From Bacillota bacterium (lineage in GTDB: Bacteria; Bacillota; Clostridia; Lachnospirales; Lachnospiraceae), in the NCBI GenBank assembly GCA_029224465.1, contig JAQXUQ010000032.1:1-56955 (forward strand): a DNA stretch of 56,955 nucleotides, written 5' to 3'. Under the pieces are notes generated by a model that saw nothing but the letters and a program-made list of their open reading frames with translations, had not been told where the DNA came from and did not search any database. Both the position numbers and the translations under genes were made by a program. This document shows positions 1 to 56,955 of this stretch, piece by piece (positions within the stretch are counted from its first letter, which is position 1; each line of letters opens with the position of its first letter).

Positions 1-97
1 ACATAGACCCCTTAGAGAGTATGAGGTAGATAGGCTTGAGGTGTAAGTGCTGCAAGGCACTGAGCTGACAAGTACTAATCGGTCGGATGCTTATCCT
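1..97 (+). rRNA. 23S rRNA, 3' end (partial)
   Basis: The first ~97 bases match the conserved 3' terminus of bacterial 23S rRNA, including the stretch around 'gaggtagataggc' and 'ctgacaagtactaatcggtc' that forms the end of domain VI and the 3' strand of the terminal helix. Only the tail is in the window; the body lies upstream. The exact mature end is an estimate. No 5S rRNA is recognisable in the ~150 bases that follow. Confidence 0.93.
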
Positions 98-101
98 ATG
101 T

Positions 102-155
102 GAAATGCGCGAAGCGCGTTTCATCCGCGAAGCGGACAAACGGCAAAGCCGTTTG
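102..155 (+). repeat. three tandem mini-hairpins after 23S
   Basis: Three stem-loops follow each other almost without spacers: 102-122 (9-bp stem, loop GAA at 111-113), 124-136 (5-bp stem, loop GAA at 129-131) and 137-155 (8-bp stem, loop AAA at 145-147). The loops are three purine bases closed by C-G or G-C, a geometry known for very stable mini-hairpins. They lie in the 23S trailer and could be processing or protection signals; that role is inferred. Confidence 0.7.
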
Positions 156-210
156 CAATAACTATCATTTGATGTAAAATCTGTATTCAGTTTTGAAGGC
201 ACCGGATTCG

Positions 211-239
211 AAAACGCGTTGCAGAAGCGATGCGTTTTT
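211..239 (+). terminator. terminator-like hairpin before tRNA-Asn
   Basis: A 12-bp stem (211-222 with 227-238, two G-T wobbles, loop AGAA) carries its own A-run on the 5' side and T-run on the 3' side (234-239). It sits 10 bases before tRNA-Asn. It may terminate part of the rRNA transcription or act as a processing hairpin; no clear separate promoter is seen for the tRNAs. Confidence 0.5.
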
Positions 240-248
240 GTTGTATAA

Positions 249-320
249 GCCCTGATAGCTCAAAGGTAGAGCACGCGGCTGTTAACCGCGGTGTTGCAGG
301 TTCGAGCCCTGCTCGGGGCG
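249..320 (+). tRNA. tRNA-Asn (GTT)
   Basis: Cloverleaf: acceptor 249-255 pairs with 313-319, discriminator G at 320, anticodon loop CTGTTAA giving GTT, T-arm with TTCGAGC loop. The D-arm is short. CCA is not encoded. Confidence 0.93.
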
Positions 321-379
321 CTGAAATGCTTATGAGCACCGGAATTGATGCGTCATAAGCTTTTTTTAAATTTTTATAT

Positions 380-451
380 GGCTCCGTGGTCAAGAGGTTA
401 AGACATCGCCCTTTCACGGCGGTAACATGGGTTCAATTCCCGTCGGAGTCA
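380..451 (+). tRNA. tRNA-Glu (TTC)
   Basis: Acceptor 380-386 pairs with 444-450 (one G-T wobble), discriminator A at 451; anticodon loop CTTTCAC gives TTC. T-loop TTCAATT. CCA is not encoded. Confidence 0.93.
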
Positions 452-458
452 CTTTCAT

Positions 459-532
459 GGACCTTTAGCTCAGTTGGTTAGAGCAGTCGGCTCATAACCG
501 ATCGGTCCGGGGTTCGAGTCCCCGAGGGTCCA
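459..532 (+). tRNA. tRNA-Met (CAT)
   Basis: Acceptor 459-465 pairs with 525-531, discriminator A at 532; anticodon loop CTCATAA gives CAT. The paired first acceptor position and the body sequence fit elongator tRNA-Met rather than the initiator. A tRNA-Ile with a modified CAT anticodon cannot be fully excluded from sequence alone. Confidence 0.88.
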
Positions 533-563
533 GAGCATTTAGACGTCTCCTTGAGAGATGCCA

Positions 564-613
564 CCTGTACAGAGCCATCCGAATAACGTACGGATGGCTC
601 TGTACAGGTTTTT
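564..613 (+). terminator. intrinsic terminator of the tRNA cluster
   Basis: Perfect 18-bp stem (564-581 with 591-608), 9-base loop and five Ts at 609-613, directly after tRNA-Met. One of the strongest terminators in the window. Confidence 0.9.
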
Positions 614-694
614 GGGAGTGTAGTCGACTGGTCTTTGATATCGTCGGAAGAGATTATTTACTCTTTTCCGGCGATTTTATTTGCTCTAAGTAAA

Positions 695-1354
695 ATGGAA
701 ATCGATCAAGTCAAATGCCGGATGGCAGTTTACCTTATCCTGATAAACGCAGTTTCGTTCTGCCTGTTTGCAATTGATCTGCTGCGGCATGGCAAAACAG
801 GAAAAACATTACAACCGGCATGGATCTTTATGACATCGGTGTTATTGGGCGGTGCGGCAGGCGCAAATTTGTATTTCTGTCTCTTTTTTCCACGTTTTAT
901 ACGCTCGAAAAAATCATCACGCAAAGTAAATTCCATAGAGCATGATTCCTATAACTGGTGGCGCATCTGCTGTCTGCTTGCGCTTGTTGTTCAAGCCATT
1001 TTTGTTTTCGCTGTTTACGGCAGTAGGATACAACTTTCACTCCGCCGGATAACTCCTTATCGGGATAAACTTCTGCCCTATGTTCTGATCTATCTGCTTC
1101 TGATTAATCTTATAACTTTTATTTTCTTTGCTGTAGACAAATGGAAGGCTAAGAAGAACAGATTCAGAATTAAAGAAGCGGTATTGTTTTTACTGTGTTT
1201 TCTTGGCAGCACGGTTGGCGGAATCATCGGAGTTCACGCGCTGCACCATAAAACAACCAGAAAGGCATTTGTCGTCGGAATTCCGCTGATTCTGCTGGTT
1301 CAGGTGGTTACGGTAATATACGGCTGTTTGCGGCTTACTGTATTAAACCCGTAA
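695..1354 (+). CDS. tandem DUF1294-like membrane protein
   Basis: Small integral membrane protein built from two DUF1294-like units. The C-terminal unit is canonical: a membrane segment, then the 'FFAVDKWKAKKNRFRIKE' signature, another hydrophobic stretch with 'LGSTVGGIIGV', and the HHKTTRKAF end motif. The N-terminal unit repeats the order in a worn form (FCLFAIDLLRHGK, then LGGAAGANLYF). The function of DUF1294 is unknown. The frame is open from a TTG at 635; ATG 695 was chosen because the protein homology begins after it, and ATG 722 is also possible. No strong SD site is seen for any of them. Single gene between a tRNA terminator and tRNA-Leu. Confidence 0.75.
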   Translation: MEIDQVKCRMAVYLILINAVSFCLFAIDLLRHGKTGKTLQPAWIFMTSVLLGGAAGANLYFCLFFPRFIRSKKSSRKVNSIEHDSYNWWRICCLLALVVQAIFVFAVYGSRIQLSLRRITPYRDKLLPYVLIYLLLINLITFIFFAVDKWKAKKNRFRIKEAVLFLLCFLGSTVGGIIGVHALHHKTTRKAFVVGIPLILLVQVVTVIYGCLRLTVLNP

Positions 1355-1431
1355 TTCACATTTATAACAGCCGGAACCGCAAGGCGTTGTCCGAAGTGGT
1401 CGATATTTGGTACCCGGACAAAATCTGATTG

Positions 1432-1460
1432 TTGCTGATTTTGTAAGTTTGTGATACACT
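1432..1460 (+). promoter_or_regulatory. sigma-A type promoter of tRNA-Leu
   Basis: TTGCTG at 1432-1437, 17-base spacer, TACACT at 1455-1460, about 33 bases before the tRNA. Confidence 0.5.
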
Positions 1461-1492
1461 TTTACAAGTGGCCGAAAAAAAGACGGCTTACT

Positions 1493-1577
1493 GCCGGCAT
1501 GGCGGAACTGGTAGACGCGCGGGACTTAAAATCCCGTTTCCCAATAAGAAGTACGGGTTCGATTCCCGTTGCCGGCA
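1493..1577 (+). tRNA. tRNA-Leu (TAA)
   Basis: Class II tRNA: acceptor 1493-1499 pairs with 1570-1576, discriminator A at 1577, anticodon loop CTTAAAA giving TAA, a long variable arm around 'cccaataagaagta', and T-loop TTCGATT. CCA is not encoded. An integrase remnant lies 104 bases downstream. Confidence 0.93.
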
Positions 1578-1681
1578 TTATATAATAACGATCTTTATGC
1601 TGAAAAACCTTGAAAATATAGGATTTTCGGCATTTTTAATTCCTTGAAAATGAGGTTCGTGCGACAAATATGCGACAAAAT

Positions 1682-2122
1682 TCAGATTATTCGCACCTGC
1701 AGCAGCCTGTCTCTGTCTTGTTTTCGCATCTTGTCTGTAACATGCATGTATACTGATTTTGTAACGACACTGTTTACATGCCCTGATCTACGACTAACAG
1801 TTTCCAGAGAAAAACCGGATTTTACAAGCATAGCGGTATGCGTATGCCGGAGCGCGTGAGGGGAAAGTTTTCGCCCTATGATGCGCTTACAGTTTTCCCG
1901 GAAGTATTTGTTGTAAACATCATAGGTAATGTAGCCCCCGCCGAACTTAGGAAGAACAAGATCCGACCTGTATCCGTACATCATTTCATCTTCCCTAACA
2001 AACGCCCTGATTCTCTTTATACATTCTGCAAGCTCCAGTTGTACGTTCACATCTCTTGTCGATATTGCTGATTGGTTGTATTGACCGCATTTATCATGGA
2101 TACGTATGTTACCGAATTGCAA
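1682..2122 (-). pseudogene. tyrosine recombinase (integrase), C-terminal remnant
   Basis: The readable protein is the C-terminal part of a phage-type integrase. Visible catalytic elements are HALRH (box with H-x-x-R), then RRSGH, then the nucleophile tyrosine in KSVYMHV, followed by the usual basic tail. The arm-binding and core-binding domains and the first catalytic arginine are missing, and the only start is a TTG inside the domain, with a stop codon 16 codons upstream. It points towards tRNA-Leu, as integrases at tRNA attachment sites often do. Best read as the relic of an integrated element that has otherwise gone. No second copy of the tRNA 3' end was found nearby. Confidence 0.75.
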
Positions 2123-2527
2123 TGATGTGACCGTTGTCGATAAGATATTGAAGAACTCGCATTTAATTCAGGTGCACAACGGCAGTGATTATTCGACAAA
2201 TGAGGTGTACCTGATGATGACTCTGCTTAAAATAAATGAAGGCAGTCTCGCACGCGTACTTAGTGGGTCTGATTCGAATCAGACACTTGGAACGCATCAA
2301 CCGCCTTCTGTTTATAGACTAGCAGACGTTATCAACGTAGTCAAGAATGATGACACTCCCTTGAAATGAAGTAAAAAAAAGATCAACTTGAGCAGGTCCC
2401 CGGGGTCCAATTCCCCGACAAGCTACTTAGCATTGATCCTTTTTTATTGTAACAGGTTATCGTGAATTGATCAATAGGAAGGACGTTAGATCATTATTTC
2501 AAGTGTATTGAAGCACACTTCGAAAGG
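2123..2527. other. gene-free stretch with T-arm-like structured element
   Basis: No convincing gene. A short plus-strand frame (2106-2369) has no recognisable protein and no good start context. At 2381-2445 lies a structured element: GATCAA (2381-2386) pairs with TTGATC (2433-2438), CTTG with CAAG inside it, and CGGGG-TCCAATT-CCCCG (2401-2417) forms a hairpin that looks like a tRNA T-arm; a T-run follows at 2440. It may be a terminator or a worn tRNA or attachment-site fragment. Confidence 0.45.
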
Positions 2528-2959
2528 CTATGAACGCTTCTTTTGGCTTTTCCGGTCCGCCTCCTGCTGCCGCGCGAGCGCGTCCTCCATTTTTTTGCGC
2601 TCTTCCCTGTTGGAATTCAGAAGGTCGACGTTCGCAATTGTGTGCTTCCCCATAAACCAGCCTGTCATATAAATCATGATCCAGGCGAAGACAGGCACGG
2701 CAACCGTCATTCCGAGGCAGAAACGGAAAATCCTGCCCGCGTCAGCATCGGCGAAAAAAGCCGCGATAAAAGCCGCCACATAGATACCGGCAAGCAGGAT
2801 GATTGCCACGACCGCGATGACCCGCTTTGCGTTCCAAGAAGACTTCACTTTCTGCGTTTCGGATTCCTGACTTCCGGCTTTGCCGGGAGCGGAGGTGTCT
2901 AGTGATATTTTGCCTGTGTTCTTCAAAGATAATGCCCTGCCTGTTCTCGTAGATTTCAT
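2528..2959 (-). CDS. two-helix membrane protein, unknown function
   Basis: 143 residues: a polar N-terminus of about 40 residues, a hydrophobic segment around 'VIAVVAIILLAGIYVAAFIA', a second around 'MTVAVPVFAWIMIYMTGWF', and a charged, probably coiled-coil C-terminus rich in E, K, R and Q. Preferred over the overlapping plus-strand frame, which reads as low-complexity shadow. It stands alone, divergent from pyrF. I do not recognise a family. The ATG at 2959 has a weak SD site, so a later start is possible. Confidence 0.65.
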   Translation of the reverse strand: MKSTRTGRALSLKNTGKISLDTSAPGKAGSQESETQKVKSSWNAKRVIAVVAIILLAGIYVAAFIAAFFADADAGRIFRFCLGMTVAVPVFAWIMIYMTGWFMGKHTIANVDLLNSNREERKKMEDALARQQEADRKSQKKRS

Positions 2960-3071
2960 TGATTACGCCGTGCTTACAAGCGTTTTTCCACGAAAAGAAT
3001 CATAGCAGATTCTTCCCCGAAAATAAACACGCCTGCTGTCCCGTTTCGTTGATGCATCCTGAATTTCCATG

Positions 3072-3080
3072 TGCTATACT
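3072..3080 (+). promoter_or_regulatory. extended -10 promoter candidate for pyrF
   Basis: TG at 3072-3073, one base, TATACT at 3075-3080; no good -35 at standard spacing. An SD site AAAGGAG follows at 3094-3100. Confidence 0.45.
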
Positions 3081-3108
3081 GCACATGAATTGCAAAGGAG
3101 AAATACAT

Positions 3109-4047
3109 ATGATTTCCAGACTGATTGCAGAGATACAGAAAAAGAACGCGCCCGTTGTTGTAGGACTCGATCCGAACATGAAATTCGTTCCGGAGCAGCT
3201 TGTCCGCGACGCCGCGCGGGAGGCATCGAACACACCGAATGGAGATGACGAACTTATGATCGCCGCGAACGCGGTCTGGCGTTTCAATAAGGAAATCATC
3301 GACGCGGTCTGTGATCTGGTTCCGGCAGTAAAGCCGCAGTCCGCCATGTATGAACAGTTCGGCGTGCCCGGCCTCATGACATACTGGAGAACGATCCGCT
3401 ACGCGCGGGAAAAGGGCCTGATTGTAATCGGTGATGTGAAGCGCGGCGATATCGGTTCCACGTCCGAAGCCTATGCCAGAGCGCACCTCGGGAGAGTCAG
3501 TGTCGGTGGTCACAGCGTCCGCGTTTTTGACGAGGATTTCGCGACGGTCAATCCGTACATGGGTTCTGACGGCATCAAGCCGTTTATTGATGTCTGCAAC
3601 GAACAGGACAGAGGCATCTTTGTCCTCGTCAAAACATCAAATCCCTCGAGCGGTGAATTTCAGGATGTTTTAACGCAGGACGGAAGACCTGTCTACGAGC
3701 TTGTCGGCGAGAAGGTCCGTGAATGGGGTGAACTGTCGATGGACGGCTCGTACAGCAATGTCGGCGCAGTTGTCGGCGCGACGTACCCCGAGCAGGCAAA
3801 GCGGCTTCGCGAGCTGATGCCGAACACCTTCATTCTGGCGCCCGGCTATGGAGCGCAGGGCGCGGGAGCAAAAGATCTTGCCTGCTTCTTTAACAGGGAT
3901 GGCGTCGGCGCGATCGTAAATTCTTCCCGCGGTATTATTGCGGCTTATACAAAAGAGAAGTATAGTAAGTACGGCGCGGAAGGCTTTGCGGACGCAGCGA
4001 GAGCAGCCGCCATTGACATGATTGAGGACATCCGCAGCGCTTTGTAA
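3109..4047 (+). CDS. pyrF: orotidine 5'-phosphate decarboxylase
   Basis: Last step of UMP synthesis: decarboxylates OMP to UMP in the cytosol. The catalytic Lys/Asp array sits in DVKRGDIGST (residues 109-118); substrate-binding elements GLDPNMKF (19-26), PQSAMYEQ and the late NSSRGI loop are present. At 312 residues it belongs to the longer PyrF subfamily rather than the ~230-residue type. The start at 3109 has SD AAAGGAG eight bases upstream; the longer frame opening at 2959 only adds sequence unlike PyrF. It is followed 39 bases later by pyrE, and the two complete the pathway from orotate. Confidence 0.96.
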   Translation: MISRLIAEIQKKNAPVVVGLDPNMKFVPEQLVRDAAREASNTPNGDDELMIAANAVWRFNKEIIDAVCDLVPAVKPQSAMYEQFGVPGLMTYWRTIRYAREKGLIVIGDVKRGDIGSTSEAYARAHLGRVSVGGHSVRVFDEDFATVNPYMGSDGIKPFIDVCNEQDRGIFVLVKTSNPSSGEFQDVLTQDGRPVYELVGEKVREWGELSMDGSYSNVGAVVGATYPEQAKRLRELMPNTFILAPGYGAQGAGAKDLACFFNRDGVGAIVNSSRGIIAAYTKEKYSKYGAEGFADAARAAAIDMIEDIRSAL

Positions 4048-4086
4048 GAAGCACTGTAATAATGATTATTCCGGGAGTACCACACA

Positions 4087-4767
4087 ATGGAACAGTACAA
4101 AAAAGACTTTATTGATTTCATGGTTGAATCAAGAGTCCTTCAGTTCGGAGAATTTACGTTGAAGAGTGGCAGAAAGTCGCCGTTTTACATGAACGCAGGT
4201 CTGTATCAGAGCGGCGATCAGCTGATCAAACTCGGCGAGTTTTACGCCCGCGCGATTCATGCCGAGTATGGAACGGATTTCGATGTTTTGTTCGGACCCG
4301 CATACAAGGGTATACCGCTTTCCGTCGCGACCGTCATGGCTTTGAGCAAGCTCTATGGCGCCAAGATCAAGTACTGCGCGAACCGCAAGGAGATCAAGGA
4401 TCACGGCGATAAGGGGATCCTGCTCGGCAGCAAACTTCACGACGGCGACAGAATTGTCATTATTGAAGATGTGACAACATCCGGTGCTTCGATGGCGGAA
4501 ACCGTACCGATCCTGCGCGCACAGGCGGATGTGGATATCCTGGGACTCATGGTATCCCTGAACCGTGAAGAAGTCGGTCTTGGCGGTGAGGTTTCCGCGC
4601 TGGATGAAATCCGGAACAAGTACGGCTTCAGCACGCACGCGATTGTAACAATGTCCGAAGTGGTTGAACACTTAAGCCGCGCGGAGGGCTCTGCCAAGCC
4701 TCTGATTGACGCGAAGATGAAGAAAGCGCTGGAAGCATACTATAAAGAATACGGAGCGAAGCATTGA
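4087..4767 (+). CDS. pyrE: orotate phosphoribosyltransferase
   Basis: Joins orotate to PRPP to give OMP, the substrate of the preceding PyrF. The PRPP-binding signature RIVIIEDVTTSGAS occupies residues 122-135, and the N-terminal FTLKSGRKSPFY region and the KIKYCANRKEIKDHG loop (residues ~93-107) are typical. 226 residues is normal for the family. The stop overlaps the TTG start of the next gene, implying tight translational coupling. Confidence 0.96.
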   Translation: MEQYKKDFIDFMVESRVLQFGEFTLKSGRKSPFYMNAGLYQSGDQLIKLGEFYARAIHAEYGTDFDVLFGPAYKGIPLSVATVMALSKLYGAKIKYCANRKEIKDHGDKGILLGSKLHDGDRIVIIEDVTTSGASMAETVPILRAQADVDILGLMVSLNREEVGLGGEVSALDEIRNKYGFSTHAIVTMSEVVEHLSRAEGSAKPLIDAKMKKALEAYYKEYGAKH

Positions 4768-5084
4768 AGAGACCGCGCAGCTACCTTTTTACGGCGAAGA
4801 AACAGTCAACGAGGGCTCTGATCGCGACGAGTCTCGGTCTGATTTCCGTGATCTCCATGTCCGTCATGATTTATCTGACATACAAAAACGAGGGCCATGC
4901 CGAGCTGCGGTATGGCGCCGTCGCTTTTGTGTGTCTTTTTTTCTCTCTGATCGGGCTGATTCTCGCCATTTTGTCGAGGCGTGAGCCGGACCGCTGGTAT
5001 TTCTTTTCTTATGCCGGCATCGTCCTGAACGGGTTTGTCGTCGCGCTGTGTTTTGTGACGATGTACCTCGGGCTTGTAGTCTGA
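4764..5084 (+). CDS. DUF6142-like small membrane protein
   Basis: 106 residues with three hydrophobic segments (about residues 18-38, 50-68 and 80-100). The layout and motifs FTAKKQSTR near the N-terminus and LSRREPDRWYFF before the last helix resemble DUF6142 proteins of Clostridia, whose role is unknown. The start is a TTG at 4764 that overlaps the pyrE stop codon, with GGAG about 10 bases upstream inside pyrE. Part of the pyrF-pyrE transcription unit; no link to pyrimidines can be read from the protein itself. Confidence 0.72.
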   Translation: MKRPRSYLFTAKKQSTRALIATSLGLISVISMSVMIYLTYKNEGHAELRYGAVAFVCLFFSLIGLILAILSRREPDRWYFFSYAGIVLNGFVVALCFVTMYLGLVV

Positions 5085-5105
5085 GAAAACAACAGGAGTC
5101 GTACT

Positions 5106-7229
5106 ATGTTTGAAAATGAAGAACGATATCAGCTGGCGGAGGAACGGATCCGCGAGATCGGAAAGGAAGCCCGGGGAAGCACAGCGGACTTCGCAGCGGA
5201 TTATTTTGTCAGGGAAGCCGGAGAACTCACGTTGTTTCTGGACGAATACAATTTCCTCCGGAAAGAAGCCGCGGACGCTCCGCTGAATAAATGGCAGGCG
5301 CACAATCACGCGCTGTACGAAGATATTCTGCCGGAAAATTACGGGCACAGTTACGTGAACCCGGAATACGCGGTTTCCAAACTCGGGATGGAATACGGGC
5401 AGCTCCTTTCGATGCTGGCTTACGAGCTGCGTTCGCTCATTCCGTTTGTCTATGAGGACCGGCGGGAGCAGATGCTGATCCGCATGGAGCTTTTCCTGCA
5501 GGTTTACGCGATGTTCACCATGGCTGCGCAGGACAAGGAGGGGCCGGGCGCACCGTCTCCTTCGGATATCCGCAGCGCGCTCTACGGCTATGTCCGCGAC
5601 TACGCGGAAGACGAAATGACAGCGGACAGAATCCGTATGCTGGCACCGCAGGAAGATCCGGCAGCAGCGATTGTCATGGACAGTGATCTTTCGGACCTTC
5701 GCTATCTGTACCGGTTTGGTGAATATATCACAGAGAACGAACTTGGAACCGCAAGATATCTGCAGACGCTGCGGGACGAGCAGATCAGCCGTATGGCAGA
5801 CACTTTTACAGAAGGCTTCCGGATCGGTTTTGCAGTTTCCGGAAAGGATCTTGATTCCAAAAGATGCATCAGCATTGAATATCACTTGGGTTTTGAACGG
5901 ATGATCCGGCGTGCGGTTTCCAATTTCGAGGCAATGGGAAAAGAGTGCATCCTGCCGAGAGCCCTGCAGAGCCTTTTCAGCATTCAGCCGCAGCGCGGAT
6001 ACACGGGTGCTTCAGCGAACCGCCAGTGCGCGTTTGATCATCAGAATGATCTGGCTCTTATTCTGGATGAGTTTCTGGCAAACAGAAGAATCGAGGCAAT
6101 GCGTGCCGCGTACAGAAAGGAGCCGGAGGGATTCAAGGTTTACGCCGGCCCCGCGGTCATGGAAGCTTTCGGAGAGAAGCCTTTTTCGCCGCGTACGGGA
6201 AGCTGGCAGCCGAAGTTTTCACCGGCGCAGAACGAAATGTCCGCGCGGTTCCGGCAGTCTGCGTCGAAAGAGTATAATGAGGCGGTCATCGGCCGCAACA
6301 GGAGCTTTACGATCATTTCGTTCCCGCTTCCGGAAATCGCAGAAGCCGGCATTCACACGCCGTATGTCACGATTACGGATCCGGCGGAGGCTTACCATAA
6401 GATTTTTGATGCGGTCATGGAGCTCAATACGCTGGACTACCACAAGTATCAGCGTATCCAGCAGACACTGATCGACACGCTGAACCTTGCCGACCGGCTG
6501 TATTTTAAAGGCGCGGGAGCCAACAAAACAGACCTTACCGTAAATCTCTTCAAGCTTTCCGATCCTTCGAAGCAGACAATTTTCGAGAACTGCGTCGCAG
6601 ATGTGAATATTCCGGTCGGGGAAGTTTTCACGTCTCCTGTGCTGAAGGGGACCGAGGGCGTTTTACATGTTTCCGGGGTATATCTGGAAGGCCTCTTTTT
6701 CAGGGACCTGAGCCTTACGTTCCATGACGGTTGTGTCGCGGATTATTCGTGCGGAAATTTTGCGGACGAAGAAGACGAGAATGCCAGGGGACGGGCGTAT
6801 ATTGAGGACAATATTCTGTTTCACCATAAAACGCTGCCGATGGGAGAATGCGCGATCGGCACCAATACGACCGCGTATGCTGCGGGCAGAAAATACGGTA
6901 TCGCGGGCTTCTACCCGATTCTGATCGCGGAGAAAACCGGACCGCACTTCGCGGTCGGTGACACCTGCTACAGTCATGAAGAGGATAACACGGTATTCAA
7001 TCCGGATGGAAAAGAGATTGTCGCGAAGGAAAATGATTTTTCAAGGCTGCGTGAAAAGGACCCGTCCGGAGCGTATTTCGGTTGCCATACAGACATCACA
7101 ATTCCTTATGAAGAGCTGGGAGAAGTCACAGCCATCACGAAAAACGGAAAACGACTGGAGATTATCCGGAACGGAAGGTTTGTTTTGCCGGGGACGCAGG
7201 AGCTGAATGCAGCGCTGGATATGTTGTGA
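5106..7229 (+). CDS. M29-family aminopeptidase (AmpS/AmpT type), long form
   Basis: Probable cytosolic metallo-aminopeptidase. The C-terminal half carries the M29 pattern: NIPVGEVFTSP with the first metal-ligand Glu, then GECAIGTNT with a second Glu, then GPHFAVGD with the His/Asp pair, and the HEED stretch. At 707 residues it is far longer than the ~410 residues of classic M29 enzymes; the first ~350 residues are largely helical and not recognised by me. SD AGGAG precedes ATG 5106. It lies between pyrimidine and purine genes, with 21 bases to the upstream gene, so it may share their transcript. Confidence 0.82.
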   Translation: MFENEERYQLAEERIREIGKEARGSTADFAADYFVREAGELTLFLDEYNFLRKEAADAPLNKWQAHNHALYEDILPENYGHSYVNPEYAVSKLGMEYGQLLSMLAYELRSLIPFVYEDRREQMLIRMELFLQVYAMFTMAAQDKEGPGAPSPSDIRSALYGYVRDYAEDEMTADRIRMLAPQEDPAAAIVMDSDLSDLRYLYRFGEYITENELGTARYLQTLRDEQISRMADTFTEGFRIGFAVSGKDLDSKRCISIEYHLGFERMIRRAVSNFEAMGKECILPRALQSLFSIQPQRGYTGASANRQCAFDHQNDLALILDEFLANRRIEAMRAAYRKEPEGFKVYAGPAVMEAFGEKPFSPRTGSWQPKFSPAQNEMSARFRQSASKEYNEAVIGRNRSFTIISFPLPEIAEAGIHTPYVTITDPAEAYHKIFDAVMELNTLDYHKYQRIQQTLIDTLNLADRLYFKGAGANKTDLTVNLFKLSDPSKQTIFENCVADVNIPVGEVFTSPVLKGTEGVLHVSGVYLEGLFFRDLSLTFHDGCVADYSCGNFADEEDENARGRAYIEDNILFHHKTLPMGECAIGTNTTAYAAGRKYGIAGFYPILIAEKTGPHFAVGDTCYSHEEDNTVFNPDGKEIVAKENDFSRLREKDPSGAYFGCHTDITIPYEELGEVTAITKNGKRLEIIRNGRFVLPGTQELNAALDML

Positions 7230-7283
7230 TCCGAAAGGCGCATTTCAGATAAATCAAAAGAATCAAGCGGCAGGAGGTAAATT

Positions 7284-7793
7284 ATGGCAGCGGTTGGTAT
7301 CGTAATGGGTTCTGATTCGGATATGCCGGTGATGAGTAAGGCGGCGGAAATTCTGGATGCCTTCGGCATCGATTACGAGATGCACATTATTTCAGCACAC
7401 AGAGAGCCGGATGTCTTTTTCGAATGGGCGAAGGGAGCCGAAGCGCGGGGCATCAAAGTCATTATTGCGGGCGCCGGTATGGCCGCACATCTTCCCGGCA
7501 TGTGCGCCGCGCTTTTCCCGCTTCCTGTCATCGGAATTCCGATGCATACAAAGTCTTTAGGCGGGCGTGACTCTCTGTATTCGATCGTGCAGATGCCGAG
7601 CGGTATTCCGGTGGCGACCGTCGCAATTGACGGCGGAAAGAACGCAGGCCTTCTCGCGGTTAAGATTCTTGCAGTTTCCGATGAAAATCTGCGGAAGCGG
7701 ATGAAAGCGTATCTTGCGGATCTGAAAGCCGAAGTCGAAGCCAGGGACAGCAGGCTGCAGAAAACCGGATATAAGAATTATTCGAAAGAATAA
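7284..7793 (+). CDS. purE: N5-carboxyaminoimidazole ribonucleotide mutase
   Basis: Moves the carboxyl group of N5-CAIR to give CAIR in purine synthesis. Class I PurE motifs are clear: GSDSDMP (9-15), SAHR (37-40) with the catalytic His, and [11 protein letters not shown] (62-72). 169 residues is standard. SD AGGAGG lies just before the start. It opens the purE-purM-purN-purD run; the purK partner is not in the window. No purine riboswitch was seen in the 54 bases upstream. Confidence 0.96.
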
Positions 7794-7837
7794 AGGAAAT
7801 CATGGAACAAAAGACCCCACGAAAGGAAGGTATTCCA

Positions 7838-8920
7838 ATGGCACTTGATTACAAATCTTCCGGCGTAGATGTTGAAGCCGGCTACCGGTCCGTAGAGCTG
7901 ATGAAGCAGTATGTGAAGAGAACACTCCGTCCCGAGGTCCTCGGAGGGCTCGGCGGTTTTTCCGGCGCTTTCTCACTTTCGAAGATCAGGGAAATGGAGG
8001 ACCCGGTCCTTCTGTCCGGGACGGACGGTGTCGGTACCAAGCAGAAACTGGCGTTTCTGATGGACCGGCATGATACGGTCGGTATCGACGCGGTCGCGAT
8101 GTGCGTCAATGACGTCGCGTGCGCGGGCGGGGAGCCTTTGTTTTTCCTGGATTATATTGCCTGCGGCAAGAATGTTCCCGAGAAAATCGCGGCGATTGTC
8201 AAGGGCGTTGCGGAAGGCTGCGTGCAGGCGGACAGCGCGCTGCTTGGAGGCGAAACGGCGGAGCACCCCGGACTGATGCCGGACGATGAATATGATCTCG
8301 CGGGCTTTTCGGTGGGTGTCGTTGAACGGAAGGATATGATTACCGGCGAAAACATAATGCCCGGCGACATGCTGATCGGCATCGCTTCCTCCGGCGTTCA
8401 TTCCAACGGATTTTCTCTTGTCCGCAAGGTGTTTCATATTAACAGCAAAGAGGTGCTGGACAAGTATTATCCGGAGCTTGGCGCGACACTGGGCGAGACG
8501 CTCCTGACTCCGACGAAGATCTATGTGCACGCAATGAAGAGCATCCGCGAAGCAGGCGTCCGCGTCAAAGGCTGCAGCCATGTGACAGGCGGCGGTTTCT
8601 ATGAAAATATTCCGAGAATGCTCCCGGACAATACGGTTGCCAGAATTCATAAAGGCAGTTACCCGGTTCCGGCAATCTTTGGTCTTCTGCGCAAAACCGG
8701 CGGAATCGATGAACATGTGATGTATAATACGTTCAACATGGGAATCGGACTCTGTCTTGCAATTGATCCCGCTGACAAGCAGAAGGTTCTTCTCGCCGCG
8801 GCAGCCGCAGGCGAGAAGGCGTATGTTATCGGCGAGATCGTAAGTGCGGACGAAGCGGGGCAGATTGAAGCCGGCGGCAACACACAGGCCGGCAGCAGGA
8901 AAGGAATTCAGCTTGTCTGA
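7838..8920 (+). CDS. purM: phosphoribosylformylglycinamidine cyclo-ligase (AIR synthetase)
   Basis: ATP-dependent ring closure of FGAM to AIR. Motifs SGTDGVGTK (60-68) and NDVACAGGEPLFFLDY (91-106) form the ATP site shared by the PurM/SelD/HypE family; LLGGETAEHPG follows. The start at 7838 (MALDYKSSG) has SD AAAGGAAGG at 7822-7830 and matches the family N-terminus; the frame opens earlier at 7802 but that part is unlike PurM. 360 residues. Confidence 0.96.
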   Translation: MALDYKSSGVDVEAGYRSVELMKQYVKRTLRPEVLGGLGGFSGAFSLSKIREMEDPVLLSGTDGVGTKQKLAFLMDRHDTVGIDAVAMCVNDVACAGGEPLFFLDYIACGKNVPEKIAAIVKGVAEGCVQADSALLGGETAEHPGLMPDDEYDLAGFSVGVVERKDMITGENIMPGDMLIGIASSGVHSNGFSLVRKVFHINSKEVLDKYYPELGATLGETLLTPTKIYVHAMKSIREAGVRVKGCSHVTGGGFYENIPRMLPDNTVARIHKGSYPVPAIFGLLRKTGGIDEHVMYNTFNMGIGLCLAIDPADKQKVLLAAAAAGEKAYVIGEIVSADEAGQIEAGGNTQAGSRKGIQLV

Positions 8921-8955
8921 CAGGCAGGCATCTGCGGCGCAGGGAAGGAGGAGCA

Positions 8956-9582
8956 ATGCTTAGAACAGTAGTCCTGGTATCCGGCGGCGGAACGAACCTG
9001 CAGGCGATCATTGACCGGATCGGAGACGGTACGCTGAAAGACGTGGAGATTGCCTGTGTGATCAGCAATAATCCCGGCGCGTACGCACTGACGCGCGCAA
9101 AGAATGCGGGAATTCCGGCGCTGTGTCTTAGTCCGAAAGATTATGAGACACGGGAGCGGTTCAATGAGGTGCTCCTTCAAAAGCTGCAGGAGATTTCACC
9201 AGACCTGATTGTTCTCGCGGGCTTTCTGGTCGCAATTCCGGAAGCCGTGATCCGGGCGTTCCCGATGAAAATCATCAATATCCATCCTTCCCTGATCCCG
9301 TCCTTCTGCGGAAAGGGGTATTATGGCCTGAAGGTGCATGAAAGAGCTCTGGAGCGCGGCGTCAAGGTAACCGGCGCCACCGTGCATTTCGTCGACGAAG
9401 GGATGGATTCCGGTCCGATTATTCTGCAGAAAGCGGTTGAGATTCCGGATGGGATTACACCGCAGGAGCTGCAGCAGAAAGTCATGAAGGAAGCGGAATG
9501 GGTCATTCTCCCGCGCGCGATTTCGCTGATTGCACAGGGCAGAGTTGTTCTTTCCGGCAAAACAACACGGATCGCACCGTGA
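8956..9582 (+). CDS. purN: phosphoribosylglycinamide formyltransferase (folate-dependent)
   Basis: Transfers the formyl group of 10-formyl-THF to GAR. Catalytic residues Asn108, His110 (INIHPSLIPSF) and Asp151 (DEGMDSGPII) are in place; the N-terminal SGGGTNLQAI loop binds the ribotide phosphate. SD GGAAGGAGG precedes the ATG. Thirteen bases separate it from purD; purH, often found between them in Firmicutes, is absent here. Confidence 0.95.
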   Translation: MLRTVVLVSGGGTNLQAIIDRIGDGTLKDVEIACVISNNPGAYALTRAKNAGIPALCLSPKDYETRERFNEVLLQKLQEISPDLIVLAGFLVAIPEAVIRAFPMKIINIHPSLIPSFCGKGYYGLKVHERALERGVKVTGATVHFVDEGMDSGPIILQKAVEIPDGITPQELQQKVMKEAEWVILPRAISLIAQGRVVLSGKTTRIAP

Positions 9583-9595
9583 CAAAGGAGACACT

Positions 9596-10873
9596 ATGAA
9601 GGTACTTCTGATCGGCGGCGGCGGGCGGGAGCACGCCATCGCGGCAGCTATAGTGAAATCGAAAAGGGTAGACAAGCTCTACTGCGCGCCCGGGAACGCG
9701 GGAATCGCGAAGATCGCGGAGTGTGTTCCTATCGGCGTCATGGAATTTGACAGACTGATTGATTTCGCAAAGGAAAAGCAGATTGATCTCGCGGTCTGCA
9801 GTCAGGATGATCCGCTCTGCGCGGGGATTGTTGACGCGTTTGAAGCAGCCGGCCTGAAAATTTTCGGAACCAGAAAAAACGCTGCCATCATTGAAGGCAG
9901 CAAAGCTTTTTCGAAGCAGCTCATGAAGAAGTACGGCATTCCGACAGCCGCTTATGAGATTTTTACGGACGCGGGAAAGGCTGTGGAGTATCTCAGGGGT
10001 TGTAATTATCCGATTGTACTCAAAGCGGACGGTCTGGCGCTCGGAAAAGGCGTCCTGATCTGCAAAGACTTCGAACAGGCGGAGGACGGTGTCCGGGAAA
10101 TCATGCTGGACAAGAAGTTCGGCAGCGCCGGGAACGAACTTGTGATCGAAGAGTTTATGACCGGCCGCGAGGTATCGGCGCTCGCGTTTGTCGATGGCAC
10201 ACATTACCGGCTGATGAGCTCGTCGCAGGACCACAAGAGAATCGGCGACGGCGATACAGGACTGAATACCGGCGGCATGGGGACGTTCTCTCCGAGTCCG
10301 TTCTTTACAGACGAGGTCCGGAAAGTCTGCGACAGAACCATTTTCCAGCCGACGGTCGATGCCATGGCAAAGGAGGGACGCCCGTTCCGCGGGGTCTTAT
10401 ACTTCGGCCTGATGCTGACGCCGCAGGGTCCCAAAGTCGTGGAATACAACACCCGCTTCGGTGATCCGGAGACGCAGGTCGTTCTGCCCCGCATGAAGAC
10501 GGATATCATTGATATATTTGAGGCATGCATGAACGGCACGCTGGATAAGATCAGCCTCGAATTTGAAGATAACGCGGCGGTCTGCGTGGTACTCGCAAGC
10601 GGTGGTTATCCTCTTCATTACGAGAAGGGTAAGCTTATCGGAGGTCTTGAAAACTTCGATGGAAAGCCGGATCTTTACTGCTTCCATGCAGGGACAAAAT
10701 TTGACGAACAGGGAAGAGTCGTAACGAGCGGAGGGCGCGTCCTCGGTGTAACAGCGCTTGCGCCGACGCTCAAAGAGGCCAGAGCCAGGGCATATAAAGC
10801 CGTCCGGCTGGTTTCATTCGAAGGCATGTATATGCGGCATGATATCGGAAAGGCAATTGACGATGCGCAGTAA
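9596..10873 (+). CDS. purD: phosphoribosylamine-glycine ligase (GAR synthetase)
   Basis: ATP-grasp ligase joining phosphoribosylamine and glycine, the product being the substrate of PurN. N-terminal IGGGGREHAI, the ATP-grasp elements VLKADGLALGKGV and NTGGMGTFSPSPFF, and the metal/ATP motif NTRFGDPETQ are all present. The start at 9596 has AAAGGAG six bases upstream and gives the usual 425 residues; the longer frame starts inside purN. The promoter of the next gene overlaps its stop codon. Confidence 0.96.
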   Translation: MKVLLIGGGGREHAIAAAIVKSKRVDKLYCAPGNAGIAKIAECVPIGVMEFDRLIDFAKEKQIDLAVCSQDDPLCAGIVDAFEAAGLKIFGTRKNAAIIEGSKAFSKQLMKKYGIPTAAYEIFTDAGKAVEYLRGCNYPIVLKADGLALGKGVLICKDFEQAEDGVREIMLDKKFGSAGNELVIEEFMTGREVSALAFVDGTHYRLMSSSQDHKRIGDGDTGLNTGGMGTFSPSPFFTDEVRKVCDRTIFQPTVDAMAKEGRPFRGVLYFGLMLTPQGPKVVEYNTRFGDPETQVVLPRMKTDIIDIFEACMNGTLDKISLEFEDNAAVCVVLASGGYPLHYEKGKLIGGLENFDGKPDLYCFHAGTKFDEQGRVVTSGGRVLGVTALAPTLKEARARAYKAVRLVSFEGMYMRHDIGKAIDDAQ

Positions 10874-10886
10874 TGCGATGTAATAT
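10857..10886 (+). promoter_or_regulatory. promoter of the SH3b gene, over the purD stop
   Basis: TTGACG at 10857-10862, 18-base spacer, TAATAT at 10881-10886. The purD stop codon (10871-10873) lies inside the spacer. Confidence 0.55.
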
Positions 10887-10938
10887 AAATTATCGTTGTT
10901 TTTTCTGATAACTAAGTTTTTTTAAGAGGTAAGCAAAT

Positions 10939-12246
10939 ATGGTTAGAAGCAAAGGGATGAAAGTCCTTGCGGCGACAGCTGTTCTGTCGGCTGCCCTTGG
11001 ATTTATGTCACCTGCGGCTGTTCTTTCACCGCTGGCCGCAACAGGTTCCGTAAACGGAACGGATGTCAATGTCCGCGGCGAAGCGTCTACGACTTCGAGT
11101 GTTGTCGGCACCGTCTCTTCCGGAGAAACTTTTCAGGTCGGCGACAGCACAACGGACAGTGATGGCAATACATGGTATCAGGTAACACTGGGCAGCGGTG
11201 CCACGGGTTATATCCGCAGCGATCTGATGACGGTGAATCAGGATGATGCGGGAACCGGCGGGTCCTCGCAGGACGGCACACAGCAGGATGGCGCGCAGCA
11301 GGACGGTGAATCCGCGAATGCAGGCTCTACCGAACAGGCGGAAACGCCTGCGGACAGCAGCGCGGCGGCAACGTCCGATACCGGCGGATATCAGATCGTT
11401 CTCGCACCGGATGATACCGGAGAGAAGACCTATTATCTGTACAACAATAACGCGAATGAGCGGATGAAGATTTCCGACATCGAGTCTTTGAAAGACAGGG
11501 TGACGACGGCGGAAGCTGCTGCCAAGGCAGCGTCCACCAAGTGGAAGGCTTTTGTGATCGCTTTTGCGGTACTGGCGCTCGCGGCAATCGGCGGCTGCAT
11601 TGTTCTGTTCCTCAAACTCCGTGACGCACTCAACAACAGCGCGCGGGAGAGAAATCTTACAAGAGAGCGCAGCATGGCCAGAAGACGCGGCGCGGACGCG
11701 GATGACCTCAGCGCTGTCGGAAGAGAAAGACGGCCTGTCCGCGATAGGAATGATGCGTATCCTTCGAGGCGTCCTGCAGACCCGGCAAGAAGACCGTCGC
11801 AGCCGGTTCGCCGTGCTCCGCAGTCCGGCGATGAAGATATCCGCACAGACAGGCCGGAGAGGGATATGCGCGACATGCGCGGTTTCCAGGCAAGACCCGG
11901 CATGAACAGAGCAATCGGAGACGGTGTCCGCGAGAGCGCAAGACGCCCCGAGGACCGGGAAATCCGCACAGATCGTCCCGCGCCGAGAATGCAGAGAGAT
12001 CAGAGAGTGTCCCGTCCCATGGGAGCGGAAGACGCGCGGGAGATGCGGGACATGAATCCGCAGCAGCGCCCGGATGCCGTGAGAAGACCGCAGCGCCCTT
12101 CGGGAGCGTCTGGAGCGGATCTCCGGCAGCGCATGAATGAGGCACCGCAGCAGGCACCTGCAAGACCTTCCAGACCTGTCAAGAATTTTGCGGCAGATGA
12201 TGATTTCGATTATGATTTCATCAACATGGATGACGACAATCAGTAA
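10939..12246 (+). CDS. membrane-anchored SH3b protein with Arg/Pro-rich tail
   Basis: 435 residues. An N-terminal signal sequence or anchor (about residues 7-35) is followed by a bacterial SH3 domain (about 38-85: NVRGEASTTSSVVGTVSSGE, then WYQVTLGSGATGYIRSDLM), a Gln/Asp/Ser-rich linker, and a transmembrane helix at about 204-226. The remaining ~210 residues are rich in R, P, D and M, with IRTDRP occurring twice, and end in an acidic tail. SH3b domains usually bind the cell wall; the topology puts the basic tail in the cytosol. Function unknown. It has its own promoter and ends at the bifunctional terminator/operator element. Confidence 0.78.
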   Translation: MVRSKGMKVLAATAVLSAALGFMSPAAVLSPLAATGSVNGTDVNVRGEASTTSSVVGTVSSGETFQVGDSTTDSDGNTWYQVTLGSGATGYIRSDLMTVNQDDAGTGGSSQDGTQQDGAQQDGESANAGSTEQAETPADSSAAATSDTGGYQIVLAPDDTGEKTYYLYNNNANERMKISDIESLKDRVTTAEAAAKAASTKWKAFVIAFAVLALAAIGGCIVLFLKLRDALNNSARERNLTRERSMARRRGADADDLSAVGRERRPVRDRNDAYPSRRPADPARRPSQPVRRAPQSGDEDIRTDRPERDMRDMRGFQARPGMNRAIGDGVRESARRPEDREIRTDRPAPRMQRDQRVSRPMGAEDAREMRDMNPQQRPDAVRRPQRPSGASGADLRQRMNEAPQQAPARPSRPVKNFAADDDFDYDFINMDDDNQ

Positions 12247-12293
12247 CGGACTCTGTTCATCCATGAAAACTTCATAAACTTTTCCCGGTGGAA

Positions 12294-12335
12294 TTGACCC
12301 GGCATGGCAATTGTTATATATTAGGTATAACAATT
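12294..12335 (+). promoter_or_regulatory. promoter with operator-like dyad before gntR-clpC-radA
   Basis: TTGACC at 12294-12299, 17-base spacer, TATATT at 12317-12322. A perfect 10-bp inverted repeat, AATTGTTATA (12309-12318) and TATAACAATT (12326-12335), seven bases apart, covers the -10 box. This is the place expected for an autoregulatory operator of the GntR protein encoded just downstream. Confidence 0.7.
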
Positions 12336-12351
12336 ATCATGCCGGTTTTTT
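12299..12351 (+). terminator. terminator of the SH3b gene, overlapping the next promoter
   Basis: CCGGCATG (12299-12306) pairs with CATGCCGG (12338-12345); two unpaired or wobble positions follow, then the 10-bp dyad described for the promoter continues the stem. Six Ts follow at 12346-12351. The same bases therefore serve as terminator arm, -35/-10 region and operator. Confidence 0.7.
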
Positions 12352-12390
12352 CTGCCGGCAGACGTTTGCCATGAATCGGAGGTGACGTTT

Positions 12391-12873
12391 ATGTATCTTG
12401 AGATTGATTTCAGCAGCGATGAAGCTTACTATCAGCAGCTGTGCAATCAGATTATACTGGGAATCGCGACCAGCCAGTTTACCGACGGCCAGGTGCTTCC
12501 GTCTGTCCGCCAGCTGGCGGATGATATCGGTATTAACATGCATACGGTGAACAAGGCGTATTCTGTTTTGAAGCAGGAAGGCTTTGTCAAAGTGGACCGC
12601 AGAAAGGGCGCTGTCATATCCGTCGATGTGAACAAGCAGCGCGCCATGGATACGATCCGCAAGAGCATGGAGCCCTTGATCGCGGAGGCAATCTGCAGGG
12701 ACCTCAGCCGCAGCGACATGCACCGGCTGGTGGATGAAGTCTGCGACGAGTTCGCGGGCTATGTCAGTGACGAGGGCAGGTATACACCGCCGCCGGAAAA
12801 ACAGCCGGACGCGAAGCGGCGGGCTGCCCGCAGGGAAGAGAATACAGTGGAAAAGGACGAAACGGATGAATAA
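12391..12873 (+). CDS. GntR-family regulator (YtrA type)
   Basis: 160 residues. The winged helix of the GntR family is at about residues 10-78: YYQQLCNQIILGIATSQF, LPSVRQLADDIGINMHTVNKAY (recognition helix) and the wing FVKVDRRKGAV. The C-terminal part is short and helical, as in the YtrA subfamily, with no ligand-binding FCD or UTRA domain. SD GGAGGTG at 12378-12384 supports ATG 12391 rather than GTG 12382. It overlaps clpC by 8 bases. In related bacteria CtsR usually controls clpC; here this regulator sits in that position, so a role in clpC control is inferred. Confidence 0.88.
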   Translation: MYLEIDFSSDEAYYQQLCNQIILGIATSQFTDGQVLPSVRQLADDIGINMHTVNKAYSVLKQEGFVKVDRRKGAVISVDVNKQRAMDTIRKSMEPLIAEAICRDLSRSDMHRLVDEVCDEFAGYVSDEGRYTPPPEKQPDAKRRAARREENTVEKDETDE

Positions 12874-15379
12874 ATATACAGATAGCGCAAAAGCGGCGCT
12901 GCGGCTCGCGGAGCGCGCCGCCAAAGAGAGTAACTCCGGTTATGTCGGGACCGAGCATCTGCTTCTTGGTCTGATCCGGGAGCCGGAGGGAGTCGCGTCC
13001 AACGTGCTGCGGCAGAACGGAATTACCGAAGAGAAGCTTTCGGAGATGATTTCTTCGCTTCGCAAAGAGCCGGGGGAAACCGCGGTTCTGGACCGGGGCG
13101 GTTACACCCCGCGCCTGTACGGCATACTGGACAACGCCGCGATTTTAAGTCAGAGGTATCATTCGGCGGAAGTCGGAACCGAGCACCTTCTGATGGCTCT
13201 GATTCTGGAGAGACAGAATGTGGCGGTCAAGCTTCTGGAGGCGGGCGGCGCGAATGTCCCGAAGATCTATTTTGAGGTGCTTGCGGCGATCGGTGAAAAC
13301 CTGTCCGAGCACAGGGACGATCTCGGACAGCAGCCGCAGGGACCGCAGGGCGGTGAGCAGGGCGGACCGCAGAGGAGCATGCTCGAACAGTATTCGAGAG
13401 ACCTCACGCAGGAAGCAAGAGAGGGAAAACTCGATCCGGTGATCGGCCGCGAGAAGGAAATGGAGCGTGTGATCCAGATCCTGTCGAGACGCAACAAGAA
13501 CAATCCCTGCCTGATCGGTGAACCGGGTGTCGGCAAGACAGCGATCGTCGAAGGCCTCGCGGAGAAGATCGTCAGCGGCAGTGTACCATTCACCGTCAGG
13601 GACAAGCGGCTTCTGACACTGGATATTTCCGGGATGGTCGCGGGATCCAAGTACCGCGGTGAATTCGAGGAGAGAATCAAGGGGGTTATCGAGGAAGTCC
13701 GCCGCGACGGTAACATTATTCTCTTTATTGATGAGATGCACACACTGATCGGCGCAGGCGGCGCGGAAGGAGCGATCGACGCTTCGAACATTTTGAAGCC
13801 GTCTCTTGCGCGCGGCGAGCTGCAGATGATCGGTGCGACAACGATCAGCGAATACCATAAGTATGTCGAGAAGGACGCGGCGCTGGAACGCCGTTTCCAG
13901 CCGGTTATCGTCGAGGAGCCTTCACCCGGGGAAGCGCTGCAGATTCTGCATGGCGTTGCGCCGCAGTACGAGCAGCATCACCAGGTCAGGATAACGGACG
14001 AAGCAATGCAGGAGGCGGTCCGCCTTTCAGTCCGCTATATTACCGACCGGAATCTTCCGGACAAGGCGATTGATGTCATTGACGAAGCCTGCGCCGCGGT
14101 CCGGCTCAAGGGAACTTCGGTGAAGAAGGATAGTCTTGCGGAACTGGAAAAGGAACTGGATGAACTCGATGAACAGCTGGCGGACAACGTGGCAGCAGGG
14201 GATCTTGCAGCCGCGAGAACAATCCGTGCCAAATATGAGGAGCTCAGCAGAAGAATCGCGAAACGCCGCATGAACCGCGCCGTCGGAAACGCGCGGCTGC
14301 CCGAGGTGTCAGCCGAAGATGTTGCAGGCGTCATTTCCCTCTGGTCCAAGGTGCCGGTGCAGCGCCTGACAGAGCGTGAGAGCGAACGGCTTCTGAAACT
14401 GGAAGATACGCTGCACCGCAGGGTGATCGGACAGGACGAAGCGGTCAGGGCGGTTGCGAAGGCAATTCGCAGAGGCCGTGTCGGCCTGCAGGATCCGAAC
14501 CGTCCGATCGGCTCGTTCCTGTTTTTAGGGCCTACCGGTGTCGGCAAAACAGAACTGGCCAAGGCTCTGGCTGCCGCTGTTTTCGGTGATGAAGACAGCA
14601 TGATCCGCGTTGATATGTCGGAATATATGGAGCAGTACGCTGTCTCCAAGATGATCGGTTCGGCGCCCGGTTATGTCGGATATGAAGAGGGCGGTCAGCT
14701 GACCGATAAGGTCCGCCAGCATCCGTATTCGGTTGTGCTGTTTGATGAGATCGAGAAGGCACATCCGGACGTTTTCAATGTTCTGCTGCAGATTCTCGAC
14801 GAAGGTCATCTGACCGATTCCCAGGGCAGAACCGTGAATTTCAAGAATACAATCATTATCATGACATCCAATGTCGGCGCCCGCAATATCATTGAGCCCA
14901 AGACGCTCGGGTTTGCGCCGAAGCCGACCGAGAAGGAGTCGTATGAAAAGATGCAGGCCGGCGTTATGGATGAAGTTAAGAAGATGTTCCGTCCGGAGTT
15001 CATCAACAGAATTGACGGCATTCTTGTTTTCCATGCGCTCAGCCATGATGATATGCTGAAGATCACGACGCTCCTGTTCTCGGATCTGATTAAGAGAGCG
15101 AAGGAGCAGATGAATATCACGATCCGGGTAACGCCTGCTATGAAAGAGTATCTCGTAGATCATTACGCGAACGACAAGATGGGAGCGCGGCCGTTAAAGC
15201 GCGCAATCCAGAATGTTGTGGAAGATCCGCTTTCGGAGAAACTGCTTTCTGAAGAGATCAGGCAGGGAGATACCGTAGTTATCGGACATAACGGCAGTGA
15301 AGTTACATTTAAAAAGTCAGAGCCCCGTCGCCGGAAGGAAGAGAGAGGGCCGGTAGAAAAGAGCGCGGATGCCGAATAA
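12866..15379 (+). CDS. clpC: ATP-dependent Clp protease ATP-binding subunit ClpC
   Basis: AAA+ unfoldase that feeds substrates to ClpP. Two N-terminal Clp-N repeats (about 1-75 and 80-145), first ATPase domain with Walker A GEPGVGKT (218-225), a middle region of coiled-coil type, and second ATPase domain with GPTGVGKT (555-562). A hydrophobic tripeptide LGF after IIEPKT matches the ClpP-docking loop. 837 residues from ATG 12866; the longer frame lies inside gntR. No mcsA or mcsB genes accompany it. The end overlaps radA by 11 bases. Confidence 0.93.
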
Positions 15380-16778
15380 GAAGAAAACGACGGCGTTTTT
15401 CTGCAGTGAGTGCGGATATGAAAGCGCCAAATGGACCGGTCAGTGTCCGTCCTGCCATGCGTGGAATACCATGGTGGAAGCGCCGGTCAGAATACAGACG
15501 GGCGGCACTGCCTCGGCGGTTTCAAGGGGCGGCGCGGGAGCCGTCCGCGGCACTTCCTTTGCGGCCGGCAGCAGGCCGGTGCCGCTGTCCGCAGTGCATG
15601 ATGAAGGTGAAACGAGATGGACGACCGGCTACGGAGAACTCGACAGGGTTCTCGGCGGCGGTATTGTCAAGGGATCGATGCTGCTTGTCGGCGGAGATCC
15701 CGGCATCGGGAAATCGACGCTCCTTTTACAGGTGACCAGAAACCTTGCGGCAGATGGCAGGAACGTTCTGTATATTTCCGGTGAGGAATCGCTGCATCAG
15801 ATCAAGCTGCGCGCGGCGAGAATCGGTCATGTACCGGATAATCTGCGCTTTTTGTGCGAGACGGATCTGGATACGATCACGGAAATCCTTCTGGAAGAGA
15901 AGCCGGAGCTGTGCGTGATTGACTCCATACAGACGATGTATAACGCGTCCGTAGCGGCAGCGGCAGGCAGCATTTCGCAGGTAAGAGAGACAACCGGAGT
16001 ACTCCTGCGCCTTGCCAAGGAAACAGGGATTACATTCTTTATCATCGGCCATGTGACAAAGGAAGGAACCGTGGCCGGACCGCGCGTGCTTGAGCATATG
16101 GTAGATACCGTGCTGTATTTCGAGGGAGACCGGTACGCCTCCTACAGGATCATCCGCGGCGTCAAGAACCGCTTCGGTTCAACGAATGAAATCGGCGTAT
16201 TTGAAATGCGAAGGGAAGGCCTGTGCGAGGTCGAGAATCCTTCGGAGTACATGCTGAGCGGCCGTCCGGAGAACGCCAGCGGATCGGTCGTTTCGTGCGC
16301 GATGGACGGGACCAGAGCGATTCTGACCGAGGTGCAGGCGCTCGTCTGCAAATCGAACTTCGGATTTCCCAAGCGTCAGGCGACCGGAACGGATTACAAC
16401 AGAGTGAGTCTTCTGATGGCGGTTCTGGAGAAGAGAATCGGTATCCCTTTGTCCGAATACGATGCGTATGTCAATCTCGCGGGAGGAATCAGGCAGTCGG
16501 AGCCCGCAATGGATCTTGGCATCGCGATGGCACTTCTTTCGAGCTTCCGGGGAAAGCCGGTCGGTGACCGGACGGTCGCTTTCGGAGAAATCGGCCTGTC
16601 CGGAGAAGTGCGGATGGTCACGATGGCGGATGTGCGGGTGCAGGAGGCGGCCAAGCTTGGGTTTACAACCTGCATTCTGCCGAAGAGCAATCTGAAAGGA
16701 CTGAAAGCGCCGGACGGCATCGAGATTGTCGGCATCAGCAACCTGAAGGAAGCGGCTGACCTCATAGGACAGCGGTGA
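15369..16778 (+). CDS. radA: DNA repair protein RadA (Sms)
   Basis: Branch-migration ATPase in recombinational repair. C4 zinc finger with Cys12, 15, 26 and 29; RecA-like core with Walker A GGDPGIGKST; RadA-specific KNRFG motif; C-terminal Lon-protease-like domain. 469 residues, normal. Overlap with clpC shows one transcript; clpC-radA order is common in Firmicutes. Confidence 0.96.
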   Translation: MPNKKKTTAFFCSECGYESAKWTGQCPSCHAWNTMVEAPVRIQTGGTASAVSRGGAGAVRGTSFAAGSRPVPLSAVHDEGETRWTTGYGELDRVLGGGIVKGSMLLVGGDPGIGKSTLLLQVTRNLAADGRNVLYISGEESLHQIKLRAARIGHVPDNLRFLCETDLDTITEILLEEKPELCVIDSIQTMYNASVAAAAGSISQVRETTGVLLRLAKETGITFFIIGHVTKEGTVAGPRVLEHMVDTVLYFEGDRYASYRIIRGVKNRFGSTNEIGVFEMRREGLCEVENPSEYMLSGRPENASGSVVSCAMDGTRAILTEVQALVCKSNFGFPKRQATGTDYNRVSLLMAVLEKRIGIPLSEYDAYVNLAGGIRQSEPAMDLGIAMALLSSFRGKPVGDRTVAFGEIGLSGEVRMVTMADVRVQEAAKLGFTTCILPKSNLKGLKAPDGIEIVGISNLKEAADLIGQR

Positions 16779-16856
16779 CCGGACGGCAAAACAGACCGCA
16801 CAGTTGAACACGACAGATGATGCCGGAGAAACGGCATCCGGAATAAGAATTGCCGC

Positions 16857-16885
16857 TTGCGTTTCAAAGGATCATCTGCTATAAT
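16857..16885 (+). promoter_or_regulatory. promoter of tRNA-Trp
   Basis: TTGCGT at 16857-16862, 17-base spacer, TATAAT at 16880-16885 with an extended TG. A 9-bp hairpin (16932-16940 with 16946-16954) lies in the transcribed leader before the tRNA. Confidence 0.65.
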
Positions 16886-16966
16886 TCATCTTTGTCGGCA
16901 GCAGAATCAGATTGACCGAGTCACCTGATTTCGGTTTGTACGGAGTACAAACCGTGCCTGACACCC

Positions 16967-17038
16967 AGAGGACTCATACAATGGCTAGTATCACGGTCTC
17001 CAAAACCGTTCATGGGGGTTCGAATCCCTCGTCCTCTG
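16967..17038 (+). tRNA. tRNA-Trp (CCA)
   Basis: Acceptor 16967-16973 pairs with 17031-17037, discriminator G at 17038. D-stem ATAC/GTAT, anticodon loop CTCCAAA giving CCA, T-loop TTCGAAT. CCA tail is not encoded. It has its own promoter and terminator. Confidence 0.92.
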
Positions 17039-17048
17039 TTTCATGCAG

Positions 17049-17089
17049 AGCCCTGAAGTTCAACGGAGGTTGAATCTCGGGGCTTTTTT
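17049..17089 (+). terminator. terminator after tRNA-Trp
   Basis: Stem of about 16 pairs with one mismatch (17049-17064 with 17069-17084), loop of four bases and a run of Ts at 17084-17089. Confidence 0.85.
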
Positions 17090-17202
17090 GATGTCCTGCA
17101 AGTTTGGGGAAGAATCGCGTCCGCAATTGTTTTCCCTCTGTTATAATATTTACAGCACGGTTCATGCGTATGTGCGCGTCCTGCCGCGCAGAGGAGAAGT
17201 TT

Positions 17203-17664
17203 ATGGATTTTCTGACCGGCCTTATTACGAACAAAGTATTTCTGTCTGCCGCAGCCAGCTGGTTTATCGCGCAGTTCAGCAAGATCATCATCGAGATTGC
17301 AAGGGGCGAATTTACGATCGAGAGACTGCGTGGCGGAGGCGGCATGCCCAGTTCCCATTCTGCGACCGTAACAGGGCTTGCGTGCGCCGCGGCATTTGTT
17401 GACGGCGGACACAGCACGGAATTTGTGCTGGCGCTGTTTCTTGCTATTATCGTCATGTATGACGCGATGGGCGTGCGGTATGAAACCGGCCGGGAGGCGG
17501 CTGCGCTCAATGAGCTGAACAGAAGAATCCGCGGGAAAGGAGAGAAGCCCCTGACGGAGGGAAAAATGGACGAGAAAATCGGCCATACGCTGCCACAGAT
17601 TATTGCCGGCATGCTGATCGGGATTGCTACAGCTTCGATTCTGTGCATTTTTCTTCCGTTCTGA
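17203..17664 (+). CDS. divergent PAP2 family protein (YuiD-like, DUF212)
   Basis: 153-residue membrane protein. It has the family's GGMPSSHSATV motif (about residues 45-55), which resembles the acid phosphatase/haloperoxidase signature, and hydrophobic segments at both ends, plus the MYDAMGVRYETGREAAALNELN region. The substrate of this family is not established. SD AGAGGAGAA lies before ATG 17203; the longer frame starts near tRNA-Trp and looks non-coding. Confidence 0.87.
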   Translation: MDFLTGLITNKVFLSAAASWFIAQFSKIIIEIARGEFTIERLRGGGGMPSSHSATVTGLACAAAFVDGGHSTEFVLALFLAIIVMYDAMGVRYETGREAAALNELNRRIRGKGEKPLTEGKMDEKIGHTLPQIIAGMLIGIATASILCIFLPF

Positions 17665-17706
17665 ACAGGAAAGCTGGTTTCTGACAAACGTTTCGGGAGG
17701 ATCCTT

Positions 17707-18750
17707 GTGAGAAACAAACGAAAGAAAATCATTCAGATCTGCGCCATGGCTGCGCTTATGATTCTCATGGCGTTTATTATGGCACCGGTAAGAGACGTTT
17801 CCGCGGATGCCGGAGAATTCTCCGGAAATTCGGATTATGATTTCTCCGGCGGAGGAGATTATGACAGCGGCGGAGATTCCTTTGGCGGAGACTGGAGCAG
17901 CTGGGACAATGACGACAGCCGGGACTACGGCGGTGTCATCGTTGACAGCGGGGGAGGTTCCGCTGCGCGCAGCTCCTCTTCCGGGGATGCCGCAGATACC
18001 GGAGAACTGATTCTGATCTTCTGGCTGATTCTGATCGCGGCGCTGATCATTTATACGAAGAGGAAAAAGGACAGCGGCAGAAGGACTGTCAGAAACCGCG
18101 ATCTTGGCGGTACGGATATCCGTCAGGACAGATCGGTTCTGCGCCCGATGCGGGAATATACAGCGCTCGACCCTTCGTTTGATGAGGAGAAATTCAAGAC
18201 GCTCCTTTCCAACGTCTATGTGCAGATGCAGCAGCAGTGGACGAAGAAGGATTTTGAAAGCCTGCGGCCGTATTTTACGGACAGTCTGTACGCGCAGTTT
18301 GACCGCCAGCTGGACGCGTACCGCAAGGGAAACAGGACCAATTACATTGACCGTATCGCGGTGCTTTCCGTGAACCTAGCCGGATTCTATCAGACGGGCA
18401 GCGGGAAGTCTACAGCAGATGGCAGGGCGGCTGCCGGTGAAGACGTTATCATTGCGGAGATCCGATCGAGAATCGTGGATTACACGCTGGATGACGCGAC
18501 GGGCGAACTTCTGTCCGGCTCGAAGACAGCGGAGAAGTTCATGACTTATGAGTGGACGCTCACAAGAACGAGCGGCCTGACATCGCGGAAAGAAGGAGAA
18601 TTCACAACCGTCAACTGCCCGAACTGCGGCGCGCCTGTCAATATCAACGAGAGCGCGAAATGTCCTTACTGCGGAAGCGTTCTGCATCTGCGCGAGCACG
18701 ATTTTGTGATCAGCGGGATCAAGGGAATTGCGCAGAAGACATCGGGCTGA
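17707..18750 (+). CDS. membrane protein with Tim44-like domain and zinc ribbon
   Basis: 347 residues. Signal sequence or anchor (about 8-30), a Gly/Asp/Ser-rich extracellular stretch (35-98), a transmembrane helix (about 99-115), then a cytosolic domain of the Tim44-like type (FKTLLSNVYVQMQQQWTKKDFESLRPYFTDSLYAQ) and a zinc ribbon with CPNC and CPYC near the C-terminus. The start is GTG at 17707 with SD GGGAGGA at 17695-17701. Proteins of this build are common in Clostridia, with unknown function. It lies 42 bases after the YuiD-like gene. Confidence 0.78.
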   Translation: MRNKRKKIIQICAMAALMILMAFIMAPVRDVSADAGEFSGNSDYDFSGGGDYDSGGDSFGGDWSSWDNDDSRDYGGVIVDSGGGSAARSSSSGDAADTGELILIFWLILIAALIIYTKRKKDSGRRTVRNRDLGGTDIRQDRSVLRPMREYTALDPSFDEEKFKTLLSNVYVQMQQQWTKKDFESLRPYFTDSLYAQFDRQLDAYRKGNRTNYIDRIAVLSVNLAGFYQTGSGKSTADGRAAAGEDVIIAEIRSRIVDYTLDDATGELLSGSKTAEKFMTYEWTLTRTSGLTSRKEGEFTTVNCPNCGAPVNINESAKCPYCGSVLHLREHDFVISGIKGIAQKTSG

Positions 18751-18770
18751 CCTTTTGGTAAAGTTTGTTC

Positions 18771-19418
18771 ATGGCAAAGATTCTTAAGAAGATATTACAA
18801 ATTATTCTGGCGGCTGCGGTGCTTGTTTTTGCTCTGACAGCCGCGGATATCTGGTATTACGCGTCTTTTGATCAGAAGCAGAAGGCAGACGCGGTCGTCG
18901 TCCTCGGCGCAGGATCCTGGGACAGCAGGGTTTCACCTGTTTTCCGGGAAAGGCTCAATCACGGCATCGAACTGTACAGGGAAGGCTATGCCGGCAAAAT
19001 CATTCTGACCGGCGGCTATGCTGCCGGCAACAGTGAGTCCGATGCTCACGCGGCGATGATTTACTGTATCTCGCAGGGTGTTCCGCAGGATGATTTGATC
19101 CTGGAGGAAAAATCCAGCAATACGGAGGAGAATATCCGGAACGCAAAGGATATCATGGACGGGCGGGGCATGGCCTCGGCGATTATTGTCAGCGATCCTC
19201 TGCATATGCGGAGGGCAATGCTCTTTGCGCAGGCGGACGGCATGACGGCGTACAGCTCGCCTACGCCGACATCCCGCTATGTGACGCTTCGCACGCAGCT
19301 GCCGTTTTTCCTCCGGGAGGAGCTGTACTGCATCGGTTACCGAATCGCCCGCGTGTTCGGCGCTTCATCAATAGCAAAAATGCGTTTTGTGGCTTTCAGA
19401 GCGGGAGTGATCCGATGA
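18771..19418 (+). CDS. YdcF-like protein (DUF218)
   Basis: 215 residues with one N-terminal membrane segment and a DUF218 domain. Family features: VVVLGAGSWD, RLNHGIELY, KIILTGGYA, then SNTEENIRNAKDI and VSDPLHMRRA. DUF218 proteins have been linked to envelope metabolism and vancomycin sensitivity (SanA) but the reaction is unknown. ATG 18771 was chosen over TTG 18765. Its last four bases overlap the following HD gene. Confidence 0.85.
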   Translation: MAKILKKILQIILAAAVLVFALTAADIWYYASFDQKQKADAVVVLGAGSWDSRVSPVFRERLNHGIELYREGYAGKIILTGGYAAGNSESDAHAAMIYCISQGVPQDDLILEEKSSNTEENIRNAKDIMDGRGMASAIIVSDPLHMRRAMLFAQADGMTAYSSPTPTSRYVTLRTQLPFFLREELYCIGYRIARVFGASSIAKMRFVAFRAGVIR

Positions 19419-20008
19419 AAAACAGTTTTTTTGCGACGTTATCGAGAATGAAATATATTGACCGGTGGGCACTCATGCGCAACTCCAGGGAGGAATCGCT
19501 TTCGGAGCATTCGCTGGAGGTCGCTATGATCGCGCATGCTCTGTGTACGATCGGGAATGTCCGTTTCGGGAAAAACCTTGACGCGGACCGCGCCGCCTTA
19601 ATCGGCCTTTATCATGATGCTTCCGAAATCATTACGGGAGATATGCCGACGCCTGTCAAATACTGCAACGACGAAATCCGGACCGCGTATAAACAGGTGG
19701 AAAAGTCAGCGCAGGAGCGGCTCCTGTGCCGGCTGCCGGATGATCTCCGCCCCGCGTATGAATCGGTTTTCCATGGAGAAGACAGTGAGGAAGAACTTTA
19801 TATGCGGAGGCTCGTGAAGGCTGCCGACAAGCTGTCCGCGTATATCAAGTGCATTGAGGAGGAGAAGGCCGGCAATACAGAGTTCCGTACGGCCAAACAA
19901 TCGACGGCCGAAATCATCGGCAGGCTTTCGAAGGAGCTGCCGGAAGTCCGGAACTTTATGGATGAATTTCTGGAGCCTTATGGCAGTACGCTTGATGAAC
20001 TGGGATAA
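19415..20008 (+). CDS. YfbR-like HD-domain 5'-nucleotidase
   Basis: 197 residues, HD superfamily. Metal ligands are His32 (SEHSLEVA), His67-Asp68 (LYHDASE) and a later Asp in KAADKLSAY. The MPTPVKY stretch after the HD motif is typical of YfbR, which removes the phosphate from deoxyribonucleoside 5'-monophosphates. deoC follows 25 bases later, giving a plausible deoxynucleotide salvage pair. The start overlaps the previous stop (ATGA). Confidence 0.88.
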   Translation: MKNSFFATLSRMKYIDRWALMRNSREESLSEHSLEVAMIAHALCTIGNVRFGKNLDADRAALIGLYHDASEIITGDMPTPVKYCNDEIRTAYKQVEKSAQERLLCRLPDDLRPAYESVFHGEDSEEELYMRRLVKAADKLSAYIKCIEEEKAGNTEFRTAKQSTAEIIGRLSKELPEVRNFMDEFLEPYGSTLDELG

Positions 20009-20033
20009 TCAGCTGTGCAGGAAAGGATAACAT

Positions 20034-20738
20034 ATGACAATTAATGTGGAAAGAATTGTGCGGAGCGTAGACCACACACTGCTCCGGACCGATGCGACGA
20101 TTGATGAAATCAAAAAGCTCTGTGATGAAGCCGTGAAATATCAGACAGCCAGCGTCTGCATCCCGCCCGCGTACGCGGATGAGGCGGTGGCTTATCTTGC
20201 AAAGAAGGCGGAGGAAGCAGCGGACGCCGGAGACGAAAAAAGAGCGAAGCCGGTACCTGTCTGCGTTGTCATAGGTTTTCCGAACGGATATTCCACGGCG
20301 GCGTCCAAGGTTTTTGAAACGCGCGACGCTATAAAGCGCGGTGTAAGCGAAATCGACACCGTCATCAATGTCGGGTTCGTAAAAAACGGCCGGTATGATG
20401 CAATCCTTGAAGAGCTGCGGCAGATCCGGGAAGCTGCAGGGGACCATGTAATGAAAGTTATTATCGAGACCTGCCTTCTTACGCAGGAAGAGAAGATCCG
20501 CATGTGCGATATCGTAACGCGTTCGGGGGCAGACTTCATCAAGACCTCGACCGGTTTCTCCAAATTTGGAGCAACGCCCGAAGATGTGAAGCTCCTCGCA
20601 GAGCATGTCGGCCCGGGCGTGAAGGTCAAGGCTGCAGGCGGAATCCACACGCTTGAAGAAGCGCAGAATTATCTGGATCTCGGCGCTTCCAGACTTGGCA
20701 CCAGCTCGATCATTAAACTTCTCGAAGAAAAGAATTAA
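20034..20738 (+). CDS. deoC: deoxyribose-phosphate aldolase
   Basis: Cleaves 2-deoxyribose 5-phosphate to glyceraldehyde 3-phosphate and acetaldehyde. The class I aldolase residues are Asp108 (EIDTVINVG), Schiff-base Lys170 (FIKTSTGF) and Lys199 (VKAAGGI). 234 residues, normal length. SD GAAAGGA precedes the ATG. It sits after a 5'-deoxynucleotidase and 16 bases before the lacZ fusion. Confidence 0.96.
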   Translation: MTINVERIVRSVDHTLLRTDATIDEIKKLCDEAVKYQTASVCIPPAYADEAVAYLAKKAEEAADAGDEKRAKPVPVCVVIGFPNGYSTAASKVFETRDAIKRGVSEIDTVINVGFVKNGRYDAILEELRQIREAAGDHVMKVIIETCLLTQEEKIRMCDIVTRSGADFIKTSTGFSKFGATPEDVKLLAEHVGPGVKVKAAGGIHTLEEAQNYLDLGASRLGTSSIIKLLEEKN

Positions 20739-20754
20739 AGCGGAGTGAAACGCT

Positions 20755-23700
20755 ATGGCATTTTCATCCAACAATTATGAGCAGCTCGGGTTCGCGGACC
20801 GGACACTGACTCTTTCACGGAAGGAACAGCGGATGCTTTCGGATTCCTTCGCGGGGATGTTCGCGGAGAAGATTTTTCCGCTGATTGACGAAAAGATTTT
20901 CATGAATCTTTACAGCACGGATTCGGCAAGACCTTCCAGCCCTGTCAACGTCACGGTCGGCGCGATGATTCTGGAAGTGCTGTTCGATATGAACGATGAT
21001 GAAGTCGTCAGCTCGCTTGTCTGCGACCTGCGCTTTCAGTACGCGCTGCATACAACGAGCGCGCTTGTGCAGCCGCTCAGCAGCAGGACGATCCAGCGGT
21101 TCAGAAAGCGCTGTCAGGACGAATATGCTTCTTCCGGAAAAAATCTGATCGCGGAATGTCTCGCCGGGGCAGCAGCGCCGATCGGCGAGCTGCTGGAGCG
21201 GTATTTCCCCGGGAAAAATCTGGACGCTTTAAAGATCGCGGACGCGATTATGCGGAAGAAGGGCGGGAAGTGTTTTGACTATTACCGCGTTGTTCCTGAC
21301 CCCGAAACTTTCAAAGAAAATGTGCTGCCCGCACACTCGGATCACATGTATTACGCATCGCGGGAGGAGATGGAAGCTTCCTGTGATTACAGAAAAGATC
21401 CGGTGTCCTCGTTCCGGATGAGCCTGAACGGACTTTGGAAATTCGCATACGCGCCAAACTTTGCCGGTGCAGTGAAAGGCTTCGAATCGTGCTCCTTCGA
21501 CTGCAGCGGCTGGGACGATATCCATGTACCCGCCCACATCCAGATGGAGGGCTATGACCAGCCCGCGTATGTAAATTATCAGTACCCGTGGGACGGCCGG
21601 GAAGACATAAAGCCCGGACAGGTGCCGACCAGGTATAATCCTGTCGGCAGCTATGTCCGGTATTTCACGGTGCCGGCATCCATGCAGGGAAGGCCTGTCT
21701 ATATCTCGTTTCAGGGCGTGGAGTCCGGCTTCGCGCTCTGGCTCAACGGAACATATGTCGGGTACAGCGAGGACAGTTTTACCCCGTCGGAATTTGAACT
21801 GACGCCGTATCTTACGGAAGGCAGCAACAAGCTCGCTGTGCAGGTTTTCAAGTGGACGTCCTCCAGCTGGCTCGAGGATCAGGATTTCTACCGGTTTTCA
21901 GGCATCTTCCGCGATGTCTATCTGTATACGGTTCCCGAAGTGCATGTGCGGGACATGAAGATCCGCGCGCTTGTCGATGACGATTACGCGGGCGGGCGGC
22001 TTCTGATGCACCTGCATTTTACTTCAGATGAGGAACTGGCAGGCGGCGGCAGGCACAGATACGGCTTTACGCAGTATCAGCTTTCACTTGGCGGAAGGAT
22101 TGTGCTCTCCGGTGAAATCGACAACGAAAAGGACAACGAAATCTCTGCCCGTCTTCCGCAGGTGCGCCTTTGGTCCGCGGAGAATCCGGTGCTGTACGAC
22201 CTTTATCTGACCATTCACGCCAAAACAGGCGCCGCCGTCGAATACATCCACGAACGCGTCGGCTTCCGGCGTTTTGAGATGAAAAACGGGCTGATGTGCC
22301 TGAACGGGAAGCGCATTGTTTTCAAAGGCGTAAACCGTCATGAGTTCTGCTGCGACAGCGGCCGCGCGGGGATCAGCCGGGATATGGTATTGCAGGATCT
22401 TGTCCTCCTGAAGCAAAACAACATCAACGCGGTCAGAACCTGCCACTACCCGGATGATTCCAGGCTGTACGGCCTCTGCGACGAGCTGGGAATCTACCTG
22501 ATGGCGGAGAATAATCTGGAGACGCACGGATCGTGGGCATTCGCGGAGCTGGGCCTTTCTCCCAAGGAAGAGATTATACCGGGCGACAGGAAGGAGTGGC
22601 TGCCTGTTCTTCTGGACAGAGTGACTTCCTGCTATGAGCGGGACAAGAATCATGCGTCTATCCTGATCTGGTCTATCGGAAATGAATCTTATGGCGGCAG
22701 CGATCTGTTTGAAATGTCCAGACTTTTCCACAAGCTGGATCCGGACCGGCTTGTCCATTATGAAGGCATCTTCCATGACAGGAGATATAACGCCACCAGT
22801 GATATGGAAAGCCAGATGTATCCGTCTGCCGAAGCTATCCGGAACTTCCTTTCGCAGCATCCGGAGAAACCGTTTATCTGCTGCGAATATTCCCATTCCA
22901 TGGGTAATTCCAACGGCGGCCTTTACCGGTATACGGAACTATCGGACACCGAGCCCCGCTATCAGGGAGGTTTTATCTGGGACTTCGTGGACCAGTCGAT
23001 CCGCACAAGGGACCGATACGGAACGGAGTATCAGGCATACGGCGGCGATTTTCTGGAACGCCCGACCGATTATTCATTCTCCGGAGACGGGCTGGTCGCC
23101 GGAGACCGCATGCCGTATCCCAAGCTTCAGGAAGTACGTTTCACGTACCAGAACATTACAGCAAGAGTCGGAAGGGATCAGGTCCTTATTATCAACCGGA
23201 ATCTGTTCACCGGCACGGATGCCTATGACTGTGTCGTAACGGTTCTCCGGGACGGCATAGAGATTGCGGAAAAACCGCTGGAAACCAGCGTGCCGCCTCT
23301 CTCAAGCAAGGCGTATATGCTGCCGGTTCCGGTTTATACAGAACCGGGCGAATATGCCGTAACCGTATCGTTCCATCTGAAAGAGACCTGCGCATGGGCG
23401 GAAAAGGGGTATGAAATTGCTTTCGGACAGGGCGTTTACAAGGTAGAGGAACAGACGCCCGCAAAGGATGCCGCGGAAGTCTCCGCGGAAACCGGAAAAC
23501 CGGAGGATGACGGCACGCTCCAGATCGTGCGCGGCGTTTACAACATCGGCGCGAGGGCAGGAGAGAGCGAAATACTGATTTCACTTCTTGCGGGAGGCGT
23601 CAGTTCGCTGCGTATCGGCGGAAAGGAGATGCTGCTATCCGTACCGCGGCCGAATTTCTTCCGGGCGCCGACGGACAACGACCTTGGAAACAAGATGCCC

Positions 23701-24459
23701 GCGAGGTACGGCATCTGGAAGATCGCGAGCGAATATCCGTCAACCGTGCCCATCGAAATGATGCAGGCGCCCGCGGAGCAGCTCGAACGGGCTTCGCATT
23801 ACCCGAAAATGACCGCAGGGAAAGACCGGCTGGACGTCACGCTCTGCCAGTTCCTTCCGGGTGCTCCGGACGCGTCGCTGGATGTGACCTACAGCTATTT
23901 TAAGGACGGGAGTCTTCGCATATCGATGGATTATGAACCGTCCGCGGGGCTGCCGCCGATGCCGGAGTTCGGTATGCTGCTGAAGCTGGATGCGGATTAT
24001 AATCAGCTGGACTTTTACGGCAACGGACCTCTCGAGTGTTATGCCGACAGGGATAAAGGCGCAAGACTCGGTATCTATCACACGACAGTGCAGGACAACA
24101 TGACAAGGTACCTGGTTCCGCAGGAATGCGGCAACCGGACCGGCGTACGGTGGGCAAAGGTAACCGACCGCCATGGCCGTGGCCTGCTGTTTACGGCGGA
24201 AAGCGGCAGCGCGCCGATGACCGGTCAGAGCGGAAACATACAGGAAATGAATTTTTCAGCGCTGCCTTATACGCCTGCCGAAATCGAGAACGCACTGCAT
24301 CACACGGAGCTGCCGCCGGTACATTATACGGTTGTCCGCGCGAGCCTCGCGCAGATGGGAGTAGCGGGAGATGATTCCTGGGGAGCAAGAACGCCGCGGG
24401 AGGATCTGCTAGATAATACGAAGCCTCTGCACTTTGCGTTCCGCATCCGCGGAATCTGA
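20755..24459 (+). CDS. beta-galactosidase (GH2) fused to a transposase N-terminal domain
   Basis: 1234 residues in one uninterrupted frame. Residues ~1-140 match the N-terminal DUF772-type domain of IS1182-family transposases (FPLIDEKIFMNLYS, ARPSSPVNVTVGAMILE, LRFQYALHTTS, LSSRTIQRFRKRC); the DDE catalytic part is absent. From about residue 173 a full LacZ-type GH2 enzyme follows: sugar-binding and beta domains, acid/base Glu644 (IGNES), nucleophile Glu711 (CCEYSHSMGN), and the LacZ C-terminal domain (RAPTDNDLGNK). The start at 20755 has SD GGAG; Met166 (21250) is the only other good candidate and has no SD. No permease is adjacent. The enzyme should hydrolyse beta-galactosides; what the N-domain does is unknown. 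Confidence 0.85.
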   Translation: MAFSSNNYEQLGFADRTLTLSRKEQRMLSDSFAGMFAEKIFPLIDEKIFMNLYSTDSARPSSPVNVTVGAMILEVLFDMNDDEVVSSLVCDLRFQYALHTTSALVQPLSSRTIQRFRKRCQDEYASSGKNLIAECLAGAAAPIGELLERYFPGKNLDALKIADAIMRKKGGKCFDYYRVVPDPETFKENVLPAHSDHMYYASREEMEASCDYRKDPVSSFRMSLNGLWKFAYAPNFAGAVKGFESCSFDCSGWDDIHVPAHIQMEGYDQPAYVNYQYPWDGREDIKPGQVPTRYNPVGSYVRYFTVPASMQGRPVYISFQGVESGFALWLNGTYVGYSEDSFTPSEFELTPYLTEGSNKLAVQVFKWTSSSWLEDQDFYRFSGIFRDVYLYTVPEVHVRDMKIRALVDDDYAGGRLLMHLHFTSDEELAGGGRHRYGFTQYQLSLGGRIVLSGEIDNEKDNEISARLPQVRLWSAENPVLYDLYLTIHAKTGAAVEYIHERVGFRRFEMKNGLMCLNGKRIVFKGVNRHEFCCDSGRAGISRDMVLQDLVLLKQNNINAVRTCHYPDDSRLYGLCDELGIYLMAENNLETHGSWAFAELGLSPKEEIIPGDRKEWLPVLLDRVTSCYERDKNHASILIWSIGNESYGGSDLFEMSRLFHKLDPDRLVHYEGIFHDRRYNATSDMESQMYPSAEAIRNFLSQHPEKPFICCEYSHSMGNSNGGLYRYTELSDTEPRYQGGFIWDFVDQSIRTRDRYGTEYQAYGGDFLERPTDYSFSGDGLVAGDRMPYPKLQEVRFTYQNITARVGRDQVLIINRNLFTGTDAYDCVVTVLRDGIEIAEKPLETSVPPLSSKAYMLPVPVYTEPGEYAVTVSFHLKETCAWAEKGYEIAFGQGVYKVEEQTPAKDAAEVSAETGKPEDDGTLQIVRGVYNIGARAGESEILISLLAGGVSSLRIGGKEMLLSVPRPNFFRAPTDNDLGNKMPARYGIWKIASEYPSTVPIEMMQAPAEQLERASHYPKMTAGKDRLDVTLCQFLPGAPDASLDVTYSYFKDGSLRISMDYEPSAGLPPMPEFGMLLKLDADYNQLDFYGNGPLECYADRDKGARLGIYHTTVQDNMTRYLVPQECGNRTGVRWAKVTDRHGRGLLFTAESGSAPMTGQSGNIQEMNFSALPYTPAEIENALHHTELPPVHYTVVRASLAQMGVAGDDSWGARTPREDLLDNTKPLHFAFRIRGI

Positions 24460-24472
24460 GAACAGAAGAAAT

Positions 24473-24521
24473 ATAAAAAGGCGGCCTGTAAAGCCCTCCA
24501 TCAGGAGAGCTTCAGGTCGCC
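24473..24521 (-). terminator. terminator of the PTS-IIC gene containing its stop codon
   Basis: Read on the minus strand, a stem (24513-24521 with 24480-24488, one mismatch) encloses an inner stem and is followed by a T-run (24479 down to about 24475). The stop codon (24501-24503) is in the loop region. It also separates the convergent lacZ fusion. Confidence 0.7.
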
Positions 24522-25559
24522 GTTCTTTATCCAGCCGAGCTTTCTGAAGGCTGCCGCGAAAAGCGGTGTCAGAACCGCCGGAAGGACAAAACAGATCATA
24601 AGCATGCCGAACCAGTCAAAGCCTGTGATCGAGGCTTTGGTACCATTCGCAATATCGGAAACCCAGCCGGTATAAATGCCGATCTGGCCGACCAGGCCGC
24701 AGGTCCCCATGCCGGAAGAAACCGGTGCGCCGTTCATCTGCAGATGGAAGACGCAGGTAGCAAGAGGTCCTGTAACGGCGGAGGTCAGGATCGGCGCGAT
24801 CCAGATCTTCGGGTTCTTCATAATGTTCGGCATCTGCAGCATGGATGTGCCGATTCCCTGGGAAATCAGACCGCCGATTTTATTCTCCGGATAGGACATG
24901 ACCGCGAAACCTACCATCTGCGCGCAGCAGCCCGCGACGGCGGCGCCGCCGGCGAGCCCGACAAGACCGAGCGCGGCGCAGATCGCGGCGGAAGAGATCG
25001 GAAGTGTCAGCGCGATGCCGACGATCACGGAGACCAGAATGCCCATGAAAAACGGCTGGAGGTCCGTGGCCATCATAATTAAGGAACCGACGGAAGATGC
25101 GAGCTTTCCGAGCGCGGGCGCGAGCAGCCATGCGAACGCGCAGCCCGTGATGATCGTGACAGTCGGCGTGACCAGAATATCGATTCTTGTCTCTTTAGAA
25201 ACCGCCTTTCCTGTTTCAGCAGCGATGATCGCGACAAACAGGACCGCGAGCGGACCGCCGGCGCCGCCGAGTTCATTGGCTGCCTGTCCGACTGCCGCGA
25301 GTGCGAACAGGACAAGCGGCGGTGCCTGCAGCGCGTACCCGATCGCGACCGCCATCGCGGGACCGCTCATGGCGGAAGCGTATTTGCCGACCGAGACCAG
25401 AGAGGAAAGACCAAGCTGCGTGCCTGCGGTATTGAGGATTGTTCCGATTAAAAGAGAGGCGAACAAACCCTGCGCCATCGCGCCGAGCGCATCAATGCCG
25501 TAGCGCTTTGCGGAGATGACGATGTTTTTACGGGCCAGAAAAGATCTGAGTGCGTTCAT
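24501..25559 (-). CDS. PTS-type IIC membrane protein (PTS_EIIC_2 family)
   Basis: 352 residues, very hydrophobic, about eight to ten transmembrane segments, many Gly/Ala-rich motifs (LGLVGLAGGAAVAGCCAQ, NKIGGLISQGIGTSMLQMPNIMKNP, NGAPVSSGMGTCGLVGQIG). The pattern fits the PTS_EIIC_2 family of putative transporters, which often occur without EIIA or EIIB partners; none are here. The upstream gene encodes NiaR and a NiaR-like dyad lies between them, so the substrate may be niacin-related rather than a sugar. SD AAAGGAG precedes the start. Confidence 0.8.
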   Translation of the reverse strand: MNALRSFLARKNIVISAKRYGIDALGAMAQGLFASLLIGTILNTAGTQLGLSSLVSVGKYASAMSGPAMAVAIGYALQAPPLVLFALAAVGQAANELGGAGGPLAVLFVAIIAAETGKAVSKETRIDILVTPTVTIITGCAFAWLLAPALGKLASSVGSLIMMATDLQPFFMGILVSVIVGIALTLPISSAAICAALGLVGLAGGAAVAGCCAQMVGFAVMSYPENKIGGLISQGIGTSMLQMPNIMKNPKIWIAPILTSAVTGPLATCVFHLQMNGAPVSSGMGTCGLVGQIGIYTGWVSDIANGTKASITGFDWFGMLMICFVLPAVLTPLFAAAFRKLGWIKNGDLKLS

Positions 25560-25588
25560 GATAAGACAGCTCCTTTATGTATATATAG

Positions 25589-25600
25589 GTGTCAAGACAC
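25589..25600. promoter_or_regulatory. operator-like dyad GTGTCaaGACAC (NiaR candidate)
   Basis: Arms GTGTC and GACAC flank AA; on the minus strand it reads GTGTCTTGACAC inside a longer, partly symmetric tract (25584-25605). This resembles NiaR sites as I recall them. It lies 30 bases before the PTS-IIC start. Confidence 0.55.
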
Positions 25601-25639
25601 ATGTAACGCTCTCCATTATGCTGGGACGGTACCGCCTTG

Positions 25640-26164
25640 TCAACAAGATTTTTCGCCGTAAAGATAACCTTTTGCGGCAAGCGCGTCCTTCACGCGGGCA
25701 AAAGCAGCCTCGTCACTGCAAAGAAGTGTATGCAGATGAACGCCTCCCGTCAGATCGGAGAGGGGAGCCGCGCTGGTGCCCTCGAGTTTTCGCATGAACT
25801 GCTGGACATCGTAGCGGCTCGACAGATGAAGCTGGCCCGTGAGCTGGCCGTATACCGGATGCTCGACGATCACATTTTCGACAGTGATGCCGTTGTCTAC
25901 CATAATATTCAGTTCGTCTTCCATCTGCTCCGGCGTATGAACGCAGGCCAGGCGGCGGATGATGCCGCCTGGCGTCAGTTTCAGAATATAGCCTCTCGGT
26001 GTTGCCGTGATATCTTCGCCGGATGCGCGTAGAAGCGCGATGTCGCCGACAATGATCTGACGGCTGACATTGTATCTTGCCGCGAGCTTTGAAGCGGAGA
26101 CAGGGCCTCCCGCGCCGGTAAGATCGGCCAGCAGAGAAGCTCTTCTTTCGTCTGATTTCTGCAT
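25640..26164 (-). CDS. niaR: NiaR-type transcriptional repressor (3H domain)
   Basis: 174 residues. An N-terminal HTH_11 winged helix (PVSASKLAARYNVSRQIIVGDIALLRASG, given in parts: residues ~21-49) is followed by the 3H domain, with His76, His102 and the pair His143/His145 (GGVHLHTLL) and Glu84. The His76/Glu84/His143/His145 set keeps the spacing of the metal site described for the Thermotoga family member. NiaR uses nicotinic acid as co-repressor to control NAD genes. ATG 26164 is chosen for SD AAAGGAG at 26171-26177; the longer frame reaches 26188. Confidence 0.88.
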   Translation of the reverse strand: MQKSDERRASLLADLTGAGGPVSASKLAARYNVSRQIIVGDIALLRASGEDITATPRGYILKLTPGGIIRRLACVHTPEQMEDELNIMVDNGITVENVIVEHPVYGQLTGQLHLSSRYDVQQFMRKLEGTSAAPLSDLTGGVHLHTLLCSDEAAFARVKDALAAKGYLYGEKSC

Positions 26165-26189
26165 GTTGGACTCCTTTATGTAAAACACC

Positions 26190-26219
26190 TTGACTTCCTG
26201 CCTTTTATTGTGCTAATCT
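26190..26219 (+). promoter_or_regulatory. promoter for rpmG-secE-nusG
   Basis: TTGACT at 26190-26195, 18-base spacer, TAATCT at 26214-26219 with extended TG at 26211-26212. The -35 lies in the niaR 5' region, 26 bases from its start, in a divergent layout. The stretch down to rpmG (about 128 bases) also holds two long T-rich tracts. Confidence 0.5.
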
Positions 26220-26347
26220 ACTCAAGAGATTGTGAAGGTCTTTTTTTTATGCTTATTTTTAGAAGATCTTCATGAGGAAGCGGGAGGCAGAACCTGTGAT
26301 TCTGCCGATTACCGAGTATAGTCATTCATTTTTGGAGGTACAGTACT

Positions 26348-26497
26348 ATGCGTACAAGAATTACACTGGCATGCACAGAATGCAAGCGCCGCAACTATAA
26401 TACCACGAAGGACAAGAAGAACCATCCCGACCGCATGGAAATTATGAAGTACTGCAGATTCTGCAGGAAGCATACACTTCATAAGGAGACCAAGTAA
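26348..26497 (+). CDS. rpmG: 50S ribosomal protein L33, zinc form
   Basis: 49 residues beginning [17 protein letters not shown] and ending HKETK. The four cysteines (9, 12, 36, 39) form the zinc ribbon of the C+ type of L33. SD GGAGGT lies nine bases upstream. It heads the secE-nusG transcription unit, the usual place in Firmicutes. Confidence 0.96.
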
Positions 26498-26528
26498 TCC
26501 TTTTTATTTGAGAAGTGCTGGAGGAAAC

Positions 26529-26768
26529 ATGGGAGAGGTAGAGACAAAGACCACAGCTCCCAAAAAGGACGGCTTTGGCAAAAAGGCCGCATCTTTTTGG
26601 AACGGGGTCAAGGCTGAATACAAGAAGATTATCTGGCCGGATCGCGATACGGTCGTCAAGCAGCTGGTGGCTGTTCTTGTCGTATCCGTAATTACGGGAG
26701 CTATTATCGCACTGGTTGACTTCGGATTCCAGAATCTGATCGATTTTCTCACAACGTTTCAGGCTTAA
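26529..26768 (+). CDS. secE: preprotein translocase subunit SecE
   Basis: 79 residues with a charged N-terminus and a single membrane helix near the C-terminus. The SecE signature is FWNGVKAEYKKIIWPDRDTVVKQ before the helix (given in family form over residues ~25-47). It is part of the SecYEG channel. ATG 26529 has SD GGAGG nearby; the frame opens at 26508. Confidence 0.94.
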   Translation: MGEVETKTTAPKKDGFGKKAASFWNGVKAEYKKIIWPDRDTVVKQLVAVLVVSVITGAIIALVDFGFQNLIDFLTTFQA

Positions 26769-26853
26769 AGCTTTCCGCGGAAGCGGAATGCAAAGGAGCA
26801 TTTGACTTTGCGGGGAGAGCCGCTGCGCAGGCACGCGGCAGGAAGAGGTGAAA

Positions 26854-27618
26854 ATGGAAGAAAAGAAGAAGGCGACAGCCCGCATCAAGCTGGGCTCGTT
26901 CCCGGATCTGCCGGGCGGGGATACTGCCGATTTCAGCCGTGACGCCGCCAGCATCGAGAAGAATGAAGCGGAGCGCGTCGCTGAACGGGTACTCAGACAG
27001 GACGAAGCCGGGGAAGACGTTTCCCTGATTGCAAAGAGCCTTGACAGCCAGTCTTCGGAAGGAGAAGGCAATCAGCTCGACGAGGACGCGATTTCGGATG
27101 TGCCGAAGTGGTATGTGGCGCATACCTATTCCGGATATGAGAATCAGGTCAAGATCAGTCTTGACAAGGTACGTGAGAACCGCCACATGGAGAACCGCAT
27201 TCTTGAGGTCAGAATTCCCATGGAGGAAGAGACCGAGACCAAAAACGGTAAGACAAAGACCGTATCAAGGAAGATGGTTCCGGGCTATGTACTGATTCTG
27301 ATGATCATGGACGATGAGACCTGGTACGTTGTCCGTAATACGCGCGGCGTGACGGGATTTGTCGGACCGGGATCAAAGCCGGTTGCCCTGAGCGAAGAGG
27401 AAGTTGCCAAGCTTGAAGGACGCGATCTTGCGAGCCCTGCATCGATCGGATTCAAAGAGGGGGATTCTGTCAAGGTTGTGGCCGGTATCTGGAAGGATAC
27501 GCTGGGCACGGTTACCAAGGTTGATACGGAAAAGAGATCCGTTACGATTTCGATCGAACTGTTCGGCAGAGAGACGCCTGTGGAGATTCCGTGCACGGAA
27601 GTCCGCAAGGCGGAATAA
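26854..27618 (+). CDS. nusG: transcription termination/antitermination factor NusG, long N-terminus
   Basis: 254 residues. The NGN domain starts at about residue 84 (PKWYVAHTYSGYENQV) and the KOW domain at about 200 (FKEGDSVKVVAGIWKDTLG). These bind RNA polymerase and, in many bacteria, couple it to other factors. The ~83-residue acidic, charged N-terminal extension is unusual, since standard NusG is ~175-180 residues. ATG 26854 follows SD GGAAGAGG; GTG 26848 is possible. Confidence 0.93.
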   Translation: MEEKKKATARIKLGSFPDLPGGDTADFSRDAASIEKNEAERVAERVLRQDEAGEDVSLIAKSLDSQSSEGEGNQLDEDAISDVPKWYVAHTYSGYENQVKISLDKVRENRHMENRILEVRIPMEEETETKNGKTKTVSRKMVPGYVLILMIMDDETWYVVRNTRGVTGFVGPGSKPVALSEEEVAKLEGRDLASPASIGFKEGDSVKVVAGIWKDTLGTVTKVDTEKRSVTISIELFGRETPVEIPCTEVRKAE

Positions 27619-27631
27619 TTCATTGTTGTAA

Positions 27632-27785
27632 ATCGATCACTGCGGTGATAGATTGATAGAGTTGCCGTATGGCAAGCAGTGGGAGCAGGCAAGCCGCCTG
27701 CGACATATATGCGGAACGCTGCGATGCTTTGTAACAGCGTTTTCAGCCCGGAAACGGACCCGCACCACCACAAAAGGAGGAAAAA
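27632..27785 (+). promoter_or_regulatory. structured leader before rplK-rplA
   Basis: Hairpins by eye: 27632-27653 (interrupted 8-bp), TTGCC/GGCAA around 27662-27674, GCAGGC/GCCTGC at 27685-27701, and CGCTG/CAGCG around 27717-27739. In many bacteria L1 represses its own rplKA mRNA by binding a leader that mimics rRNA; this is a candidate site. Confidence 0.4.
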
Positions 27786-28211
27786 ATGGCTAAGAAAGTA
27801 TCAGGTTACATCAAATTACAGATTCAGGCCGGCAAAGCTACACCCGCACCGCCGGTTGGACCTGCACTCGGACAGCACGGTGTCAACATCGTTGAATTCA
27901 CGAAGCAGTTCAACGCAAAGACAGCAAATGAAGGCGACGTCGTTATTCCCGTTGTCATCACTGTTTACGCGGACAGAAGCTTCAGCTTCATCACAAAGAC
28001 TCCGCCTGCAGCTGTTCTTCTGAAGAAGGCGGCAGGTATCCAGAAGGCTTCCGGCGAGCCGAACAAGACCAAGGTTGCTTCCGTAACCAAGGCGCAGGTA
28101 AGAGAAATCGCCGAGAAGAAGATGCCCGATCTGACAGCAGCATCGATTGAAGCTGCCATGAGCATGATCGAAGGAACGGCTCGTTCCATGGGTATCACGG
28201 TAACAGAGTAA
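27786..28211 (+). CDS. rplK: 50S ribosomal protein L11
   Basis: 141 residues. Typical L11 with the proline-rich start ([17 protein letters not shown]), the [13 protein letters not shown] strand and the C-terminal rRNA-binding domain. It forms the GTPase-associated centre with L10/L12. SD AAAGGAGG. Followed 14 bases later by rplA. Confidence 0.97.
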
Positions 28212-28225
28212 AAGGAGGATTTACA

Positions 28226-28915
28226 ATGAAGCACGGTAAGAAATATGTAGAGGCTGCTAAGCTCATCGATAAGTCCAAGCTTTACGAGGCTGAAGAGGCA
28301 GTAGCTCTTGTCAAGAAGACAGCAACAGCAAAGTTTGACGAGTCTGTTGAACTGAATATCCGCACAAGCTGCGATTCCCGTCACGCGGACCAGCAGATCC
28401 GCGGCTCCGTCGTTCTTCCTGCCGGCACCGGCAAGAAGATCCGCGTTCTCGTATTTGCGAGAGGCGCAAAGGCGGATGAGGCTCTTGCGGCCGGCGCTGA
28501 TTATGTAGGCGCTGAGGAACTCCTTCCGAAGATTCAGAAGGAAGGCTGGCTTGATTTTGACGTTGTTGTCGCAACACCGGACATGATGAGCGTTGTAGGA
28601 CGTCTCGGTAAGGTACTCGGACCGAAGGGTCTCATGCCGAACCCGAAGGCAGGCACTGTTACCATGGACGTGACAAAGGCTGTCAATGATATCAAGGCCG
28701 GCCAGGTTGAGTACAGACTTGACAAGGCGAACATCATTCACGTAACGATCGGCAAGGCTTCCTTCACGGAAGAGCAGCTGATGAGCAACTTCAATGCCCT
28801 GATGGGAGCGATTGCCAAGGCAAAGCCTTCCACTGTAAAGGGTCAGTATCTGAAGAGCATTTCCATGGCAACAACCATGGGCCCCGGAATCAAGATTGTA
28901 GCGAACAGATATTGA
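28226..28915 (+). CDS. rplA: 50S ribosomal protein L1
   Basis: 229 residues, with the L1 signature [12 protein letters not shown] and the conserved KHGKKY start. Part of the mobile L1 stalk and the probable repressor of its own mRNA. SD AAAGGAGG. The promoter for rplJL begins nine bases after its stop. Confidence 0.97.
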
Positions 28916-28923
28916 TAAAAGTG

Positions 28924-28952
28924 TTGACAGAGCGCAAACTCTGTCATACTAT
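28924..28952 (+). promoter_or_regulatory. promoter of rplJ-rplL
   Basis: TTGACA at 28924-28929, 17-base spacer, TACTAT at 28947-28952. A 7-bp inverted repeat GACAGAG/CTCTGTC (28926-28932 with 28939-28945) fills the spacer. Confidence 0.7.
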
Positions 28953-28957
28953 ACATA

Positions 28958-29136
28958 AGGTCGTTTGACCGCAGCCGAAGACAGCTGGTAAAGCCGAAAG
29001 GCTTTGTAAGCGTCCTGATGGACCGCCCGCCGAGGATGAAGGAGATTGATTTTATTCCCTCTGTCTTCATGGCAGAGGGATTTTTCATTTCTTATCCCTT
29101 CCGCTGTAGCAATAAAAATTTACAAGGAGGTAAGAC
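28958..29136 (+). promoter_or_regulatory. L10 leader with attenuator hairpin
   Basis: Matches the ribosomal L10 leader layout: the 'gccgaagacagctggt' tract, a small GCC-GAAA-GGC hairpin, 'cgtcctgatggaccgcccgccgagg', then a terminator-like hairpin TCCCTCTG/CAGAGGGA (29056-29063 with 29073-29080) and five Ts. L10(L12)4 binding is known to control such leaders. Confidence 0.8.
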
Positions 29137-29682
29137 ATGGCAAAGATCGAGGAAAAGAAGCCGATTATCGACGAGATTTCCGAGAAGATCAAAGACGCGC
29201 AGTCCGTTGTTCTTGTAGACGCAAGAGGACTTTCGGTCGTTGAAGATACGCAGCTGCGTAAACAGCTCCGCGAAGCCGGCATTCAGTATAAGGTTTACAA
29301 GAACACTTATATGAAGAAGGCTTTCGACGGAACAGATTTCGCCCAGCTCGATGATTATCTTGAAGGACCCAGCGCGATCGCGATCTCCAAGGATGACGCG
29401 ACAGCACCTGCAAGAATTCTTTATAAGTTCGCCGAGAAGGCGAAGAAGCTTGAGGTAAAGGCTGGTGTTGTAGAAGGAAAGGCTTATGACGCGAAGGGAC
29501 TGGAGCCGATCTCCAAGATTCCTTCAAAGGAAGAACTCCTTTCCAAGCTGCTTGGAAGCCTGCAGGCACCGATCACCAACTTCGCCCGCGATATCAGACA
29601 GGTTGCGGAGAAGAAGGCGGAAGGCGGCGAGGCAGCTCCCGCAGAAGCTCCTGCAGAGGCAGAAGCACCGGCGGCAGAATAA
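29137..29682 (+). CDS. rplJ: 50S ribosomal protein L10
   Basis: 181 residues. N-terminal rRNA-binding domain (VVLVDARGLSV, LRKQLREAGI) and a C-terminal Ala/Glu-rich helix that binds L7/L12 dimers; the Ala/Pro/Glu tail is somewhat longer than in B. subtilis. Expected to regulate its own leader. SD AAGGAGG. Confidence 0.97.
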   Translation: MAKIEEKKPIIDEISEKIKDAQSVVLVDARGLSVVEDTQLRKQLREAGIQYKVYKNTYMKKAFDGTDFAQLDDYLEGPSAIAISKDDATAPARILYKFAEKAKKLEVKAGVVEGKAYDAKGLEPISKIPSKEELLSKLLGSLQAPITNFARDIRQVAEKKAEGGEAAPAEAPAEAEAPAAE

Positions 29683-29777
29683 TTTCTGCGCCTTGATGCC
29701 GGCACCGGCCGGCACGGAATACAGACAGATCTGCGAAACGCAGATGCAGTACAACAAATATGATGGAGGTCATAAAG

Positions 29778-30149
29778 ATGGCAAAGTTATCCACACAGGA
29801 AATCCTTGACGCAATCAAAGAGTTATCCGTTCTTGAACTGAACGATCTGGTAAAGGCTGTTGAAGATGAGTTCGGCGTATCCGCTGCAGCAGGTGTTGTT
29901 GTAGCAGGTCCTGCAGCTGGCCCGGCGGAAGAAGAGAAGACCGAGTTCGATGTAGAGCTTACAGAAGTAGGCCCGAACAAGATCAAGATCATCAAGGTCG
30001 TTCGTGAAGCTACCGGCCTTGGCCTGAAGGAGTCCAAGGACCTCGTTGAGGGCGCTCCGAAGGTTATCAAGGAAGCTCTTCCGAAGAAGGATGCTGACGA
30101 TCTCAAGGCGAAGCTTGAGGCTGAAGGCGCTAAGGTTACTCTTAAGTAA
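29778..30149 (+). CDS. rplL: 50S ribosomal protein L7/L12
   Basis: 123 residues: N-terminal dimerisation helices ([21 protein letters not shown]), an Ala/Gly hinge, and the factor-binding C-domain ([24 protein letters not shown]). SD GGAGGT supports ATG 29778 rather than 29760. A terminator follows. Confidence 0.97.
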
Positions 30150-30176
30150 TCCGGCGTTTATCTGAATGCGAAATTT

Positions 30177-30208
30177 CCCCTGCCGGTGTCTGCCGGCAGG
30201 GGATTTGC
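30177..30208 (+). terminator. terminator-like hairpin after rplL
   Basis: Perfect 10-bp GC-rich stem (30177-30186 with 30193-30202), loop of six, then a weak T-run. It may give partial termination before the two inserted genes. Confidence 0.65.
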
Positions 30209-30247
30209 TTTACATGAATATGGAACAGCACGAAAGGAAGAACTGCT

Positions 30248-30703
30248 ATGACGGAAAATGCTGCCGGAACAACAAACAATAACGCAAAACATAAGAAAAG
30301 CATCCTCCTTGTCTGCCTGCTTCTTGCCGCTGCAGCTGTGCTTGCGCTGGTTTTTCATTTTGCTTCGGCAAAGAATATACAGAAGGGCAGCAAAGAGTGC
30401 TCACTGACCGTGACGGATGACAGCGGTGCTTCGAAGACATATGAATGCGCTACCGATGCGGAGTATCTGCGCCAGTTCATGGATGCGCTTTCTTCCGATC
30501 AGTCGCAGGAATTTTCCTATGAAGGTTCGGAAGGACAGTACGGGCTTTTCATCAATACAGTCAACGGGCTGACAGCGGATTACGATAAAGATCATGCGTA
30601 CTGGGCGATCTACGTGAACGGAGAGTACGCGCAGAATGGCGCTGACACCCAGCCGGTCAACAACGGTGACAAATTCGAACTCAAATACGAAATAAGCAAG
30701 TGA
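30248..30703 (+). CDS. DUF4430 (transcobalamin-like) membrane-anchored protein
   Basis: 151 residues. One N-terminal membrane helix (about 18-38), then a DUF4430-type domain: 'AEYLRQFMDAL', YGLFINTVNGL, HAYWAIYVNGEYAQNG, VNNGDKFELKY. DUF4430 resembles the C-terminal domain of cobalamin-binding intrinsic factor and transcobalamin. It is exported, anchored, and followed 12 bases later by an ECF-type S component, which suggests ligand capture for uptake. It has no lipobox cysteine. SD GAAAGGAAG. Confidence 0.82.
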   Translation: MTENAAGTTNNNAKHKKSILLVCLLLAAAAVLALVFHFASAKNIQKGSKECSLTVTDDSGASKTYECATDAEYLRQFMDALSSDQSQEFSYEGSEGQYGLFINTVNGLTADYDKDHAYWAIYVNGEYAQNGADTQPVNNGDKFELKYEISK

Positions 30704-30715
30704 CCGGAGGAATGC

Positions 30716-31237
30716 ATGCATAAGAGGTGCCGGATCAGCATCCGGGATATCGCGGTTCTCGGCATGATGCTGGCCATGCTGGAGACCGTGAAACGTGCGC
30801 TCGAGTTTGTTCCGAACATAGAACTCGTAACGTTACTGTTTGTGCTGTTTACTTTATTCTACGGAGCAAAAACACTGCTCGCCGCATTCGCCTTCACCGG
30901 CGTTGAATGTCTTGTCTGGGGCGCCGGCCTGTGGAATTTCATGTATTTGTATATCTGGCCTCTCGAAGTCCTGCTGGTTCTTCTGATCCGCAGAAAAGCC
31001 GGCTGGGAGGAGGGATATATCGCATACTGCGTTTTCTGCGGCGCCTTCGGGCTGTTCTTCGGACTGCTCTGTTCGATTGTTTACGTATTTACGAGCGGGC
31101 CGTCCGGTGCGCTCGGCTGGTGGATTTCCGGCATCCCGTTCGACATTGCGCACGGAGCCGGAAATTTCATCTTATCCTTTATCCTTTTCAAACCGCTGTC
31201 TGCGGCGCTCCGGCAAATTCAGAGAAAATTTTCATAA
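30716..31237 (+). CDS. ECF transporter S component-like protein
   Basis: 173 residues with about six transmembrane helices (VLGMMLAMLETVKRAL, VTLLFVLFTLFYG, then four more), the small size and layout of energy-coupling factor S components. No ATPase or T component is near, so it would share the cell's common ECF module. Substrate cannot be read from sequence; the DUF4430 neighbour hints at a cobalamin-like or other vitamin. SD GGAGG. Confidence 0.78.
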   Translation: MHKRCRISIRDIAVLGMMLAMLETVKRALEFVPNIELVTLLFVLFTLFYGAKTLLAAFAFTGVECLVWGAGLWNFMYLYIWPLEVLLVLLIRRKAGWEEGYIAYCVFCGAFGLFFGLLCSIVYVFTSGPSGALGWWISGIPFDIAHGAGNFILSFILFKPLSAALRQIQRKFS

Positions 31238-31241
31238 GTTA

Positions 31242-31270
31242 TTGACAATTGAATCGCTCTTTCGTATTAT
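31242..31270 (+). promoter_or_regulatory. promoter of rpoB-rpoC
   Basis: TTGACA at 31242-31247, 17-base spacer, TATTAT at 31265-31270. It lies just after the ECF S stop codon. Confidence 0.8.
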
Positions 31271-31276
31271 AGTATG

Positions 31277-31515
31277 CGCTATGTTCTGCAATTATGCCCT
31301 ACTATGCTCTCCTTAAGGATTAAGTTCCGGAAGAGAAAGCAGCGGATAAGGCAAATATGGTGGTTACTGACGAACACATACCAAGGAGAGCAGCGGGGAA
31401 CAGGACACACGGCATGATGGCACAGGGGACTGTGCTGTTTTGCGCGTTATTCCGATCTGACACCACATCCTAATCTCCCTGCGATCCTACAGATTCAACA
31501 GAACGAGGTGAATTA
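31277..31515 (+). promoter_or_regulatory. long 5' leader of rpoB
   Basis: About 240 transcribed bases without a gene. TGCTCTCCTT (31305-31314) can pair with AAGGAGAGCA (31383-31392), closing a 70-base domain. Autogenous control of rpoB is known in other bacteria; whether this leader takes part is inference. Confidence 0.45.
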
Positions 31516-34500
31516 ATGAGCAATAAAATTAGGCTTCACCCTGCAGGCAAAGGCAAAAGCATGCGTATGAGCTACTCCCCGAAGAAGGAAGTGCTCGAAA
31601 TGCCCAACCTGATCGAGGTTCAGAAATCTTCCTATCAGTGGTTCATTGATCAGGGGATGCAGGAAGTTATCGAGGACTTTTCTCCGATTGAATCGTTCGA
31701 CGGACATTGGAGACTGGAGTTCGTAGGCTGCAAGCTCGACATTGAATACCTCAAGACAGCGCCTAATTACGCGAAGAGAAATACAATCACGAAATGCAAG
31801 GTCAGGGACGCAACCTATGCCGCGCCTTTATTCGTGCGCGCGAGACTGATTGACAAGACCGGCGAGAAACCGATCAGGGAAGAGACAATCTCGTTCACGG
31901 ATCTTCCTGTTATGACGGAGACCGGCACTTTTGTCATCAACGGCGCCGAGCGTGTCATTGTGTCCCAGCTTGTCCGTTCTCCTGGAATTTATTATGGCAT
32001 TGACCGCGACAAGTACGGCAAGAGCCTGTATACGTGCACGGTTATTCCCAGCCGCGGCGCGTGGCTGGAGTATGAGACCGACGCGAATGACATCTTCTAT
32101 GTCAAGGTTGACCGTACAAGAAAGGTGCCTGTGACGGTCCTGATCCGCGCGCTCGGTATCGGCACGGACGAAGAAATTCTGGAAGTTTTCGGCGATGAGC
32201 CCAAGCTTCGCGGCAGCTTTTCCAAGGATCCATCTCATTCCTATGAAGAAGGCCTTCTGGAACTGTACAAGAAGATCCGCCCCGGTGAGCCGCTCGCTGT
32301 GGAATCCGCGAGATCGCTGATCGAATCCATGTTCTTTGATCCGCGCCGGTATGACCTCGCGAAGGTCGGCCGCTATAAATTCAACAAGAAACTGGCACTC
32401 CGGTCCAGAATTGCCGGCCATGTTCTCGCGGAAGACGTTGTTGACAGCGCGAACGGCGATGTTATCGGCAGCATGGGAGATACGGTTACCGTAGAGATGG
32501 CCGATGAAATCCAGAACGCGGCAATCCCGTATGTCTGGATCAGAACGGATACCAGAGACCGGGTGAAGGTTCTGTCCAATCTGATGGTTGACATCACACA
32601 CTTTGTGGACTGCGATCCGGAAGAGCTTGGCATCACCGAGCAGGTTTATTATCCGGCTCTTCGTGAAATTCTCCAGAAATATCAGGACAATGAGAATCCG
32701 GAGGAGCTTGCGGAAGTGCTGCGCAGAAATGTGCATCTTCTGATTCCCAAGCACGTTACGAAGGAAGATATTCTTGCTTCCATCAACTACAACATGCATC
32801 TGGAGTACGGCATTGGCACCAAGGACGACATCGATCACCTCGGAAACCGCCGGATCAGAAGCGTCGGAGAACTGCTGCAGAATCAGTTCCGCATCGGAAT
32901 GTCCCGTGTAGAGCGTGGCGTCCGCGAGAAAATGTCCAGCGTAGACGACCCGTACCCGAGAACACTGATTAACACAAAGCCGGTCAGCGCCGCGTTCAAG
33001 GAGTTCTTCGGATCTTCCCAGCTGTCCCAGTTCATGGACCAGAACAACCCGCTGTCCGAGATTACACACAAGAGACGTCTTTCGGCTTTGGGACCCGGCG
33101 GTCTTTCCAGAGACAGAGCAGGTTTCGAAGTCCGTGACGTACATTATACGCACTATGGAAGAATGTGCCCCATCGAGACGCCTGAAGGACCGAACATCGG
33201 TCTGATCAACTCTCTGGCGGCATACGCGAAGATCAACGAGTACGGTTTTATCGAAGCTCCGTACAGAAAGATCGACCAGAACGACCCGAACGGACCCAGA
33301 GTAACGGATGATGTTGTCTACATGACAGCGGATGAGGAAGATAACTACCATGTAGCGCAGGCTTCCACAAAGCTGGATGAGAACGGGTATCTGGTTGACA
33401 ACTACGTATCCGGCCGTTACAGAGACGAGACATCTTCGTATCCCAGAACCATGTTCCAGTACATGGATGTATCTCCGAGAATGGTATTCTCGGTAGCTAC
33501 ATCGCTGGTACCGTTCCTGCAGAACGATGACGCGAACCGCGCGCTGATGGGTTCAAACATGCAGCGTCAGGGCGTTCCGCTTATTACGACGGAAGCTCCG
33601 GTCGTGGGAACCGGCATGGAAGAAAAGGCGGCACGTGACTCGGGCGTCTGCGTAATCGCGAAGAAACCCGGCCGCGTTGACTTTGTAGACGCAACCGAAA
33701 TCGATGTGACTTATGACGACGGCGAGAAGGAGCAGCTGGAACTGATCAAGTATCTGCGCTCCAACCAGTCGAACTGCTATAACCAGAAGCCGATTGTTTC
33801 GACCGGCGACCATTTTGACGAAGGCGACATTCTTGCTGACGGCGCTTCCACAGACCACGGCGTTCTCGCACTCGGCAAGAACCCGCTGATCGGCTTCATG
33901 TGCTGGGAAGGCTACAACTATGAGGACGCGGTTCTGCTTTCCGAACGCCTTGTAAGAGAGGATGTCTATACCTCCATTCACATTGAGGAATATCAGTGCG
34001 AGGCGAGAGATACCAAGCTGGGACCGGAAGAGATTACCAGAGACGTTCCCGGTGTCGGCGAAGACGCGCTCAAAGATCTGGACAATGACGGTATTATCCG
34101 TATCGGCGCGGAGGTCCGTGCCGGCGATATCCTTGTCGGCAAGGTGACCCCGAAGGGCGAAACAGAGCTTACCGCGGAGGAAAGGCTCCTGCGCGCCATC
34201 TTCGGCGAGAAGGCAAGAGAAGTCAGAGACACTTCGCTCAAGGTTCCGCATGGCGAGTACGGCACAGTCATTGATACGAAGATCTTCACAAGAGAAGATG
34301 ATGCCGGAGAGATCCCTCCGGGAGTCAACATGACTGTCCGCATCTATATCGCGCAGAAGAGAAAGATCTCTGTCGGCGATAAGATGGCAGGCCGCCACGG
34401 AAACAAGGGTGTTGTATCGAGGGTACTTCCTGTTGAAGATATGCCTTATCTTCCGAACGGACGTCCGCTGGATATTGTTTTAAACCCGCTGGGCGTACCT

Positions 34501-35424
34501 TCCCGTATGAATATCGGACAGGTCCTGGAGCTGCACCTTTCGCTTGCCGCGAAGGTTCTGGGCTTCAATGTAACGACGCCGAACTTTGACGGCGCGACGC
34601 ATGATGACATCGTGGATGCCCTGAATATGGCGAACAAGTATGTCAATTACAGCTGGGAAGAGTTTGAGGCTGAATACAAGGACAAGGTTGATCCGGAAGT
34701 TCTGCAGTACCTGTATGATAACCGTGACCACAGAGAAGAGTGGAAGGGCGTTCCGATCACACCCGACGGCAAGGTACAGCTGCGCGATGGCCGTACGGGC
34801 GAAAAGTTCGACAACCCGACATCGATCGGTTTCATGCATTACATGAAGCTGCATCACCTGGTAGACGATAAGATCCACGCGCGTTCCACCGGCCCTTACA
34901 GCCTTGTAACGCAGCAGCCTCTGGGAGGTAAAGCGCAGTTCGGCGGCCAGCGTTTTGGAGAAATGGAAGTCTGGGCGCTTGAAGCTTACGGCGCGGCGTA
35001 CACACTGCAGGAAATCCTGACTGTCAAGTCGGATGATGTGGTTGGCCGTGTCAAGACGTACGAGGCAATCATCAAGGGTGAAAACATTCCGGAAGGCGGC
35101 ATCCCTGAATCCTTCAAGGTACTTCTGAAGGAACTGCAGGCACTGTGCCTCGATGTGGAAGTGCTGGACGAGGACAAGAATCCTGTTGAGATTTCCGAGG
35201 ATATCGACTACGGAGATTCCGCGATCTTCAAGTTCGCGATGGCAAATAACTTTAAGGATTCCGGTGATACGGACAGAAAGTCGCTGGAAAACGGCGGTAT
35301 GTCGCTGCAGGAATTTAACGACAAGGGTGAGATGCAGGAAGTGCAGGATGACACAGACGCCGGCAGCGATGATGGCAGTGCTGAAGATGCGGATACGGAG
35401 TACGACGATAACGACGAGTTCTGA
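31516..35424 (+). CDS. rpoB: DNA-directed RNA polymerase subunit beta
   Basis: 1302 residues. Visible landmarks are the rifampicin-region sequences [19 protein letters not shown] and [21 protein letters not shown], the C-terminal [16 protein letters not shown] and [20 protein letters not shown]. The Asp, Ser and His residues of the rifampicin pocket look wild type. The extreme C-terminus is acidic (D/E-rich tail). SD GAGGTG. Confidence 0.98.
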
Positions 35425-35450
35425 TCCGCGCATAACTGAAGCAACCACAT

Positions 35451-35482
35451 GTCTCATCTGCGGCAGTATCCGCGGATGAGAC
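35451..35482 (+). repeat. strong hairpin between rpoB and rpoC
   Basis: 13-bp stem (35451-35463 with 35470-35482, one G-T pair), six-base loop, no T-run, so it is unlikely to terminate; it could be an RNA processing or stability element. Confidence 0.65.
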
Positions 35483-35519
35483 GGAAATCAAGCTGCACCG
35501 CAGCAGAATTGAGGGTAGA

Positions 35520-39331
<3,812 letters not shown>

Positions 39332-39335
<4 letters not shown>

Positions 39336-39360
39336 CAATCAGGTCTTGCATGTTTAATAT
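39332..39360 (+). promoter_or_regulatory. promoter of rpsL-rpsG-fusA, across the rpoC stop
   Basis: TTGACA at 39332-39337 (containing the rpoC TGA), 17-base spacer, TAATAT at 39355-39360. Confidence 0.8.
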
Positions 39361-39361
39361 T

Positions 39362-39392
39362 AGAACGGTGTGCTGAAAAAGCGCACCGTTCT
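39362..39392 (+). promoter_or_regulatory. 12-bp hairpin at the predicted rpsL transcript start
   Basis: 39362-39373 pairs with 39381-39392, one T-G wobble, loop TGAAAAA. It could be an rpoC terminator (only a weak T-run), a 5' stabilising hairpin of the rpsL mRNA, or both. The remaining leader up to rpsL is about 115 bases. Confidence 0.55.
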
Positions 39393-39507
39393 TCTGCGTC
39401 TGCACGAAACCGTAAAGCGGCGTAGACAGACAGGAAGAGTGCAATGATAATCCTGTTTCAGGTTAAGGGGCAGGGTTAATTCAAATTTGGCAAGGAGGTG
39501 AAATAGA

Positions 39508-39927
39508 ATGCCGACATTTAACCAGTTAGTTAGAAAGGGACGTCAGGTTTCCACGAAGAAGTCGAAGGCTCCGGCACTGCAGGTAGGTTTCAACAGCCTT
39601 AAGAAGAAAACTATCGGACAGTCCGCTCCCCAGAAGCGTGGTGTCTGCACCGCTGTTAAGACAGCAACCCCTAAGAAGCCTAACTCCGCTCTTCGTAAGA
39701 TTGCCAGAGTACGTCTTTCCAACGGAATGGAAGTTACATCCTACATTCCCGGCGAAGGCCACAATCTGCAGGAGCACTCTGTTGTAATGATCAGGGGAGG
39801 AAGAGTTAAGGATCTGCCCGGTACCAGATACCACATCATCCGTGGCACACTGGATACAGCAGGTGTTGCAAACCGCAAGCAGGCTCGCTCCAAGTATGGC
39901 GCTAAGAGACCGAAGGCTGGTAAGTAA
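39508..39927 (+). CDS. rpsL: 30S ribosomal protein S12
   Basis: 139 residues. Decoding-centre protein. The lysines in [11 protein letters not shown] (around 55-64), whose changes give streptomycin resistance, are wild type, as is the [13 protein letters not shown] loop. SD GGAGGTGA. Confidence 0.98.
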
Positions 39928-40107
39928 TACTCTCTAATGTAACAGAATGTTGGATTCTATTTGCGATAGAATTTCTGTACGGAAATTTACGCGGTCCCTT
40001 CCGTGTTTTGCCTTGGAAGCGGACGGGTTATCGAAGATAGACTACAGCATGGACACAGCATTATAGTGAGTACCGATGAATTATCCATTGATAAGGAGGG
40101 AAGTATC
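39928..40107 (+). promoter_or_regulatory. structured rpsL-rpsG spacer
   Basis: 180 bases with hairpin ATTCTAT-TTGCG-ATAGAAT (39954-39972) and a second pairing ACGGAA/TTCCGT downstream, then 'gtttt'. Such spacers can be S7 binding sites in other bacteria; no evidence beyond position. Confidence 0.35.
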
Positions 40108-40578
40108 ATGCCGCGTAAAGGACATGTACAGAAAAGAGATGTACTTGCAGACCCCTTATACAACAACAAAGTCGTTACCAAGCTGATTAATGCCATCATG
40201 CTTGATGGTAAGAAAGGTGTAGCGCAGAAGATTGTATACGGAGCTTTTGCAAAGATGGAAGAGAAATCAGGCAAGCCCGCTCTCGAAGTTTTCGAGGGCG
40301 CTATGAACAACATTATGCCTGTTCTCGAAGTCAAGGCGAGACGTATCGGCGGTGCCACATATCAGGTGCCGATTGAAGTCAGACCGGAAAGAAGACAGGC
40401 GCTGGCTCTTCGCTGGATCGCAATGTTCTCCCGCAAGAGAGGCGAGAAGACCATGGAAGACAAGCTTGCCGGTGAGCTTCTTGATGCTTACAACAACACG
40501 GGCGCTTCCGTAAAACGTAAGGAAGACATGCACAAGATGGCAGATGCAAACAAGGCTTTCTCTCACTATCGTTTCTGA
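40108..40578 (+). CDS. rpsG: 30S ribosomal protein S7
   Basis: 156 residues from ATG 40108 ([12 protein letters not shown]), with SD AAGGAGGG. Binds the 3' domain of 16S rRNA; family sequences [16 protein letters not shown] and [20 protein letters not shown] are clear. The frame opens earlier at 40003 but that stretch is non-coding. Confidence 0.97.
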
Positions 40579-40627
40579 TGCGATGGCGGAGACCTTTTGC
40601 AGCGCGTCTTAATTAGGAGGAAAACCT

Positions 40628-42769
40628 GTGGCACAAGCAGATCATAGAGAATATCCCCTGGAAAGAACCAGGAACATCGGTATCATGGCGCATATCGATG
40701 CAGGCAAGACGACTCTGACAGAGCGTATCCTGTATTATACCGGTGTTAACTATAAGATTGGTGAGACGCACGACGGCACTGCGACCATGGACTACATGGA
40801 GCAGGAGCAGGAGCGTGGTATCACCATCACGTCCGCGGCTACAACATGCCACTGGACACTGGAGGATCACCATAAGAAGAAAGCTGGTGCTCTTGAGCAC
40901 CGTATCAATATTATTGATACTCCCGGCCACGTAGACTTTACCGTTGAGGTAGAGAGATCCCTGCGTGTCCTGGACGGCGCTGTAGGTGTATTCTCCGCAA
41001 AGGGCGGCGTTGAACCTCAGTCCGAAAATGTATGGCGCCAGGCTGATAAGTACAACGTACCCCGTATGGCATTCGTCAACAAGATGGATGTCATCGGCGC
41101 AGACTATTACGGCTGCGTTGACCAGATCAAGAACAGACTGGGCAAAAACCCGGTTATGATCAACATCCCGATCGGCAAGGAAGATTCCTATATCGGCCTG
41201 ATTGATCTGTTCGAGATGGACGCATATTACTATAAGAACGATGACGGCACGGATATTGAAATCACGGCTGTTCCGGACGATCTTAAGGATGAAGCGCAGA
41301 TGTATCACGAGCAGATGATCGAGCAGATCTGCGAGCTCGATGATGATCTGACCGAGAAGTTCCTGGAAGGCGGCGAGGAAGCGGTTACTGTTCCCGAGCT
41401 GAAGGCTGCACTCCGGAAGGCTACCTGCGAAGGCAGAGCGGTACCGGTCTGCTGCGGCTCCGCATACAAGAACAAGGGCGTACAGAAGTGCCTGGACGCT
41501 GTTATCGAGTATATGCCTTCTCCGCTTGATGTGCCGGCAATCAAGGGCACAGACCTTGACGGTAACGAAGTTGAGAGACATTCTTCTGACAGTGAGCCGT
41601 TCTCTGCTCTTGCGTTCAAGATCATTTCCGATCCTTTCGTAGGAAAACTCGCGTTCATGAGAGTATATTCCGGTACTTGCAAGGCCGGCTCTTACGTTCT
41701 CAATTCCACGAAGGACAAGAAGGAAAGAATCGGGCGTCTCCTGCAGATGCACGCGAATAAGAGAAAGGAAATCGACGAAGTATTTTCCGGTGATATTGCC
41801 GCTGCGGTTGGCCTTAAGGTAACCGGTACCGGCGATACGCTCTGCGATGACAGCGCACCGGTTATTCTGGAGTCGATGGAATTCCCTGATCCCGTTATCG
41901 AGCTCGCGATTGAGCCTAAGACGAAGGCAGGACAGGACAAGCTGACGGACGCGCTCCAGAAGTTGTCTGAAGAAGATCCTACTTTCAAGGCACACACAAA
42001 CTCCGAGACAGGCCAGACAATTATCGCCGGCATGGGCGAACTGCATCTGGAGATTATCGTTGACAGGCTGCTGCGTGAGTTCCACGTAGAGGCAAATGTC
42101 GGCGCTCCGCAGGTTGCATACCGCGAGACATTTACAAAGCCTGTCGATCAGGAATACAAGTACGCGAAGCAGTCCGGCGGTCGTGGTCAGTACGGACACT
42201 GCAAAGTCAAGTTCGAGCCTATGGATCCGAACGGCGAGCAGGAGTACGATTTCGAGAACGAGGTAACAGGCGGCAACATCCCGAAGGAATATATCCCCGC
42301 GGTTGGCGAAGGTATTGAGGAAGCTATGAAGACCGGTTCCCTTGGCGGATATCCGGTTGTCGGCATCAAGGCGACTGTCTATGACGGTTCCTACCATGAA
42401 GTCGACTCTTCGGAAATGGCATTCCATATTGCCGGTTCCATGTGCTTCAAGGAAGCGATGGCCAAGGCTGCACCTGTCCTTCTTGAGCCGATCATGAAGG
42501 TTGAGGTAACAATGCCTGAGGAATATATGGGCGACGTCATCGGAGACATGAACTCCAGACGCGGCCGCGTTACGGGTATGGAAGACATTCCGGGCGGCAA
42601 GCAGGTCAACGGCTTTGTACCGCTCGCCGAGATGTTCGGTTACGCGACGGATCTGCGTTCCATGACGCAGGGACGCGGCAACTACTCCATGTTCTTTGAG
42701 AAGTACGAGCCGGTTCCGAAGAATGTTGCTGACAAGGTCCTGGATTCCAAGGCCAAAGAGAGCAAGTAA
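40628..42769 (+). CDS. fusA: elongation factor G
   Basis: 713 residues. Translocation GTPase: G1 AHIDAGKTT, switch region [11 protein letters not shown]3 DTPGHVD, G4 NKMD. Start is GTG 40628 with SD AGGAGG nine bases before. Normal length. Confidence 0.98.
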
Positions 42770-42807
42770 GCCCTTGCTTTCTCTGTGAGCAAAAACAATC
42801 CCTGCGC

Positions 42808-42836
42808 TTGCTTTAGCAGGTGCAATTGGGTATAAT
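42808..42836 (+). promoter_or_regulatory. promoter of tuf
   Basis: TTGCTT at 42808-42813, 17-base spacer, TATAAT at 42831-42836. Confidence 0.7.
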
Positions 42837-42843
42837 AAATGCT

Positions 42844-42892
42844 AGTGACTGATTTTCGACAGTGCATGTCGACCGGAAGGTCTTCAGTCACT
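42844..42892 (+). promoter_or_regulatory. three-way-junction-like leader of tuf
   Basis: P1 AGTGACTGA/TCAGTCACT (42844-42852 with 42884-42892) encloses P2 CGAC/GTCG (42857-42860 with 42868-42871, loop AGTGCAT) and P3 ACC-GGAA-GGT (42872-42881). It begins close to the expected +1 of the tuf promoter. Confidence 0.6.
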
Positions 42893-42934
42893 GGCGATTT
42901 AACACTATTATTATTTCTTTAGGAGGAAATAAAA

Positions 42935-44128
42935 ATGGCTAAACAGCATTTCGACAGAACAAAGCCGCATGTTAACATCGGCACAATCGGTCACGTTGAC
43001 CACGGCAAGACAACTCTGACAGCAGCCATCACAGCAGTACTTGCTGACAGACTTGGCGTTGATCCTGCGGTTCCTTTCGATCAGATCGATAAGGCTCCGG
43101 AAGAAAGAGCCCGTGGTATAACCATCAACTCCGCACACATCGAGTATGAGACAGCGAAGAGACACTATGCACACGTTGACTGCCCTGGCCACGCTGACTA
43201 TGTAAAGAACATGATCACCGGCGCTGCGCAGATGGATGGCGCTATCCTTGTAGTAGCTGCTACCGATGGTGTTATGGCGCAGACTCGTGAGCACGTTCTG
43301 CTTGCCAAGCAGGTTGGCGTTCCGAAGATCATCGTATTCCTGAACAAGTGCGATATGATGGATGATCCTGAACTGATCGAGCTGACAGAGATGGATATCA
43401 GAGATCTGCTGAACGAGTACGGCTATCCGGGAGATGACACTCCGATCATTCAGGGTTCCGCTCTGAAGGCGCTGGAAGATCCCAAGTCCGAATGGGGCGA
43501 CAAGATCATGGAGCTCATGGATACTGTTGATTCTTATATTCCGGATCCTGCACGTGATAACGACAAGCCGTTCCTTATGCCGATCGAGGACGTATTCACA
43601 ATTTCCGGCCGTGGTACTGTTGCTACCGGCCGTGTAGAGCGTGGTATGCTCAAGCTTAACGATCCTGTAGAAATCGTCGGCCTGAAGGAAGAGACACAGA
43701 CTTCCGTTGCTACCGGCATCGAGATGTTCAGAAAGACTCTGGACTTCGCTGAAGCTGGTGATAACGTTGGTATCCTTCTTCGTGGTATCGACCGTACAGC
43801 AATCGAGCGTGGTCAGGTTGTCGCTAAGCCCGGCACTGTTACCTGCCACAAGAAGTTCACGGCGCAGGTTTACGTTCTGACAAAGGATGAAGGCGGCCGT
43901 CATACGCCTTTCTTCAACAACTATCGTCCTCAGTTCTATTTCAGAACAACAGACGTTACCGGTGTTATCACACTTCCTGAAGGAACAGAAATGTGCATGC
44001 CCGGCGATCACGTTGAGATGACAATCGAACTGATTCATCCTGTAGCTATGGAACAGGGTCTTACCTTCGCTATTCGTGAAGGCGGCCGTACTGTAGGTTC
44101 CGGAAGAGTTGTTTCGATCCTTGAGTGA
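42935..44128 (+). CDS. tuf: elongation factor Tu
   Basis: 397 residues. Delivers aminoacyl-tRNA to the ribosome. G1 GHVDHGKTT (18-26), [40 protein letters not shown]. Confidence 0.98.
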
Positions 44129-44160
44129 TCGTTGCTTATCGCTGATAAATGCAAATATAA

Positions 44161-44198
44161 TAGAAAGCGGGACAGCCTTTGCTGTCCCGCTTTCTATA
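44161..44198 (+). terminator. terminator after tuf
   Basis: Perfect 16-bp stem (44161-44176 with 44181-44196), loop CTTT. The T-rich part lies in the 3' arm. It probably ends the str transcript. Confidence 0.85.
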
Positions 44199-44298
44199 TA
44201 CAGGCTTTTCGAACCGCTCCTTTCCGAATACGCGGCAAAGCCTTTTCATACCTTTTCAATCAGAGTGAATCTGGCGCGGATCTGACTGCAAACCAGCC

Positions 44299-44508
44299 TC
44301 AGTTCTTTTCGTCCGGCAGGTATTCCATGATGTCACCTACCTCACAGTTAAAGATGCGGCAGAAGACATCAATGGTATGCGTGCTGACATACTCGTTCCT
44401 TTTCAGTCTGGTGATCTGACCGGGCGAGATGCCGTATGTATGAATTAACGCGTACTGCGTGATCCCGCGCTCCTTCATCATCCTCCAAAGTCCGTTATAA
44501 GTGATCAT
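44299..44508 (-). CDS. small XRE-type HTH regulator
   Basis: 69 residues, almost only a Cro/C1-type HTH: MITYNGLWRMMKERGITQYALIHTYGISPGQITRLKRNEYVSTHTIDVFCRIFNCEVGDIMEY in outline, with helices 2-3 at ITQYALIHTYGISPGQI. ATG 44508 is backed by SD AAAGGAG at 44513-44519. Divergent from the SARP-like gene and may regulate the shared 248-base interval. Confidence 0.85.
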   Translation of the reverse strand: MITYNGLWRMMKERGITQYALIHTYGISPGQITRLKRNEYVSTHTIDVFCRIFNCEVGDIMEYLPDEKN

Positions 44509-44756
44509 AGCTCTCCTTTTCAAAGGGAAATTATCCTTAATTCCGTATGTTTAAGGTAATATCCCTATACTAACCATACCCTATTTGCGGGGAGTTCACT
44601 AATAACCACAAGTGGTACAACTTTTATTGCCGGATTCATGCGAAAGTGATATTATACTATTAGATTAATTATCAGATAATATCAATATGATAGATTAACT
44701 GATAGTCATATATATGATAGGAACGTTTCTGGACAAAACTGGCGGGGTGAATTTTT
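44509..44756. promoter_or_regulatory. divergent regulatory interval rich in dyads
   Basis: AT-rich. Contains ACCAC-AA-GTGGT (44605-44616), a 9-bp inverted repeat TGATATTAT/ATAATATCA (44647-44655 with 44676-44684), TATCAG/CTGATA (44670-44675 with 44699-44704), and repeated 'gatagatta'/'tagattaa' words. TATACT at 44653-44658 is a -10 candidate. No gene seen. Confidence 0.5.
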
Positions 44757-45953
44757 ATGGAAACATTGCATGTAAGGATGCTGGGTGGTTTTACACTTCA
44801 TTACGGGAACGAGGAAATTGTTCTGGGCAGGAATACCACGGCGAAATTCGTGCAGCTTTTGCAAATGGTATGGCTGGAGGGCAACAAGGGAATATCGAAG
44901 GCACAGATTGTCCGTTATCTTTATGAAGCAGATGAATTATCCAATCCCAACAACAGCTTCAATAATCTTGTTTTTCAGATGCGAAGGCAGATGGAGGCAG
45001 CGGGTCTTCCCAAGAAAGATTATATCATTAAACGGGGAAAGGTATTCATACCCGATCCCGCCGTTCCACTGACAATTGATGTCTCGGATTTTGACAGCTA
45101 CATTGATCAGGCAAGAGCTGAGCGAAATGAGGACAGGAAGTACGACTTATACGCGCATGCTTTCGACCTCTACAGGGGTGAGCTCCTGCCGGAAGCCGGT
45201 ACAAAGACTTTTGTTGTAAAGGCCGGAGCACAGCTGCATCAGAAATTTGACGAAGCCGCGAAGTGGCTTGGAGATTACACAAAGTCCTGTAAAGACTATC
45301 AGGATATGTACAGAATTTATGAGAAGGCGGCGAAGATCTATCCTGACAGTGGCTGGCAGGCATATCAGATCGAGGCGCTGATCAGCCAGGAGAACTATAA
45401 GGAAGCATATCAGCTGTATGATACGACGGTCCGCAGATATACCGATGATATGGGGTTGCCGCCGTCGGATAAAATGCTCGAAAATTACCGGAAGATGAGT
45501 AGAAAACTCCAGCAGCCGCAGACGGAGTTGATGGAAATCCAGTCATCGCTTGTTGAGAATCCGGTTTCCGGAGCGTATTACTGCTCCTACCCGAGTTTTA
45601 TTGATACTTATCATATCATGCAAAGGAACATGGAAAGGATCGGATTCTCGGCGTTTATGCTTCTGTGCACGCTGGTGGACTATGAGGGGAAACCTATTTC
45701 CAACAAAGAGAAGCTGGAGGAGCGCAGCAATGCACTGAAGGAATCGATCGGCTCATCACTTCGCAAAGGCGATGTTTACACAAAATTCAGCGCATCCCAG
45801 TATCTGGTCCTCCTGATCGGAAGCACCAGGGAAGGCTGTGATGTAGTTGCCAGAAGAATATCAAAAAGTCTGAAGGAAAGAGAGGGAACCAGGGCGGACG
45901 TCCGCTATTCCAATGTGTCGCTATCGGACCTCTCCAGGATTGTGCTTAATTAA
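44757..45953 (+). CDS. SARP/BTAD-type regulator with degenerate GGDEF-like tail
   Basis: 398 residues. An OmpR-like winged helix (about 1-95: VRMLGGFTLHYG, AKFVQLLQMVWLEGNKGISKAQI) is followed by a bacterial transcriptional activator domain of TPR-like helices (about 100-250). The last ~110 residues (FSAFMLLCTLVDYEG, ALKESIGSSLRKGDVYTKFSASQYLVLL) have the layout of a GGDEF domain but with SASQY in place of GGDEF and no metal-binding DxxxF, so no cyclase activity is expected. SD GGCGGGG is weak. Target genes unknown; the next gene, 18 bases on, is the likely partner. Confidence 0.8.
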   Translation: METLHVRMLGGFTLHYGNEEIVLGRNTTAKFVQLLQMVWLEGNKGISKAQIVRYLYEADELSNPNNSFNNLVFQMRRQMEAAGLPKKDYIIKRGKVFIPDPAVPLTIDVSDFDSYIDQARAERNEDRKYDLYAHAFDLYRGELLPEAGTKTFVVKAGAQLHQKFDEAAKWLGDYTKSCKDYQDMYRIYEKAAKIYPDSGWQAYQIEALISQENYKEAYQLYDTTVRRYTDDMGLPPSDKMLENYRKMSRKLQQPQTELMEIQSSLVENPVSGAYYCSYPSFIDTYHIMQRNMERIGFSAFMLLCTLVDYEGKPISNKEKLEERSNALKESIGSSLRKGDVYTKFSASQYLVLLIGSTREGCDVVARRISKSLKEREGTRADVRYSNVSLSDLSRIVLN

Positions 45954-45971
45954 GGGGAGGCGTCAAGAGAC

Positions 45972-46448
45972 ATGGAAGAGATCAGAATATCAACGAGTGC
46001 GCCGAATCTTGTGAATATTTGTGTTGACGGTGCTGCCGGCGGAAATGTATACGGACGATTATGGGATCACTTCCATGAGGGCCCGAGACAGTTTGAATCG
46101 GCAGCGGATGTAATGCGGAAGATGGATGAAATGATGGATGAAATTGACTTCCCGCAGGAGTCGACTGTCGTAAGATCATTTGATCCGCCGGTGCAAAGAG
46201 ATAACTCGAAATATAGAAACGGGAAGGAAGTGAAGAATATGACGATACAGGATGAACGAGGCGGTCAGGCAACGTTCATAGTCCAGATCAAGTACCGGCA
46301 GAACGCGACCTGGCAGGGTGATGTTGTCTGGGCAGAACAGAACAAGAAAGTATATTTCAGAAGCGCGCTGGAGCTGATGAAGATCATTGACAGCGCAACA
46401 TCGGGCGGCCGGCTGGACGAATCGAAATGGCCGCAGGTAACGGATTAA
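45972..46448 (+). CDS. small protein with two repeat units, SARP-linked, unknown
   Basis: 158 residues, no signal peptide or membrane segment. Two similar units: residues ~12-65 (VNICVDGAAGGNVYGRLWDHF, then FESAADVMRKMDEMMDEI) and ~96-150 (FIVQIKYRQNATWQGDVVWAE, then YFRSALELMKIIDSA). Each is a short beta-strand pair followed by an F-x-SA-x-x-(L/V)-M-x-x-(I/M)-D helix. SD AGGGGAGG. Small proteins of this type beside BTAD regulators occur in Lachnospiraceae as far as I recall; function unknown. Confidence 0.72.
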   Translation: MEEIRISTSAPNLVNICVDGAAGGNVYGRLWDHFHEGPRQFESAADVMRKMDEMMDEIDFPQESTVVRSFDPPVQRDNSKYRNGKEVKNMTIQDERGGQATFIVQIKYRQNATWQGDVVWAEQNKKVYFRSALELMKIIDSATSGGRLDESKWPQVTD

Positions 46449-46457
46449 CGTGTCTGT

Positions 46458-46486
46458 TTGGAACACACAACAGAATAGTATATAAT
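46458..46486 (+). promoter_or_regulatory. promoter of maf-relQ
   Basis: TTGGAA at 46458-46463, 17-base spacer, TATAAT at 46481-46486. The -10 overlaps the 5' arm of the following terminator stem. Confidence 0.6.
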
Positions 46487-46520
46487 AAAGCGGACATCGA
46501 AAAATGTCCGCTTTATTATT
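46484..46520 (+). terminator. terminator after the SARP pair, overlapping the maf -10 box
   Basis: Perfect 14-bp stem (46484-46497 with 46504-46517), loop CGAAAA, A-run on the 5' arm and T-rich 3' arm. A second GC-rich hairpin GGTGCGCCC/GGGCGCACC follows at 46523-46543. Confidence 0.75.
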
Positions 46521-46562
46521 GGCGGTGCGCCCGGCGGGCGCACCGAAGATGGAGAATAATTT

Positions 46563-47168
46563 ATGACCAGAATAATACTTGCGTCGGCATCTCCGAGAAG
46601 GAGAGAGCTGATGGCACAGGCCGGCATCCACTGCGAAATTCTTCCGGCACAGGGTGACGGAGAATGCCTGCGGAATACACCCGGCGAATACGCCATGGCG
46701 CTTGCCGGCAACAAAGCGCAGGAGATCCTTGAAAAGACAGAAGACGCCGCGGTAATTATCGGCGCGGATACAATTGTCGTTTACGGCGAAGGAGACAGAA
46801 TCGGTGCAGACTGCAGAATCCTCGGGAAACCGGTTGACCGCGTACAGGCACGCGTGATGCTGCATGCTCTGCAGGGGAGCCGGCATCGCGTGATAACCGG
46901 CGTTGTTATTTATACCCGCGGTGAGAATGGAGAAGTGAAGGAGGAGAGCTTCTTTGAAACGACGCGGGTGAGCGTCTATCCGATGACAGACGCTGAGATT
47001 GACGAATATGTTTCGAGCGGTGAAGCGGATGACAAGGCGGGCGCATATGGCATTCAGGGATGTTTTGGCAGATATATAAGCGGCATAGCAGGAGATTATT
47101 ACAATGTGGTCGGCCTGCCGATCGCGCAGCTGTATCACAGGCTGAAAAGAAACGGAGCATTGCAATGA
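46563..47168 (+). CDS. maf: Maf-like nucleotide pyrophosphatase
   Basis: 201 residues. Family motifs: ILASASPRRRELM (5-17), the catalytic GADTIVVYG region, and YGIQGCFGRYISGIAGDYYNVVGLP near the end (given over residues ~160-184). Maf/YhdE enzymes hydrolyse dTTP, UTP or modified nucleotides and have been tied to septum control. SD GGAG before ATG 46563. Its stop overlaps the relQ start (ATGA). Confidence 0.95.
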   Translation: MTRIILASASPRRRELMAQAGIHCEILPAQGDGECLRNTPGEYAMALAGNKAQEILEKTEDAAVIIGADTIVVYGEGDRIGADCRILGKPVDRVQARVMLHALQGSRHRVITGVVIYTRGENGEVKEESFFETTRVSVYPMTDAEIDEYVSSGEADDKAGAYGIQGCFGRYISGIAGDYYNVVGLPIAQLYHRLKRNGALQ

Positions 47169-47920
47169 ATGACGAGATGGGCAAGAAAGAGGAAATGGTC
47201 ATCGAATACCTTTCCACCAGGGTCTCGCTGGATGATATCGACAAAATGATGCCCGGCGGCGTTTCACAGGATCAGATTCATCAGATTCTGGAACTGACCA
47301 ACGAAGTGAAAGCTTTCCGCCAGCTGATGATGTATTATGAATGCGCAATGGAGGAAGTGACGACCAAACTGGAGGTCCTCGACAAGGAACTTTCCCTCGA
47401 GCAGAGAAGAAATCCGTTTGAGTCCATCAAAAGCCGGCTGAAAACGCCGGTCAGCATCTATGAAAAGATGAAACGGCGCGGTATTCCGTTTTCGGTCGAA
47501 AATATCGAAAAAAATCTGAATGATGTCGCCGGAATCCGGGTGATATGCTCCTTTATTGATGACATCTACCGCCTCAGGGACTGTCTTGTCCGGCAGGATG
47601 ATGTTACGCTGATTCAGGAAAAGGATTATATCCGCGATCCCAAGAGCAACGGATACAGAAGTCTTCATCTGATTCTGGAAATTCCGATATTTCTTACGCA
47701 GGATAAAAAAATGGTCCGGGTTGAGGTTCAGTTCCGGACCATTGCAATGGATTTCTGGGCAAGTCTCGAGCATACGCTGCAGTACAAGAAAGAGATTCCG
47801 GATGAAGAGGCCGTTTCTGCGCAGCTCAAAGAAAGCGCGGAGCTCATCAACCAGCTGGACCTTCGGATGCAGCAGATCCGGGTCAAAATAGACGCGGCCG
47901 AGAATATCAAAGATGACTGA
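47165..47920 (+). CDS. small alarmone synthetase (RelQ-type GTP pyrophosphokinase)
   Basis: 251 residues. Makes (p)ppGpp. Only the synthetase domain is present: RLKTPVSIYEKMKRRG (91-106), NDVAGIRVICSF (119-130), DYIRDPKSNGYRSLH (154-168), VEVQFRTIAMDFWASLEH (186-203). No HD hydrolase, TGS or ACT domains. It has an N-terminal helix extension of ~45 residues relative to the shortest RelQ proteins. ATG 47165 overlaps the maf stop; the longer frame at 47060 lies in maf. Confidence 0.93.
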   Translation: MNDEMGKKEEMVIEYLSTRVSLDDIDKMMPGGVSQDQIHQILELTNEVKAFRQLMMYYECAMEEVTTKLEVLDKELSLEQRRNPFESIKSRLKTPVSIYEKMKRRGIPFSVENIEKNLNDVAGIRVICSFIDDIYRLRDCLVRQDDVTLIQEKDYIRDPKSNGYRSLHLILEIPIFLTQDKKMVRVEVQFRTIAMDFWASLEHTLQYKKEIPDEEAVSAQLKESAELINQLDLRMQQIRVKIDAAENIKDD

Positions 47921-47926
47921 CTGAAT

Positions 47927-48811
47927 TCATTTCCGTGTCCAGCGTCCCGCGGCGCCGCAGGGAAGAATGAAACCGCTCGAAGTTACGGGGAGACCGACTT
48001 CATCCGCTTCAATATTTCCTTCTCTTACGCGGCTTACGGTTTCACCTAAAAGATAGCGAAGAACCGCCGGCTGGAGGCCGGTCGTATAGGAGTTCAGAAG
48101 AACGAAAAGAGGATCTTCCGAAAGAAGTCTGCTCACCAGCTGAAGAAACGGGTAGATGCTTTCTTCCATCTTCCAGATTTCCCCTTTGGGACCTCTGCCA
48201 TACGAAGGCGGGTCGAGAATGACCGCGTCATAATGGCTGCCTCTTCGGATTTCGCGTTCAACAAATTTCGTACAGTCATCGACAAGCCAGCGGATTTTCG
48301 CGTCGGCAAGACCGGAGAGAACAGCATTCTCCTTCGCCCAGGTGACCATGCCTCTGGACGCGTCGACATGCGTTACCTGCGCACCGGCAGATGCTGCGGC
48401 AACCGTCGCGCCTCCGGTGTAAGCGAACAGGTTCAGTACCCGGATCTGTCGGCCGCGCGATACGGCGTCCCTGATCAGCCTGGAGAACCATTCCCAGTTC
48501 GCAGCCTGCTCGGGAAACAATCCGGTGTGTTTGAAGCTGAAAGGCTTGAGCCCGAACGAAAGGCGGCTGCCGGTTGACAGATCATAGCGGATGACCCATT
48601 CTTCCGGAAGATCACGGAATTCCCAGCTGCCGCCGCCCTTTGAGCTTCTGTGATAATGGCCGTTATATTTTTTCCATTCGGCAGACTTTGGTGTTGACCA
48701 GATGACCTGCGGGTCCGGGCGGATCAGCAGGTATTCCCCCCAGCGTTCGAGTTTTTCCCCGGCTGAAGTATCCAGCACTTCATAATCTTTCCATGCGTCA
48801 GCAATCCACAT
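47927..48811 (-). CDS. class I SAM-dependent methyltransferase, RlmI/RlmK-like
   Basis: 294 residues. The Rossmann fold shows motif I VLNLFAYTGGATVAAA and motif IV DPPSYGRGPKGE, with the post-I acidic loop VTHVDAS. This set is typical of the 23S rRNA methyltransferases of the RlmI/RlmK group, though the N-terminal PUA domain is missing; the exact base is not predictable. SD AAAGGA before the ATG. Convergent with relQ, only six bases apart, and divergent from rpsJ. Confidence 0.85.
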   Translation of the reverse strand: MWIADAWKDYEVLDTSAGEKLERWGEYLLIRPDPQVIWSTPKSAEWKKYNGHYHRSSKGGGSWEFRDLPEEWVIRYDLSTGSRLSFGLKPFSFKHTGLFPEQAANWEWFSRLIRDAVSRGRQIRVLNLFAYTGGATVAAASAGAQVTHVDASRGMVTWAKENAVLSGLADAKIRWLVDDCTKFVEREIRRGSHYDAVILDPPSYGRGPKGEIWKMEESIYPFLQLVSRLLSEDPLFVLLNSYTTGLQPAVLRYLLGETVSRVREGNIEADEVGLPVTSSGFILPCGAAGRWTRK

Positions 48812-48861
48812 AATTGTGTTCTTCCTTTAAAACTAATCTGATTTCAAAAACTACAACCTAT

Positions 48862-48888
48862 ATTATAATAGTGGCAATGTTTTGGCAA
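48862..48888 (-). promoter_or_regulatory. candidate promoter of the methyltransferase gene
   Basis: Minus strand: TTGCCA (48888-48883), 15-base spacer, TATAAT (48867-48862). The spacer is short, so confidence is moderate. Confidence 0.4.
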
Positions 48889-48970
48889 ACCGTGAAACGG
48901 CGTCAGACGAAAACAACCAAAGTTTCTTTAGAAATTTTGTAAAAAACAGAGAAATATTTAAAATTAGTTC

Positions 48971-48999
48971 TTGAACTGTGGCCGTTCTTCGTGTACAAT
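48971..48999 (+). promoter_or_regulatory. promoter of the S10 operon
   Basis: TTGAAC at 48971-48976, 17-base spacer, TACAAT at 48994-48999, about 317 bases before rpsJ. Confidence 0.7.
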
Positions 49000-49005
49000 C
49001 ATCAT

Positions 49006-49315
49006 TGCTGTGACATGATAGCTATGAAGCGAGAGGTTGCTGAAAAAGTGCGTCGGCATGGATTCAGGTTACTCCGTGGAGCGAATGTCTGGGGTGGTTC
49101 TGCCCTGACCTGACAGAACGCAAAGCCCGACAATCTGACGACAAGTCACTGTACCGAAGAACAGTCTGCCCCGAGCAGAAACGACGTGTCAGCGTCCTGA
49201 ACGGCTTCTTCGAAGCCGTTATCTTTTTGGGATAATCAGGACACGCACGGGAGTGTGTACAGTCACCGCTTGTCGTACTTCATTAAAAAGTGCGAATAAG
49301 GAGGCGACTTTTTTT
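49006..49315 (+). promoter_or_regulatory. S10 operon leader with attenuator-like hairpin
   Basis: About 310 bases with no gene. The hairpin AACGGCTTC-TTC-GAAGCCGTT (49200-49220) is followed by TCTTTTT, a terminator form. GTCCTGA (49194-49200) can also pair with TCAGGAC (49236-49242), enclosing it. In E. coli L4 controls the S10 operon through such a leader; the same logic is inferred here. Confidence 0.6.
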
Positions 49316-49627
49316 ATGGCAAATCAGGTTATGAGAATTACATTGAAGGCATATGATCACGAACTTATCGATGCTTCTGCGAAGAAGATCATCGAGACTG
49401 TGAAAAAGTCCGGATCTCAGGTGAGCGGACCTGTTCCGCTTCCCACGAAGAAGGAGGTTGTTACAATCCTTCGCGCTGTTCATAAGTATAAGGACAGCCG
49501 TGAGCAGTTCGAGCAGAGAACACACAAGAGACTGATCGATGTCATCACTCCCAACCAGAAGACGGTGGATGCTCTTCAGCGTCTTGAAATGCCTGCAGGT
49601 GTTTACATCAACGTTAAGATGCAGTAA
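49316..49627 (+). CDS. rpsJ: 30S ribosomal protein S10
   Basis: 103 residues from ATG 49316 ([17 protein letters not shown]), SD AAGGAGG. Matches S10 over its whole length ([38 protein letters not shown] in order). The frame opens at 49253 within the leader. Confidence 0.97.
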
Positions 49628-49979
49628 TACCGCGGCACAGGCGAAAGCCTGCCATGAAAGGCATAAACGCCGGAGACGGTGTTTTGCAGCGCGGCCGCGG
49701 ATGGCCGCATAACAAAAAACCTCTACTAGAATGACATCCCCTCACGGAACTTACCTGTGAAGCGTTTCATGAGGGAGAAGCAGGCAGCACAAAGGCAGCG
49801 GCAAGGTCAGCCGGCAGTCAGACAGCAGACTGGAGCCTTTGGAAAGGAAAAACGTGAATCACACACACGCGGAGCCGCCGGAAACAGTGTACTGTATCCG
49901 GATGCGTGCGATGTCCGCTGTAGGGATTAACACTTGGAAGAGTGTTACAACGCCGCAGAGCGGCAGAAAGAGGTAAAGC
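49628..49979 (+). promoter_or_regulatory. long structured gap between rpsJ and rplC
   Basis: 352 bases without a gene. Stem-loops seen: CCCCTCA/TGAGGG around 49738-49775, CCGGAAACAG/CTGTATCCGG around 49881-49903 (one mismatch), AACACT-TGGAAG-AGTGTT (49929-49946), GCCGC-AGA-GCGGC (49951-49963). No clear promoter. May be a protein-binding leader for the L3-L4 part of the operon. Confidence 0.5.
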
Positions 49980-50660
49980 ATGAAGAAAGCTATACTTGCA
50001 ACGAAGGTCGGTATGACACAGATCTTCAAGGAAGACGGAACACTGATTCCTGTAACAGTACTCGAAGCGCAGCCGAACGTGGTTACGCAGGTCAAGACAG
50101 CCGAGAACGACGGCTATGAAGCGGTTCAGGTTGCGACTGTTGATGCTGTTGACAGGGTTAAGACTGTTGACAAGAACGGAAAAGTGGAAGTTGCTCACCG
50201 CCATGGCGTGAACAGAGCGGAGAAGGGTCATTTCGCAAAGGCCGGCGTTTCCAGCAAGAAGTATGTCAAAGAGTTCAGACTTGAAAATGCCGCTGACTAT
50301 CAGCTTGGCAATGAGATCAAGGCTGACGTCTTCGCTGAAGGCGACAGAATCGATGTGACGGCCATCTCCAAAGGTAAGGGATTCCTGAGTGCCATCCAGA
50401 AGGGTCAGCACAGAGGACCTATGGGCCACGGCTCCAAGTTCCACCGCCATCAGGGTTCCAACGGTACATCTTCCACACCGAGCCGCGTATTCAAGGGTAA
50501 AGGAATGCCCGGCCACGCAGGAAGCGTTCAGGTTACCGTGAGAAATCTCGAGATCGTATCCGTTGACGCGGACAAGAACATCATCCTTGTAAAGGGCGCT
50601 GTTCCCGGACCGAAGAAGGGTCTTGTTACGATCAAAGAGACGACAAAGGTAGAAGCATAA
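49980..50660 (+). CDS. rplC: 50S ribosomal protein L3
   Basis: 226 residues: [16 protein letters not shown] start, the [15 protein letters not shown] loop near the peptidyl transferase centre and [18 protein letters not shown]. Second gene of the S10 operon but preceded by an unusually long gap. Confidence 0.97.
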
Positions 50661-50693
50661 TCGCTGCCTGAATGAAAGGAGGACCATTCGAAG

Positions 50694-51317
50694 ATGGCTA
50701 ACGTAACAGTTTATAATATGGAAGGCAATGAAGTCGGCACGATCGAGCTGTCCGATGCAGTCTTTGGCGTAACGCCGAACGAGCACCTGCTTCATATGGC
50801 TGTTGTACAGCAGCTCGCGAACAACCGCCAGGGAACACAGAAGGCAAAGACACGTTCCGAAGTTTCCGGCAGCACGAGAAAGCCCTGGAGACAGAAGGGA
50901 ACCGGCCACGCAAGACAGGGTTCAACGAGAGCTCCGCAGTGGACACACGGCGGCGTTGCATTCGCTCCCGTACCGAGAGATTATTCCTTCAAGCTCAACA
51001 AGAAGGAAAAGAGAGCAGCTCTGTTATCTGCTCTGAGCGACAGTGTCGCGACAGGAAAGCTCATCGTTGTTGATGAACTGAAGTTTGACGCTCCCAAGAC
51101 AAAGGAATTCGTCAAGGTTCTTGACAACCTCAAGGTTGCCGGCAAGGCACTGGTTGTTGTCGAAGGCACGGATGCCAATGTATCCCGGAGCGCTGCCAAC
51201 ATCCCTACCGTGAAGATGTTCGGAACGAATGAGCTGAATGTTTATGATGTTTTGGACGCGAAGACAGTGATCCTGACGAAGGATGCTGCAGCGAAGATCG
51301 AGGAGGTGTACGCATAA
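50694..51317 (+). CDS. rplD: 50S ribosomal protein L4
   Basis: 207 residues. Exit-tunnel loop [20 protein letters not shown] is intact (macrolide-sensitive form). Candidate regulator of the S10 leader by analogy. Its stop overlaps the rplW start by one base. Confidence 0.97.
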
Positions 51318-51616
51318 TGGCAGCACTCGGATATTATGACGTTATCTTGAAGCCCGTTCTCACAGAGAAGAGCATGAACGCTACTGCTGAGAAGAAGTAC
51401 ACATTCTATGTACATCCGGAAGCTAACAAGATCCAGATCAAGGAAGCGGTTGAGAAGATGTTTGACGGAACGAAAGTCAGAAGAGTCAACACCATCACCT
51501 GCCGCGCGAAAAAGAAGAGAAGAGGAATGACCGTCGGATATACAGCGAAGGCTAAGAAGGCGGTTGTTTTCCTGACAGAGGATTCGAAGGACATCGAGTT
51601 CTTCTCCGGCCTTTAA
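51317..51616 (+). CDS. rplW: 50S ribosomal protein L23
   Basis: 99 residues, with [14 protein letters not shown] at the N-terminus and the [12 protein letters not shown] loop. Forms the exit-site docking place for trigger factor and SRP. SD GGAGGTG lies inside the end of rplD. Confidence 0.97.
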
Positions 51617-51703
51617 TTGCCGGTTATGAATAAAATCGCAGTCGAGAGTGCATAGGATGCATGTATGGCTACGACGCGGTGCAAATATAAAGGAGTATGA
51701 AAA

Positions 51704-52543
51704 ATGGGAATTAAAAAGTATACCGCTTATACCCCGTCCAGACGTAATATGTCCGGTTCAGATTTCGCGGAAGTAACAAAGACGACTCCCGAGAAGTCGC
51801 TGATCGTTTCCAAGAAGAAGAACGCAGGAAGAAACAACCAGGGCAAGATCACGATTCGTCACAGAGGCGGCGGCAACAGAAACAAATACAGAAATGTCGA
51901 CTTCAGAAGACTCAAAGATGATGTTCCGGCTACGGTAATCGGCATCGAGTATGATCCGAACAGAACAGCGAACATCGCTCTGATCGTATATGCGGATGGT
52001 GAGAAGAGCTACATCCTCGCTCCCTCCGGACTCACGGACGGCATGAAGGTCATGAACGGACCCAAGGCCGAGGTAAGAGTCGGCAACTGCCTGCCTCTTT
52101 CCGAGATCCCTGTAGGTACTATGGTTCACAACGTTGAGCTTTATCCCGGCAAGGGCGGCCAGATGGCAAGAACTGCCGGCGCAGGCGCTCAGCTGATGGC
52201 GAAGGAGAACGGCTATGCTACACTTCGTCTTCCCTCGGGCGAGATGAGAATGGTTCCGCTCGCATGCAGAGCAACCATTGGTGTTGTAGGCAACATTGAC
52301 CACAACCTCGTTAAGCTCGGCAAGGCCGGTCGTGTTCGTCACATGGGTATTCGTCCTCACGTAAGAGGTTCCGTCATGAACCCGAACGATCACCCGCACG
52401 GCGGCGGCGAAGGTAAAGCACCGATCGGCCGTCCCGGCCCTGTAACACCTTGGGGCAAGCCTGCTCTCGGTTACAAGACCCGTCGCAGAAAAGCTTCTGA
52501 CAAGCTGATCGTAAGAAGAAAGAATGGTAAGGGACTTAAATAA
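51704..52543 (+). CDS. rplB: 50S ribosomal protein L2
   Basis: 279 residues. The C-terminal HPHGGGEG loop reaching the peptidyl transferase centre is present, plus [20 protein letters not shown]. Preceded by an 87-base spacer. Confidence 0.98.
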
Positions 52544-52554
52544 GGAGGACAGAC

Positions 52555-52848
52555 ATGGCTAGATCACTGAAAAAAGGACCTTTTGCTGACGCAAAGCTCC
52601 TTAAGAAAATTGACGCAATGAACGCGGCCGGTGACAAGCAGGTCATCAAGACTTGGTCCCGCCGTTCCACGATTTTCCCGTCCTTTGTAGGACATACAAT
52701 TGCTGTACATGATGGCAGAAAGCATGTTCCGGTTTATGTCACGGAAGATATGGTCGGCCACAAGCTCGGAGAGTTTGTACAGACCAGAACATTCCGCGGT
52801 CACAACGGCAACAACAAATCTGACGCAGCGGCAGGCGCGAGAAGATAA
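52555..52848 (+). CDS. rpsS: 30S ribosomal protein S19
   Basis: 97 residues, [10 protein letters not shown] start, [24 protein letters not shown] core. SD AAGGAGG directly after rplB. Head domain protein near the A site. Confidence 0.97.
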
Positions 52849-52879
52849 GCGCCCCAGTTATTGAAAGGAGTTCAAATCT

Positions 52880-53308
52880 ATGGCTAACGGACATAGAACA
52901 CAAGTAAAGAGAGCCAGAAATGCGGTTAAAGATACAAGACCTCATGCAAAGCTCACATATGCAAGAATTCCGGTTCAGAAAGCCTGCTTCGTAATGGATG
53001 CCATCAGAGGTAAGGACATTGCGACAGCAATCGGTATTCTTGAGTACAACCCCAGATACGCTTCAGGCGTAATCCTCAAACTGCTCAATTCTGCAATCGC
53101 TAATGCCGAGAACAATCTCGGTATGAACAGAGCTGACCTCTACATCGCGGAGTGCAGTGCTTCGAACGGCCCGATTCTCAAGAGAATTCAGCCCAGAGCA
53201 CAGGGCAGAGCTTACAGAATCAACAAGAGAATGAGCAACCTTTTCATCACTCTTGACGAGAAAAAAGCTGCAGATGCGAAGGAAGAAAAGACAGAGGCAG
53301 ATAAATAA
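52880..53308 (+). CDS. rplV: 50S ribosomal protein L22
   Basis: 142 residues; usual L22 body with a ~15-20-residue charged C-terminal tail (KKAADAKEEKTEADK). The tunnel hairpin around KRIQPRAQGRAYRI is present. SD AAAGGAG. Confidence 0.96.
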   Translation: MANGHRTQVKRARNAVKDTRPHAKLTYARIPVQKACFVMDAIRGKDIATAIGILEYNPRYASGVILKLLNSAIANAENNLGMNRADLYIAECSASNGPILKRIQPRAQGRAYRINKRMSNLFITLDEKKAADAKEEKTEADK

Positions 53309-53332
53309 TCTGGGAGATTGAAAGGAGCCTAT

Positions 53333-54010
53333 ATGGGACAGAAAGTTAATCCTCATGGCATGAGAGTCGGCGTCATCAAAGACTGGGATTCCAGATGGTA
53401 CGCTGAAGACAACTTCTCTGACATGCTGGTAGAAGATTACAACATCAGAAAGTTCCTCAAGAAGAAACTCCAGAGCGCTGGCGTTTCCAAGATCGAGGTT
53501 GAGAGAACTTCCGAGAGAGTTAAGATTACCGTTTATACCGCGAAGCCCGGCGTTGTCATCGGCAAGGGCGGCGCTGAAATCGAGAACACCAAGAAAGAGC
53601 TTTCCAAGCTTACCGACAAGAAGGTTGTTCTTGAAATCAAGGAAATCAAGCGTCCTGACAAAGATGCGCAGCTTGTTGCAGAGAATATCGCTCAGCAGCT
53701 GGAGAATCGTGTATCTTTCAGACGCGCTATGAAGTCTGCTATGGGCAGAACCATGAAGACCGGCGCTCTCGGCGTGAAGGCTTCCTGTGCCGGACGTCTT
53801 GGTGGTGCTGATATTGCCCGTACAGAGACATATTCTGACGGAACAATTCCGCTGCAGACGCTGCGCGCGGATATCGATTATGGTTTCGCTGAAGCAAACA
53901 CAACATACGGCAAAGTCGGCGTCAAGGTATGGATCTACAAGGGAGAAGTTCTTCCGAAGAAGCATACAGATGCTGCAAATGCCTCTGCGAATAAGGGAGG
54001 TGCACAGTAA
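53333..54010 (+). CDS. rpsC: 30S ribosomal protein S3
   Basis: 225 residues from ATG 53333 ([13 protein letters not shown]) with SD AAAGGAG at 53321-53327; KH domain [12 protein letters not shown] and C-terminal [13 protein letters not shown]. The earlier start at 53318 would add five residues unlike the family. Stop overlaps rplP. Confidence 0.97.
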
Positions 54011-54438
54011 TGTTAATGCCGAAGAGAGTTAAACACAGAATGCAGTTCCGTGGTAACAGACGCGGAAAGGCAACCCGTGGAAACAAGATCAACTACGGTG
54101 AATATGGTCTTGTCGCAACGGAAGGCAAGTGGGTTAAGTCCAATCAGATTGAGGCGGCCCGTGTCGCTCTTACACGTTATATCAAGCGTGGCGGTCAGGT
54201 ATGGATCAAGATCTTCCCTGACAAGCCTGTAACAGACAAGCCCCTTGGTGTTCGAATGGGATCCGGAAAGGGCGCTGTAGAATACTGGGTAGCTGTTGTC
54301 AAGCCCGGCAGAGTAATGTTCGAGATCTCCGGTGTACCGGAAGAACAGGCTAAGGAAGCTCTTCGTCTTGCAGGAACAAAGCTCCCCGTTAAGACAAAGG
54401 TCGTTGCTAAGGCCGATCTGGAAGGCGGTGCAGAATGA
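54010..54438 (+). CDS. rplP: 50S ribosomal protein L16
   Basis: 142 residues, [10 protein letters not shown] start; [20 protein letters not shown]-type loop near the A-site tRNA (here [21 protein letters not shown]). SD GGGAGG inside rpsC. Four-base overlap with rpmC. Confidence 0.97.
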
Positions 54439-54638
54439 AATCTACTGAATATTTAAAGGAATTACAGGGCAAGTCTGTTGAGGAACTGACAGAGGAACTC
54501 GTATCCGCGAAGAAGGAGCTCTTTAATCTGAGATTCCAGAACGCAACCAATCAGTTAAAGAATACGGCTGAGATCACCAAGGTTCGCAAGAATATCGCAA
54601 GAATTCAGACCGCGATCTCTTCCAAGGCAGAAGCGTAA
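54435..54638 (+). CDS. rpmC: 50S ribosomal protein L29
   Basis: 67 residues, two helices with [16 protein letters not shown] and [10 protein letters not shown]. Lies at the tunnel exit beside L23. Starts at an ATGA overlap with rplP. Confidence 0.96.
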
Positions 54639-54665
54639 TTCTGGGTCAGGGAAAGGAGAAAGACC

Positions 54666-54920
54666 GTGGAAAGAAATCTTAGAAAAGTCCGTATCGGCAA
54701 GGTTGTCAGCGACAAGATGGACAAGACAATCGTTGTTGCGATTGAAGACCATGTAAAACACCCCGTAATCGGAAAGATCGTCAAGAAGACTTATACACTG
54801 AAAGCACATGACGAGAAGAACGAATGCGGCGTTGGCGACACAGTCAAGGTCATGGAGACAAGACCGCTGTCCAAGACAAAGAGATGGAGAGTTGTTTCCA
54901 TCGTTGAGAAGGCTAGATAA
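54666..54920 (+). CDS. rpsQ: 30S ribosomal protein S17
   Basis: 84 residues; start is GTG 54666 with SD AAAGGAG. Family sequence [17 protein letters not shown] and [14 protein letters not shown]. Followed by a 140-base spacer. Confidence 0.96.
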
Positions 54921-55060
54921 TCATCTGATTATACGGCTTCGGTCTGGCTTTGCCAGGCCGGAGAGAGCTTTCACCCAAAAGTTCCTGAAGTGACATGCTC
55001 CGGCATTCACCTCTCAGGCAGACAAAACCAGCTGGTTTAGTAATCAGAAAGGAATTGAAC
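54921..55060 (+). promoter_or_regulatory. rpsQ-rplN spacer with hairpin and palindrome
   Basis: Contains GGTCTGGC-TTT-GCCAGGCC (one wobble) and the 14-base palindrome AAACCAGCTGGTTT (55025-55038). The spacer is larger than usual here; no promoter is convincing. Confidence 0.4.
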
Positions 55061-55429
55061 ATGATTCAGCAGGAAACAAGACTGAAGGTCGCTGATAACA
55101 CCGGCGCGAGAGAACTTCTCTGCATCAGAGTAAGCGGCGGCTCAACAAGAAGATATGCCAGAATCGGTGATGTTATCGTCGCAAGCGTTAAAGACGCTGC
55201 ACCCGCAGGCATGGTTAAGAAGGGTGACGTTGTCAAGGCTGTTGTAGTACGTACTGTCCGCGAGACACGCAGAAAAGACGGCTCCTACATCAAGTTTGAC
55301 GAGAACGCGGCGGTTATCATTAAAGATGATTTGACACCCACAGGAACTCGTATTTTCGGACCTGTCGCAAGAGAGCTTCGCGAGAAGAAATTCATGAAGA
55401 TCCTCTCCCTTGCTCCGGAAGTATTATAA
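55061..55429 (+). CDS. rplN: 50S ribosomal protein L14
   Basis: 122 residues from ATG 55061 ([18 protein letters not shown]), which is the conserved L14 start, with SD GAAAGGA. The frame opens earlier at 54995 in the spacer. [14 protein letters not shown] and [14 protein letters not shown] are typical. Confidence 0.97.
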
Positions 55430-55439
55430 GGAGGACGAA

Positions 55440-55751
55440 ATGGCAGCGAGTAAGATTAAAAAGGGCGATACCGTTAAGGTTATCACAGGCAAAGACCTTG
55501 GAAAGACCGGAAAGGTAACCTCCGTTGACGCAAAGAATCACAAGGTTGTCGTTGAAGGCATCAACAGGGTTACCAAGCATACAAAACCTTCTGCTCAGAA
55601 CCAGAACGGCGGAATCATCGAGAAGGAAGCTGCTCTTGATATCTCCAACGTAATGCTGGTCGTTGACGGCAAGGCAACAAGAGTAGGCTTTAAGGTAGAA
55701 GACGGCAAAAAGGTTCGCATTGCCAAGGCTACCGGAAAAGCCATCGACTGA
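55440..55751 (+). CDS. rplX: 50S ribosomal protein L24
   Basis: 103 residues from ATG 55440 with SD AAGGAGG; KOW motif [20 protein letters not shown]. An assembly-initiating protein of the large subunit. Confidence 0.97.
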
Positions 55752-55774
55752 TGAGCGGAAAGGAGGAAAACTAG

Positions 55775-56317
55775 TTGAGCAGCAGACTTAAAGAGCAGTA
55801 TAACAGCGAGATTCGTGAAGCCCTTACCAAGAAGTTCGGCTACACCAATCCCATGCAGATTCCCAAGCTTGACAAGATCGTCGTTAATATGGCGGTAGGC
55901 GAAGCGAAGGAAAATGAAAAGCTTCTCGAGACAGCAGCCAAGGATCTTGAGATCATTACAGGACAGCACCCTGTATACACAAAGGCTAAGAAGTCCATCG
56001 CTAACTTTAAAATCCGTGAGGGCATGCCGATCGGATGCAAGGTTACACTGCGCGGCGACAGAATGTATGAGTTCCTTGACAGACTTGTAAATCTGGCTCT
56101 TCCTCGTGTCAGAGACTTCCGTGGTGTTAACCCGAATTCCTTTGACGGCAGAGGCAACTACGCGCTTGGTATCAAAGAGCAGCTGATCTTCCCTGAAATC
56201 GAGTACGATAAGGTTGATAAGGTCAGAGGCATGGATATCATTTTCACAACAACAGCGAAGACGGACGAAGAAGCCCGCGAGCTCCTGCGCCTGTTCGGAA
56301 TGCCTTACGCAAAGTAA
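55775..56317 (+). CDS. rplE: 50S ribosomal protein L5
   Basis: 180 residues. Start is TTG 55775 (reads [13 protein letters not shown]) with SD AAAGGAGG seven bases before. Family sequence [15 protein letters not shown] and [21 protein letters not shown]. Binds 5S rRNA. Confidence 0.97.
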
Positions 56318-56335
56318 TAATACAAGGAGATTGAC

Positions 56336-56521
56336 ATGGCAAAGACTTCTATGAAGATCAAGCAGCAGATGAAGCCGAAGTTTTCAACGAGGGCATATAC
56401 CCGTTGCAAAATCTGCGGCCGTCCGCACTCTGTACTGAAGAAGTATGGAATCTGCAGAATCTGCTTCCGCGAACTTGCCTATAAGGGTGAGATTCCGGGT
56501 GTTAAGAAAGCATCCTGGTAA
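56336..56521 (+). CDS. rpsZ: 30S ribosomal protein S14, zinc type
   Basis: 61 residues, the short S14 form with cysteines 24, 27, 40 and 43 (CKIC, CRIC) binding zinc. [11 protein letters not shown] start; SD AAGGAG. The symbol rpsN is also used for this form. Confidence 0.96.
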
Positions 56522-56622
56522 TAAAGATACCGCAGACAACTGCGGATCCGACGCAGGGGAAATTATGAAGTGCAGCCGGAAAGGCTGCCGGGATATCACA
56601 TACTATTTAAGGAGAATTTAAA

Positions 56623-56955
56623 ATGAGCATGAGTGATCCTATTGCAGATATGCTGACAAGAATCCGCAACGCCAACACATCCAAGCACGACACAGTTGAC
56701 ATTCCCTCTTCCAAGATGAAGATGGCCATTGCCAACATCCTTCTTGAGGAAGGCTATGTAGCCAAGGTTGAGCTCGTTGACAACAAGGGCTTCAAGGATA
56801 TCCGCATCACCCTTAAGTACGGTCAGGACAAGAACGACCGCATTCTTACAGGTCTTAAGAGAATTTCCAAGCCCGGCCTTCGCGTATATGCAGGCAAGGA
56901 CGATGTTCCGAAGGTTCTCGACGGACTCGGCACAGCAATTCTGTCCACAAACCAG
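56623..56955 (+). CDS. rpsH: 30S ribosomal protein S8 (partial, cut by window end)
   Basis: The first 111 residues are present: [34 protein letters not shown] and [23 protein letters not shown]. The end lies beyond the window (about 20 residues missing). SD AAGGAGAA. A 101-base gap with no gene separates it from S14. Confidence 0.95.

Follow-up and report, generated by a model that had tools for sequence, protein, structure and literature searches.

In trigger enzymes such as PutA, NadR and BirA, a DNA-binding domain is fused to the enzyme. Among transposases of the kind discussed here, the N-terminal domain serves in end recognition, and TnpA-REP is a whole transposase-like protein. An excerpt of PMC8266576 calls TnpA-REP the first prokaryotic domesticated transposase. 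Fusions of a transposase DNA-binding domain with a host gene are known from eukaryotes, for example F-box genes that captured the HTH of Tc1/mariner elements (excerpt of PMC12062965).

We describe here a gene in a 56,955-nucleotide stretch of Lachnospiraceae DNA (the window), in which an N-terminal region derived from an IS1182-like transposase is joined to LacZ. Like PutA, NadR and BirA, it couples a metabolic enzyme to a putative DNA-binding domain, but this domain comes from a DDE transposase and the regulation is only proposed. As with TnpA-REP (excerpt of PMC8266576), a transposase-derived protein is retained by bacteria, although here it is the N-terminal part only, within a chimera. In the eukaryotic cases in the excerpt of PMC12062965, a host gene likewise retains the fused DNA-binding part of a transposase; in contrast, the present case is bacterial, with a sugar hydrolase as partner and putative DNA binding. 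The literature that we searched yielded no metabolic enzyme of a bacterium in which selection has kept a DDE-transposase N-terminus.

Architecture of the fused gene

The features of the locus are as follows.

20034..20738, forward strand: upstream gene deoC (Pfam DeoC match), its stop 16 nt 5' of the fusion start
20742..20745, forward strand: Shine-Dalgarno-like GGAG, 9 nt 5' of the ATG that opens the transposase-derived part
20755-24459, forward strand: fused reading frame, transposase N-terminus plus LacZ, 1,234 codons in one stop-free frame
20755..21249, forward strand: N-terminal region captured from an IS1182-like transposase (residues 1-165), with its conserved core at about 1-140
20929..21120, forward strand: DUF772 match (PF05598, residues 59-122, E 2.8e-7), holding the conserved R115-F116-R117-x-R119
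21205..21270, forward strand: junction or linker (residues 151-172), containing residue 157, which aligns with a transposase-conserved Asp
21271..24456, forward strand: complete GH2 LacZ of the Bga2A type (residues 173-1234), its own start Met replaced by the fusion
22684..22686, forward strand: Glu644 in a GNES motif, presumed acid/base
22885..22887, forward strand: Glu711 in a CCEYS motif, presumed nucleophile

The sequence-only reading had proposed an unbroken in-frame fusion behind a Shine-Dalgarno site, tightly spaced after deoC, in which an IS1182-family N-terminus (residues ~1-140) without its DDE catalytic domain precedes a complete GH2 LacZ (residues ~173-1234) with both catalytic glutamates. 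This description was borne out, and the transposase homology could be extended to about residue 165. DUF772 was the sole Pfam match within residues 1-172 of the window protein, and all 28 fused N-termini that we found (see below) match PF05598. Over residues 1-165, identity was 39-50% to the strongest-matching Lachnospiraceae IS1182-like transposases, full-length and broken copies alike (DUF772 plus DDE_Tnp_1_6; E <1e-20), and it is from the full-length relatives that the family name is taken. The RFRxR motif is common to these transposases and the fused domain. In contrast to them, the fusion has no Pfam match to a DDE domain in the window protein (Pfam detects DDE domains in two full-length relatives, L082 and L100). 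The homology reaches beyond residue 157, presumably the first catalytic Asp of the transposase; this column holds Asp in 19 of 20 transposase rows, with a gap in the remaining one.

The LacZ part (residues 173-1234) contained five GH2 LacZ Pfam domains and scored 1335 bits against the NCBIfam Bga2A model (NF052611; cut-off 999). Both E644 and E711, which we take to be the catalytic acid/base and nucleophile, were present. By domain set, score and both Glu, the window fusion is thus a putative GH2 beta-galactosidase of the Bga2A type; it differs from other members in that a transposase-derived domain has replaced the native start. Alignment with LacZ that carry no fusion, for example L084 (MNTFDFGMVKDP...) and L085, places this start at about residues 170-173. 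Both catalytic Glu were found in 26 of the 28 fused proteins; the gene of L067 is cut off by a contig end, while L076 is without E644, and its E711 was unaligned in one alignment and paired with Glu in another.

Distribution and inheritance of the fusion

When we searched 62 genomes of the window's genus for the same architecture, 28 (including the window's) carried the fusion in one frame, 2 further genomes kept the transposase part without the LacZ enzyme, and 32 were missing the domain, which counts against our preferred reading of a domesticated chimera. The carriers belong to a single group of bacteria from gut and rumen. Congeners with LacZ but without the transposase domain also exist (e.g. 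L083-L088). Outside the genus, no N-terminal match lay in a frame longer than 559 aa among 397 family genomes, or longer than 576 aa among 392 genomes of the order. For 398 phylum genomes, the DUF772 frames among the strongest matches, which are those listed, reached at most 756 aa if the one in the window is set aside, the longest being known by length alone. In a plasmid collection, matches occurred only in archaeal records and were transposases where annotated.

The assembly behind the window has 34 contigs, and an assembly or frameshift artefact might be suspected. The same in-frame junction was present in 27 other genomes, among them two records titled as strains NK3A20 and DSM 11001. We therefore excluded chance, misassembly or frameshift, and an artefact in the window is hardly conceivable.

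In a rooted tree with transposases (outgroup included, L186 omitted as a duplicate of L089, bootstrap not fully settled), the fused and enzyme-less N-termini formed one clade (99/99), so that a single capture accounts for all fusions. These comparisons show an IS1182-like transposase N-terminus joined to lacZ in frame, probably in a single event in an ancestor within the genus. On an rpoB tree (47 of the 60 submitted genomes together with the window; 7 gave no match, 6 gave short pieces only, namely G202, G255, G217, G203, G208 and G209, and G260 was left out), the trait required 4 changes against a shuffled mean of 16.1, consistent with one old gain followed by losses. The distances of N-terminus and LacZ were correlated (r = 0.754, with 0 of 2000 permutations as high) in 24 of the 28 fused proteins (L056, L067, L068 and L076 omitted), and within sub-groups the fused genes have neighbours in common. 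Two observations count against our preferred reading. Over the whole set the N-terminus was more diverged than LacZ (mean distance 0.489 versus 0.420), and the fused LacZ sequences did not form one clade in a LacZ tree (unrooted, with 6 non-fused rows).

We also looked for outer and inner IS-end motifs within 1.5 kb of the fused genes, using motifs derived from G225 copies, which divergent ends may escape. None was found at the window gene, and 25 of the 28 fused genes had none, with stray matches at L066, L068 and L072. The clade-wise rpoB pattern, the single N-terminal clade, the common neighbours and the mostly absent IS ends mark the fusion as immobile and vertically inherited, and it appears to be old within the genus. 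Of the earlier idea that lacZ captured an insertion-derived start, the capture therefore stands, but a recent or local insertion is ruled out.

Selection on the domain and its possible role

We computed dN/dS of the N-terminus for every fused pair and compared it with LacZ in the 14 closest pairs. The ratio was 0.015-0.138 for the N-terminus and 0.074-0.241 for LacZ, and was lower for the N-terminus in 14 of the 14 closest pairs listed (the pairs are non-independent, having species in common). In 13 of the 14 pairs listed, the junction (151-172) showed weaker conservation than the N-terminal part. Judged by these ratios, strong purifying selection is acting on the domain and has kept it intact, suggesting that it has gained a new job. 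The domain also persists where the enzyme does not. It stands alone as a 181-aa protein in G238, whereas in G223 (326 aa) and G241 (TIM barrel cut) it is kept beside a gutted LacZ. Its dN/dS in these enzyme-less forms was 0.045-0.093. The three assemblies are 81-87% complete, which counts against our preferred reading.

Since the domain outlasts the enzyme in these three genomes, it can hardly be a passenger, which the sequence-only reading had left as an option. A passenger would supply a start and ribosome site only, with LacZ also made from an internal start. Candidate internal starts do occur: 24 of the 28 genes have them no more than 25 codons from where LacZ begins, 16 of these genes with an SD-like match of at least 4 nt; the best-looking are in L071 (ATG204, AGGAGG) and L062 (ATG187, AGGAG), and the window gene, L050, L051 and L052 share a GTG at one Val (window residue 190). 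However, we saw no common position apart from Val 190 and close sister pairs, four genes had no candidate, and N-terminal dN/dS is far below 1. An SD-like match of at least 4 nt precedes the N-terminal ATG in 26 of 28 fused genes. That all close homologues start near Met166 is contradicted by the presence of this residue in only one (G231) of the other 27 fused genes, and intact fused genes and full-length transposases, rather than decayed IS copies only, match the N-terminus. We consider a passenger quite improbable.

A more serious alternative, though an unlikely one, is that the domain was recruited to help LacZ oligomerise or to stabilise it, taking on the part of the enzyme's own N-terminus, without nucleic-acid binding. 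This would fit a fusion point close to the native LacZ start, the co-divergence of the two parts, the change of transposase-conserved positions and a net charge that is not basic. It fits poorly with purifying selection where LacZ is gone or gutted, with LacZ lacking the domain in other congeners, and with a spread of 22 to 96 residues between residue 146 and LacZ across the fused proteins, unlike a rigid packing interface. N-terminal transposase inhibitors are known, and the captured domain might instead act in trans against related IS1182-like elements. Its descent from the end-binding part of a transposase and its survival alone would agree with this. However, related full-length transposases (frames of at least 500 aa) occurred in 4 of 30 domain-bearing and 0 of 32 domain-less genomes, the opposite of exclusion, and the transposase-conserved positions are mostly lost. 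Such control is thus distinctly unlikely, and IS immunity was rejected for want of any exclusion pattern across the genus. Two of the four cases, G219 and G256, are of a more distant group.

The likeliest role for the domain, as judged from the comparisons, is that of a retained nucleic-acid-binding or regulatory module. We give a probability of about 0.5 to the reading that lacZ captured the transposase N-terminus and kept it as such a module in a domesticated chimera. The RFRxR motif persists in the domain rows (R115 in 29, F116 in 28, R117 in 29 and R119 in 26 of 30), while the residue-157 Asp drifts (16 of 30). The positions that mark transposases near this motif are mostly lost (F103, 17 of 20 transposases versus 0 of 30 domain rows; E105, 20 of 20 versus 2 of 30; D110, 17 of 20 versus 0 of 30), so binding of IS ends may be gone. 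Counting against a regulatory role, R117 is His in the enzyme-less G223, and residues 1-125 lack a basic character, their net charge averaging -0.8 (-4.5 in transposases). No common operator was seen by eye in the 220-nt stretches upstream of the fused genes, and a sequence-profile search of solved structures with the domain gave as best match a heptaprenyl diphosphate synthase subunit (E 0.0096), which we took as chance.

In this chimera, the joint follows closely on what is probably the first catalytic Asp motif of the transposase and takes the place of LacZ's own start, and the fused gene has since passed on as an ordinary chromosomal gene. The domain, held by purifying selection also in the three species with LacZ lost or gutted, may retain the nucleic-acid-binding and/or self-association ability of an end-recognition domain. 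As a regulatory module it would make the fusion act like a trigger enzyme, the sugar-bound state of LacZ altering the action of the attached domain on DNA, most simply at its own operon; where the domain stands alone, it would simply be a regulator.

Meaning for transposase domain recruitment

The origin of the fusion can be placed on the species tree, many species can be compared, the partner enzyme is easily assayed, and species that lost the domain or the enzyme offer natural controls. Together these make the recruitment of transposase domains in bacteria testable. Should the domain bind DNA, it could offer a starting point towards a DNA-binding module that responds to sugar. A bolder version, which we put forward only tentatively, is that a sugar hydrolase captured the DNA-recognition domain of a DDE transposase to become a lactose- or galactoside-responsive DNA-binding enzyme, the domain later being freed as a stand-alone transcription factor in some species. 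If true, a jumping gene would have given rise to a regulator through a metabolic enzyme.

The fused gene and its occurrence in the genus

The gene under study is a single open frame of 1,234 codons, in which an IS1182-like transposase N-terminal region (residues 1 to ~165) is followed by a short junction and then by a complete GH2 LacZ from residue 173.

20755-24459 (+): fusion of the IS1182-like transposase N-terminus (DUF772) to GH2 LacZ
24501-26188 (-): PTS EIIC_2-like membrane protein adjoining an HTH_11 + 3H regulator

The in-frame joining of a transposase N-terminus to a complete LacZ, proposed in the sequence-only reading, was borne out, with DUF772 as the sole Pfam match in residues 1-172. 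The fusion ATG lies 16 nt downstream of deoC (with GGAG 9 nt 5' of it), and GC3 values are 0.67 (N-terminal part) and 0.66 (LacZ). No second DUF772 match was found in the window genome (at a lax threshold there was one very weak hit, E 0.27). The regulator downstream is one that we take to be NiaR-like, and relatives of the EIIC gene were seen downstream of the fusion in 6 loci.

An alignment of 28 fused N-termini, used as query, matched 32 of the 62 genus genomes, 30 of them strongly (E < 1e-60); the matches in G239 and G228 came merely from a broken transposase or fragment. Residues 1-482 of the window protein matched 60/62, many via LacZ alone. The frame continues into LacZ in 28 of the 30 strong-match genomes, window counted (in G233, G214 and G224 it runs off the contig end), while no LacZ enzyme is reached in G238 and G223. 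The search for the same architecture in related genomes, also suggested by the sequence-only reading, found it in 28/62 genus genomes including the window, among them Lachnospiraceae bacterium NK3A20 and Sarcina sp. DSM 11001. The close neighbour G231 has a LacZ 93% identical to the window's and an rpoB fragment that is 100% identical. The fusion is a gene family. Outside the genus, the N-terminal profile found only frames of transposase length or shorter in 397 family genomes (longest 559 aa) and 392 order genomes (longest 576 aa). No DUF772-LacZ fusion, or comparable bacterial host-transposase fusion, was found in the open-access papers searched.

Upstream of the N-terminal ATG, 26/28 fused genes match the Shine-Dalgarno consensus over 4 nt or more. 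Candidate internal starts close to the LacZ start occur in 24 (in 16 with such a match), and none was found in the other 4. Recurrence was seen between close sister pairs and at a single Val (window residue 190, codon GTG) shared by four genes from the sub-group to which the window belongs. In L071 and L062, where the local candidates are good, a secondary start may operate.

Origin and inheritance of the transposase part

With eight more distant DUF772 transposases as outgroup, the N-terminal tree placed the fused (28) and enzyme-less (2) N-termini in one clade (99/99, from a bootstrap short of full convergence) amid full-length and broken IS1182-like transposases, although the branches nesting it there have moderate support (85/86 and 86/81). 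For three full-length relatives the best NCBIfam match was IS1182 at 128.7-136 bits, under the curated cut-off of 270, and 'IS1182-like' is therefore the safe label. In an alignment that took in six non-fused genus LacZ proteins, some (such as L084 and L085) placed the native LacZ start at about fusion residues 170-173; capture therefore replaced LacZ's own start.

With IS-end motifs defined from the copies in genome G225, no IS ends were found within 1.5 kb of 25/28 fused genes; near the others, L066 has one match per motif, L068 one and L072 two. At L072, two outer-motif matches in inverted orientation, ~0.2 kb apart, lie downstream of the fusion, ~5,175 and ~5,386 nt from its start; they may mark a small, non-autonomous relative of the IS. 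In the G225 element itself (L082, L089), each end carries an inner inverted repeat, CCTTGAAAACTGAATATAGAT, in addition to the outer motif.

Mapped onto a 48-genome rpoB tree, the domain is present in two clades (12/13 and 10/11 members, the latter counting both enzyme-less genomes) and absent in two clades of 12. Four changes explain this distribution, where the absences include G207, a genome only 73% complete; they are compatible with a single ancient gain followed by a small number of losses. A quick LacZ tree, drawn by midpoint, recovered the fused sub-groups mostly as in the N-terminal tree, with its six non-fused rows at two points among the fused rows and L063/L065 grouped with the opposite half. 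Domain loss in the L083/L087 lineage would explain part of this mismatch. The adjoining genes are chromosomal and common within sub-groups: deoC/HD (by Pfam), or a phospholipase-D-like gene or acylphosphatase/NUDIX (both read off the sequences by eye).

Selection on the domain and its persistence without LacZ

In the 14 closest pairs, dN/dS was 0.015-0.138 for the N-terminus vs 0.074-0.241 for LacZ, lower in the N-terminus in 14/14, and 13/14 pairs conserved the junction less well than the N-terminus. Across 24 fused proteins, distances in the two parts were correlated (r = 0.754; 0/2000 permutations as high), with overall divergence somewhat greater in the N-terminus (0.489 vs 0.420). Invariant N-terminal positions number 20/165 in the 28 aligned rows.

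Three genomes keep the domain without a working LacZ, two of them as follows.

L077:3540-4082 (G238): stand-alone domain gene of 181 aa
L076:5895-9971 (G241): 1,359-aa open frame with the TIM barrel reduced to 74/302 profile positions

The G238 gene lies at the site where relatives carry the fusion (syntenic with L075); both flanks match G232 and G204, LacZ is absent in between, and a terminator-like hairpin was read by eye 3' of the gene. The residues 1-482 query found no further match in G238. G223 retains the domain, with R117 replaced by His, and a mere scrap of LacZ (326 aa). In G241 the acid/base Glu went with the deleted barrel portion; the nucleophile Glu was unaligned in one comparison, while in a later alignment a Glu fell at that position. 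This protein is possibly a pseudo-enzyme with the domain intact. N-terminal dN/dS was 0.045-0.093 in comparisons involving these three genomes. Two caveats apply: the three assemblies are 81-87% complete, and G223 carries the R117 change.

What the domain may do

The fused-type N-termini retain transposase residues R115 (29/30), F116 (28/30), R117 (29/30) and R119 (26/30). In contrast, F103 (17/20 transposases vs 0/30), E105 (20/20 vs 2/30) and D110 (17/20 vs 0/30) are largely lost, and Asp at residue 157 occurs in 16/30. This pattern agrees with a domain that has kept its fold and perhaps its nucleic-acid binding, its specificity changed or its transpososome contacts lost, and whose catalytic remnant is drifting. 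The mean net charge of residues 1-125 (-0.8, near neutral, vs -4.5 in transposases) gives no push either way.

At L057, L060 and L062 (three related species), the divergent intergenic region 5' of the fusion shares a dyad seen by eye, TGGCGTGCCA, which could be an operator of either divergent gene. At L074, a few GGGATGTGATCAA-like units in tandem, likewise seen by eye, stand ~50-140 nt upstream of its fusion start.

That the domain gives immunity to the IS is disfavoured, since related full-length transposases occur in 4/30 genomes with it and 0/32 without. The main rival is a structural role for LacZ. The reading that we favour makes the domain a putative regulatory module, comparable to those of trigger enzymes. 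Its persistence beyond the enzyme is the strongest argument that it has work of its own.
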